Positions 1 through 39,767 of a stretch of DNA of 39,767 nt are shown in pieces; the stretch's first letter is position 1; the number at the start of each line of letters is the position of its first letter. The notes under the pieces were generated by a model that worked only from the letters and a program-made list of their open reading frames with translations, searched no databases and was not told where the DNA came from. This stretch comes from Lentisphaerota bacterium (lineage in GTDB: Bacteria; Verrucomicrobiota; Kiritimatiellia; RFP12; UBA1067), in assembly GCA_015061665.1 (NCBI GenBank), contig SUWC01000023.1:1-39767 (forward strand), written 5' to 3'. A program made the translations under genes and the position numbers.

Positions 1-1
1 G

Positions 2-95
2 GGCGCGCCCGTCTTTTTTGTGAGAGCCCTGCGGATTTCATCCACTATCGGAGCGTAGGCTCGATGCCTACTCACAAAAGATGATCGGGCGCGGC
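2..95. repeat. Imperfect long inverted repeat with internal hairpins
   Basis: Positions 14-24 (T-rich, ending GTGAG) pair with 71-81 (CTCACAAAAGA), and the flanking GC-rich blocks around 5-11 and 86-92 (GCGCCCG / CGGGCGC) extend the stem. The loop holds two smaller hairpins: GGAT-TTC-ATCC at 33-43 and GTAGGC-tcgat-GCCTAC at 55-71. A further hairpin, CCCTAG-tatgtc-CTAGGG, lies at 107-124. No convincing gene is seen in 1-328. The block may be the 3' region of an upstream transcript, a structured RNA or part of a repeat element cut by the window edge; the sequence does not decide. Confidence 0.45.
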
Positions 96-193
96 CGATT
101 TGTTGCCCCTAGTATGTCCTAGGGTCGCACTAGACGCGCCACGACCATTCGGATTGGACACTGCGCTGCTGGCTGCTGGTTGCTGAGACACAT

Positions 194-255
194 CCAACGC
201 ATTAAAAAACGATCCAGGGGCCCCGAAGGGGAAGGATCGGCTTTTAATGCGTTGG
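194..255. terminator. Probable bidirectional intrinsic terminator
   Basis: An inner stem, CGATCC (210-215) with GGATCG (234-239), encloses a CCCC-GAA-GGGG hairpin (221-231). It is flanked by an A-tract on the left and a T-tract on the right, so a U-tract follows the stem on both strands. An outer perfect 14-bp repeat (CCAACGCATTAAAA at 194-207, complement at 242-255) makes the whole unit a 62-nt hairpin. It would end a gene lying left of the window before the sdaA promoter. Confidence 0.5.
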
Positions 256-278
256 CCGTACTGATGCTGCGTTCGCAC

Positions 279-308
279 TTGCAGGCTGGTCGGGCCTTTT
301 GGTATAAT
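279..308 (+). promoter_or_regulatory. Promoter of sdaA
   Basis: TTGCAG at 279-284 and TATAAT at 303-308 are separated by 18 nt. TGG directly before the hexamer gives an extended -10 (TGnTATAAT). An AAGGAG ribosome site (317-322) lies 6 nt before the sdaA ATG at 329. Confidence 0.7.
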
Positions 309-328
309 TGGACTAAAAGGAGCGGCAT

Positions 329-1714
329 ATGGCCCACTGCATTACATCAAGCGTTCTCGACATTTTCAGGATCGGACCTGGTCCGTCGTCGTCGCACACG
401 ATCGGGCCGATGTGCGCGGCGCGCAACTTCATGTTGAACGCGGCGTCGATGGATCGCTCCAAGCTCTCAAGGGCGAAGCGCGTCGTCGTCGATCTGTATG
501 GTTCGCTTGCGCTCACGGGCAAGGGGCACGGAACCGACCGCGCGATTGCGGCGGGGCTTTTCGGACAGGAACCCGAGACGTGCGACATAGACTTCATGCA
601 TTCGCTCCTGCGCGATCCGAAGGTCGGGTACGACATACCTTTCGCCGACGGCAAGATACGGCTCGAGGCGTCCGCCATCGTCATGCACAGGCGCGAGCGC
701 AATCCATACCGCTTTGCAAACGCAATGAAGTTCACTGTCGCCGACGGCGAGGGCGCGTCGCTCTACGAGGAAGTCTGGTATTCCGTCGGAGGAGGCGCGA
801 TCGAGCGCGATTGCGGCGACGAGTCGGAAGGGGACTTCGCCCAGCCGTGCGAGGTGCCGTACCGCTACAGGGACTGGGGAACCTTCCTTCGGCTTTCGGG
901 CAAGTACGGGCTCTCGCCCGCGGAAATCGCGATTGAGAACGAAAAGGAGATCGCGGGCTGTACCGAGGAGGATGTTCGCGTGCGCATCCGCAGAATACTC
1001 GACGCGATGAATGATTCCGTTGAGCGCGGGCTTTCCGTCGTCGGCACGCTGCCCGGTCCGCTCCGCCTCGAGCGTCGCGCGGAACACGTCCGCAGGCTGG
1101 CGGACGATGCATCGGGGGAGTTCGGGCTCCTTGCGCGTCTTGACGCCTACGCGCTTGCGGCGGCGGAGGAAAACGCCGCCGGCAACCGAGTCGTCACCGC
1201 GCCGACGGGCGGCGCTTCTGGACTTTTCGCGGGTGTCGTCCATTTCCTTCGCAACGACAGGAACGTTCCGCAGGGAAAGCTCGAGGACGCGCTTCTTGTC
1301 GCGGGCGTGATCGGGACGATTGCGAAGAACAACGCGTCGATCTCGGGCGCGGAAGTCGGATGCCAGGGCGAGGTCGGCGTCGCGTCCTGCATGGCGGCGG
1401 CGATGATCGCGTGCACGGACGGACTCCTTCCCGAGCTCGTCGGAGTTGCGGCGGAGATCGCGATGGAGCATCACCTCGGCCTAACGTGCGATCCCGTCGA
1501 CGGCTATGTCCAGATTCCTTGTATTGAACGAAACGCCGTCGGCGCGTGCACGGCGTTCAACGCTGCGATGCTTGCGCGCCTTTCGACGCCAGGGAAGCAG
1601 AAGGTCACGCTCGACGAGGCTTTCGCTGCAATGCTTGAGACGGGGCGAGGGATGAACGCTAAGTTCCGCGAAACTGCCCTTGGCGGACTTGCCGCGTGCG
1701 CACTCTGCGACTAG
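329..1714 (+). CDS. sdaA: L-serine ammonia-lyase (iron-sulfur L-serine dehydratase, single chain)
   Basis: This cytosolic enzyme deaminates L-serine to pyruvate and ammonia. The 461-residue protein has the usual single-chain length. An N-terminal beta domain opens with the GPSSSHTIGP motif (residues 18-27), and the alpha domain carries APTGGASG (291-298). Cysteines C345 (VGCQGE), C387 (TCDP) and C398 (QIPCIERN) match the three ligands of the family's oxygen-sensitive [4Fe-4S] cluster. The start at 329 is supported by AAGGAG 6 nt upstream and a strong promoter. The gene stands alone, convergent with the tRNA-Arg gene downstream. No obvious intrinsic terminator follows it. Assignment is firm; in vivo role (serine catabolism) is inferred from the family. 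Confidence 0.95.
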   Translation: MAHCITSSVLDIFRIGPGPSSSHTIGPMCAARNFMLNAASMDRSKLSRAKRVVVDLYGSLALTGKGHGTDRAIAAGLFGQEPETCDIDFMHSLLRDPKVGYDIPFADGKIRLEASAIVMHRRERNPYRFANAMKFTVADGEGASLYEEVWYSVGGGAIERDCGDESEGDFAQPCEVPYRYRDWGTFLRLSGKYGLSPAEIAIENEKEIAGCTEEDVRVRIRRILDAMNDSVERGLSVVGTLPGPLRLERRAEHVRRLADDASGEFGLLARLDAYALAAAEENAAGNRVVTAPTGGASGLFAGVVHFLRNDRNVPQGKLEDALLVAGVIGTIAKNNASISGAEVGCQGEVGVASCMAAAMIACTDGLLPELVGVAAEIAMEHHLGLTCDPVDGYVQIPCIERNAVGACTAFNAAMLARLSTPGKQKVTLDEAFAAMLETGRGMNAKFRETALGGLAACALCD

Positions 1715-1735
1715 TGTGTTTCGCATCTAACGGAG

Positions 1736-1812
1736 TGGTGGGACTGGGGAGAATCGAACTCCCAACCTACGGTTTAGGAAACCGTCGCTCTGTCCAGTTG
1801 AGCTACAGTCCC
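1736..1812 (-). tRNA. tRNA-Arg (anticodon CCT)
   Basis: On the minus strand a 77-nt cloverleaf begins GGGACTG and ends CAGTCCC plus ACCA, so the 3' CCA is genome-encoded. The anticodon stem ACGGT/ACCGT encloses loop TTCCTAA, giving anticodon CCT (reads AGG). The T-loop TTCGATT is canonical. It has its own promoter just upstream on the minus strand. Confidence 0.95.
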
Positions 1813-1841
1813 GATATGCCCTAATCGGGAAAACGCAGTAA

Positions 1842-1871
1842 ATTTTACCATTTTTTGCCGTTCCAGGTCAA
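1842..1871 (-). promoter_or_regulatory. Promoter of tRNA-Arg (minus strand)
   Basis: Read on the minus strand, TTGACC (1871-1866) is followed after 18 nt by TAAAAT (1847-1842). TGG directly before the -10 makes it extended. Transcription should start near 1835, about 23 nt before the mature tRNA. Confidence 0.65.
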
Positions 1872-1926
1872 GTGCGAGTGTTGCCATAGCTAGTGGCGAC
1901 AAACATAGCGCTGAACGTCCCAAATA

Positions 1927-1935
1927 TGCTATAAT
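1927..1935 (+). promoter_or_regulatory. Extended -10 promoter before the vWA operon
   Basis: TGCTATAAT at 1927-1935 is a full extended -10 with no good -35. The predicted start near 1942-1943 coincides with an ATG at 1943. A second weaker candidate is TTGACA at 1989-1994 with TTAAAT at 2015-2020, spaced 20 nt, which is too wide to be convincing. TTGACA lies inside a small inverted repeat (GGCGG at 1983-1987, CCGCC at 1996-2000) that could be an operator. Confidence 0.5.
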
Positions 1936-1942
1936 CTACGGC

Positions 1943-2053
1943 ATGAGAAGAGGCCTTTGCGATTTCTTTACAAACGTTTTACGGCGGCTTGACAACCGCC
2001 GGGTGGGAATATGGTTAAATATTCACCGTCGAGGGCAATGGAGCCCGAGATGA
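1943..2053 (+). CDS. Candidate 36-aa leaderless leader peptide
   Basis: This ORF begins MRRGLCDFF and ends RGQWSPR, with about a quarter arginine. Its ATG lies 7 nt after a perfect extended -10, where transcription should start, so translation would be leaderless. Its TGA (2051-2053) overlaps an ATG at 2050 that is in frame with the vWA gene, giving an ATGA junction. That geometry suggests a coupled leader peptide, but 36 codons can occur by chance and no homologue is recognised. Low confidence. Confidence 0.25.
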   Translation: MRRGLCDFFTNVLRRLDNRRVGIWLNIHRRGQWSPR

Positions 2054-2073
2054 AAACGAAAGGACGGATGAAC

Positions 2074-3387
2074 ATGAAGAAATCTATATTCGCGCTTGCC
2101 GCTTTTGCGGCGGCAATGGTGGGCACGGCTTCGGCGGAGGTATCCTGCCGCGTCGAGCCGGACTATTCGGTTAGGCTCGCCGACAAGGCGGGCGAGGCGT
2201 ACGTGAAGGTCACGCTCGCGGCGGACAAGGTGGCCGCGGCGAACCGTCCCTCGGTGAACCTGGCTATCGTCCTCGACCGCTCAGGCTCGATGGGCGGCGA
2301 CAAGATCGTCAAGGCGAGGGAGGCGGCGTGCGAGGCGATAAGGCGGCTGGACCCGAAGGACATCGTGAGCGTCGTCGCGTACGACAACAGGAGCGAGGTC
2401 ATAGTCCCCGCGCAGTATGTTTCGGAGAAGGAGTCTCTCATCGCCCGGATAAACTCCATACAGGCGTGCGGAGGCACAGCTCTCTTCGACGGCGTCTCAG
2501 CGGGCGCGGCGGAACTCAGGAAGTTCAGGGGCAAGTGCGAGATCAGCCGCATACTGCTGCTCTCGGACGGACAGGCCAACATCGGCCCTTCGTCCGCCGA
2601 GGAGCTGGGACGCTACGGAGCGCTCCTCATGAAGGAGGGCGTGGCGGTTTCGACGGTAGGGCTCGGCGTCGACTACAACGAGGACCTGATGACGCGCCTC
2701 TCGCAGAAGTCGGACGGCAACAGCTACTTCGTCGAGAAGTCCGACGACCTGCCTCGCGTCTTCGCGAGCGAGCTAGGCGACGTGCTGTCCGTGGCCGCGA
2801 CCAAGGTGGCGCTAAAGGTCAGCTTCGGCGTCGGCTTCACGCCCGTCGAACTGATCGGACGCGACGGACGCATTCTCGACGGCATTGTGTCGATCGACCT
2901 CAACCAGCTCTATGGCGGACAGGAGAAGTACGTGATCGTCAAGTGCGACGCGGCCCCGGGCTCGGTCGGTTCCGCACGTGAGATCGCCAAGGCCGAGGTT
3001 GCGTACGTCGACCCGAAGGACGAGAGGCAGAAGACCGTCACAGGCGTTGGCACGGTCACATATTCCGCCGACGCAACCGCGGTGGCCGCAAGCGTGAACA
3101 AGAGCGTCGTGCGCGAACGCGCGCTGAACGAGAACGCCGTCCGCACAGAGGAGGCGCTGAGGCTCGCCGACCGCGGGGAGTTCAAGGCCGCGGAGGCGCT
3201 TATGCAGCGCAACTACACCAACTCAATGGAAATGCAGAAGGTAATCGGCAGGGACGCGGCGCTTGAGGCAGACGCGGAAGCGCAGATGAACTTCTCCGGC
3301 AGCATGAACGCGTCGTCCTATGACCGCAGGGGCCGCAAGCGCATGAAGACGCGCAGCTTCCAGCTCATGAACCAGCAGTCGAAATGA
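2074..3387 (+). CDS. Secreted von Willebrand factor type A domain protein
   Basis: The 437-residue product has a signal peptide (MKKS start, hydrophobic core, cleavage likely after TASA at about residue 21). A VWA domain follows at about 60-240 with the metal-ion MIDAS motif D68-R-S-G-S72, the downstream Thr in GGTALFDG and the Asp of LLLSDGQ. The C-terminal 150 residues are helical and unassigned, ending in a basic tail. Related proteins of the YfbK type bind partners through the metal site in the periplasm. The start is uncertain: ATGs at 2050, 2068 and 2074 are in frame. AAAGGA (2059-2064) best fits 2074, while GGAG at 2040-2043 would fit 2050. The stop overlaps the histidine kinase start (ATGA), so the two are probably coupled. 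The ligand is unknown. Confidence 0.85.
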   Translation: MKKSIFALAAFAAAMVGTASAEVSCRVEPDYSVRLADKAGEAYVKVTLAADKVAAANRPSVNLAIVLDRSGSMGGDKIVKAREAACEAIRRLDPKDIVSVVAYDNRSEVIVPAQYVSEKESLIARINSIQACGGTALFDGVSAGAAELRKFRGKCEISRILLLSDGQANIGPSSAEELGRYGALLMKEGVAVSTVGLGVDYNEDLMTRLSQKSDGNSYFVEKSDDLPRVFASELGDVLSVAATKVALKVSFGVGFTPVELIGRDGRILDGIVSIDLNQLYGGQEKYVIVKCDAAPGSVGSAREIAKAEVAYVDPKDERQKTVTGVGTVTYSADATAVAASVNKSVVRERALNENAVRTEEALRLADRGEFKAAEALMQRNYTNSMEMQKVIGRDAALEADAEAQMNFSGSMNASSYDRRGRKRMKTRSFQLMNQQSK

Positions 3388-4892
3388 AACGCCGCTGGCA
3401 CATCCCGGTCGCCGTTGCGACGCTTCTGGCATCCTCGCTCGTGTTCGCATGGGTGGTGGCCGGGATGATTGCCGGCGACCTCGCGGCGATGTCCGCCCAG
3501 GCCGCGAGAAAGGACGCCGCGCTTGCCGAAAGGCGCGTTTCGCTCGGCCTCGCCGCGTGCGTGGAGCGGGCGAAGCACGCGGCGGAGACCGCCGTGGCGT
3601 CCGTTCTGTCGAATCCGACGGACGCCGCGCTCGCCGAGATTTCCCGTCGTGAGCCGTTCGTTAGGAACGCGTTTCGCTGGGTCGCGGGACGCGGCGTCGT
3701 CTTCCCGGTCGAACGCGGGGCGACGCAGGAGGAGCGTCGTTTCCTCGGCAGGTACGTGACGCTTTTCGAAGAAGGGTTCAGGGAGCCTGCAAAGGACTTC
3801 ACCTGGATGTCTTGGTTCGAAGGCGACCGGCTTTCCTTCGTCGGATGGCGCAGGGCAGAGGACGGAAGCATAGTAGGCGCCGAGCTGGAGACGGTCGCGT
3901 TCCTCGCCGAGTTTCCGTCCGTTCTTGCCGATGCAGCGGGCGATGGGTTCGTCATCGAGGTTAGGGATGGTTCAGGAAAGGCTTTGTTCAAGACGGGCGC
4001 TACGCCGGAGAAAGCTCCGCCCGACGAGGTGTTCCCGCTTTCACCGGTGCTTCCGCACCGCACCCTTGCGCTGTGGCGCGTGGGCGCGTACGACATCGCT
4101 GCGGACGGAATCGGCGTGCAGCTGCTCGCGGCGTCCGTAGGATGCGTGATATTCCTGCTCTTCGCGGCAGGTGTCGTTGTCCTTTTCACTGAAGCTCGGC
4201 GCGAACGGCGCGAGTCGGAGCGGAAGACGTCGTTCGTCTCGAACGTCTCGCACGAGCTCAAGACGCCGCTTACGTCGATACGCCTCTGCGCGGAAATGCT
4301 TTCGGAGGGACGAGCGAAGGACGACGCGGCGAAGGCGCGGTATCTCGGCGTCATAACGAAGGAGTCGGAGCGCCTGACGCGGCTTGTTGACAACGTCCTT
4401 GACTTCGGACGGCTTGAGCAGAACAGGCGCAAGTACGATTTCGTCGACGTCGATCTGCGCGATGTTGTGCGCGACGCCGCGGAGTCCCAGCGCTCGCGCG
4501 TGGAGTCCGCTGGCATGGTGCTCGCAGTCGAAACCGCCGCGGAGCCCGCTGTGCGACGCATCGACCGCGACGCAGTGAGCCAGATTGTCCTCAATCTGAT
4601 CGACAACGCAGTCAAATACGCAGCGGAGGGCAGGCGGCTCGACGTGAAGGTCGATTCGCAAGGCGCAGTCACAGTCGCGGACCGCGGTCCGGGCGTGCCA
4701 AGGCGCGACAGGGAGCGAGTGTTCGACCGCTTCTACAGGTGCGACGATTCGCTCGCCGCCAAGTCGTCCGGCAGCGGCCTCGGACTCTCCATCGCGCGCA
4801 GGCTCGCGGAGGGCATGGGCGGCACGCTCGTCTGCGCGGAGCGCGATGGAGGTGGCGCGGAATTCGTTCTCACGTTCGGAGGAGGCAAATGA
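3384..4892 (+). CDS. Membrane sensor histidine kinase
   Basis: This 502-residue kinase has a first membrane helix at about 9-31 and a sensor region at about 32-245 with no recognised fold. A second helix follows at about 247-269. The HisKA dimerisation domain carries phospho-acceptor H290 in VSHELKTPLTS, and the C-terminal HATPase domain shows the N-box (NLIDNAVKYA), G1 (DRGPGVP), F-box (VFDRFYR) and G2 (GSGLGLSI). It should autophosphorylate and pass phosphate to the response regulator encoded next. The start overlaps the vWA stop and the stop overlaps the regulator start, both as ATGA, so the three genes form one operon. The secreted vWA protein may supply or modulate the signal; that is inference. 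Confidence 0.93.
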   Translation: MKRRWHIPVAVATLLASSLVFAWVVAGMIAGDLAAMSAQAARKDAALAERRVSLGLAACVERAKHAAETAVASVLSNPTDAALAEISRREPFVRNAFRWVAGRGVVFPVERGATQEERRFLGRYVTLFEEGFREPAKDFTWMSWFEGDRLSFVGWRRAEDGSIVGAELETVAFLAEFPSVLADAAGDGFVIEVRDGSGKALFKTGATPEKAPPDEVFPLSPVLPHRTLALWRVGAYDIAADGIGVQLLAASVGCVIFLLFAAGVVVLFTEARRERRESERKTSFVSNVSHELKTPLTSIRLCAEMLSEGRAKDDAAKARYLGVITKESERLTRLVDNVLDFGRLEQNRRKYDFVDVDLRDVVRDAAESQRSRVESAGMVLAVETAAEPAVRRIDRDAVSQIVLNLIDNAVKYAAEGRRLDVKVDSQGAVTVADRGPGVPRRDRERVFDRFYRCDDSLAAKSSGSGLGLSIARRLAEGMGGTLVCAERDGGGAEFVLTFGGGK

Positions 4893-5584
4893 AGAGAATA
4901 CTTGTCGCGGAAGACGATGCGGACATACGCGAGACGCTGAAGGACCTGCTCTCGGGCGAGGGCTATGCGGTTGAGACAGCGGCGGACGGCGTTGCTGCTG
5001 TCGCCGCATGGAAGGGCTCGCAGGAGCCGTTCGACCTTGTCGTGCTTGATGTCATGATGCCTGGCAAGAGCGGATACGACGTATGCCGCGAGATGCGCGC
5101 AGCGGGAAGCCGCGTTGCCGTGCTCATGCTGTCCGCCAAGAGCGAGGAGATAGACAAGGTCGTCGGACTGGAGCTCGGGGCGGACGACTATGTGACGAAG
5201 CCGTTCGGGGTCCGCGAGCTGCTGGCGCGTGTTTCCGCCGCTCTGCGCCGCGCGGAGCTTTCCTCTTCGCCGAAAGCCGATGCCGCAGCGGACTTCGGTT
5301 TCTGCGGGGCGACTGCAAGCGTGAGGCGCTACAGGCTCGAGCGCGGCGACAGGTACGCACCGCTGACCGAGATCGAGATGAAGCTCGCCAGGCTTTTCGC
5401 CGCGCATCCGGGCGAGGTGCTTGCGCGCGACAGGATGCTCAACGAAGTGTGGGGAGTGAACTACCTCGGCACCACCCGCACACTCGACCAGCATGTCGCG
5501 AACCTGCGGCGCAAGGTCGGGGAGGTCGGAGGCGATGCATCGGCCATCCGGACCATCCACGGCGTAGGCTACAGCTGTGCTTGA
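4889..5584 (+). CDS. OmpR/PhoB-family response regulator
   Basis: The 231-residue protein has a receiver domain (1-120) with the acidic pocket (E8-D9-D10), phospho-acceptor D54 in VVLDVMMPG and the conserved Lys of TKPFG. It is followed by a winged-helix DNA-binding domain containing LTEIEMKLARL and LDQHVANLRRKV, ending in IRTIHGVGYSC. It is the cognate partner of the kinase encoded immediately upstream. The start at 4889 has GGAGG 4 nt upstream and overlaps the kinase stop. Target genes are unknown; no repeated binding site was identified in the window. Confidence 0.94.
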   Translation: MKRILVAEDDADIRETLKDLLSGEGYAVETAADGVAAVAAWKGSQEPFDLVVLDVMMPGKSGYDVCREMRAAGSRVAVLMLSAKSEEIDKVVGLELGADDYVTKPFGVRELLARVSAALRRAELSSSPKADAAADFGFCGATASVRRYRLERGDRYAPLTEIEMKLARLFAAHPGEVLARDRMLNEVWGVNYLGTTRTLDQHVANLRRKVGEVGGDASAIRTIHGVGYSCA

Positions 5585-5650
5585 TATGGTCGGGCAGACG
5601 CCTTCACCATGGTGCGACTGTCGCTTGGCTGCCGCGTGGGTCCCAATTTA

Positions 5651-5659
5651 TGGTATAAT
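5651..5659 (+). promoter_or_regulatory. Extended -10 promoter of icd (leaderless start)
   Basis: TGGTATAAT at 5651-5659 is a perfect extended -10. Only 8 nt separate it from the icd ATG at 5668, so the predicted transcription start falls on or next to the A of ATG. There is no Shine-Dalgarno sequence in the gap. Confidence 0.65.
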
Positions 5660-5667
5660 ACTACCTT

Positions 5668-6891
5668 ATGAGCGAAAAGATTACAATGCAGGGCGGGAAG
5701 CTGAATGTTCCCGCGAACCCCGTGATCCCGTACATCGAGGGAGACGGAACCGGCCCCGATATCACCAGGGCCGCGATGACTGTTTGGAACGCCGCGGTCG
5801 AGAAGGCCTACGGCGGCGCGCGCAAGATCGAGTGGAAGGAAGTTCTTGCGGGCGAGAAGGCGTTCAAGGCGACGGGCGAGTGGCTTCCGCAGGCGACGCT
5901 CGACGCGTGCCGCGAGAACCTCGTCTCGATCAAGGGTCCGCTCACCACGCCCGTCGGCGGCGGAATCCGCTCCATCAACGTCGCGATGCGCCAGGAGCTC
6001 GACCTCTACGTGTGCCTCAGGCCCGTCAGGTGGTTCAAGGGCGTGCCTTCCCCTGTGAAGCGTCCGGAGCTTACGGACATGGTGATCTTCCGCGAGAACA
6101 CGGAGGACATCTACGCCGGCATCGAGTGGATGAACGGAACCCCCGAGGTTGAGAAGGTCAAGGCGTTCCTCCTTGGCGAGATGGGCGTGAAGAAAATCCG
6201 CTTCCCGAAGACGGCGTCCATCGGCATCAAGCCGGTCTCCCTTGAGGGCACGGAGCGCCTCGTGAAGGCCGCGCTTGACTATGCGATCGACAACGACCGC
6301 AAGTCGGTGACGCTTGTCCACAAGGGCAACATCCAGAAGTTCACCGAGGGCGCGTTCCGCGACTGGGGCTACAAGCTCGCGCAGCGCGAATACGGCGCGA
6401 CGCTGATCGACAAGGGACCGTGGTGCGAGTTCAGGAATCCGAAGACCGGGCGCATGATCACGGTCAAGGACTGCATCTGCGACGCGTTCCTGCAGCAGAT
6501 CCTCACGCGTCCGGCGGAGTACGACGTGATCGCGACCTTGAACCTCAACGGCGACTACGTGTCGGACGCGCTCGCCGCTACGGTCGGCGGAATCGGCATC
6601 GCGCCTGGCGCGAACATCAACTACCAGACGGGCGTCGCCGTATTCGAGGCCACGCACGGCACGGCGCCGAAGTACGCCGGGCTCGACAAGGTCAACCCCG
6701 GCTCGCTCATCCTCTCCGGAGAGATGATGCTGCGCTACATGGGGTGGACCGAGGCCGCGGACCTCATCATCGCCGCTATGGACAAGGTAATCGCCGCGAA
6801 GACGGTCACCTACGACTTCGCGCGCCAGATGGAGGGCGCGACGGAGGTCAAGTGCTCGGAATTCGGCGCCGCGCTGGCGGCTGCGATGTGA
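5668..6891 (+). CDS. icd: NADP-dependent isocitrate dehydrogenase
   Basis: This enzyme decarboxylates isocitrate to 2-oxoglutarate in the citric acid cycle, reducing NADP. The 407-residue protein aligns by eye along its whole length with the E. coli type: PYIEGDG near the N-terminus, the substrate loop [16 protein letters not shown] (its Ser is the regulatory phosphorylation site in E. coli), [14 protein letters not shown], and the cofactor segment [17 protein letters not shown]. In that segment the Lys-Tyr pair and downstream Val indicate NADP rather than NAD. The start is fixed by the family N-terminus (GGKLNVP a few residues in). The message looks leaderless. A GC-rich hairpin overlaps the stop codon. 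Confidence 0.97.
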
Positions 6892-6907
6892 GGCGATGAT
6901 GCGCCTC
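6890..6907 (+). terminator. Hairpin at the icd 3' end, possible weak terminator
   Basis: GAGGCG (6890-6895) pairs perfectly with CGCCTC (6902-6907) around a 6-nt loop. The stem overlaps the icd stop codon and sits just before the next promoter. No T-tract follows, so termination is uncertain. Confidence 0.35.
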
Positions 6908-6911
6908 CGCA

Positions 6912-6940
6912 TTGACTAGTGGCGTCCATTTCGCTATAAT
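6912..6940 (+). promoter_or_regulatory. Promoter of the MFS-galactokinase operon
   Basis: TTGACT (6912-6917) and TATAAT (6935-6940) are separated by the ideal 17 nt. The leader carries an AAAAAGGAG ribosome site ending at 6965, 10 nt before the ATG at 6976. Confidence 0.8.
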
Positions 6941-6975
6941 AGAACCTATAAACTTAAAAAAGGAGAAACTCCGGT

Positions 6976-8301
6976 ATGCAAACGCAGGACCAGAAGGGCA
7001 CAAATTGGGTTGCCGTCATCACGATGATGTTCATCTACGGCATGATTTCGTTCGTCACGAATCTTGCCGCGCCTATGGGCAACGTCTGGAAGTACCAGCC
7101 CGGCATCGAGGGCTCCAACATGCTCGGCATGATGGGCAACATGATGAACTTCCTCGCCTACCTCTTCATGGGCATTCCTGCGGGCAAGATGCTGACGAAG
7201 TGCGGCTACAAGAAGACGGCTATGATCGGCATCGCGACGGGCTTCGTCGGTGTCCTCATCCAGTTCCTCTCCGGCAAGGTCCCCGGCACGGCCGAGTCGA
7301 TGGTCGGTCCGTTCTGCGTATACCTCCTGGGCGCGTTCGTGTGCGGCTTCTCGGTCTGCATGCTGAACATGGTCGTCAACCCGATGCTGAACCTCCTGGG
7401 CGGCGGCGGAAACCGCGGCAACCAGCTGAACCTCATCGGCACGACCTTCAACTCCGTCTGCGGAACGGCGACGCCCGTTCTCGTCGGCGCGCTCATCGGC
7501 GAGGTCTCCAAGGCGACCAAGGTCGCTGACGTGAACCTCGTGATGTACATCGCGCTTGCGGTGTTCGCGGCGGCGTTCGTCGTCCTCTCCTTCATCCCGA
7601 TTGCGAACCCCGACGAGGGCACCACGTCCGAGAACGTCCCCGTCCTCTCGCCGCTCAGGTTCCGCCACTGCCTCCTCGGCGTCATCGCGATCTTCATGTA
7701 CGTCGGCATCGAGATCGGCATCCCCGGCACGATGAATCTCTGGCTTTCCGCCCAGGACGGCCCGCTCGTCAAGGCAGGCGTCCAGAACGCCGCCACGATT
7801 GCCGGCATGGTCGCCGGCACCTACTGGTTCCTCATGCTTATCGGGCGTTCCGTCGGCGCGTTCATCGGCGGCAAGATCTCCAGCCGCATCCTCATGAGCG
7901 TAACGACATTCGTCGCAATGCTCCTCATCGTCGTCGGCGTATTCATCCCCGACACCTCCACGACGTCCATGCCCGTGTTCACCGGAAAGGCCTTCGTGAT
8001 GGCCAAGGTTCCGGTTACGGCGCTTCTCTTCGCGCTCTGCGGCCTTTGCACCTCGATCATGTGGCCGTCCACCTTCAACCTCGCGACCGAGAAGCTCGGC
8101 AAGTACACGGCGGCGGCGTCTGGCCTCTTCATGGTCATGGTCGTCGGCGGAGGCGTTCTCCCGCTCGTCCAGAACTTCATCGCGGACAAGGCCGGCTTCA
8201 TGGTCGCCTACATCGTCCCGATTCTTGCCCTCGCCTACATGTTCCTCTACTCGGCCTTCTTCTCGAAGCCGCCGAAGGACATCGACGAACTGGTCAAGTA
8301 A
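6976..8301 (+). CDS. MFS sugar permease (FucP/FHS-like)
   Basis: The 441-residue protein is very hydrophobic, with about 12 predicted membrane helices. The MFS loop-2/3 region reads MGIPAGKMLTKCGYKKTAMIG, the pattern of the fucose/glucose/galactose-proton symporter group. It should import a monosaccharide across the inner membrane with protons. The galactokinase-like gene 36 bp downstream, under the same promoter, suggests that the imported sugar is the kinase substrate. The exact sugar is not readable from the sequence, and the altered sugar-binding motif of the kinase advises against assuming galactose. Confidence 0.85.
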   Translation: MQTQDQKGTNWVAVITMMFIYGMISFVTNLAAPMGNVWKYQPGIEGSNMLGMMGNMMNFLAYLFMGIPAGKMLTKCGYKKTAMIGIATGFVGVLIQFLSGKVPGTAESMVGPFCVYLLGAFVCGFSVCMLNMVVNPMLNLLGGGGNRGNQLNLIGTTFNSVCGTATPVLVGALIGEVSKATKVADVNLVMYIALAVFAAAFVVLSFIPIANPDEGTTSENVPVLSPLRFRHCLLGVIAIFMYVGIEIGIPGTMNLWLSAQDGPLVKAGVQNAATIAGMVAGTYWFLMLIGRSVGAFIGGKISSRILMSVTTFVAMLLIVVGVFIPDTSTTSMPVFTGKAFVMAKVPVTALLFALCGLCTSIMWPSTFNLATEKLGKYTAAASGLFMVMVVGGGVLPLVQNFIADKAGFMVAYIVPILALAYMFLYSAFFSKPPKDIDELVK

Positions 8302-8312
8302 GAACTAGAACA

Positions 8313-8328
8313 CCTTTAACCTGAAAGG
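8313..8328 (+). promoter_or_regulatory. Small hairpin masking the kinase ribosome site
   Basis: CCTTT (8313-8317) can pair with AAAGG (8324-8328), which is part of the Shine-Dalgarno AAAGGA for the ATG at 8338. The 5-bp stem is weak, but it lies exactly over the ribosome site in the gap between permease and kinase. Confidence 0.25.
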
Positions 8329-8337
8329 ATAGCCAAA

Positions 8338-9510
8338 ATGCAGAACAAGGAAGTCTACGACGAGCTGGTCTCCAAGTTTGAGAAGATGTACGGCGCGAAG
8401 CCCGAGATTGTCGCCTACGCGCCGGGCCGCATCGAGGTTCTGGGCAACCACACGGACTACAACGAGGGCTACGTTTTCTCCGCCGCCATCGACAAGGGCA
8501 CGTTCTTCGCAGTCAGCGCGTCGGCCGACACGTCCTGCGAGCTTACGGCCGCCGACCTGATGGAGACGGCCAAGTTCGACGTCAACGACGTCAAGCCCGC
8601 GAAGGAGATGACCTGGCAGAACTACGTCACCGGAACGTTCAACTGGCTGTTCGACGGCAATCCCGCGAAGGCCGGCAAGGGCTGGAAGGGCATGTTCCTC
8701 GGCAACATTCCGCTTGGAGCGGGCCTTTCCTCCTCCGCGGCGCTCGAGATGTGCACCGCGCTTGCGCTCCAGAAGCTGTACGGAACCAACTTCGACAAGA
8801 CCCAGCTGGCGAAGATCGGCCAGAAGTCCGAGCACACCTTCGCAGGCTGCCCGTGCGGTCTTCTCGACCAGGCGTCCTCCATGTACGGCAAGGCCGGCGC
8901 GCTCGTCAAGAGCGACTTCCGCTTCAACACGTTCGAGAACGTCGAGATGGGTCCGGCCGTCGCGTTCATGATGGTCAAGTCCAACGCCAAGCACGCGCTT
9001 GTCGACGGCGCGTATGCGTCGCGCCGCCAGGCGTGCGAGGACGCGGCGAAGTACTTCGCGGGCGTCCTTCGCAAGCCGGTCACGCACCTGCGCGACGTCA
9101 CCATGGCCGAGTGGGTGCTGTACCGCGGCGGACTCGACGAGACGAAGGCCCGCAGGGCGGTCCACCCGATCGGCGAGGACGAGCGCGTCCTCCAGGGCGC
9201 GGCGCTCCTCGAGAAGGGCGACCTCAAGGGCTTCGGCGCGCTCATGTACGATTCGCACGAGTCGAGCCGCAACTGGTTCGAGAACTCCTGCGAGGAGCTT
9301 GACGCCATTGTGGACGCTGCCAAGGCGATTCCCGAGGTCTACGGCGCGCGCCTTTCCGGCGGCGGATTCGGCGGCAGCTGCTGCCTTCTCGTCGACCCTG
9401 CGGCTGCGGACAAGATTGCCTCGCAGATCACCAGGGAGTACAAGGCAAAGTTCGGCGACGAGCCGACGTGCTCTTTGATCAAGCCTTCGGAAGGCGCGCA
9501 TCTCGTCTGA
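8338..9510 (+). CDS. galK: Galactokinase-like GHMP sugar kinase with variant sugar motif
   Basis: The 390-residue protein has the GHMP kinase order. An N-terminal sugar motif APGRIEVLGNHTDYNEG covers residues 28-44. The ATP loop IPLGAGLSSSAALE lies at about 124-137, the catalytic-Asp segment CGLLDQASSMYG follows, and the C-terminal glycine motif is LSGGGFGGSC. Galactokinases phosphorylate galactose at C1 for the Leloir pathway. Here the usual GEHTDYN reads GNHTDYN, so the Glu that contacts the sugar is Asn (N37), and the substrate may differ. The start at 8338 has AAAGGA 8 nt upstream. It is co-transcribed with the MFS permease. galT and galE are not in the window. Confidence 0.85.
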   Translation: MQNKEVYDELVSKFEKMYGAKPEIVAYAPGRIEVLGNHTDYNEGYVFSAAIDKGTFFAVSASADTSCELTAADLMETAKFDVNDVKPAKEMTWQNYVTGTFNWLFDGNPAKAGKGWKGMFLGNIPLGAGLSSSAALEMCTALALQKLYGTNFDKTQLAKIGQKSEHTFAGCPCGLLDQASSMYGKAGALVKSDFRFNTFENVEMGPAVAFMMVKSNAKHALVDGAYASRRQACEDAAKYFAGVLRKPVTHLRDVTMAEWVLYRGGLDETKARRAVHPIGEDERVLQGAALLEKGDLKGFGALMYDSHESSRNWFENSCEELDAIVDAAKAIPEVYGARLSGGGFGGSCCLLVDPAAADKIASQITREYKAKFGDEPTCSLIKPSEGAHLV

Positions 9511-9562
9511 GCGCGCCGTCCGTTCGGGCAAGCCACATAAACACTACAGAAGACAAGCGACA

Positions 9563-10705
9563 ATGAAATTGACAGTTTGCACCTTGACGGCCGCCATGGC
9601 CGCATCTGTGATGACGCTTCCCTCCCTCGCGCAGGACTGGGACGTCGATTCGGCTGAGGACGGGGTTTCGGCTGCGGCGGACGCAGCCGAAGGCGACGCC
9701 GTCAAACAGGCGGTGGATGCCTCGGACAAGCTGAAGAAGGCGGAACGCATTTTCACGTCCTTGCCGTTCTGCAGCCTGCTTGACGGGCATGGCGAATACA
9801 AGAAGCCCGGCAGCAGCAGCTGGGAGTCCGCCGAAGAAGGAGTCTACTATCCGCTCGGCACGGAATTCCGCACGACGGACGGTTCGTCGCAGATGGACAT
9901 CCGCTTCAGCCCGCTGCTTTCCGACGCGATCATCGTCTCGCTCAAGACACCGGCCAGCTTCGCCACGCGCGAGCAGCCTCTTGGCGACAAGACGAGGGCG
10001 ATCGTACTCCAGAGCGGCACAATCAACGTCACGCTGCCCAGGAACCTGCCGGATTCGCTCTTCAGCATCGTCTCCGGCGGCTTCAAGATCGTAAACCCGA
10101 AGGGCGAGTCGCGCATCGCCTACATTCGCACGACCGACGGCGAGGCCGCGCAGATTCGCTGCGTTACGGGAACGCTCAGCATCGAGGGTCGCCACTTCAA
10201 GTTCCCCGAGCTCAAGGCAGCGGACGAGGTCAAGATTCGCACGTCGCAGGACGGACTCTTCACCGGTCTCTACGGCAACCGCGGCGACTGCCTCACGCTT
10301 CTCGACCAGGGCCTCAAGCAGGTCAAGAACTTCGCGACTGGCGAAGTCACGGTCGAGAGCAAGCCTCTCGAGTGGAAGCTCTCGCCCCGCACGGCGGTCC
10401 GCATCCACCGCGCGCTGCCTTCGATCGGCGAGCGCATGAGCGTCACCATCATGACGTTCGACGCTGCCGGCGAGCTCAAGAACCGCTGCGCGTTCGCAGA
10501 GGGTCGCGAAGACGTCAATTCCGGCGAGCTTGCGCCTTCCGTCAAGCGCGACCGCGAGGCTCTTGCCAAGCAGGCCGCGGCGGCGGCGGAGACTGTCGCC
10601 GTGGAAGTCGATGTCGAAGCCGACGCGGAGGAGGAAGGCGAGGCCGGGGATTCCTCGGAATCCGAGGCTGGGTCTGATTCCGGAGACGATGACCTGGGTT
10701 TCTGA
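9563..10705 (+). CDS. Secreted FecR-like protein with acidic tail
   Basis: The 380-residue product has a signal peptide (cleavage likely after SLA, residue 23). An acidic segment precedes a central region (about 75-200) rich in beta strands. Phrases such as YPLGTEFRTTDGSSQMDIRF, AIVLQSGTINVTLP and FSIVSGGFKIVNPKG resemble FecR/iron-regulated periplasmic domains. The last ~45 residues are low-complexity Ala/Glu/Asp/Ser, ending DDDLGF. No sigma factor or TonB receptor lies next to it, so a classical FecR role is not supported. The SurA-like chaperone gene follows after 57 bp. The ribosome site is weak. FecR-like assignment is moderate; function unknown. Confidence 0.7.
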   Translation: MKLTVCTLTAAMAASVMTLPSLAQDWDVDSAEDGVSAAADAAEGDAVKQAVDASDKLKKAERIFTSLPFCSLLDGHGEYKKPGSSSWESAEEGVYYPLGTEFRTTDGSSQMDIRFSPLLSDAIIVSLKTPASFATREQPLGDKTRAIVLQSGTINVTLPRNLPDSLFSIVSGGFKIVNPKGESRIAYIRTTDGEAAQIRCVTGTLSIEGRHFKFPELKAADEVKIRTSQDGLFTGLYGNRGDCLTLLDQGLKQVKNFATGEVTVESKPLEWKLSPRTAVRIHRALPSIGERMSVTIMTFDAAGELKNRCAFAEGREDVNSGELAPSVKRDREALAKQAAAAAETVAVEVDVEADAEEEGEAGDSSESEAGSDSGDDDLGF

Positions 10706-10762
10706 TGGCGATTTAGGAGATTTCAACAAGTACAATAGAATCAAGGAAAGAAGCAGCACAAA

Positions 10763-12436
10763 ATGGTTATTCTGCAGTTCAACAAGCTCATCCGAAACAA
10801 GTGGGTGTGGGGCGCGTTTGCGGTAGTGGTCTCGGCGGCGTTTTGCTTTGACGACCTTTTCACGACGAGGAGGAACGAAGAGCGCAACATAGGCGACGCG
10901 GGGCTTCTCGACGGCAAGGCCGTGACGACGCGCGAGTTCGACGAGGTCCGCGCGGAGGCCATCGGCCTCGGTCGTTCGCGCCGCAGCGACGAGGATGCGT
11001 ATTCTGTCAACCTTAAGACGTGGAAGCGCCTCGCAGGCGTCCGCGCGGCGGAGCAGGCTGGTGTCGTCGTGAGCGACGCCGCGCTTGCCGACGCGATCCA
11101 GGGCATGTTCGGCCGCTCGTCGTTCGATTACAACATGTACCGCGCCCAGCTGATGCAGGTCGGCATCTCGCCCGAAGTGTTCGAGCGCAGCCTCCGCCGC
11201 GACATGCTCGTCAACCGTGCGGTCGTCGGCGAGCTCGTCGGCTCCGGCGTTTTCGTCTCCCCGATGGAGCTGGATCTCGCAGTCGCCGACGCGACGGACA
11301 AGTACACGGTCCGCGTCGCGAACTTCAGGCAGACGCCCGAGGAGGCCAACGCGGTCAAGCTCGACGACGCCGGCCTCAAGGCATGGTACGACAAGAACGT
11401 CGAGAAGCTGGCTCTTCCCGAACTCGTGAAGATAAAATACCTCCGCTTCGACGCGGCGGATACGAACGTGCTCGCACGCATGACCGTTTCCGAGGACGAG
11501 ATGCGCGACTACTACGACGCTTCGTCCGACAAGTACACCACGACGGACACCAACGGCGTCGAGACGGTGAAGTCGTTCGATGAGGTCCGTCCGGAGATCG
11601 ACAGCGAGCTCCGCAGGCTCGCGGCCGTCGAGTTCTTCACGACCAACCTCCAGCGCCGCGCCTTCGCGGACCTCGGCAAGGACGAGGACGCCAAGGCAAG
11701 CAGGCTGGACAAGATCGCCAAGGAGGACGGCATCGAGTCGAAGGTCAGCGACTGGTTCTCACCCGAGGACAAGTTCGTCGAAGGCTTCATGAAGCGCAAG
11801 GAGACGATCTGCCCCGGCGCGCGCGACTTTGCCGACAATGTCGCCGAGCTCGACCCGTCTTCGCCCGACTTCCGCTATGCGGTCGTTGCGAGCGACAGGT
11901 ATGTCTGGCTCATCGAGAAGATCGTCTCGCGCCCCGCCCACACGCCTACTTTCGAGGAGGCCAAGGGCAAGATCGACGCGCGCGCTCTCCGCGACGCGAA
12001 GGCCGATGCGTTCAAGGCGTCCGTCGAGGCGATCCGCGCCAAGGGCAAGGAAGCCGTTCTCGCCACCTCCGATGTCTCGACCAACCTCACGTTCAGCGTC
12101 GTCGAACTCCGCCAGGGTGCGTTCCCCGACCAGAACGCAGTTGTCCGCGCGGCTTCCAAGCTCGCAGCGGGCGATGTCTCCGAGTTCGTCTCGACGGGAA
12201 CGGGACGCGGCATCCTCGTCGTCTGCGAGAAGCGTGAGGACGGCGATCCTGCGGCCCAGGTCAACCTGCGCGAGTCCATGCGCCGTCAGATGACAGGCGC
12301 GCTCCTGCGCGCAACGGCCGAGAGCTGGGAGGACGCCAACCTCAAGCGCATGAACCTCAATCCGTCCTCCGGCTACGAGACGGTCGAGCCTGTCGACGAA
12401 GACGGCGAGTCCCCAGCCGAAACGGCGGAAGGCTGA
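10763..12436 (+). CDS. SurA/PpiD-like membrane-anchored periplasmic chaperone
   Basis: The 557-residue protein has a short cytosolic start, one membrane helix (about 14-30, WVWGAFAVVVSAAFCF) and a large helical periplasmic part. Residues about 45-170 (DGKAVTTREFDEV, then helices around DYNMYRAQLMQVGISPEVFERSLRRDML) match the SurA/PpiD N-terminal fold. A C-terminal segment (about 440-500, with LAAGDVSEFVSTGTGRGILVV) resembles the PpiD tail. No intact parvulin active-site motif is evident between them, so it is probably a holdase-type outer-membrane-protein chaperone rather than an active isomerase. A possible -10 (TACAAT) lies near 10730. The dut gene follows after 7 bp. Confidence 0.75.
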   Translation: MVILQFNKLIRNKWVWGAFAVVVSAAFCFDDLFTTRRNEERNIGDAGLLDGKAVTTREFDEVRAEAIGLGRSRRSDEDAYSVNLKTWKRLAGVRAAEQAGVVVSDAALADAIQGMFGRSSFDYNMYRAQLMQVGISPEVFERSLRRDMLVNRAVVGELVGSGVFVSPMELDLAVADATDKYTVRVANFRQTPEEANAVKLDDAGLKAWYDKNVEKLALPELVKIKYLRFDAADTNVLARMTVSEDEMRDYYDASSDKYTTTDTNGVETVKSFDEVRPEIDSELRRLAAVEFFTTNLQRRAFADLGKDEDAKASRLDKIAKEDGIESKVSDWFSPEDKFVEGFMKRKETICPGARDFADNVAELDPSSPDFRYAVVASDRYVWLIEKIVSRPAHTPTFEEAKGKIDARALRDAKADAFKASVEAIRAKGKEAVLATSDVSTNLTFSVVELRQGAFPDQNAVVRAASKLAAGDVSEFVSTGTGRGILVVCEKREDGDPAAQVNLRESMRRQMTGALLRATAESWEDANLKRMNLNPSSGYETVEPVDEDGESPAETAEG

Positions 12437-12443
12437 CGAAGAC

Positions 12444-12872
12444 ATGGTTCTGAAGTTCAAGAGAATACATCAGGACGCATCGATCCCCGCGTACGCTCAT
12501 CCGAGTGACGCGGGGATGGACGTTAGAAGCGTAGAGAACATCGTCATTCCGGCCAGGGGGAGGGCCCTTGTCCACACAGGCCTCGTCATGCTGCTTCCGC
12601 CAGGATACGAGGCGCAGGTGCGTCCGCGCTCCGGCCTCGCGCTGAAGAACGGCGTGACGGTCCTGAACACGCCTGGCACGATCGACTCCGGTTACCGCGG
12701 GGAAGTCGGAGTGATACTCTTCAATTCCTCTGACGAGCCGTTCAGCGTCGCCAAGGGGGACAAGATAGCTCAGATAGTCATTGCGCCGGTGACCCAGCCC
12801 GAGATCGCCGAGACGGACGAAGTGGACTCGACGGATCGCGGGGTCGGCGGATTCGGATCGACAGGCGTTTGA
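12444..12872 (+). CDS. dut: dUTP diphosphatase (dUTPase)
   Basis: This trimeric enzyme hydrolyses dUTP to dUMP, keeping uracil out of DNA and supplying the dTMP pathway. All five signature motifs are present in the 142-residue protein: SDAGMD (21-26), RPRSGLA (60-66), GTIDSGYRGEV with catalytic D81 (78-88), KGDKIAQIVI (104-113) and the flexible C-terminal RGVGGFGSTG (132-141). The length is typical. It begins 7 bp after the chaperone stop and is followed after 18 bp by def. Confidence 0.97.
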   Translation: MVLKFKRIHQDASIPAYAHPSDAGMDVRSVENIVIPARGRALVHTGLVMLLPPGYEAQVRPRSGLALKNGVTVLNTPGTIDSGYRGEVGVILFNSSDEPFSVAKGDKIAQIVIAPVTQPEIAETDEVDSTDRGVGGFGSTGV

Positions 12873-12890
12873 CATTTGCAGGAGATAAAG

Positions 12891-13436
12891 ATGGTTCTTA
12901 AGGTTTATGTCTATGGCGAGAAGGTCCTGCGCGAGAAGGCGCAGCCTGTCGGAGTGGTGACGGATGAACTGCGCCGCCTTGCGGACGACATGCTGGAGAC
13001 GATGCACAAGGCGCGCGGCGTCGGGCTTGCGGCCCAGCAGGTCGGCCATTTGGAGAAGATGTGCGTCATCGACATCCCTGACGGATGCGAGGACGAGGAG
13101 GATGCAATCTTCAACGCGCCGATCCAGATGCCACTCAGGCTTTTCAACCCTGAGATCATCTCGCAGGAGGGGTCGGTCCACGACAAGGAGGGATGCCTCA
13201 GCTTCCCCAAGATCGGCGGTGCCGTCACGCGCGCGGCCCAGGTCACGTGCCAGTACATCGACGAGAAGGGCGCGCCGCAGGTCATAACGGCCAGGGGCTT
13301 CCTCGCACGCGCGCTCCAGCACGAGATCGACCATCTCAACGGCATACTCTACATCGACCACATGTCCGCCGTCGAGCGACTTTCGCTCGCGGCCAAGCTC
13401 AAGAAGCTCTCAAAGGCAAACGGAGGCGTGCGTTGA
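12891..13436 (+). CDS. def: Peptide deformylase
   Basis: This metalloenzyme removes the formyl group from new polypeptides. The 181-residue protein carries motif 1 GVGLAAQQVG (43-52), motif 2 EGCLSFP with metal ligand C102, and motif 3 QHEIDHLNG with H144, catalytic E145 and H148. ATG 12891 is chosen over in-frame upstream starts because GGAG lies 6 nt before it. Its stop codon overlaps the TTG start of pyrC. Confidence 0.97.
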   Translation: MVLKVYVYGEKVLREKAQPVGVVTDELRRLADDMLETMHKARGVGLAAQQVGHLEKMCVIDIPDGCEDEEDAIFNAPIQMPLRLFNPEIISQEGSVHDKEGCLSFPKIGGAVTRAAQVTCQYIDEKGAPQVITARGFLARALQHEIDHLNGILYIDHMSAVERLSLAAKLKKLSKANGGVR

Positions 13437-14506
13437 GGCTCGACCTTCCAGGTTTTATCGACGTCCACGTCCATTTCCGCGACCCCGGGATGACGGATGC
13501 GGAGAACATGTCCTCCGGCGTCGCTGCCGCGAGGCGCGGCGGTTTTGCCGCGGTCGTGACGATGCCGAACACGAAGCCTGCGTGCGACTCCCCCGAGCTG
13601 ATCAGCCACCAGCGGCGGCTAGACGGCGACGTGCTGGTGTTTCCGTCTGCGGCCATAACCAGGGGACGCCTTGGGCGCGAGGTCTCGGACATAGAGCTGC
13701 TGGCCGAGTCCGGCGCGGCTTTTTTCACGGACGACGGGAGCTATGTCTCCGACGCGCACGTCATGGAGGACGCGATGCGCCGTGTTGCGAAGCTTGGCAT
13801 GGTCGTGTGCGAGCATGCGATGGCCCCTTCGATCCAGGCCGGGGGCGTCATTCGCGACTGCGCCCTTGCGTGCAGGCTCAATTTGCCGGTGATCAGGCCC
13901 GAAACCGAAATTGAGGCGATTCGACGCGACGTGTCGATTTGCCGCGAGACGGGGTGCCGTCTCCACATCCAGCACATTTCCACCGCGGGCGGCGTTGAGC
14001 TTGTCCGCGAAGCGCAGCGCGAGGGACTGCCCGTAACGGCGGAGGCCACGCCCCACCACCTCCTTCTCTCGTGCGACGAAATCGAAGCGGACGACGCGAA
14101 CTTCAAGATGGCGCCTCCGCTCGGAAACGGCGAGGACCGCGCTGAGCTGCGAAGGGCCGTGAAGGACGGCGTGCTTATGTTCGCGACTGACCACGCGCCG
14201 CATCCCGCAGCGACGAAGTCCCTTGGGTTTGCGAAAAGCGCGAACGGCATAGTCGGCCTTGAGTGCGCCGTCGCGATAACATACTCGGTGATGGTCGAAG
14301 GCGAGGGGATGTCCGTCGACGCCTGGGCGAAGGCCTGGTCGGACAAGCCGCGCGCGCTTCTGCCGCAGTCGATGGCAGACCTTGCGGCGCGTCGCACGAC
14401 GTCGGTCGATACCGATGCGCTGCGGAGCGTCGACGTGGGGTCCTTTGCATCGCTTTCGCGAAATTGTCCGTACGGCGGAATGCAGTTCCGCTGCTGGCCC
14501 ATGTAA
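13433..14506 (+). CDS. pyrC: Dihydroorotase (class I, PyrC-type)
   Basis: This enzyme cyclises carbamoyl-aspartate to dihydroorotate in pyrimidine synthesis. The 357-residue product shows the metal motif DVHVHFRDPG (10-19), MPNTKP, the second-metal histidines in EHAM and IQHISTAGG, and catalytic Asp in FATDHAPHP. The start is TTG at 13433, overlapping the def stop (TTGA); GGAGG lies 6 nt upstream and the family N-terminus (GFIDVHVH) begins immediately after. No ATG fits, so this is a genuine non-ATG start with likely translational coupling to def. Confidence 0.93.
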   Translation: MRLDLPGFIDVHVHFRDPGMTDAENMSSGVAAARRGGFAAVVTMPNTKPACDSPELISHQRRLDGDVLVFPSAAITRGRLGREVSDIELLAESGAAFFTDDGSYVSDAHVMEDAMRRVAKLGMVVCEHAMAPSIQAGGVIRDCALACRLNLPVIRPETEIEAIRRDVSICRETGCRLHIQHISTAGGVELVREAQREGLPVTAEATPHHLLLSCDEIEADDANFKMAPPLGNGEDRAELRRAVKDGVLMFATDHAPHPAATKSLGFAKSANGIVGLECAVAITYSVMVEGEGMSVDAWAKAWSDKPRALLPQSMADLAARRTTSVDTDALRSVDVGSFASLSRNCPYGGMQFRCWPM

Positions 14507-14534
14507 CATGTAACACTACAACAGGAGAAATGGA

Positions 14535-15464
14535 ATGGCTCTGACTATTCAGGACTTGAACGCCCGCTACGGTGCACCGGGAAGGATCGTTTTCCGCGCT
14601 GGATTCGGCGGATATCCGGAGGTGGTTCTGACAAACCAGTACGGCTCGGCCGAGGTTGCGCTTCTCGGCGCGAATGTGCTTTCGTACAAGCCTACTGGCC
14701 ATGCGCCCGTCATCTTCCGCCCGGCAAAGCGCGACTACAACCGCGGCGAATCGATTCACGGCGGCATACCCGTCTGTTTCCCGCAGTTCGGCAAGCTCGC
14801 CATCCCCGGCATGGCGCAGCACGGCTTCGCGCGCGTCATGCCCTTCGAGGTCCGCGGAACGCAGTATTCCGAGGAAATGACCGAGGTCACGCTCGGGCTA
14901 AAGGCGACGGACGAGACGCGAAAGATATGGCCTTTCGACTTTGACCTCGAGATCAAGGTGTCCGTCTCCATGAAGCTCAACCTTACGATGACCACGACGA
15001 ACAGAGATCGCTCCGCCTTCGAATTCACAGGAGGGTTCCATCCGTATTTCCGCGTCAAGGAGCGCGACGGGGTCGAGGTCGCCGGGCTTGATGGCTGCAG
15101 CTACGTCTACGCGGTCGACATGACGGACCACGTGCAGAGCGGCAACCTTGCGATGAACACGTCCACCGACCATGTCTTCTCGCTTCCCCCGGCTGCTAAG
15201 CACGAGTTCGCGCTGATCGACCGCGGCCTTCGCCGCGCGATTGCGATGGTCTCCAGCGGGAATTCGACTGCGATTGTCTGGAATCCGGGTCCGGAGGGGA
15301 AGATAGCCGACTTCGAGTCCGACGACTGGAACAAGTTCGTCTGCGTAGAGCCCGTCACGGCATGGCCGAAGGCGACGCATTCGCTTGCGCCGGGCGAGAA
15401 CCACCAGCTGCTCGTCGCGATTCAGAGCGTCCTCGACGACGCCGAGGGGGCGGCCCAGGCATGA
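14535..15464 (+). CDS. yeaD: D-hexose-6-phosphate mutarotase (YeaD-like aldose epimerase)
   Basis: The 309-residue protein belongs to the galactose-mutarotase superfamily, which interconverts alpha and beta anomers. It carries [11 protein letters not shown] followed by HGFAR (the YeaD-type active-site region), the FHPYF histidine segment and VWNP near the C-terminus. The usual substrate of this group is glucose-6-phosphate. GGAG lies 7 nt before the ATG. Its stop overlaps the nfo start (ATGA). An out-of-frame ATG at 14530 opens only a 4-codon ORF. Confidence 0.88.
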
Positions 15465-16306
15465 AGATCGGATGCCACCTCTCGTCCGCGGGCGGCTATC
15501 TCGCGATGGCCCAGACGGCAGTGTCGATCGGTGCCAACGTCTTCCAGTTCTTCACGCGCAATCCGCGCGGAGGCGCTGCGAAGCCAATCGACAAGGCGGA
15601 CGTCAAGGCGTTTGCCGAATTCGCGTCCGAGAACGGCATCGGCCCGATTCTCGCGCACGCTCCGTACACGCTCAATGCCGCCAGCTCCGATCCGAGGATC
15701 CGCGACTTCGCGATGTCCGTCTTCGTCGATGACCTGAACCGGCTTGAGCACACGCCCGGCGCGCTTTACAACTTCCACCCCGGCAGCCATGTCGGGCAGG
15801 GCGCGGAAACCGGCATAGCGCTGATTTCCGACCTGCTGCTCAAGGTCTTCGACAGCGTCGAAAAGCGCAAGGGCGGCGCGGTCGCTACGACGGTTCTGCT
15901 CGAAACTATGTCCGGCAAGGGCTCGGAGGTCGGGCGCAACTTCGAGGAGGTCAGGGCTGTGATCGACCGCGTTGGACGCGACGACGTCGGGGTGTGCCTC
16001 GACACCTGCCACGTATGGGACGGCGGGTACGACATAGTCAACGACCTTGACGGCGTGCTGGACAGATTCGACTCCGTCATCGGGCTTGGGCGCCTGAAGG
16101 CGATTCACCTAAACGACTCCATGAACGTCCTTGCCGCGCACAAGGACCGCCACGAGAAGATAGGGAAGGGGAAAATCGGGCTTGACGCCCTGGCGAGGGT
16201 GATCAACCATCCCAAGCTGAGAAATTTGCCGTTTTACCTGGAGACGCCGTGCGACCTCCAGGGATACAAGGAAGAAATCGCACTGCTGAAAGGACTTTGG
16301 AAATGA
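15461..16306 (+). CDS. nfo: Endonuclease IV (AP endonuclease)
   Basis: This enzyme cleaves DNA at abasic sites in base-excision repair. The 281-residue TIM-barrel protein has the family order of zinc ligands: [41 protein letters not shown] and [13 protein letters not shown], then LETP near the end. Start 15461 overlaps the mutarotase stop, and stop 16304-16306 overlaps the panC start, both as ATGA. Confidence 0.96.
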
Positions 16307-17106
16307 AGACATTCCGCGAACCGAAGAAGCTGCAGAAATGGTGCCGTGAACGCAAGGCCGCCGGTCGCAAGATCGCGCTCGTCCCGACGATGGGATACCT
16401 CCATGAGGGGCACATCTCGCTCATCGAGGCCGCGAAGAGGAAAGGCGCGGACGAAATAGTCGTCTCCGTTTTCGTGAATCCGGTGCAGTTTGGTCCGAAC
16501 GAGGACTACGCCAAGTACCCGCGCGACGAGAAGGCGGACCTTGCCAAGTGCCGCGCTGCGGGCGCGACGGCGGTCTTCTTCCCCACGCCCGAGAACATGT
16601 ACCTCGACAGGCATTCCGTATACGTCGTCGAGGAGGATCTTTCAAAGGGACTCTGCGGCGCGAGGCGTCCAGGCCATTTCCGCGGCGTCTGCACGGTCGT
16701 CGCGAAGCTTTTCAACCTTGCGCATCCTGACTTCGCTGTCTTCGGGCAGAAGGACTACCAGCAGGCGCAGGTGATAAAGCGCATGGTCCGCGACCTGAAC
16801 TTCGACCTAGACATAGTCGTGGCCCCGATCGTGCGCGAGAAGTCGGGCCTTGCGAAGAGCTCTCGCAACACCTACCTCTCCGACGCGGAGCGCGAGATGG
16901 CGCTTGCGATATCGCGTTCGCTTCAGGACCCGAAAACAGTGAAGTCCGTCGCGAAGCAGCTTGAGAAGGCCGGCCTCAAGGTCGACTACGTCGAGTGCGT
17001 GGACGCCGAGACGCTCGAGCCGCGCAGGAAGATCGAGAAGGGCACGTGCGTCCTTGTGGCGGCCTACTGCGGCAAGACCCGCCTCATAGACAACAAGGTC
17101 ATCTAG
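16303..17106 (+). CDS. panC: Pantothenate synthetase
   Basis: This enzyme joins pantoate and beta-alanine using ATP, the last step of pantothenate synthesis. The 267-residue protein starts conventionally and shows [10 protein letters not shown] (the HxGH nucleotide motif, H34 and H37), [23 protein letters not shown] and the KMSKS-like SSRNTYL. Start 16303 (ATGA overlap with nfo) is preferred to a longer in-frame extension inside nfo. panB and panD are not in the window. Confidence 0.96.
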
Positions 17107-17155
17107 CCTGAATCGTTTTTTCGTTAAGCACATACATCGCATACATCTGGGGAAA

Positions 17156-18634
17156 ATGAAAAAGACAGTACTGGCAATCGCTTCGGCGCTTTGCGCCGCA
17201 TCGGCTTTCGCAACCATACGCGCCATGACGCACGACATGTACGGCGGAAAGGCCGACACCTGGCAGATGAAGCGCCATGCGGAGAAGATGGAGGCCGTGA
17301 AGGCTGGCGGAGCGAAGATCGTCTTTGTCGGCGATTCGATAACGCATTTCTGGGAGTCGAAGGACAAGGGCAAGGCCCAGCTCGAAAGGTATTTTTCCGA
17401 AGGTGACATGAAGATGCTCGACCTCGGCATCTCCGCCGACCGCACCGAGCACGTCCTCTGGCGTCTCAACGAAGGAGGCGAGCTTGACGGCTACGAGGCG
17501 AAGCTTGTCCATCTAATGATCGGCACGAACAACGCCGGGCACTACTCCATGGAGCAGGAGCCTCCCGTCGACACGGTCCTCGGCATACGCGAGATATTGC
17601 GCACGATCCGCGCCAAGCAGCCGAAGGCGACGATAGTCCTTTCGGCGATCTTCCCGCGCGGCGCCACGGCGGACGATCCGATTCGCCTTCGCAACGACAT
17701 CGTGAACAAGGAGATACAGAAGTTCGCGGACGGCAAGACGATCTTCTGGTGCGACTTCACGGACCAGTTCCTGACGGCCGACGGACGCCTCTCGCCCGAC
17801 ATCTTCCCCGACCGCCTTCATCCGAACGCGCTCGGCTACGAGATATGGTATTCCGCCGTCAAGCCGTACATCGACTACGCGCTTTCCGACGGCGCGCTTC
17901 CTGCGCCCGCCAACCGCTATTCGTCGCGCGTCAACGACCGCGTGTTCCGATTTGACCAGCTCGCCAGCCTCTTCCCCGCAACGCGCATCCGCAACGAGGG
18001 ATACGGCGCGGAAGACTGGTGGCTCGACCGTCTCCTCGAGAAGCGCAACCAGATTTCGGAGTCGAACGGAGAGATAGACCTCGTGTTCTTCGGCGACTCG
18101 ATAACCCACAACTGGGAAAGCCGCGGCAGGGATTCGCTAGACGAGCTCCGCAAGACGTATTCCGTCCTTGACATCGGATTCTCCGGCGACAGGACCGAGC
18201 ATCTTCTCTGGCGCGGCGAGTACGGCGGAGTGCTTGACGGCTACAAGGCGAAGTGCGTGATGCTTATGGTCGGCACGAACAACACCTGGCACCGCAAGGA
18301 CAGGCCGGAGGACATAGCCAAGGGAATCCGCGCGATACTCGACCTCATCGCCAGGAAGCAGCCGCAGGCGACGACGCTCCTTCTGCCGATCTTCCCGTTC
18401 GGCCCCGACGCGCAGGACCCGAAGCGAGTGAACAACGAGAAGGTCAACGCGATCATCAAGGACTTTGCGGACGGCAAGAAGGTCGTGTGGGTCGACTTCA
18501 ACGACAAGTTCCTCGACGAGAAGGGCGACACCGTGGCTCTGATGCCAGACCGCTGCCACCCGAACGCGAAGGGCTACGCGGAAGTTTGGTTGCCGTCGGT
18601 GCTTCCGTACTTCAAGGAGGTCTGCGGAAAGTAG
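17156..18634 (+). CDS. Secreted protein with two tandem SGNH/GDSL hydrolase domains
   Basis: A signal peptide (1-19, ending SAFA) precedes two homologous SGNH esterase-like domains, at about 53-245 and 307-492. Each has a complete catalytic set: GDSIT with S61 / S315, GTNN with N125 / N375, and D-x-x-H with D219-H222 / D465-H468. The domains share unusual phrases (DRTEH-LLW, GTNN, AKxPxAT, FADGK), so they arose by internal duplication. The fold resembles the alpha subunit of platelet-activating-factor acetylhydrolase and carbohydrate acetyl-esterases. Likely role: extracytoplasmic deacylation of glycans or lipids. GGGGA lies 3 nt before the ATG. A terminator-like hairpin follows. Confidence 0.88.
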   Translation: MKKTVLAIASALCAASAFATIRAMTHDMYGGKADTWQMKRHAEKMEAVKAGGAKIVFVGDSITHFWESKDKGKAQLERYFSEGDMKMLDLGISADRTEHVLWRLNEGGELDGYEAKLVHLMIGTNNAGHYSMEQEPPVDTVLGIREILRTIRAKQPKATIVLSAIFPRGATADDPIRLRNDIVNKEIQKFADGKTIFWCDFTDQFLTADGRLSPDIFPDRLHPNALGYEIWYSAVKPYIDYALSDGALPAPANRYSSRVNDRVFRFDQLASLFPATRIRNEGYGAEDWWLDRLLEKRNQISESNGEIDLVFFGDSITHNWESRGRDSLDELRKTYSVLDIGFSGDRTEHLLWRGEYGGVLDGYKAKCVMLMVGTNNTWHRKDRPEDIAKGIRAILDLIARKQPQATTLLLPIFPFGPDAQDPKRVNNEKVNAIIKDFADGKKVVWVDFNDKFLDEKGDTVALMPDRCHPNAKGYAEVWLPSVLPYFKEVCGK

Positions 18635-18648
18635 ACGCCCCCGCAGCG

Positions 18649-18677
18649 GCGGCCCCTGGGTCGGCCGCAATTCTTTA
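18649..18677 (+). terminator. Probable intrinsic terminator after the SGNH gene
   Basis: GCGGCC (18649-18654) pairs with GGCCGC (18663-18668) around an 8-nt loop and is followed by AATTCTTT. Confidence 0.5.
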
Positions 18678-18687
18678 AAATGCCCCC

Positions 18688-18717
18688 TTGACATACATAC
18701 CAGAAGGTATGTATAAT
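18688..18717 (+). promoter_or_regulatory. Consensus promoter of the efflux operon
   Basis: Perfect TTGACA (18688-18693) and perfect TATAAT (18712-18717) are separated by 18 nt. Transcription should begin near 18724-18726, only 3-5 nt before the tetR ATG at 18729. There is no Shine-Dalgarno sequence, so the message is nearly leaderless. Confidence 0.85.
18693..18714 (+). promoter_or_regulatory. Palindromic operator inside the efflux promoter
   Basis: ATACATACC (18693-18701) and GGTATGTAT (18706-18714) form a perfect 9-bp inverted repeat with a 4-nt AGAA spacer. It fills the gap between -35 and -10 and touches both hexamers, so a bound repressor would block RNA polymerase. AcrR/TtgR-type operators have similar CATAC/GTATG arms. 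The TetR-family protein encoded next is the expected ligand. Confidence 0.8.
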
Positions 18718-18728
18718 ATGTACCCATT

Positions 18729-19343
18729 ATGGCGAGAAAGACAAAAGACGAGGCTGAACGAACGCGCGAGCGCATACTTGCGAGCGCGTTGGCGCTTTTC
18801 GTCAAAAACGGCTACGAGAACACCACCTTGACCGACGTCGCGGCGCGGCTCAAGATGACGAAGGGGGCGGTTTACTGGCATTTTTCGTCCAAGGAGAAGC
18901 TGCTCGTCGCGATTGTGGACGAGATGCTCAACCGCTTTGCGAGCGAGCTTGAGGCCAAGATGCCGCGCCACGAGATGTCCTTTCATTCCGTGGCGGACGC
19001 GATGGTCGAGAACGCCAAGATGATTGCAAAGAGCCCGTCCGCGTATCTTTTTATGAAGACGCAGGTCCGCTGGGGTTCTGCGACCATGAGGGGAGTCCGC
19101 GAGGACCTTCTGACGAACAGGCGGTTTGGTCCGTTCAACGCCTTCGTCCAGGCGATAGAGAACGACATGCGCAAGGGGGCGATAAGGGAGGGCGTGGTCC
19201 CCAAGGAGGCCGCAAGCATCTGTCTGGCCATGTGGGACGGGCTGGTTCAGGCGCAGCTGGACAAATTTCTGGAGCCCGACTTCGAGACCGTGCTTCGCCG
19301 CGGGTTCGAGTCGGTTTGGATTTCAATAAAGAAGGAACAATGA
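18729..19343 (+). CDS. TetR/AcrR-family transcriptional repressor
   Basis: The 204-residue protein has an N-terminal TetR helix-turn-helix domain (residues 11-60), with the recognition region TTLTDVAARLKMTKGAVYWHF at 32-52. An all-helical C-terminal ligand-binding and dimerisation domain follows, of AcrR/TtgR size. It is the first gene of an operon with membrane-fusion, RND and outer-membrane genes, so it very likely represses its own operon until a pump substrate binds. The ATG sits almost at the predicted transcript start. Its stop overlaps the next start (ATGA). Confidence 0.92.
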   Translation: MARKTKDEAERTRERILASALALFVKNGYENTTLTDVAARLKMTKGAVYWHFSSKEKLLVAIVDEMLNRFASELEAKMPRHEMSFHSVADAMVENAKMIAKSPSAYLFMKTQVRWGSATMRGVREDLLTNRRFGPFNAFVQAIENDMRKGAIREGVVPKEAASICLAMWDGLVQAQLDKFLEPDFETVLRRGFESVWISIKKEQ

Positions 19344-20578
19344 AAATGGCAGAGGAAAGCAAGAAGTCGTCCGGCGCGGCCGGAGTTGTTGGTGCAGTCG
19401 TCGGACAGATCGTCCTTGGCGCGGTATGCGTCGCGGCCGGCTGGGTCGGCAAGGATATCTTCGAGAAGAACGCTCCCAGGGACGCTGCGGCGAACCCTGC
19501 GGCGGCGGCAGCAGGACTTCCGAAGACGGTTGCCGTGACGAACGCCGTCATGAAGGCGTACAACCTGCCCGAGAGGTTCGTCGCGCACGCGGAGCCGGTG
19601 CAGGAGGTAGAGCTGCTTCCACAGGTCGACGGATACATCGTCGAGATGAAGTTCAAGGAAGGCGACACGGTCAATGCCGGCGACCTGCTCTACGTCCTCG
19701 ACGACGAACGCTACCAGGCCGTCGTGAACCAGCGCAAGGCCGACCTTGAGGCGGCGGAGGCGGAGGCGCGCCGCGCGAAGCGCTACTTCGAGCGCATGCA
19801 GAACGCCGACTCGCGCGGCATCACGCAGCTGGAGCGCGACAACGCAGAGGCGGCGAGCGAATCTGCCGCTGCCGCAGTACTTCAGGCCAAGGCCAACCTG
19901 GTCGTCGCGGAGTACGACCTCAAGAAGGCGCGCGTCATCGCGCCCATCAGCGGGCAGATCGGCAAGTCGTCCGCGCACGTCGGCGACTACGTCGCCCCGT
20001 CCAAGGGACCGCTTGCCAAGATCGTCCAGATCAACCCCATGCGCGTCACCTTTCCGCTTACGGACCGCGCCTACATCGGCTGGCGCGAGGCGCAGGTCAA
20101 GGGCGTGAACGAGAAGTTCCGCCTCCGCCTCGTTCTCGCCGACGGCAGCGAATACCAGCACCAGGGCGAGTGGGCGTTCGACGACAACACGATGAGCAAG
20201 GAGACGGCCACGATCCAGATGAGGCTTGTGTTCCCCAACCCCGACCGTCTGCTCATCCCGAACAGCTACGTCACGCTTCTGACCGACTACCAGGAGCCTC
20301 CGAAGTATCCGTCGGTCCCGCAGACGGCGATCATCGACCTGCCGGGCGGCAACGTCGGCGTCTGGGTCGTGAAGGCCGACGGCTCGGTCGAGCAGCGTCC
20401 CGTGAAGACGCGCGACGCGTTCGAGGGATGGTGCCCGATCACCGAGGGCCTCGAGGAGGGCGAGAAGGTTGTCTTCGCAGGCGTGGCCAAGCTTATGCCT
20501 GGCATGAAGGTTCTTGAGGCCAAGCCCACCGAGAACGAGGACATAACGTCCAACTTCAAGTCCAGGCTCGGCGAGTAA
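19340..20578 (+). CDS. RND efflux periplasmic adaptor (membrane fusion protein)
   Basis: The 412-residue adaptor has an N-terminal membrane helix (about 13-36) rather than a lipobox. Next come an Ala-rich linker, a lipoyl-like half motif (VELLPQVDGYIVEMKFKEGD), a coiled-coil hairpin (about 120-200), the returning lipoyl half (RVIAPISGQIGKSSAHVGDYV) and beta-barrel and membrane-proximal domains. It bridges the inner-membrane RND pump to the outer-membrane channel. Start 19340 overlaps the tetR stop; GAAGGAA lies just upstream. Function is set by its place between tetR and the RND gene. Confidence 0.93.
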   Translation: MKMAEESKKSSGAAGVVGAVVGQIVLGAVCVAAGWVGKDIFEKNAPRDAAANPAAAAAGLPKTVAVTNAVMKAYNLPERFVAHAEPVQEVELLPQVDGYIVEMKFKEGDTVNAGDLLYVLDDERYQAVVNQRKADLEAAEAEARRAKRYFERMQNADSRGITQLERDNAEAASESAAAAVLQAKANLVVAEYDLKKARVIAPISGQIGKSSAHVGDYVAPSKGPLAKIVQINPMRVTFPLTDRAYIGWREAQVKGVNEKFRLRLVLADGSEYQHQGEWAFDDNTMSKETATIQMRLVFPNPDRLLIPNSYVTLLTDYQEPPKYPSVPQTAIIDLPGGNVGVWVVKADGSVEQRPVKTRDAFEGWCPITEGLEEGEKVVFAGVAKLMPGMKVLEAKPTENEDITSNFKSRLGE

Positions 20579-20599
20579 AGCATTACGGAGTGTGTCCCG

Positions 20600-23500
20600 A
20601 TGAAGCTACCGATAAGAAAGGCAATCGACGAGATAAAGACGTTCTCGCGGACGTTCGTCGAGAGGCCGCGATTCGCGATGGTCATCGCCATCGTGCTCAC
20701 GATCGCCGGCGTGATGGCGATCTTCAACCTGCCGATCGCCCAGTACCCGCAGCTGACGCCGCCGGAGATCAAGGTCTCCTACAACTACCCCGGCGCGAAC
20801 GCACGCGAGGTGATGAACACGATCGCAACGCCGATCGAGGACGAGGTGAACGGCGTGGACGACATGATCTACATGACGTCCGACTCTGGCGACGACGGCT
20901 CGTATTCGCTTACGGTCTCCTTCGAGGTCGGAACGGACCGAGACATGGACCTCGTCAAGGTCCAGAACCGCATTTCGCAGGCGGAGTCAAAGCTCCCGAG
21001 CGAGGCGCGGCAGCTCGGCGGGCGCGTCCGCGCGCAGTCGACGGACTTCCTCGGCTTCCTCGCTATCCGCTCCCCGAAGGGCACGCACTCGCGCCTTGAG
21101 CTGTCCAACTACGCCTACCAGAACATCCAGCCGGTCATCCTCCGCGTCCCGGGCGTGGGCGAGGCGACGATCTACGGCCCGAAGCTCGCCGTCCGCGTGT
21201 GGCTTGACCCGCAGCGCATGGCGGCGCAGTCCATGAACTCCGAGGAGGTCATCGCAGCCATCTCGAAGCAGAACATCCAGGCGTCGCTCGGCGCTGTCGG
21301 AGCGTCGCCCACAGAGGACCACGGCGCGTTCACGTATTCGCTGCTCGCCAAGGGCCGCCTGATGACGCCGGAGGAGTTCAACGAGATCGTCATCCGCCGC
21401 GACGACCAGGGCGGACTCGTCCGCCTGAAGGACATAGCGCGCGTCGAGATCGGCGAGCAGAACTACTCCTTCTCCGGACAGCTCGACGGCGGCAACACGA
21501 TCAACATCGCCGTCAACCAGAAGCCCGGCGCCAACGCCATCAAGTCGATGAACGCCCTCATGTCCGAGATGCGCCGTCTCCAGAAGAGCTTTCCGGAGGA
21601 CATGGAGTTCACCGTCCCGTACGACGCGACGGACTACGTCCGCATGTGCATACGCGAGATCGTGACGACGCTTCTCATCACGTTCGGGCTCGTCGTGCTT
21701 GTCTGCTACCTGTTCCTGCAGGACTGGCGCGCGACGCTTATACCCTGCGTCACGATTCCCGTCTCGCTCTGCTCCACGTTCATCCTGATGGCGGTGCTCG
21801 GCTACTCCATAAACATCCTCACGCTGTTCGGACTTGTCCTCGCGATCGGCGTGGTCGTGGATGACTGCATCGTCGTCGTCGAGCGCGTGCAGTTCCTCAT
21901 CGAGACGCGGGGCTACAACGCGAAGGAGGCTACGATCCAGGCGATGAAGGACGTCACCGGCGCGGTCATCGCGACGACGCTCGTCCTGCTCGGCATATTC
22001 GTACCCGTCGGCTTCATGTCGGGCATCACGGGACGAATCTACCAGCAGTTCTCCGTCACGCTCTCCGCGGCGGTCTGCTTCTCGACGCTCTGCGCCCTTA
22101 CGCTTGCGCCTGCGCTCTGCTCGCTCCTCCTGCGCGAGGCAAGGCCGTTCAAGCACGGCCCGCTCGCGTGGTTCAACGCCGGAATCGAGAAGTTCAAGGG
22201 CTTCTTCGTGTTCCTCTCAAAGGCACTTGCGCGCAGACTTATCCTCGCAGGCATGCTTCTTGTCCTGACTGTTCTCCTGACCGTCCAGATGTTCAGCGTC
22301 ACGCAGACGTCGTTCCTCCCCGACGAGGACCAGCGAGTCATCTTCATCGCGATGGAGTTGCCCGAGGGCTCGACGATGAAGCGTTCGCGCGAAGTCTCAC
22401 TCAGGGCGACGGAGCTGCTCCTCGCCGACACGAACAACGTCGCGAGCGTCCTTTCGATCAACGGCTTCTCGATGGTCGGCGGACGCGGCGAGAACGAGTC
22501 GCAGCTCATCATCGACCTTAAGGACTGGGGTTTGCGCCGGAAGCCCGAGCAGTGGGTCAAGAACCTCATTCCGACCTACACGGCGCTTCTTTCCCAGATA
22601 CCCGAGGCGACGGTGCAGGCGTTCGCGCCGCCCGCAATCCCCGGCCTCGGAATGGACAACTCGGTCGACGTGCGAATCCAGTCCAAGAACTCGACGGACC
22701 CCATTCTGCTCGACGGCGTCAAGAACCAGATGCTTGCGAAGCTCAACCAGCTTCCGTCCGTCATGGTGGCGTTCTCCGGCTTCACGGCCAAGACTCCCCA
22801 CCTCCGGCTCGACGTAGACCGCACCAAGGCCGAGATGTACCACGTGCCGATTGCGACCGCCTACGCCACGCTCCAGAACTACCTCGGCTCGCGCTACGTC
22901 AACGACGTCAACCTCGGCACGCAGGTCAACCGCGTTACCGTGCAGGCCGACTGGTCCGGCCGCGCATCGCCCGAGGCCGTCGCCAACCTGTACGTCCGCT
23001 CCGACACGGGTGCGATGGTGCCCGTCGGCTCGCTGGGCACGATTTCGCGCGAGCTCGCCCCGCGTACGATGTCCCGCTACCAGATGTACCCAGCGGCCGG
23101 ACTCAAGGTCATGCCCAAGCCCGGCGTCGCGTCAGGACAGGTCATGGCGGAGGTCAAGAACCTGCTTGAGAACGAGCTTCCGGAGGGCTACGGCTACGAG
23201 TGGTCTGGCATCACCTACCAGGAGCAGCGCAACGCGGGAACCGCCGCGCCGCTGATCGCGCTTGCTATTCTCTTCGGATATCTGTTCCTCGTCGCGCAGT
23301 ACGAGTCGTGGACGATTCCGCTGCCCGTGATGCTGTCGATCTTCGTCGCGACGTTCGGCGCGCTTGTCGGCCTCAAGCTCTTCGGGCTTTCGCTGTCCGT
23401 CTACGCGCAGCTGGGACTTGTCCTCCTCGTCGGCCTTGCGTCGAAGAACGCGATTCTCCTCGTCGAGTTCGCGAAGGAGAAGCGCGAGGAGGGCTACTCC

Positions 23501-23830
23501 ATCGTCGACGCGGCAGGCGCGGCGGCGGGCGAGCGACTGAGGGCGATCCTCATGACGGCGCTCACTACGCTGCTCGGAACGCTTCCGATGTGCCTGAACC
23601 TATTCTTCCCGCACTGGTGCTACCCAGGCGCCGGCGCGGCGAGCAGAAACGCCATCGGCATCACCGAGTTCTTCGGCATGGCGGCGTCCGTCCTCTTCGG
23701 AGTGCTGCTTGTGCCTGGGCTCTACGCGCTGTTCCAGACGTGGCGCGAGAGGGTGAAGAGGGTGTTCGAGTACATGTCGACAACGGCGTTCAGAAGGAGA
23801 CAGCTTAAGGAAAGGGCTATGACGAAATGA
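20600..23830 (+). CDS. RND multidrug efflux transporter (HAE1/AcrB-like)
   Basis: The 1076-residue inner-membrane pump is full length for the family, with 12 membrane helices and two large periplasmic loops. The N-terminus [32 protein letters not shown] is typical. The proton-relay residues are present: D421-D422 in [14 protein letters not shown] and K949 in [13 protein letters not shown]. It should export drugs or toxic amphiphiles using the proton gradient. GGAG lies 9 nt before the ATG. The stop overlaps the start of the outer-membrane channel gene (ATGA). Confidence 0.96.
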
Positions 23831-25320
23831 AGACAGCATATCTGACAATCGGCGCGGCCGCGCTTGCGGCCGGATGCTCGTGGCTCCCTGCGGTTGGGCC
23901 CGACTACGAGAATCCCGAGGTCGAGATTCCGTCGCACCAGCTGCCCGACGCGGGCTTGCCAACGACCAACAGGACGGAAATAGGCGAGTTCCGCCCGGCG
24001 GAGGGCACCAACGACTACCGCGTCGCGATAACGACGAACGAGGTCTGCTGCTGGTGGGCCAATTTCAGGGACGACATGCTCGCGGGACTCGTAGATAGCG
24101 CGGTCTCCAACAACATCTCGTTCCTCATGGCGCAGGAGCGCCTGACCGCTGCGCGCTGGCAGCTGCTCGGGTCGTACGCGGCGTTCATGCCGCAGGTCGC
24201 AGGCTCGCTTTCCGCGCAGCGCACTGAGTTCGGCAAGAACACGCCGACGATGGTGAACACGGGACGCAAGCTGCACCGCGACGTCTTCGCAGGCGGGTTC
24301 GACGCCTCGTGGGAGATCGACTTGTTCGGCGGAAACCGCCGCGCGACCGAGGCTGCGTGGGCAGAGGCGGAGGCAGCCGGGTGGAACGTGGCCGATGCCT
24401 GGGTTTCGCTCACGTCCGAGGTCGGAAACGACTACATCTCGCTGCGCACGACGCAGCAGCGCATCGAAGTCGCGCGGACCAACCTCGTCCTCCAGACCGA
24501 GACCTACGACATCCTCAAGTCTCGCCTCGACTCCGGAATCGGGGATGAACTCGCCGTCAACCAGTCGAAGTACCTCGTGGACCAGACGCAGGCCGCGATC
24601 CCCTCGCTCCTTGCGCAGGAGGAGAGGCTGAAGAACTCGCTCGCGATCCTCGTCGGCGAAATGCCCGGTTCGCTCCACGACCAGCTCGCGGAGTGCCCAA
24701 GGCGCGACTGGCTCCTCGCCCCGCAGAAGCTGGAGGATACGCCGATGGACATGATCCGCAACCGCCCCGACGTTCGCGTTGCCGAGCGCAAGCTCGCCGC
24801 GCAGGTGGCGTATGTCGGGGTCGCGGAGTCGATGTGGTATCCGAAGCTCTACATAAACGGCTCGCTCGGACTCAACTCGATACATCCGCAGAAGTTCTTC
24901 AGCACGGACTCGCTCTACGGCTCCATAGGTCCGGCCGTCAGCTGGCCCATCTTCCAGGGCGGGCGCATCTACGCGTCCATCAAGGCCGAGGAGGCGAAGA
25001 TGAACGAGGCGGCTCTCAACTACGAGCAGACGCTCCAGAAGGCGGTGTGCGAGGTGCGAGACGCCTACGCCGCATACACCGAGGAATACCACCGCTACCA
25101 GGCCCTCAGGAGCGCCGTCAAGGCTGCCGAGGATGCAGTGTCCATCGCAAAGGACCTGTACAAGAACGGACTGCGCGACTTTACGGCGGTCATCGACGCG
25201 CAGCGCTCGCTGCTGACGCTGTCGGAGTCCGTCGTCATATCGCGCGGACAGATCACCAGCGACCTCATAAAGCTCTACAAGGCCCTTGGCGGCGGCATTG
25301 TCGTCAAGGAGGAAGAGTAG
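23827..25320 (+). CDS. Outer-membrane efflux lipoprotein (NodT/OprM-like, TolC family)
   Basis: The 497-residue protein begins with a lipoprotein signal, with lipobox LAAGC giving lipidated C17, followed by the family phrase [12 protein letters not shown]. Two duplicated helical repeats of the outer-membrane efflux family follow. Typical phrases include [41 protein letters not shown] and [18 protein letters not shown]. It forms the exit duct for the pump. It is the last gene of the tetR operon; rsmI begins 22 bp later and may be read through. Confidence 0.95.
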
Positions 25321-25342
25321 TCCTGCAACGGAGGATGCGCCC

Positions 25343-26047
25343 ATGCTGCACGTAGTCGCAACGCCGATAGGAAACCTTGGCGACATTTCGTCGCGCGCGC
25401 TGGACGTGCTCAGGGGCGCGTCGCTCATCGCCTGCGAGGATACGCGGCGCACATGGCAGCTCCTCACGCATTTCGAGATACCCCGTCCCGAGATGGTCTC
25501 CTATCGCCAGGGGAACGAGGAGCGCATAACTGAGACCATAATTGCCGCAGTGGGAGAGGGGCGCGAGGTTGCCCTTTGTTCCGACGGCGGCTACCCCGGC
25601 ATCTCGGACCCAGGCTACCGGCTTATCCGCGCCTGCGCGCAGCGGGGCGTCCCCTACGACGTCATCCCCGGCGCAAGCGCGGTGAACGTGGCGCTTCTGA
25701 TGAGCGGACTCTCCACGAGTTCGTTCACGTTCAGGGGCTTCCCTCCACGCGGACCCGGCGCGCTGCGCAACTGGTTTGCCGAGGATGCGGACAGGGAGCA
25801 CACCTTGATCTGCTACGAGTCCCCGTTCCGCATCTCCGCTACCCTTGAGGCCGCGTTCGAGGTCCTTGGAGACCGCGAGGCGGCGGTGTGCATCGAGCTT
25901 ACGAAGATGCATGAGCGCGTTTCGCGCGGCTATCTTTCCGACCTCGTCAGGGAATTCGCCTCTGCGAAGGTCAAGGGCGAGGTAGCAATTGTGATCGCCG
26001 GGAGCAATCCGAAGTTCCGCCGCCCCGCAGGAACCGAGGGCTCGTGA
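25343..26047 (+). CDS. rsmI: 16S rRNA (cytidine-1402-2'-O)-methyltransferase RsmI
   Basis: This tetrapyrrole-methylase-fold enzyme uses SAM to methylate the ribose of C1402 in 16S rRNA. The 234-residue protein has VATPIGNLGDISSRAL at the start, ACEDTRRTWQLL, the glycine motif CSDGGYPGISDPGYRLI (usually SDAGTPGISDPG) and FRGFPPRG. It lacks the ~50-residue C-terminal extension of longer family members. GGAGG lies 8 nt before ATG 25343, which is preferred to an in-frame start inside the preceding gene. Confidence 0.93.
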   Translation: MLHVVATPIGNLGDISSRALDVLRGASLIACEDTRRTWQLLTHFEIPRPEMVSYRQGNEERITETIIAAVGEGREVALCSDGGYPGISDPGYRLIRACAQRGVPYDVIPGASAVNVALLMSGLSTSSFTFRGFPPRGPGALRNWFAEDADREHTLICYESPFRISATLEAAFEVLGDREAAVCIELTKMHERVSRGYLSDLVREFASAKVKGEVAIVIAGSNPKFRRPAGTEGS

Positions 26048-26065
26048 AAATCTGCAAATACCCCC

Positions 26066-26095
26066 TTGCGCAGCTGCGGGGATGTGTGATATAAT
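26066..26095 (+). promoter_or_regulatory. Promoter of the tRNA Gly-Lys-Phe cluster
   Basis: TTGCGC (26066-26071) and TATAAT (26090-26095) are 18 nt apart. TGA before the hexamer gives an extended -10. The first tRNA begins 23 nt downstream. Confidence 0.7.
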
Positions 26096-26118
26096 ATTTG
26101 GCGTTTTCGATACAAAAG

Positions 26119-26194
26119 GCGAGCTTAACTCAGTTGGTAGAGTGCCACCTTGCCAAGGTGGTTGTCGAGGGTTCGAGTCCCTTAGCTCGCTCCA
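26119..26194 (+). tRNA. tRNA-Gly (anticodon GCC)
   Basis: A 76-nt cloverleaf with acceptor GCGAGCT / AGCTCGC and encoded CCA. The anticodon stem CCACC/GGTGG encloses loop TTGCCAA, anticodon GCC. The T-loop TTCGAGT is canonical. Confidence 0.96.
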
Positions 26195-26212
26195 CTTATC
26201 GGACAGTGAAAT

Positions 26213-26288
26213 GGGGGCGTAGCTCAGCTGGTAGAGCAAGTGACTCTTAATCACTGGGTCCAGGGTTCGAATCCCTGCGCCCCTACCA
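26213..26288 (+). tRNA. tRNA-Lys (anticodon CTT)
   Basis: A 76-nt cloverleaf with acceptor GGGGGCG / CGCCCCT (the first pair is G-T) and encoded CCA. The anticodon stem AGTGA/TCACT encloses loop CTCTTAA, anticodon CTT. Confidence 0.95.
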
Positions 26289-26301
26289 TTTCAAATCGCG
26301 T

Positions 26302-26377
<76 letters not shown>

Positions 26378-26387
26378 CTTCCAATCG

Positions 26388-26418
26388 AAATCGGAGGGAA
26401 CTCCGATTTTTCTTTTTT
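26388..26418 (+). terminator. Intrinsic terminator of the tRNA cluster
   Basis: A perfect 9-bp stem, AAATCGGAG (26388-26396) with CTCCGATTT (26401-26409), has a GGAA loop and runs into TTCTTTTTT. Confidence 0.88.
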
Positions 26419-26419
26419 C

Positions 26420-26557
26420 ATGGATTCGCATATCATGACCTGGGGTGGTCGCTTGCGGCGGGTGCTCTTGCGATCTTTGGCCTCCTTGGCGCTTTGTGTA
26501 TCATTTCTTCTGCAGCCGTTGACATGGTGTCGGCGGCCAAAAGGAGTAATGAGATGA
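26420..26557 (+). CDS. Candidate 45-aa hydrophobic small ORF
   Basis: The ORF begins MDSHIMTWGG, has a hydrophobic stretch (LRRVLLRSLASLALCVSFLL) and ends GVMR. Its TGA overlaps the integrase ATG as ATGA. No ribosome site is evident at its ATG, which lies directly after the terminator T-tract, and no family is recognised. It could be a leader peptide or chance; low confidence. Confidence 0.2.
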   Translation: MDSHIMTWGGRLRRVLLRSLASLALCVSFLLQPLTWCRRPKGVMR

Positions 26558-27810
26558 ATATAAGAAGGGGTATGCTCAGATTGGAGCAGAACGGGTTGTG
26601 GACCGCGCTGGTCCGCGTCAATGGTAGGACATATTCGCGCTCGACGGGCACGTGCGTCCGTGCGGATGCGGAGGCGTCGCTCAGGCGACTGGTGGTCATT
26701 GCGGACTGCGCCTGCAAGCAGACGCTGGAGAGCGCTGCTCTCCTCAGGGCGTGGCCTCGCTACGAGGCTTCGGCAGTCGCGGAGCGCCTTGCGCAGCGTT
26801 CCAGGCAGGTGAAGTACAGGGCATGGCTTCACTTCTCGGTGTGGATTCACGAAGTTCATCCGGAAGTGAGCGAACCTCGGGATGTGACGCATGCGATTGC
26901 AGAGGAGTACCATGCCTTCTTCCAGGGCGGGCACGCCCCGATCACCTGCGCCCTGCGGATAGCCTTTTTGCGGGAGATATTCCGCGTCGTCCTCGCAAGC
27001 TACGGGTGCGAGGCGAAGAATCCGTGGGACGGAATCCGCGCGAAGTCGGGTCCGGTCTGTGTGAGGCGCGAGCTGACGCTGGACGAGGTGAGTCGACTTT
27101 TGGCGGCGGCGGATGACTGCGGGTGGGAATGGCGGATGCTCTTCTCCCTTGCGATCTACACGGGGATGCGGCTAGGCGACTGCTGTCGCCTCGGATGGGA
27201 GTCGGTGGATCTCGCGTCGTCCGTGATCCAGATCGTCCCGCACAAGACGCGCCGTTACTTCGCGGGACATCCTGTGGTGATTCCGCTTCATCCGGAGCTT
27301 GCGGCGCTGCTCGGCGAGACGCGTCCGGAGAACCGCATTGGGTTCGTGATGGGCACAATCGCGCGGGACTTCGTATCCCGCCGTTGGGCGGTGAGCCGCA
27401 ATCTCGAGGACATATTCCGCAAGTCGAACATCAAGATGAACGTGCGCATAGAAGGGCGCGAGCGGCTTGCGCCATTGGCGACCTTCCACTCGCTCAGGCA
27501 TACGTTCGTGTCCATCGCGGTGAACGCTGGCGTGCCGCTTGCCACGGTGCAGTCCGTCGTTGGGCACAGCTCGACAGCGATGACGCGGCACTACTACCAC
27601 CCCAGCATGGAGGCGCTGCGGCAGGCGGTCAATGCGATTCCTGCCATAGGGCGGAAGGGCTCGGCGCCGCAGGTCGTGTCGCCTCGCCCAGTATGCGACC
27701 GCTCGACACTTTGCGGGCGGCTGAGGGAACTGGAAAAGGCGAGGAAACTCGGGCTTGTCAGCGAGGAAGAGTTTTCTGCGCTCCGCAGGTCCATCCTCTC
27801 CAACGTCTAG
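26554..27810 (+). CDS. Tyrosine recombinase/integrase with SHOCT-like C-terminal tail
   Basis: The 418-residue site-specific recombinase has an N-terminal SAM-like core-binding region (about 75-160) and a catalytic domain (about 170-365). The catalytic set is complete: R206 in TGMRLGDCC, K231 in PHKTRR, H312 and R315 in FHSLRHTF, H338 in VVGHSS and nucleophile Y347 in RHYYHP. The last ~32 residues (LRELEKARKLGLVSEEEFSALRRSIL) look like a SHOCT module. ATG 26554 is chosen because AAAGGAG lies 7 nt upstream; the longer frame runs back through tRNA-Phe and is not credible. It lies 176 bp after tRNA-Phe, a common attachment target, but no cargo genes or repeated tRNA end were found. Confidence 0.92.
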   Translation: MNIRRGMLRLEQNGLWTALVRVNGRTYSRSTGTCVRADAEASLRRLVVIADCACKQTLESAALLRAWPRYEASAVAERLAQRSRQVKYRAWLHFSVWIHEVHPEVSEPRDVTHAIAEEYHAFFQGGHAPITCALRIAFLREIFRVVLASYGCEAKNPWDGIRAKSGPVCVRRELTLDEVSRLLAAADDCGWEWRMLFSLAIYTGMRLGDCCRLGWESVDLASSVIQIVPHKTRRYFAGHPVVIPLHPELAALLGETRPENRIGFVMGTIARDFVSRRWAVSRNLEDIFRKSNIKMNVRIEGRERLAPLATFHSLRHTFVSIAVNAGVPLATVQSVVGHSSTAMTRHYYHPSMEALRQAVNAIPAIGRKGSAPQVVSPRPVCDRSTLCGRLRELEKARKLGLVSEEEFSALRRSILSNV

Positions 27811-27835
27811 CCGCGGAAGAAGGCGATTGCGCGGC
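27810..27835 (+). terminator. Hairpin after the integrase, possible weak terminator
   Basis: GCCGCG (27810-27815) pairs with CGCGGC (27830-27835) around a 14-nt loop, followed by only ACTTTAC. The stem begins on the last base of the stop codon. Confidence 0.3.
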
Positions 27836-27838
27836 CAC

Positions 27839-27867
27839 TTTACACCATAGCCTTAATCTGCTATACT
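27839..27867 (+). promoter_or_regulatory. Promoter of the small lipoprotein gene
   Basis: TTTACA (27839-27844) and TATACT (27862-27867) are 17 nt apart, with TGC before the -10 (extended). The leader contains a GC hairpin at 27886-27903 (GCGCGGC-GGGT-GCCGCGC) and an AAAGGAG site before ATG 27936. Confidence 0.7.
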
Positions 27868-27885
27868 TACTTTCAAAGCTAGGTT

Positions 27886-27903
27886 GCGCGGCGGGTGCCG
27901 CGC
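27886..27903 (+). promoter_or_regulatory. 5' leader hairpin of the lipoprotein mRNA
   Basis: A perfect 7-bp GC stem with a 4-nt loop lies between promoter and ribosome site. No T-tract follows, so it is more likely an mRNA-stabilising or regulatory structure than a terminator. Confidence 0.45.
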
Positions 27904-27935
27904 TTGCCCGCTCGCGAAAAAGAAAGGAGCTGCAG

Positions 27936-28331
27936 ATGAAAATCGTAGAAAAGCTGGTGTTTGTCGCCATGATGGTCGTTGCGTGTGGATGTGCCGGACT
28001 AGGGGGCAGAAGGGGCGCTCCTGTCGAGAATGTCGAAGGGTGCACGGTAGAGCTTGTCGGCGACAAGTCGATGAAGAACGTCGTGATGCTCGCGGCGCAC
28101 CGGAAGCTGTGGCTCCCGCAGGCGCTCGAGGACGGGAAGGTCCGCTGCACGCTCAACCTGCGCGGACACCAGGTTGTCGTCGACGTGGTTTACGAGAAGT
28201 CCTCCTTCTCCATTCGCTACGTCTCGAGCGAGAACATGAACTACGACCCTGCCACCAACACGATCAACCCCAAGTACAACCAGTGGGTGCGCAACCTCCA
28301 GCGCGAGATCGTCGGCCAGGCCCTAAAGTAG
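27936..28331 (+). CDS. Small predicted lipoprotein of unknown function
   Basis: The 131-residue product starts MKIVEKLVFVAMMVVACGC, a lipoprotein-type signal with lipidation at C17 or C19. About 110 residues of mature protein follow, with beta-rich phrases (CTLNLRGHQVVVDVVYEKSSFSIRYVSS) and a C-terminal YNQWVRNLQREI. The overall look is that of small outer-membrane-attached lipoproteins common in Gram-negative bacteria, but no named family is assigned. AAAGGAG lies 6 nt before the ATG. It has its own promoter and a terminator-like hairpin after the stop. Confidence 0.8.
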   Translation: MKIVEKLVFVAMMVVACGCAGLGGRRGAPVENVEGCTVELVGDKSMKNVVMLAAHRKLWLPQALEDGKVRCTLNLRGHQVVVDVVYEKSSFSIRYVSSENMNYDPATNTINPKYNQWVRNLQREIVGQALK

Positions 28332-28336
28332 CCTGC

Positions 28337-28360
28337 AACAGCGCGTGCGGATGCTGTTTT
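28337..28360 (+). terminator. Probable terminator after the lipoprotein gene
   Basis: AACAGC (28337-28342) pairs with GCTGTT (28353-28358) around a 10-nt loop and runs into TTTT (28357-28360). Confidence 0.4.
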
Positions 28361-28401
28361 GAGGACATTCCGGCCACGCACTACCCTTGATGGTCGGAAA
28401 A

Positions 28402-28410
28402 TGATATAAT
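28402..28410 (+). promoter_or_regulatory. Extended -10 promoter of pheS
   Basis: TGATATAAT at 28402-28410 is a perfect extended -10 without a convincing -35. About 40 nt of leader precede the pheS ATG at 28457; no strong ribosome site is seen. Confidence 0.55.
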
Positions 28411-28456
28411 ATTGCCTTACGAACGGTGAAGCCTCAAAATAAGGTAACAGAAGACA

Positions 28457-29470
28457 ATGACTCTTGCAGAACTCGAGAACATGAAGGCCGAGAGCCTTCG
28501 CGAGATCGCCGCCGCCGGCGCCGCGGCGGACGTCGAGGCGCTTCGCGTCAAGTACGTAGGGCGCAACGGCTCCATACCCGCGCTCATCAAGGCGATGAAG
28601 GATGTCCCGAAGGATGATAGGCCCGCATTCGGCAAGGCCGTCCAGGCGTGGCGCGCCGAAGTCGAGTCCGCTCTTGCGGCCAAGGGCGCCGGAGCGCAGT
28701 CGGGCGGCAAGTCCGTCGACGCCGATCTCACGCTCCCGGGCCGTTGGCGCTCGCTCGGCGTGAAGCATCCGCTCACGCGCGTGATAGAGGAGAGCGCCGA
28801 GATATTCGGCCGGCTTGGCTTCACGGTGGCCGACGGTCCGGAGCTCGAGAACAGGTTCAACAACTTCACTGCGCTCAACACTCCGCCGCACCATCCCTCG
28901 CAGGACCGCTCCGACACGTTCTGGTTCGGCGACGACTGCTTGCTGCGCACGCAGACATCGCCCGTGCAGATCCGCACCATGATGGCCAACAAGCCGCCGA
29001 TCCGCGTGATCTGCCCCGGCAGGACGTACCGCCGCGACACTACGGACGCGACTCACTCGGCGAACTTCCACCAGATCGAGGGGCTCTACGTCGACACCAA
29101 GCCCGTTTCGCTCGCCGACCTCAAGTCGGTCCTCGCCTATTTCGCGAAGGCGATGATGGGCGACGGCGTGACGGTCCGCTTCCGCCCCCACTTCTTCCCG
29201 TTCACCGAGCCCTCGGTCGAAGTCGACTTCACGTGCCATGTCTGCAAAGGAAAGGGCTGCAACGTCTGCAAGCAGTCCGGCTGGATCGAGGTCGCAGGCG
29301 CCGGAATGGTCGATCCGCGCGTGTTCCGCCACGTCGGATACGACCCCGAGCAGGTCTCGGGCTATGCGTTCGGCTTCGGCGTGGAGCGCATCGCGATGAT
29401 CAAGTACGGGATTCCGGATATCCGCTGGCTCTACGAGAACGACATGAGGTTCCTGTCGCAGCTTGGCTGA
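28457..29470 (+). CDS. pheS: Phenylalanine-tRNA ligase alpha subunit
   Basis: This is the catalytic subunit that activates phenylalanine and charges tRNA-Phe. The 337-residue protein has an N-terminal coiled-coil (about 1-85) and class II motifs: the motif 2 region GRTYRRDTTDATHSANFHQIEG, FPFTEPSVEVD, and motif 3 FGFGVERIAMIKYGI. A CxxC...CxxC insertion (CHVCKGKGCNVCKQSGW), found in many Gram-positive-type PheS proteins, is kept. LLRTQTSPVQIRTM matches the substrate loop. Unusually, pheT does not follow: corA begins 38 bp downstream, so the beta subunit must be encoded elsewhere. Confidence 0.96.
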   Translation: MTLAELENMKAESLREIAAAGAAADVEALRVKYVGRNGSIPALIKAMKDVPKDDRPAFGKAVQAWRAEVESALAAKGAGAQSGGKSVDADLTLPGRWRSLGVKHPLTRVIEESAEIFGRLGFTVADGPELENRFNNFTALNTPPHHPSQDRSDTFWFGDDCLLRTQTSPVQIRTMMANKPPIRVICPGRTYRRDTTDATHSANFHQIEGLYVDTKPVSLADLKSVLAYFAKAMMGDGVTVRFRPHFFPFTEPSVEVDFTCHVCKGKGCNVCKQSGWIEVAGAGMVDPRVFRHVGYDPEQVSGYAFGFGVERIAMIKYGIPDIRWLYENDMRFLSQLG

Positions 29471-29507
29471 CGGCAGGGTCGGCGCACCGGGAAAGGGGAG
29501 CGAGGCC

Positions 29508-30473
29508 ATGCTTGCTATCTACAGATGGGAGAACGGAGGCCTGAAGGAGACGCCTGACTTCGACGAGTCCTGCTGGATAAACCTGGTGGACCCGTCGACT
29601 ACGGAGCTCGAGCGGGTGCTGACGTTCTCGAAGGTTCCGCGCGACTTCCTTACGGACCCTCTCGACGTCGACGAACGTCCGCGTTTCGACTACGACGACG
29701 ACGACGTCAGGATGTTGCTCGTCCACGTTCCCTGCCTGGACACGACCGACGAGGTCATACCGTACCGAACGGTCCCTCTCGGCATCATCCTGTTCGGCAA
29801 GTCGGTCATCACCGTCTGCCGCACGCAGACACCGGTGACGACGGCGTTCCTAGACCAGATCCGCCGGGTTTGCCCGCCGAGAAACCAGTATCGCTTCACT
29901 TTCCGCCTGCTCTGGCACGGCGGGGTGCTCTTCCTGCGCTACATTCAGGACATCCACCTCCGCACCAACGCGCTCGAGGGAGAGCTTCACGAGTCGATTT
30001 CTAACGAGGTCCTACTCAAGCTCCTGACCATCGAGAAGACGTTCGTCTACTTCACGACGTCGCTGAAGGCCGACACCATAGCCCTGGCGCGCGCCAACAC
30101 GGCGCGGCAGATGATGTCCATGTCCGAAGACGACCGCGACCAGCTCGAGGACGCGATGGTCGAGTACCAGCAGGCGCTCGAGACTGCGACTATACACGCG
30201 AACATCCTGAACGGAACGCTGGATACGTTCGCCTCGCTGATCAACAACAACCTCAACAACGTGATGAAGTACCTTACGGTCGCCACGATCTTCCTCGCGG
30301 TGCCGACGCTCATCACGTCCGCCTACGGCATGAACATCAAGCTGCCGCTCGTCCCGAACGGCGCGGAAAGCTCGTCGCCAGGCGTCTTCTGGGCGCTGTT
30401 CGCCCTGTCGCTCGGCATTGCCGGCGTAATAGGCGTAGTTCTTTTCGTCCTGTACAGAAAGCGCAAGTTCTGA
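29508..30473 (+). CDS. corA: CorA-family divalent metal ion transporter
   Basis: The 321-residue protein has a long cytosolic alpha/beta and helical funnel domain (1-255) and two C-terminal membrane helices. The first ends in the diagnostic YGMN selectivity motif (SAYGMNIKLP). CorA pentamers admit Mg2+ (or Co2+/Ni2+). ATG 29508 is chosen because GGGGAG lies 7 nt upstream and the protein then starts at the usual place. Its stop shares one base with the next start (TGATG), so the downstream gene is coupled. Confidence 0.93.
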   Translation: MLAIYRWENGGLKETPDFDESCWINLVDPSTTELERVLTFSKVPRDFLTDPLDVDERPRFDYDDDDVRMLLVHVPCLDTTDEVIPYRTVPLGIILFGKSVITVCRTQTPVTTAFLDQIRRVCPPRNQYRFTFRLLWHGGVLFLRYIQDIHLRTNALEGELHESISNEVLLKLLTIEKTFVYFTTSLKADTIALARANTARQMMSMSEDDRDQLEDAMVEYQQALETATIHANILNGTLDTFASLINNNLNNVMKYLTVATIFLAVPTLITSAYGMNIKLPLVPNGAESSSPGVFWALFALSLGIAGVIGVVLFVLYRKRKF

Positions 30474-31882
30474 TGAAAACGAGACTCGCCGCATTGCTTC
30501 TAGCAGCGTCGTCCGTCCTGTCCGCATGGGCGGACGGAGGGAGCGGCGCGGTTTCCGATTCCGAGCTGTGGAACGAAGGCGTTTCGCTCTACCGCGACGG
30601 GAACATGACGAATGCGCTCGAGAAGCTGCGTCCTCTCATGCTCTCGCGCACGCACGGGCCGCGCGCCGCCGAGGTCGTGGCCGCAATATACTACGACCGC
30701 GCGCACTCCGGCGACGCGAAGGACCCGGCGAAGGACCTTTCCGAGGCCTCCGCGGCCGCGCAGATTGCGCTCAGGGCGAATCCGAAGGACGAGCGCGCGG
30801 CCAGGAACTTCACCAGGGCGACGGACGGACTCCCCGAGCTGCTGCGCACGCGCAGGATCAACGAAATCCTCGAGGCCGCCAAGGGCAAGGACCCGTCCCA
30901 GATGCTGAAGGGCGGAATCGACGAGTCGCGCCAGCTGATGGACGAGGCGTCGACGTACAGGACGAATTCTCCCTCCGTCGTCGTGGCGAAGAGCGATTCG
31001 CTCTCGGCCCGCGCCGAGAGGCTTGCGGACGTCTGGCTCCCTGTGAAGGAGGCAATCGCCTCCGCCGTCACGAACGAGGAACAGGCCGCCACCATCGTCG
31101 AGCAGACGTCGCAGTCGCGCGAGCGCGCGCTGAAGGCGGCTCGGGCGCTGTCGGACCTTTCCGACGATGCGTACGGGCACCTCGCCGCCGGGGAGGAGGA
31201 CTTCACCCGCTTCTTCAAGCTCGTGGCGATGCCTCCGCAGTCCATACGCGAGGACCTCGTGTCGCAGTCGAACTGCTGGATCAAGGCGGAGCCCGTGAAC
31301 AACCGCGAGTGGCAGCAGGATGCAATCGACTACACGCGCTCGTTCAGGGCGAAGTTCCCGGCGTGGGCGAAGGCCTACGAGCAGCAGGCGCAGTCCGACA
31401 CGAACATGCCTCCCTTCACCGCCGAGGCCCAGGCGAAGATTTCCGATCTCTCGACACAGCTCGAGAAGCTTCAGCTCGACAGTTCGGAGAATCCGACGAG
31501 CGAGAAGCGCTACAACGCGATGACGCTGATACGCGAGATAATCGAGCTTATGCCGCCTGAGAAGGGCGGATCGTCCGGCCAGCAGGGTCAGCAAGGACAG
31601 CAGGGGCAGCAGAACCAGCAGCAGGACAAGCAGAACCAGCAGAACGACGACAACCAGAACTCGGACGACCAGCGGCAGGAGGAGTCCCAGCAGGACCAGC
31701 AGCCAGACGAGGGCGAAGACGAGAACGAGAAGGACGCCGAGGGGAAGGAAGACGAAGACAAGACGGACCGCGAGGTCGAGGCTTTGCTTAAGAAGGCGCA
31801 GGAGCGCAGCGACGAGCACGAGGCGGAGAAGAAGGCCCGCATGCGAAAGGCGAAGCTCCCGCCGAACGAAAGGGATTGGTAG
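30473..31882 (+). CDS. Secreted BatC-like TPR protein with Gln-rich and acidic tail
   Basis: The 469-residue product has a signal peptide (1-20, ending SAWA). TPR-like helices follow at about 30-115 (ELWNEGVSLYRDGNMTNALEKL and YYDRAHSGD), then a long helical region to about 355. A low-complexity tract at about 366-430 is made of GQQ repeats and D/N/E-rich sequence. The C-terminus ends with a charged helix and LPPNERDW. This plan (TPR, Q/N-rich tract, terminal -DW) is like BatC/aerotolerance-type proteins, which usually sit beside MoxR and vWA BatA/B genes; none is adjacent here, though a vWA protein lies near 2-3 kb. The GQQ tract is a coding repeat. Function uncertain. Confidence 0.75.
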   Translation: MKTRLAALLLAASSVLSAWADGGSGAVSDSELWNEGVSLYRDGNMTNALEKLRPLMLSRTHGPRAAEVVAAIYYDRAHSGDAKDPAKDLSEASAAAQIALRANPKDERAARNFTRATDGLPELLRTRRINEILEAAKGKDPSQMLKGGIDESRQLMDEASTYRTNSPSVVVAKSDSLSARAERLADVWLPVKEAIASAVTNEEQAATIVEQTSQSRERALKAARALSDLSDDAYGHLAAGEEDFTRFFKLVAMPPQSIREDLVSQSNCWIKAEPVNNREWQQDAIDYTRSFRAKFPAWAKAYEQQAQSDTNMPPFTAEAQAKISDLSTQLEKLQLDSSENPTSEKRYNAMTLIREIIELMPPEKGGSSGQQGQQGQQGQQNQQQDKQNQQNDDNQNSDDQRQEESQQDQQPDEGEDENEKDAEGKEDEDKTDREVEALLKKAQERSDEHEAEKKARMRKAKLPPNERDW

Positions 31883-31885
31883 AAG

Positions 31886-32986
31886 ATGGAGACAGATAGG
31901 AAACTCAATGTCGTCGTTGCGTGCGGCGGAACGGGGGGGCATGCATTCCCCGGGCTCGCCGTCGCGGAGAAGCTGAGGTCGCGCGGACACGACGTCACCG
32001 TATGGGAGTCGGGGAGAGACATCGAGTCGAGCGTGATGACCGCGTGGTCCGGCAAGGGCTTCTCGACAGGCGCAAGGCAGCTTTCGGTGCGCAACCTGTT
32101 CGCCATCTGGCGCTCTATCCGCCGTTGCCGCGCCGAGCTGAGGCAGAACCGTCCAGACGTCATGCTCGCGATGGGCAGCTACTCGTCGCTTCCCCCTGTG
32201 CTGGCGGCGCGAGCCGAAGGCGTTCCCGTTGTCCTTCACGAGGCCAACACGATCCCGGGAAGGGCTGTCGACTTCCTTGCGCGCTACGCCAAGGTCATCG
32301 CGATCAGCTTCGAGGAGACGGCGCGAAGGCTCAAGGGTGCGAAAACCGTCCTGACAGGGCTTCCCGTTCGCGAGGACATCGTCAGCGGCAAGCGCTTCGA
32401 CTTCATCCCGAAGGATGATTTCGTCCTGTTCATAACTGGCGGAAGCCAGGGCGCGCACATGGTCAACTGCCTTGTCAGCGAGGCGCTTGCAATAGTGAAG
32501 AACGAAGTCGCGAAAGATCCTTCTTCGGCGGGCGGGCGCGGGCTTTACGTCATTCACCAGACGGGTGCTAAGGACGAGATACCGATCCTTTCGGAGTACA
32601 CGAAGCTTGGCATCAGCGCGCGCGTGCGCGCCTTCGAGCGCCAGATGGCTGACGCCTTTGCCTCGGCGGACCTTGTCATCGCGCGCGCCGGAGCGTCCAC
32701 GTGCTTCGAGCTCGCCGCCTGCGGCAAGGCCGCGCTGCTGATCCCGCTTCCGACAGCCCTGCGCAACCACCAGCACTTCAACGCGGACGCATTTGCGGCG
32801 AAGGGCGCGGCGGACGAGGGGATTCAGGACCGCCTCGCCCCGCATCAGCTCGCGAGGTACATAATGGAAAAGATGAAGAACCCTGCGAGGCTTCAGGAGA
32901 TGTCGTCGAAGATGAAGTCCTTCGCGACGCCGCGCGCGGCGGACGACGTAGCCGACCTTGTGGAGCGCTCGGCGAGAAGGAATTGA
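31886..32986 (+). CDS. murG: UDP-GlcNAc:lipid I N-acetylglucosaminyltransferase MurG
   Basis: This inner-membrane-associated GT28 enzyme adds GlcNAc to lipid I to make lipid II for peptidoglycan. The 366-residue protein has the GGTGGH motif near the start, ITGGSQGAHMVN at the start of the second Rossmann domain, and IARAGASTCFELAACGKAALLIPLP with HQHFNA as the UDP-GlcNAc site. It lies outside any division/cell-wall cluster, between a BatC-like gene and cstA, which is unusual. The ATG follows the upstream stop by 3 bp. Confidence 0.94.
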   Translation: METDRKLNVVVACGGTGGHAFPGLAVAEKLRSRGHDVTVWESGRDIESSVMTAWSGKGFSTGARQLSVRNLFAIWRSIRRCRAELRQNRPDVMLAMGSYSSLPPVLAARAEGVPVVLHEANTIPGRAVDFLARYAKVIAISFEETARRLKGAKTVLTGLPVREDIVSGKRFDFIPKDDFVLFITGGSQGAHMVNCLVSEALAIVKNEVAKDPSSAGGRGLYVIHQTGAKDEIPILSEYTKLGISARVRAFERQMADAFASADLVIARAGASTCFELAACGKAALLIPLPTALRNHQHFNADAFAAKGAADEGIQDRLAPHQLARYIMEKMKNPARLQEMSSKMKSFATPRAADDVADLVERSARRN

Positions 32987-33005
32987 TTTCAACGGAGGAT
33001 TGAAC

Positions 33006-34724
33006 ATGAACGGACTAGTCCTGCTATCGATTGCAGTTGGCGTGTTTCTCGCCGGCTATTTTCTCTACGCTCGTCTGATCGAGCGCATTCTCGGGGTTGA
33101 CCCGGCAAGGCAGACCCCGGCGCACGCGAGAAGGGACGGCGTAGACTTCATACCCGCACACCCGACGGTCTTGTTCGGACACCATTTCGCGGCGATTGCG
33201 GGGGCCGGCCCTATTGTCGGACCGATCCTTGCCGCTGAGTTCGGTTGGGGCGCGGTTGCGCTTTGGATTATCCTCGGCTGCGTCTTCATCGGCGCGGCGC
33301 ACGACATGATTTCGCTGTTCCTCTCCATACGCCATGACGGAGAGTCCATCGGATCTGTGATCGGCACGATCCTCGGCCGGCCCGGCAAGGTGCTGTTCCT
33401 TCTCTTCTCCTGGTCTGCGCTCATTCTCGTCGTTGCGGAGTTCACGCGCCAGATAACGGGAACGTTCCTCGCCGATCCCGCGATTGCGACGGCGTCGCTC
33501 CTCTTCATCGCCGAGGCGATAGTGTTCGGGCTTTGCGTCAACAAGTTCAAGATGTCCGTTCTCTGGACGTCGCTCGTGTTTGTGCCGTTGATGTTCGCGT
33601 TTGTGTGGATCGGCAACGTCTATCCGCTCGACCTCGTGAAGCTCTTTGGGCTCACCCCCGAGACGACGGCTCTCGTCTGGACGGCGGTTTTGCTTGTCTA
33701 CTGCTTCTTTGCGTCGACGTGTCCCGTATGGATACTTCTCCAGCCGCGCGACTACCTCAATTCGTACCTCCTCTATGCGATGATGGCGCTCGGCTTCCTT
33801 GGCGTTATCGTCGCGCATCCGGTGATGCAGCTTCCCGCTTTCGCGGGCTTTTCGGTCCTTAAGCCGACGGGCGCGACAGACATGCTGTTCCCGTTCCTCT
33901 TCGTCACCGTCGCGTGCGGCGCCTGCTCGGGCTTCCATGCGCTCGTCGCGTCCGGAACAACGGCCAAGCAGCTTGGAAACGAGAAGTCGACGCGTCCCAT
34001 CGCATACGGCGGGATGCTGCTTGAAGGCGTCCTCGCGATAATCGCGCTCATCGGCGTGGCGGGGACGTACGGCGACAGCGCGGCGTACTTCAAGGACCTG
34101 ATGCCAGACGGACTCCATGCGCAGCCTGTGCCGCTCTTCGCCTCGACGCTCGCCGGGTTCTGCATCAAGGCGTTCTCTGCGGTCGGCATTCCAGTTGAGA
34201 TCGGCGCCAAGCTTGCGAAGAGCTTCATTCTGCTCTCCGTCTCCGCGTTCCTGATGACGACGGTTGACGCCGGAACTCGTCTTGCTCGCTTCAGCTGGCA
34301 AGAGCTTGTCGGAGGCGTTGCGAAGAAAGATGGACCTGTCGGCAAGGTCGCGTCGAACATGTACCTTGGCACGCTCCTCGTCTGCCTGCTTGCGGCAGGG
34401 CTGCTCATAAACAAGGAGGCGTCCGCACAGCTTTGGACGATCTTCGCAAGCGCGAACCAGCTCCTTGCCGCGCTGACGCTCCTTTCGGCGACGCTGTGGT
34501 TTGTCCGCAACAACAAGCCTTGCTGGTTCACTGCCATTCCGACGGCGCTTATGTTCTCGGTCTCCTCGTGGGCGCTTGGCGCGATATTCATGCAGAGCGT
34601 CAGCGGTGACAAGATCGACTTCGTCCGCATGGCCGCAAGCGGCTTCCTGCTGCTGCTGGCCGCCATCCTCGTGTGCTATGCCGTCCGCAGCGGCGCCAAG
34701 TCAATCTCTGGCAGCGGGAAATAG
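33006..34724 (+). CDS. cstA: CstA-family carbon starvation/pyruvate transporter
   Basis: The 572-residue membrane protein has about 15 hydrophobic helices and the CstA family landmarks: FGHHFAAIAGAGPIVGPILAAEFGWG, SRQ-like EFTRQITGTFL, CPVWILLQPRDYLNSYLLY and CGACSGFHALVASGTTAKQ. Family members import pyruvate or peptides during carbon limitation. It is shorter than E. coli CstA (about 700 residues), like many CstA proteins of anaerobes. ATG 33006 has GGAGG 7 nt upstream, better than the in-frame start inside murG. Confidence 0.92.
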   Translation: MNGLVLLSIAVGVFLAGYFLYARLIERILGVDPARQTPAHARRDGVDFIPAHPTVLFGHHFAAIAGAGPIVGPILAAEFGWGAVALWIILGCVFIGAAHDMISLFLSIRHDGESIGSVIGTILGRPGKVLFLLFSWSALILVVAEFTRQITGTFLADPAIATASLLFIAEAIVFGLCVNKFKMSVLWTSLVFVPLMFAFVWIGNVYPLDLVKLFGLTPETTALVWTAVLLVYCFFASTCPVWILLQPRDYLNSYLLYAMMALGFLGVIVAHPVMQLPAFAGFSVLKPTGATDMLFPFLFVTVACGACSGFHALVASGTTAKQLGNEKSTRPIAYGGMLLEGVLAIIALIGVAGTYGDSAAYFKDLMPDGLHAQPVPLFASTLAGFCIKAFSAVGIPVEIGAKLAKSFILLSVSAFLMTTVDAGTRLARFSWQELVGGVAKKDGPVGKVASNMYLGTLLVCLLAAGLLINKEASAQLWTIFASANQLLAALTLLSATLWFVRNNKPCWFTAIPTALMFSVSSWALGAIFMQSVSGDKIDFVRMAASGFLLLLAAILVCYAVRSGAKSISGSGK

Positions 34725-34726
34725 CG

Positions 34727-36358
34727 ATGCCCCGCCTGCGACACCTCCTTGCTGCGTTCGCGCTTGCATTCTTCGCGTTCTGCGCGGACGCCTCCGATGT
34801 CGCAGTCGTTGCGCACGAGGCGGGCTACTACACGTCGCTTGCCAACCACGTCTCGCGCTGGCTGAGGGGGCATTCGGTGGACGCGCCCGTATCGGATGCG
34901 TCCAATCTCGGGCGGACTCTTTCCGGCGCGAAGCTCGCTTTCCTCGTCGGCTTCAACGAGCCGACCGCGAAGGAGATGCGCGAGCTTTCCGCATTCCGCG
35001 CAAGGGGCGGAAAGCTTGTCGTTTTCTACTCGGCTTCGCCTGCGCTTGCGAGGCTGATGGGCGTAAAGGTCGTCGCCTACGCGACGGCGCAGTATCCAGG
35101 GCAGTGGAGCCGGATGGAATTCGTCCCAGGGGTAGGGCCGATGGGAACGCCATCTTCCATACTCCAGACCTCAACCGTCCTCCAGAGGTCTATTCCCGCG
35201 CCCGGATCCAATTCGCGGGTGATGGCAACGTGGTCCGACCGCAGCGGACGCTCCACGGGCGACGCGGCGTGGATTGCGTCCGACGCGGGCTACTGGATGA
35301 CGCACGTCCTTCTCGCGGACGGAGACGAGGCGCTGAAGGGGCAGCTTCTCGCCGCGATTGTCGGGCGCTGCGTGCCGGGTGCTTGGAGCTACGAGAGCTT
35401 CAGGGCCAAGGAGCTTGCGCGCCGGCGTTCGCTCGTCGCGTACGCAAAGGCGCAGAAGCCGCAGAAGGGCGAGATAAGGGCGGTCTGGGACCATTCGGGG
35501 TGCGGGCTCTATCCTGGCGACTGGCCCAGGACGATCAGGTTCCTCAAGGCTGCCAAGATAACGGACCTCTTCGTCAACGTCGCCGGAGCGGGGTTTGCGC
35601 ACTATCCGTCCGACGTCCTCCCGCGCTCGAAGACGTATGAACTGGAAGGCGACCAGCTCAGGGCCTGCCTTGACGCCGCCAAGGGGACGGGCATACGCGT
35701 CCACGCCTGGGTCCTCTGCTTCACGGCGACGCGCGCGACGCCTGCGAGGCTGGAGGAGTTCGCGCGGCGCGGATGGCGGCTGAAGTCGGTCGACGGCAGG
35801 CTCACGGAGTACCTTGATCCGTCGAACCCGGCGGTGCGCGACTACCTTCTCAGGGCGGTCGACGAAATACAGGCGAAGTACCGCGTGGGCGGCGTGCATC
35901 TCGACTTCGTCCGCTGGTACGAGCGCAGCAAGCGTCCGAAGAACGCGGCGGATGTCATATCGCGTTTTGTCGCGGACGCGAGGCGGCACGTGCGGCGTCC
36001 GGCGTGGTTCACGACGGCGGTTCTCGGGCGCTATCCGATATGCATCGAGTCCGTGGGACAGGACTGGGACAGCTGGATACGGTCCGGCACGGTGGACTAC
36101 GTCGTCCCGATGGACTACACCGAGAGCAACGCGCGTTTTGAGGAGTTCCTGACGCAGCATTCCGCGATAAAGGCGCATGCGCGCCGCACGATCGCCGGCA
36201 TCGGCGTTACGGCCAACGAGTCGCGCCTTGACGCAAAGCAGGTCATCGACCAGATTAACATAGCGCGCCGGCATGGACTTGCCGGAGTCGCGCTGTTCGA
36301 CCTCGACACGACCCTTGAGAAGCAGATAATCCCCTACCTCCGCCTCGGCCTCTGGTAG
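34727..36358 (+). CDS. Secreted GHL10/DUF187-type glycoside-hydrolase-like protein
   Basis: The 543-residue product has a signal peptide (about 1-23). An N-terminal alpha/beta domain (about 25-240, DVAVVAHEAGYYTSLANHV...) resembles a class I amidotransferase-like fold. A TIM-barrel of the glycosyl-hydrolase-like 10 family follows from about 247. Barrel landmarks are EIRAVWDHSG, ITDLFVNVAGAGFAHYPSDVLP, GIRVHAWVLCF, YLDPSNPAVRDYLLRAVDEI, VGGVHLDFVRWYER and VDYVVPMDYTESN. Family members act on cell-wall or extracellular glycans; the substrate is unknown. The ATG follows the cstA stop by 2 bp with a weak ribosome site. Its stop codon directly abuts the left end of the inverted-repeat element. Confidence 0.85.
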   Translation: MPRLRHLLAAFALAFFAFCADASDVAVVAHEAGYYTSLANHVSRWLRGHSVDAPVSDASNLGRTLSGAKLAFLVGFNEPTAKEMRELSAFRARGGKLVVFYSASPALARLMGVKVVAYATAQYPGQWSRMEFVPGVGPMGTPSSILQTSTVLQRSIPAPGSNSRVMATWSDRSGRSTGDAAWIASDAGYWMTHVLLADGDEALKGQLLAAIVGRCVPGAWSYESFRAKELARRRSLVAYAKAQKPQKGEIRAVWDHSGCGLYPGDWPRTIRFLKAAKITDLFVNVAGAGFAHYPSDVLPRSKTYELEGDQLRACLDAAKGTGIRVHAWVLCFTATRATPARLEEFARRGWRLKSVDGRLTEYLDPSNPAVRDYLLRAVDEIQAKYRVGGVHLDFVRWYERSKRPKNAADVISRFVADARRHVRRPAWFTTAVLGRYPICIESVGQDWDSWIRSGTVDYVVPMDYTESNARFEEFLTQHSAIKAHARRTIAGIGVTANESRLDAKQVIDQINIARRHGLAGVALFDLDTTLEKQIIPYLRLGLW

Positions 36359-36380
36359 TTGGAGGTTCCCCACTTTTTCT
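36359..36380 (+). repeat. Left terminal inverted repeat
   Basis: It begins TTGGAGGTTCCCCA and continues CTTTTTCT; it matches the right end in the opposite orientation at 20 of 22 positions. Confidence 0.8.
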
Positions 36381-36515
36381 GGCATGAAAACGGCCACACC
36401 CCAGTAAACAAAGGGTATACCTGTGCTGCGTAGTCACATGCCAAATTGTGGGCAATATCTGTTCTCTGGCGCTGACGCGCGCCATTCCAACCTTCGGTTT
36501 TCGGCAAGCCCCGCG

Positions 36516-36553
36516 ACACGAACCGGGCTACGCCCGACACGAATATACACGAA
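36516..36553 (-). repeat. Three phased ACACGAA / TTCGTGT motifs
   Basis: ACACGAA occurs at 36516-36522, 36537-36543 and 36547-36553, with start-to-start spacing of 21 and 10 bp, about two and one helical turns. A GGGC-TAC-GCCC hairpin separates the first two copies. The spacing would put all copies on one face of DNA, as protein-binding iterons are. Confidence 0.5.
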
Positions 36554-36680
36554 TTTTGGCTCTTCGTAAACAACTCTCCTACCATCCCATGTTCCGTCGC
36601 GAGATTCGCCTGCGCCGAAGGCGTCAGGTTGGCCGACGAGCGAAGCGAGGAGCTTTGCGAAGCAAAGTCGCAAGAGCCCG

Positions 36681-36869
36681 AGCGACGCAACCCCCTGAGA
36701 GCGACTGAGCTGTTGCTATCAAGGGGGTCCGTCGCTCCGCGACGGACATTCGCAGCGCTCGCGCAGAATCAGATAAATCGGGAGTGCGCGAGGGAAGGCG
36801 AATAGGAGTGACTTGGAAGTCGACTGTGACACGACCTTTCTAGGTCCGTCGCGGAGCGACGGACCCCCT
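36681..36869. repeat. REPIN-like palindrome cluster
   Basis: A perfect 26-bp inverted repeat spans 36722-36747 and 36844-36869. Each arm is itself a hairpin with 9-bp stems (GTCCGTCGC) around a TCC or GGA triloop. The 96-nt spacer contains another nested pair: 36748-36753 with 36798-36803 (ATTCGC/GCGAAT) and 36758-36765 with 36785-36792 (CTCGCGCA/TGCGCGAG). A third, degenerate copy of the arm (AGCGACGCAACCCCCT) lies at 36681-36696. Two REP-like hairpins in inverted orientation are the hallmark of REPINs. No RAYT transposase is present. Confidence 0.75.
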
Positions 36870-36997
36870 GCTAGTTTAGCCGTTCTTTCGACTGATCCAC
36901 GTCATTATTCCTGCTTGACCGCAAAGGCTGGACTCCGTGGCGAGAAGCCGGTTATGGACCGGGGAGGACCACGCACCGCAGCGCAGCGGAGGAAAGA

Positions 36998-37012
36998 TTC
37001 GGCGTAGCCGAA
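36998..37012. repeat. Triloop hairpin TTCGGC-GTA-GCCGAA
   Basis: A perfect 6-bp stem with a 3-nt loop. The same design recurs in the element: CTTTGC-GAA-GCAAAG at 36653-36667, CGCC-GAA-GGCG at 36613-36623 and the REP-like arms. Confidence 0.65.
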
Positions 37013-37103
37013 CCCGCAGGGCGCGCAAGCGTCTGCGCGAGAACATCAACCGTCGGAGTTTTTCCAAAACCGCGCAGGGGGTCGCAAAGGTTCGGCAGCC
37101 CAA

Positions 37104-37125
37104 AGTAAAATTGGGGAACCTCCAA
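37104..37125 (-). repeat. Right terminal inverted repeat
   Basis: It ends TGGGGAACCTCCAA on the + strand, the exact complement of the outer 14 bp at the left end. Confidence 0.8.
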
Positions 37126-37137
37126 TACGTCGCTTTA

Positions 37138-37167
37138 TTGACGTTTCTCCGACATAAATGGTAGAAT
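37138..37167 (+). promoter_or_regulatory. Promoter of the sigma factor-kinase pair
   Basis: TTGACG (37138-37143) and TAGAAT (37162-37167) are 18 nt apart, with TGG before the -10 (extended). An AGGA site (37173-37176) lies 7 nt before ATG 37184. The -35 starts 12 bp outside the right inverted repeat, so the element does not supply the promoter. Confidence 0.65.
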
Positions 37168-37183
37168 TAGGCAGGAATCAGTC

Positions 37184-37792
37184 ATGCCAGTGGGGAAAAT
37201 ATCGTTTGTCAGTACGAGGCATACGCTCCTTGAGCGCATGTCTTGTGATTTGTCGCGTGAAAGCGAGATGGCCTGGATGCAGTTCTTTGAACTGTATCAG
37301 CCTGTCATGCTGAAATATGCCGAGCTTTTCTGTGACAGATCGCAGTCGGATGACATTGTCCAGAAGGTGCTTGTTAAACTAGTCGCCGTTCTTCGTGGCG
37401 GACGCTATGTCAGACGTCCAGATGTAAAGTTTCGGTCCTATCTCATGACACTCATAAGGAACGAGTTCATAGACTGGCGCAGGCATGAAAGCGCGCGCAT
37501 TTGCGGAGGCGGCGGTCTGGATAGCGCTGCACACGCCGTGACAAATGTCACTGCTGCGGATTTCATCGACGCGGAATGGCGCGCTGCGCGCAGGTTCGCT
37601 GCTATCGAGCATGTCCTTTCTCAGACCGCCATGCCGGACCTGATGCGCCGGGCGTACAGGATGCATGTGGTCGAGGGACGTCCAGCCGGCGAGGTGGCCG
37701 CGGCTCTCGGCGTCCGGAAAAACTACGTGATTCTGGCGAAGTCGCGCATTTCCAGGAGAATTGCCTCGGCGGAGGCGATTTATGGAGACTGA
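37184..37792 (+). CDS. ECF-type RNA polymerase sigma factor
   Basis: The 202-residue protein has a sigma-2 region at about 28-105. Helix phrases there are MAWMQFFELYQPVMLKYAELFC, SDDIVQKVLVKLVAVL for promoter melting and -10 contact, and FRSYLMTLIRNEFIDWRRHE. A sigma-4 helix-turn-helix lies at about 155-202 (RRAYRMHVVEGRPAGEVAAALGVRKNYVILAKSRI). There is no sigma-3 domain, so it belongs to the small ECF-like sigma factors. It redirects RNA polymerase to an unknown regulon. The Ser/Thr kinase gene begins 2 nt after its stop, which suggests that the kinase controls it, as known for some ECF sigma factors paired with kinases. Codon use in its first part is less GC-rich than in its neighbours. 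Confidence 0.88.
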   Translation: MPVGKISFVSTRHTLLERMSCDLSRESEMAWMQFFELYQPVMLKYAELFCDRSQSDDIVQKVLVKLVAVLRGGRYVRRPDVKFRSYLMTLIRNEFIDWRRHESARICGGGGLDSAAHAVTNVTAADFIDAEWRAARRFAAIEHVLSQTAMPDLMRRAYRMHVVEGRPAGEVAAALGVRKNYVILAKSRISRRIASAEAIYGD

Positions 37793-37794
37793 CA

Positions 37795-39767
37795 ATGGAA
37801 GAGATTCTTGAAGAAGGAACGGTTCTCGGCGGTTATCGCATCATCCGCAGCCTCGGAAGCGGCGGGATGGGGCGCGTCTATGAAGCGGAGCACATTGCGC
37901 TCGGAGTGCGTCGGGCGCTCAAGGTGTTCTCGTCCAGCTCGCGGCACGCGGAGGAGCTCGCTTCCGGCTTTGTGGCGGAGGGACGCGTTCTCGCGAATCT
38001 CGCGCACGACAGGGTCGTGCGGGTCCACGACCTGGTGGTGGACGGCAAGACGGGTCGTCCGTATTTCGCCATGGACCTGGTGCTTTCGCCGGACGGAACG
38101 CCTCGGACGCTTGAGGACGAGCGCAGGTCCGGACTGGACGAGGAGCGCGCTGCGGACGTGTTCGCCGACATCTGCGAAGGGCTGGACTACATACATTCGC
38201 GCGGGCTGGTCCACTGCGACCTGAAGCTCGAGAACATGCTTGTCGGTCCTGACGGACACGTCGTCATATCCGATTTCGGCATATCACGCATTTTCGGCGA
38301 AGACCTGCACGGCAAGGTGAGTCCGGCCGGCGGGAAGACTGCGGACCGCGGCGTTGTCCTTGGCGGGACGCCGCGCTACATCGCGCCAGAACTGCTGGCG
38401 GACACCGGCGCGGAGCCGGGGCCCGAATCGGACGCATGGTCGCTCGGCGTCATGATGTTCAGGCTGCTGACCGGCTTCTGGTTCGACGATGCGGTGCGCG
38501 AGAAGTGCCTTGCGCTTCTTCGCGAGTTCGACATGCCGTGGCGCGAAGTCGTTGCGGGGCTCTGCTCCGCCGATCCGAAGTCGCGCATGCCCAATGGAGG
38601 GCTCACGGCCTGGGCAAGGCTTCTGCGCGGCGCATCCCGCCGCCGCCGTGCAGGGCTTGCGACGGCTTGCGCCGCCGTTTCCGCCGCAGCGCTTGCGGCC
38701 GCCGCGTATTTTGCTCTGCCGCGAAATGACTCGTCCGTCGGCTGCACGCTGCGTCCCGACTCCCCGAACTGGAGCGACTGGCGCGCCGGCAGGTTCGGAC
38801 GACTGGACGCGACGCTGCTCGACGGACTGGGGAAGGCAGATGAAGACCTTGCGTTTGTGCTGGGGCTTTCCGTGGAACGCCGCGCCTCCTATCTATGTTA
38901 CAGGAAGCGTTGGCGGGACGGGCTTCTGGAGAGGATGGAGTCACTTGTCGCCGCGGAAGCTGCGGCGGAAGGAACGACGGGGCTCAGCCCGGCGCAGGCG
39001 TTTGTCGTCGCCGGCGAGATTTACCGCGAGCGGCGTGCGCAGGCGTCGCACTACGCCGAGTTCCCGGATGACGTCGACCGGCTCCTGCTGCTGGCCAGGC
39101 GTTTCATAGCCGACGCAACGAGGCGCCAGATACATCCCGAGAAGCGCTACGAGGTGGTCAATCCCGAATGGGCGTACGAAATCATCGAGGACGAGATGCC
39201 GTTCGGGAGGCTTGACGGACGGCGAGTCGGGGCGGGCGACACGGATTTCCAGCGCGATGCGGACGTATGGATCATGCGCATGGTCCGCGGCGCTACCCTT
39301 GCGGCGGAGGGTTCCCGCGCTCTTGCCGGACGCGGACGGAACGCGCCGGCCGAGGCTCTGGCGGCGCACGAGGAGAAATGCTCTCTTGCGCGGCGGAACT
39401 TCTACGAGGCCTATGCGATGAAGCCGCGGCGGTATGCGGCCGCCATGCGGATGATCTGCGTGTCGCATGACGATATTTCTGAATGCCGCCGCTGGTTCGA
39501 GACCTGCCAGGGTTTCTGTTTCGACGACTTCTCTGCCTGGATGAACTATTCACACTGCCTCGCGCTTATGCCTGACGGAAGGGATCGGCTGGCGCGTCTG
39601 ATGGACGCGGCGCTTGAGACGGGCCGCTACGACACCTGGGTTCCGGCCTTCTATGTTCTCGTCAGGTGGCGGATATACGCGAAATACTGCGGCACGGAGA
39701 GTCCGCTCCGCGCGGATGCGCGCGCATGGGCTTACGAAGATGCCGCAGTGCGTGCGCGGACGCTGGA
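37795..39767 (+). CDS. Membrane-anchored non-RD Ser/Thr protein kinase (3' end outside window)
   Basis: The frame stays open from ATG 37795 to the window edge (657 codons seen). The Hanks-type kinase domain (about 14-280) has the G-loop GSGGMGRVYEAEH, K43 (ALKVF), E62, the catalytic loop HCDLKLENML with D142 and N147, DFG at 160-162 and APE at 197-199. The usual HRD Arg is Cys, so it is a non-RD kinase that should not need activation-loop phosphorylation. A basic stretch (SRRRR) and one membrane helix (about 287-308) follow, then an extracytoplasmic helical region of at least 350 residues without a recognised fold. GGAG lies 7 nt before the ATG. It is paired with the sigma factor gene, 2 nt apart. 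Because the protein is incomplete, further domains are unknown. Confidence 0.92.
   Translation, partial: MEEILEEGTVLGGYRIIRSLGSGGMGRVYEAEHIALGVRRALKVFSSSSRHAEELASGFVAEGRVLANLAHDRVVRVHDLVVDGKTGRPYFAMDLVLSPDGTPRTLEDERRSGLDEERAADVFADICEGLDYIHSRGLVHCDLKLENMLVGPDGHVVISDFGISRIFGEDLHGKVSPAGGKTADRGVVLGGTPRYIAPELLADTGAEPGPESDAWSLGVMMFRLLTGFWFDDAVREKCLALLREFDMPWREVVAGLCSADPKSRMPNGGLTAWARLLRGASRRRRAGLATACAAVSAAALAAAAYFALPRNDSSVGCTLRPDSPNWSDWRAGRFGRLDATLLDGLGKADEDLAFVLGLSVERRASYLCYRKRWRDGLLERMESLVAAEAAAEGTTGLSPAQAFVVAGEIYRERRAQASHYAEFPDDVDRLLLLARRFIADATRRQIHPEKRYEVVNPEWAYEIIEDEMPFGRLDGRRVGAGDTDFQRDADVWIMRMVRGATLAAEGSRALAGRGRNAPAEALAAHEEKCSLARRNFYEAYAMKPRRYAAAMRMICVSHDDISECRRWFETCQGFCFDDFSAWMNYSHCLALMPDGRDRLARLMDAALETGRYDTWVPAFYVLVRWRIYAKYCGTESPLRADARAWAYEDAAVRARTL

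Follow-up and report, generated by a model that had tools for sequence, protein, structure and literature searches.

The DNA analysed here (the window, 39,767 nucleotides) is contig C56 of a 3.44-Mb MAG that comprises 177 contigs and is 92 % complete. Within it, a 767-bp MITE lies between a GHL10 glycosyl-hydrolase-like gene, whose stop codon TAG (36356–36358) directly abuts the left end of the element, and a predicted promoter, in which 18 bp separate TTGACG from TAGAAT and which precedes a sigma factor gene with its ATG at 37184 (Table 1). This location between a stop codon and a promoter agrees with a preliminary description of the locus. Directly 3′ of the sigma factor gene follows a protein-kinase-like gene, and the pair (window 37184–39765) recurs in relatives (L057–L061). 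The host lineage is suggested by relatives of the GHL10 gene, which are labelled Kiritimatiellae, Kiritimatiellia, Verrucomicrobia, Lentisphaerae or simply uncultured bacterium; ruminant-gut sample names are frequent among them.

Table 1. Features of the element and its surroundings (window coordinates).
Feature	Position	Strand	Basis or remark
GHL10 glycosyl-hydrolase-like gene upstream, reaching as far as the element	34673..36358	+	Start codon uncertain
Whole element, 767-bp composite MITE copy	36359..37125	.	TIRs, sharp boundary, own-genome matches
Left terminal inverted repeat	36359..36380	+	Recurs elsewhere beside unrelated flanks
Conserved left end, 58 bp	36359..36416	+	Comparison with other copies and IS L252
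Middle, mosaic of other dispersed repeats	36417..37036	.	620 bp vs. 238 bp in the 385-bp form (L175)
REP-type palindrome, first of inverted pair	36722..36747	-	
REP-type palindrome, second of inverted pair, BIME-like	36844..36869	+	
GC-rich short module	36973..37036	.	Shared with the 450-bp copy of contig C7
Conserved right end, 89 bp	37037..37125	+	Comparison with other copies
Right terminal inverted repeat, promoter-facing end	37104..37125	-	
−35-like TTGACG, presumed target promoter, outside the element	37138..37143	+	Starts 13 bp from element end
−10-like TAGAAT with TG extension, outside the element	37162..37167	+	Starts 37 bp from element end
Sigma factor gene (Sigma70_r2) behind the promoter	37184..37792	+	

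The two inverted arms pair at 20 of 22 positions with the outer 14 identical, as had been noted from the letters, and they constitute the sole arm pair of at least 20/22 at a span of 300–1500 bp within the window, where 20 first-order Markov resamplings of the window yielded 0 such pairs. The element had furthermore been called gene-free, which is consistent with six ORFs lying wholly or largely inside it, none of which has a Pfam match above the curated cut-off (the best being a single sub-threshold match to PRP3, E 0.0077). An RNA family was considered and dismissed, the only match being far below the gathering score.

Copies, target duplications and a mosaic interior

A search of the 767 bp against the own genome gave 105 full or partial matches, itself included, and the TIR pattern with at most one mismatch occurs there 18 times (control 0). 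Beyond this genome, the pattern with at most two mismatches was found in 33 of 61 genomes of the genus, the control pattern giving 5 matches in all, and the exact TIR in 33 of 161 genomes of the order, belonging to 4 of 33 genera (control 0); among IMG/VR viral contigs there were 0 exact TIR matches. The outer sequence varies between copies, and the boundary at TTGGAGG is sharp. So many copies rule out a single-copy conserved intergenic structure. As several contigs (L179 and L182–L184 in G059 and G057, L340 and L343 in G121) begin about 130–141 bp inside an element end, as in assembly breaks at long identical copies, the true copy numbers are probably higher than those counted.

Exact target duplications of 9–10 bp flank 6 of the 12 complete short copies (280–767 bp), and crossed flank pairs share a repeat of at least 8 bp in 0 of 156 cases. 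No duplication was found at the other six, namely the window copy, those on C7 and C176, two in G008 and one in G004; by eye, the C7 flanks show an imperfect duplication (GGTCTGTA/GGTCTATA). Four of the 12 copies, from three genomes, represent a 384–386 bp form that can be aligned end to end and that is shorter than the window copy; three of these four have target duplications. The family thus displays terminal inverted repeats, copies with unrelated flanks, no coding capacity, and ends in common with an autonomous element (its autonomy being deduced from an intact frame; see below), and we regard 36359–37125 as a MITE. The suggestion of a MITE family of this lineage is supported by the recurring ends, the duplications in relatives and the partner transposase, and no earlier description of the family was found within the open-access literature searched. 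A single copy conserved in the same place had been named as an outcome that would speak against mobility; instead, many copies exist, and the nearest relative of the sigma factor gene (72 %, G044) has a different upstream gene and no match to the element in the 1.5 kb upstream. Among 35 relatives of the GHL10 gene fetched in search of an empty site, none carries the sigma factor gene within the fetched stretch, some stretches ending soon after GHL10.

Two arrangements of ends were seen in passing. In G044 (L178/L144, C10:16384–16429), two TIR ends adjoin back to back, separated by only 8 bp, as would be seen after insertion of one element at the very edge of another. At a TIR end of three genomes (L152, L154, L329), outer flank and promoter are almost identical, which may reflect an old shared insertion, transfer or mis-binning.

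Compared with the 385-bp form, the window copy retains on its left side 58 bp, which are 98 % identical to MITEs from other genomes (L175 and L177), and on its right side 89 bp, which are 100 % identical to the MITE of G074 (L175). What lies between had been described as palindrome-rich, and rightly so, since it contains perfectly complementary arms of 26 bp; missed at that stage was that much of this interior consists of REP-type palindromes and GC-rich modules. The REP palindrome has 29 copies in the own genome (control 0), five of which surround a Y1_Tnp (RAYT) gene on contig C168, two before and three behind it, with one over the gene end. Within the element, the likeness to such RAYT-flanking repeats concerns the interior only. 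At this locus (L282, G000:C168), ORF 1129–1836 is the RAYT-type Y1_Tnp gene, and the palindrome GTCCGTCGCGGAGCGACGGAC occurs five times around it, several times followed by CCCCCTGTAG. As in REP/BIME–RAYT systems, the interior palindromes form inverted pairs and cluster around a Y1_Tnp gene (PMC3733652), but here the REPs are only part of the element, and the GTAG-like tag near the RAYT gene is, by eye, not intact in the window pair.

The GC-rich part likewise recurs, element positions 615–767 matching the 450-bp C7 copy at 97 %. At the TA of the motif GCGGTAGCG, the L170 and C7 copies differ in the GC-rich module that they contain; inside L170 (457 bp) and L124 (450 bp), the modules at this place measure about 65–75 bp, and one of them resembles, by eye, the module at element positions 235–326, which is matched in many genomes of the genus.

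The partner IS and its relatives

A PF01609 search of 12 genomes returned a match at G059:C107:218–961, near a TIR at 1347–1365. The corresponding frame, 401 aa long and cut by the contig start, reaches 39 bits for DDE_Tnp_1 (PF01609) against a cut-off of 23 bits; with it as query, transposase matches were obtained in 44 of 114 genomes of the family, and matches at E 1e-20 in 42 of 345 genomes of the class. A complete IS of 1598 bp in G133 (L252) has both TIRs, and no target duplication was found at it. A transposase gene with matching ends, which the preliminary description had proposed as the means of identifying the partner, hence exists in relatives. In contrast, the own MAG (92 % complete, 177 contigs) yielded no transposase of the clade in the family and class searches, so the window copy is probably a relic and now immobile. 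Relatives on plasmids and phages were limited to 22–28 % identity (four plasmid records and one phage record), and no meaningful relatives by sequence were found in the PDB.

Other candidates were set aside. The interval C6:24381–26148 (1768 bp, its second end with 4 mismatches) was considered as an autonomous IS, its large frames being taken for ordinary genes from the letters alone, and of ten frames translated beside solitary ends, those at G059:C107 and G021:C101 overlap a transposase, the rest resembling host genes or wrong frames by eye.

The left ends of five full-length MITEs (L170, L174–L177) match IS L252 at 85–92 % over 92–95 bp, and the window left end matches the transposase-3′ end of this IS at 89 % over 57 bp. 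The transposase-5′ end is the counterpart of the MITE right end, as can be followed via an intermediate, L172 (665 bp, G004), an IS with internal deletions in which a transposase fragment is kept: the window right end is 74 % identical to the right end of L172 over 61 bp, and the L172 end is 86 % identical to the transposase-5′ end of L252 over 35 bp.

The IS4 family is defined by D(60–110)D(100–150)E, by Y(2)R(3)E(6)K and by the length of its duplication (PMC2266710). In one protein (P0002), D76, D165 and E289 form D(88)D(123)E, within the range of the family; a complete YREK motif, Y(2)R(3)E(6)K, was present in all 14 loci tested (picked from 30 fetched), and the duplication of about one helix turn is matched by the 9–10 bp found in 6 of the 12 MITE copies and, by eye, by 10 bp at L264, a member of a sister IS. 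DDE_Tnp_1, a single transposase ORF and a length of 1.6 kb complete the likeness to the family (PMC2266710). However, the NCBIfam IS4 models score far below their cut-offs (40.6 vs. 250 and 40.8 vs. 160), and the terminal TTGGAG/CTGGAG agrees at most in the first two bases with the ends given for IS4 subgroups (IS10 CT, ISPepr1 YT; PMC2266710). Because the NCBIfam match is weak, the partner is called IS4-type on the strength of its motifs, without a named subgroup. Matches at E 0.1 included no Mutator-type transposase model but DDE_Tnp_1 and IS4/IS701 models instead.

Promoter spacing at the right ends

The promoter beside the window copy turned out to be no isolated neighbour: promoter adjacency, with the right end facing the promoter, is a property of the element family, which the preliminary description had missed. 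In a first look with a two-box motif, 14 of 37 right ends were positive, as compared to 0 of 33 left ends, 8 of 17 untyped ends and 15 of 2000 random stretches. A simpler one-box motif, applied to more ends as a follow-up test after the motif had been noticed, was TATAAT with at most one mismatch starting 33–40 bp outside the end. It was found at 51 of 69 right ends vs. 2 of 63 left ends, at 17 of 29 untyped ends, and in 25 of 5000 random window stretches, the count covering ends in fetched loci with an outer flank of at least 60 nt and at most two TIR mismatches (161 distinct flanks), excluding by choice at least nine ends that have no more than one mismatch (five of G043 and four of G134), including a minority of the known two-mismatch ends, and typing ends as right or left by inner sequence alone, with the reference ends as members of the set. 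Removal of near-duplicate flanks left 50/68 right, 2/63 left and 15/27 untyped ends (Fisher 2e-18), and the ends fetched only after the first look gave 28/37, 1/30 and 7/10, respectively. In the own genome, the −10 motif stands at 8 of 9 right, 0 of 7 left and 3 of 4 untyped ends.

The spacing is narrow. After removal of near-duplicates, the motif starts at 36–38 bp in 59 of 65 positive right or untyped flanks; the TG of an extended −10 box is likewise present in 59, and a TTG precedes the box at a spacer of 17–18 bp in 38. Over 46 flanks, which were preselected to 33–40 bp, the distance from the element end to the −10 box has an SD of 0.93, as compared to an SD of 31 for the distance from the −10 box to the ATG. 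Given this wide variation in the distance to the first ATG frame, it is the spacing from the element that is fixed. The window copy fits the pattern, and copies with a perfect duplication show the promoter motif at 5 of 6 right ends, the exception (L168) having TAGACT at the −10 place. The strict motif is absent from 18 of 69 right ends, including those of the complete copies L013 (= C7) and L137 (= G008). Throughout, the promoters are sequence predictions.

A sister IS (TIR CTGGAGTTTACCCA), whose transposase shares 46–49 % protein identity with that of the partner, presents the same asymmetry: the −10 motif was found at 10 of 13 transposase-5′ ends, 0 of 13 transposase-3′ ends and 11 of 14 untyped ends (40 flanks, from 30 loci among the matches listed plus earlier loci). 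Among more distant relatives (35–53 % aa identity), each seen as single insertions, the strict motif was not found at the expected position next to the 5′ end, one of them (L402) being promoter-like by eye.

Proposed target choice, rival readings and implications

We put the probability at about 0.86 that the element is a non-autonomous, MITE-type derivative of an IS4-type IS of Kiritimatiellae-like bacteria that was inserted upstream of promoters by target choice. The DDE transposase of the IS would act on the TTGGAGGTTCCCCA ends, a reaction presumed from the ends, duplications and partner established for the family, and would insert the element, with a target duplication of 9–10 bp, such that its right (transposase-5′) end points towards a sigma70-like promoter and lies about 12–13 bp upstream of the −35 box. 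The boundary of the element is fixed by the target duplications, which assigns the promoter to the target; for a duplication of 9 bp, the site that was struck lies just upstream of the −35 box. Fixed spacing and orientation are established statistically, and from them we infer target choice, which may be achieved by contact with RNA polymerase holoenzyme or with promoter DNA. The window copy itself is presumably old or rearranged, its promoter spacing having been kept and its duplication being absent. Its middle appears to have given way to REP-type palindromes along with other modules, and the exact left end beside an unrelated flank would be accounted for if two copies had recombined or if part of the left flank had been deleted.

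It might be argued that no target choice is needed, as the IS could insert anywhere while selection retains those insertions that spare a promoter. Prokaryotic MITEs are indeed normally intergenic (PMC10969869), and the downstream genes are probably needed, yet such selection predicts broad distances and both orientations, where a peak of about ±1 bp at one end is observed, and the spacing is already evident in 5 of 6 copies with perfect duplications. As a peak of about 1 bp together with a single orientation is not expected from selection against broken promoters alone, these data favour target choice, with the two ends treated unequally, and we consider selection as the only cause very improbable. 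Slightly better placed, although still improbable, is the possibility that the right end is itself a regulatory part, for example, an UP-like sequence or an activator site, so that insertions in the right phase were kept as helpful to the gene. The element end falls at about −48 relative to the presumed start, which is where a proximal UP element lies, and an A-rich stretch is located inside the right end. However, this benefit would need to apply to dozens of different flanks across several genera, to IS and MITE alike, and even to the sister IS with its other terminal sequence; it would, moreover, be compatible with target choice. Scarcely credible, finally, is that a RAYT spread the 767-bp unit as what would be, for the most part, a REP/BIME cluster, with the TIRs being incidental. 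The interior REP palindromes do equal those around the RAYT gene of C168, but 385-bp copies with the TIRs do without these REPs, three of four having duplications, the TIR element has a DDE partner of its own, and REPs occur on contigs on which no TIR was found. For the element family, this reading is already contradicted.

Target choice of the proposed kind has precedents in another transposase superfamily. TnGBS, ISLre2 (p-MULT 3) and part of ISKra4 (p-MULT 4) insert at a fixed distance upstream of sigmaA promoters; in p-MULT 3 one end faces the promoter, which has been ascribed to unequal inverted repeats, and for TnGBS and related IS, the distance is 15–17 bp upstream of the −35 box, contact with RNA polymerase having been proposed (PMC3942029). 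The present element shares with these members of the Mutator superfamily the oriented insertion at a fixed distance upstream of promoters but differs in its transposase superfamily and in its distance from the −35 box (about 12–13 bp vs. 15–17 bp; PMC3942029). It works like the Mutator-type promoter targeters without being a member. As to the IS4 family, oriented insertion upstream of promoters is not described in the main text of its account, in which the word promoter occurs 0 times (PMC2266710), and within the open-access literature searched no fixed-distance promoter targeting by an IS4-type element was found; what the available text of PMC6382973, PMC8024623 and PMC8944449 describes is the insertion of IS or MITEs upstream of genes, promoters carried within elements, or the location of IS5 upstream of promoters.

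Bacterial MITEs such as MITEAba12, which has its TIR in common with ISAba12 and 9-bp duplications in 40 % of its copies (PMC6382973), resemble the present family in being short and gene-free, with TIRs shared with an IS and duplications at part of the copies (PMC6382973, PMC10969869). By contrast, the available text on MITEAba12 (PMC6382973) reports no orientation preference and places promoters inside the MITE, whereas in the present family the promoter is external and its distance fixed. The window copy, a 767-bp composite, also differs from these MITEs.

Oriented insertion upstream of promoters has been called a unique specificity and tied to Mutator-type transposases (PMC3942029). We see even odds for a broader proposal, namely that promoter targeting arose independently in an IS4-type transposase, probably through docking on sigma70 holoenzyme or promoter DNA and discrimination between its two ends, so that MITEs were placed before many promoters across a bacterial family and can become insulators or regulatory cassettes. 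Tn5 and Tn10 belong to the IS4 group, the cut-and-paste chemistry of which is well studied. Promoter targeting by an IS4-type element would thus make the question of how a DDE transposase finds promoters testable in a tractable system, and the non-coding elements would serve as markers of promoters in gut bacteria that are uncultured.
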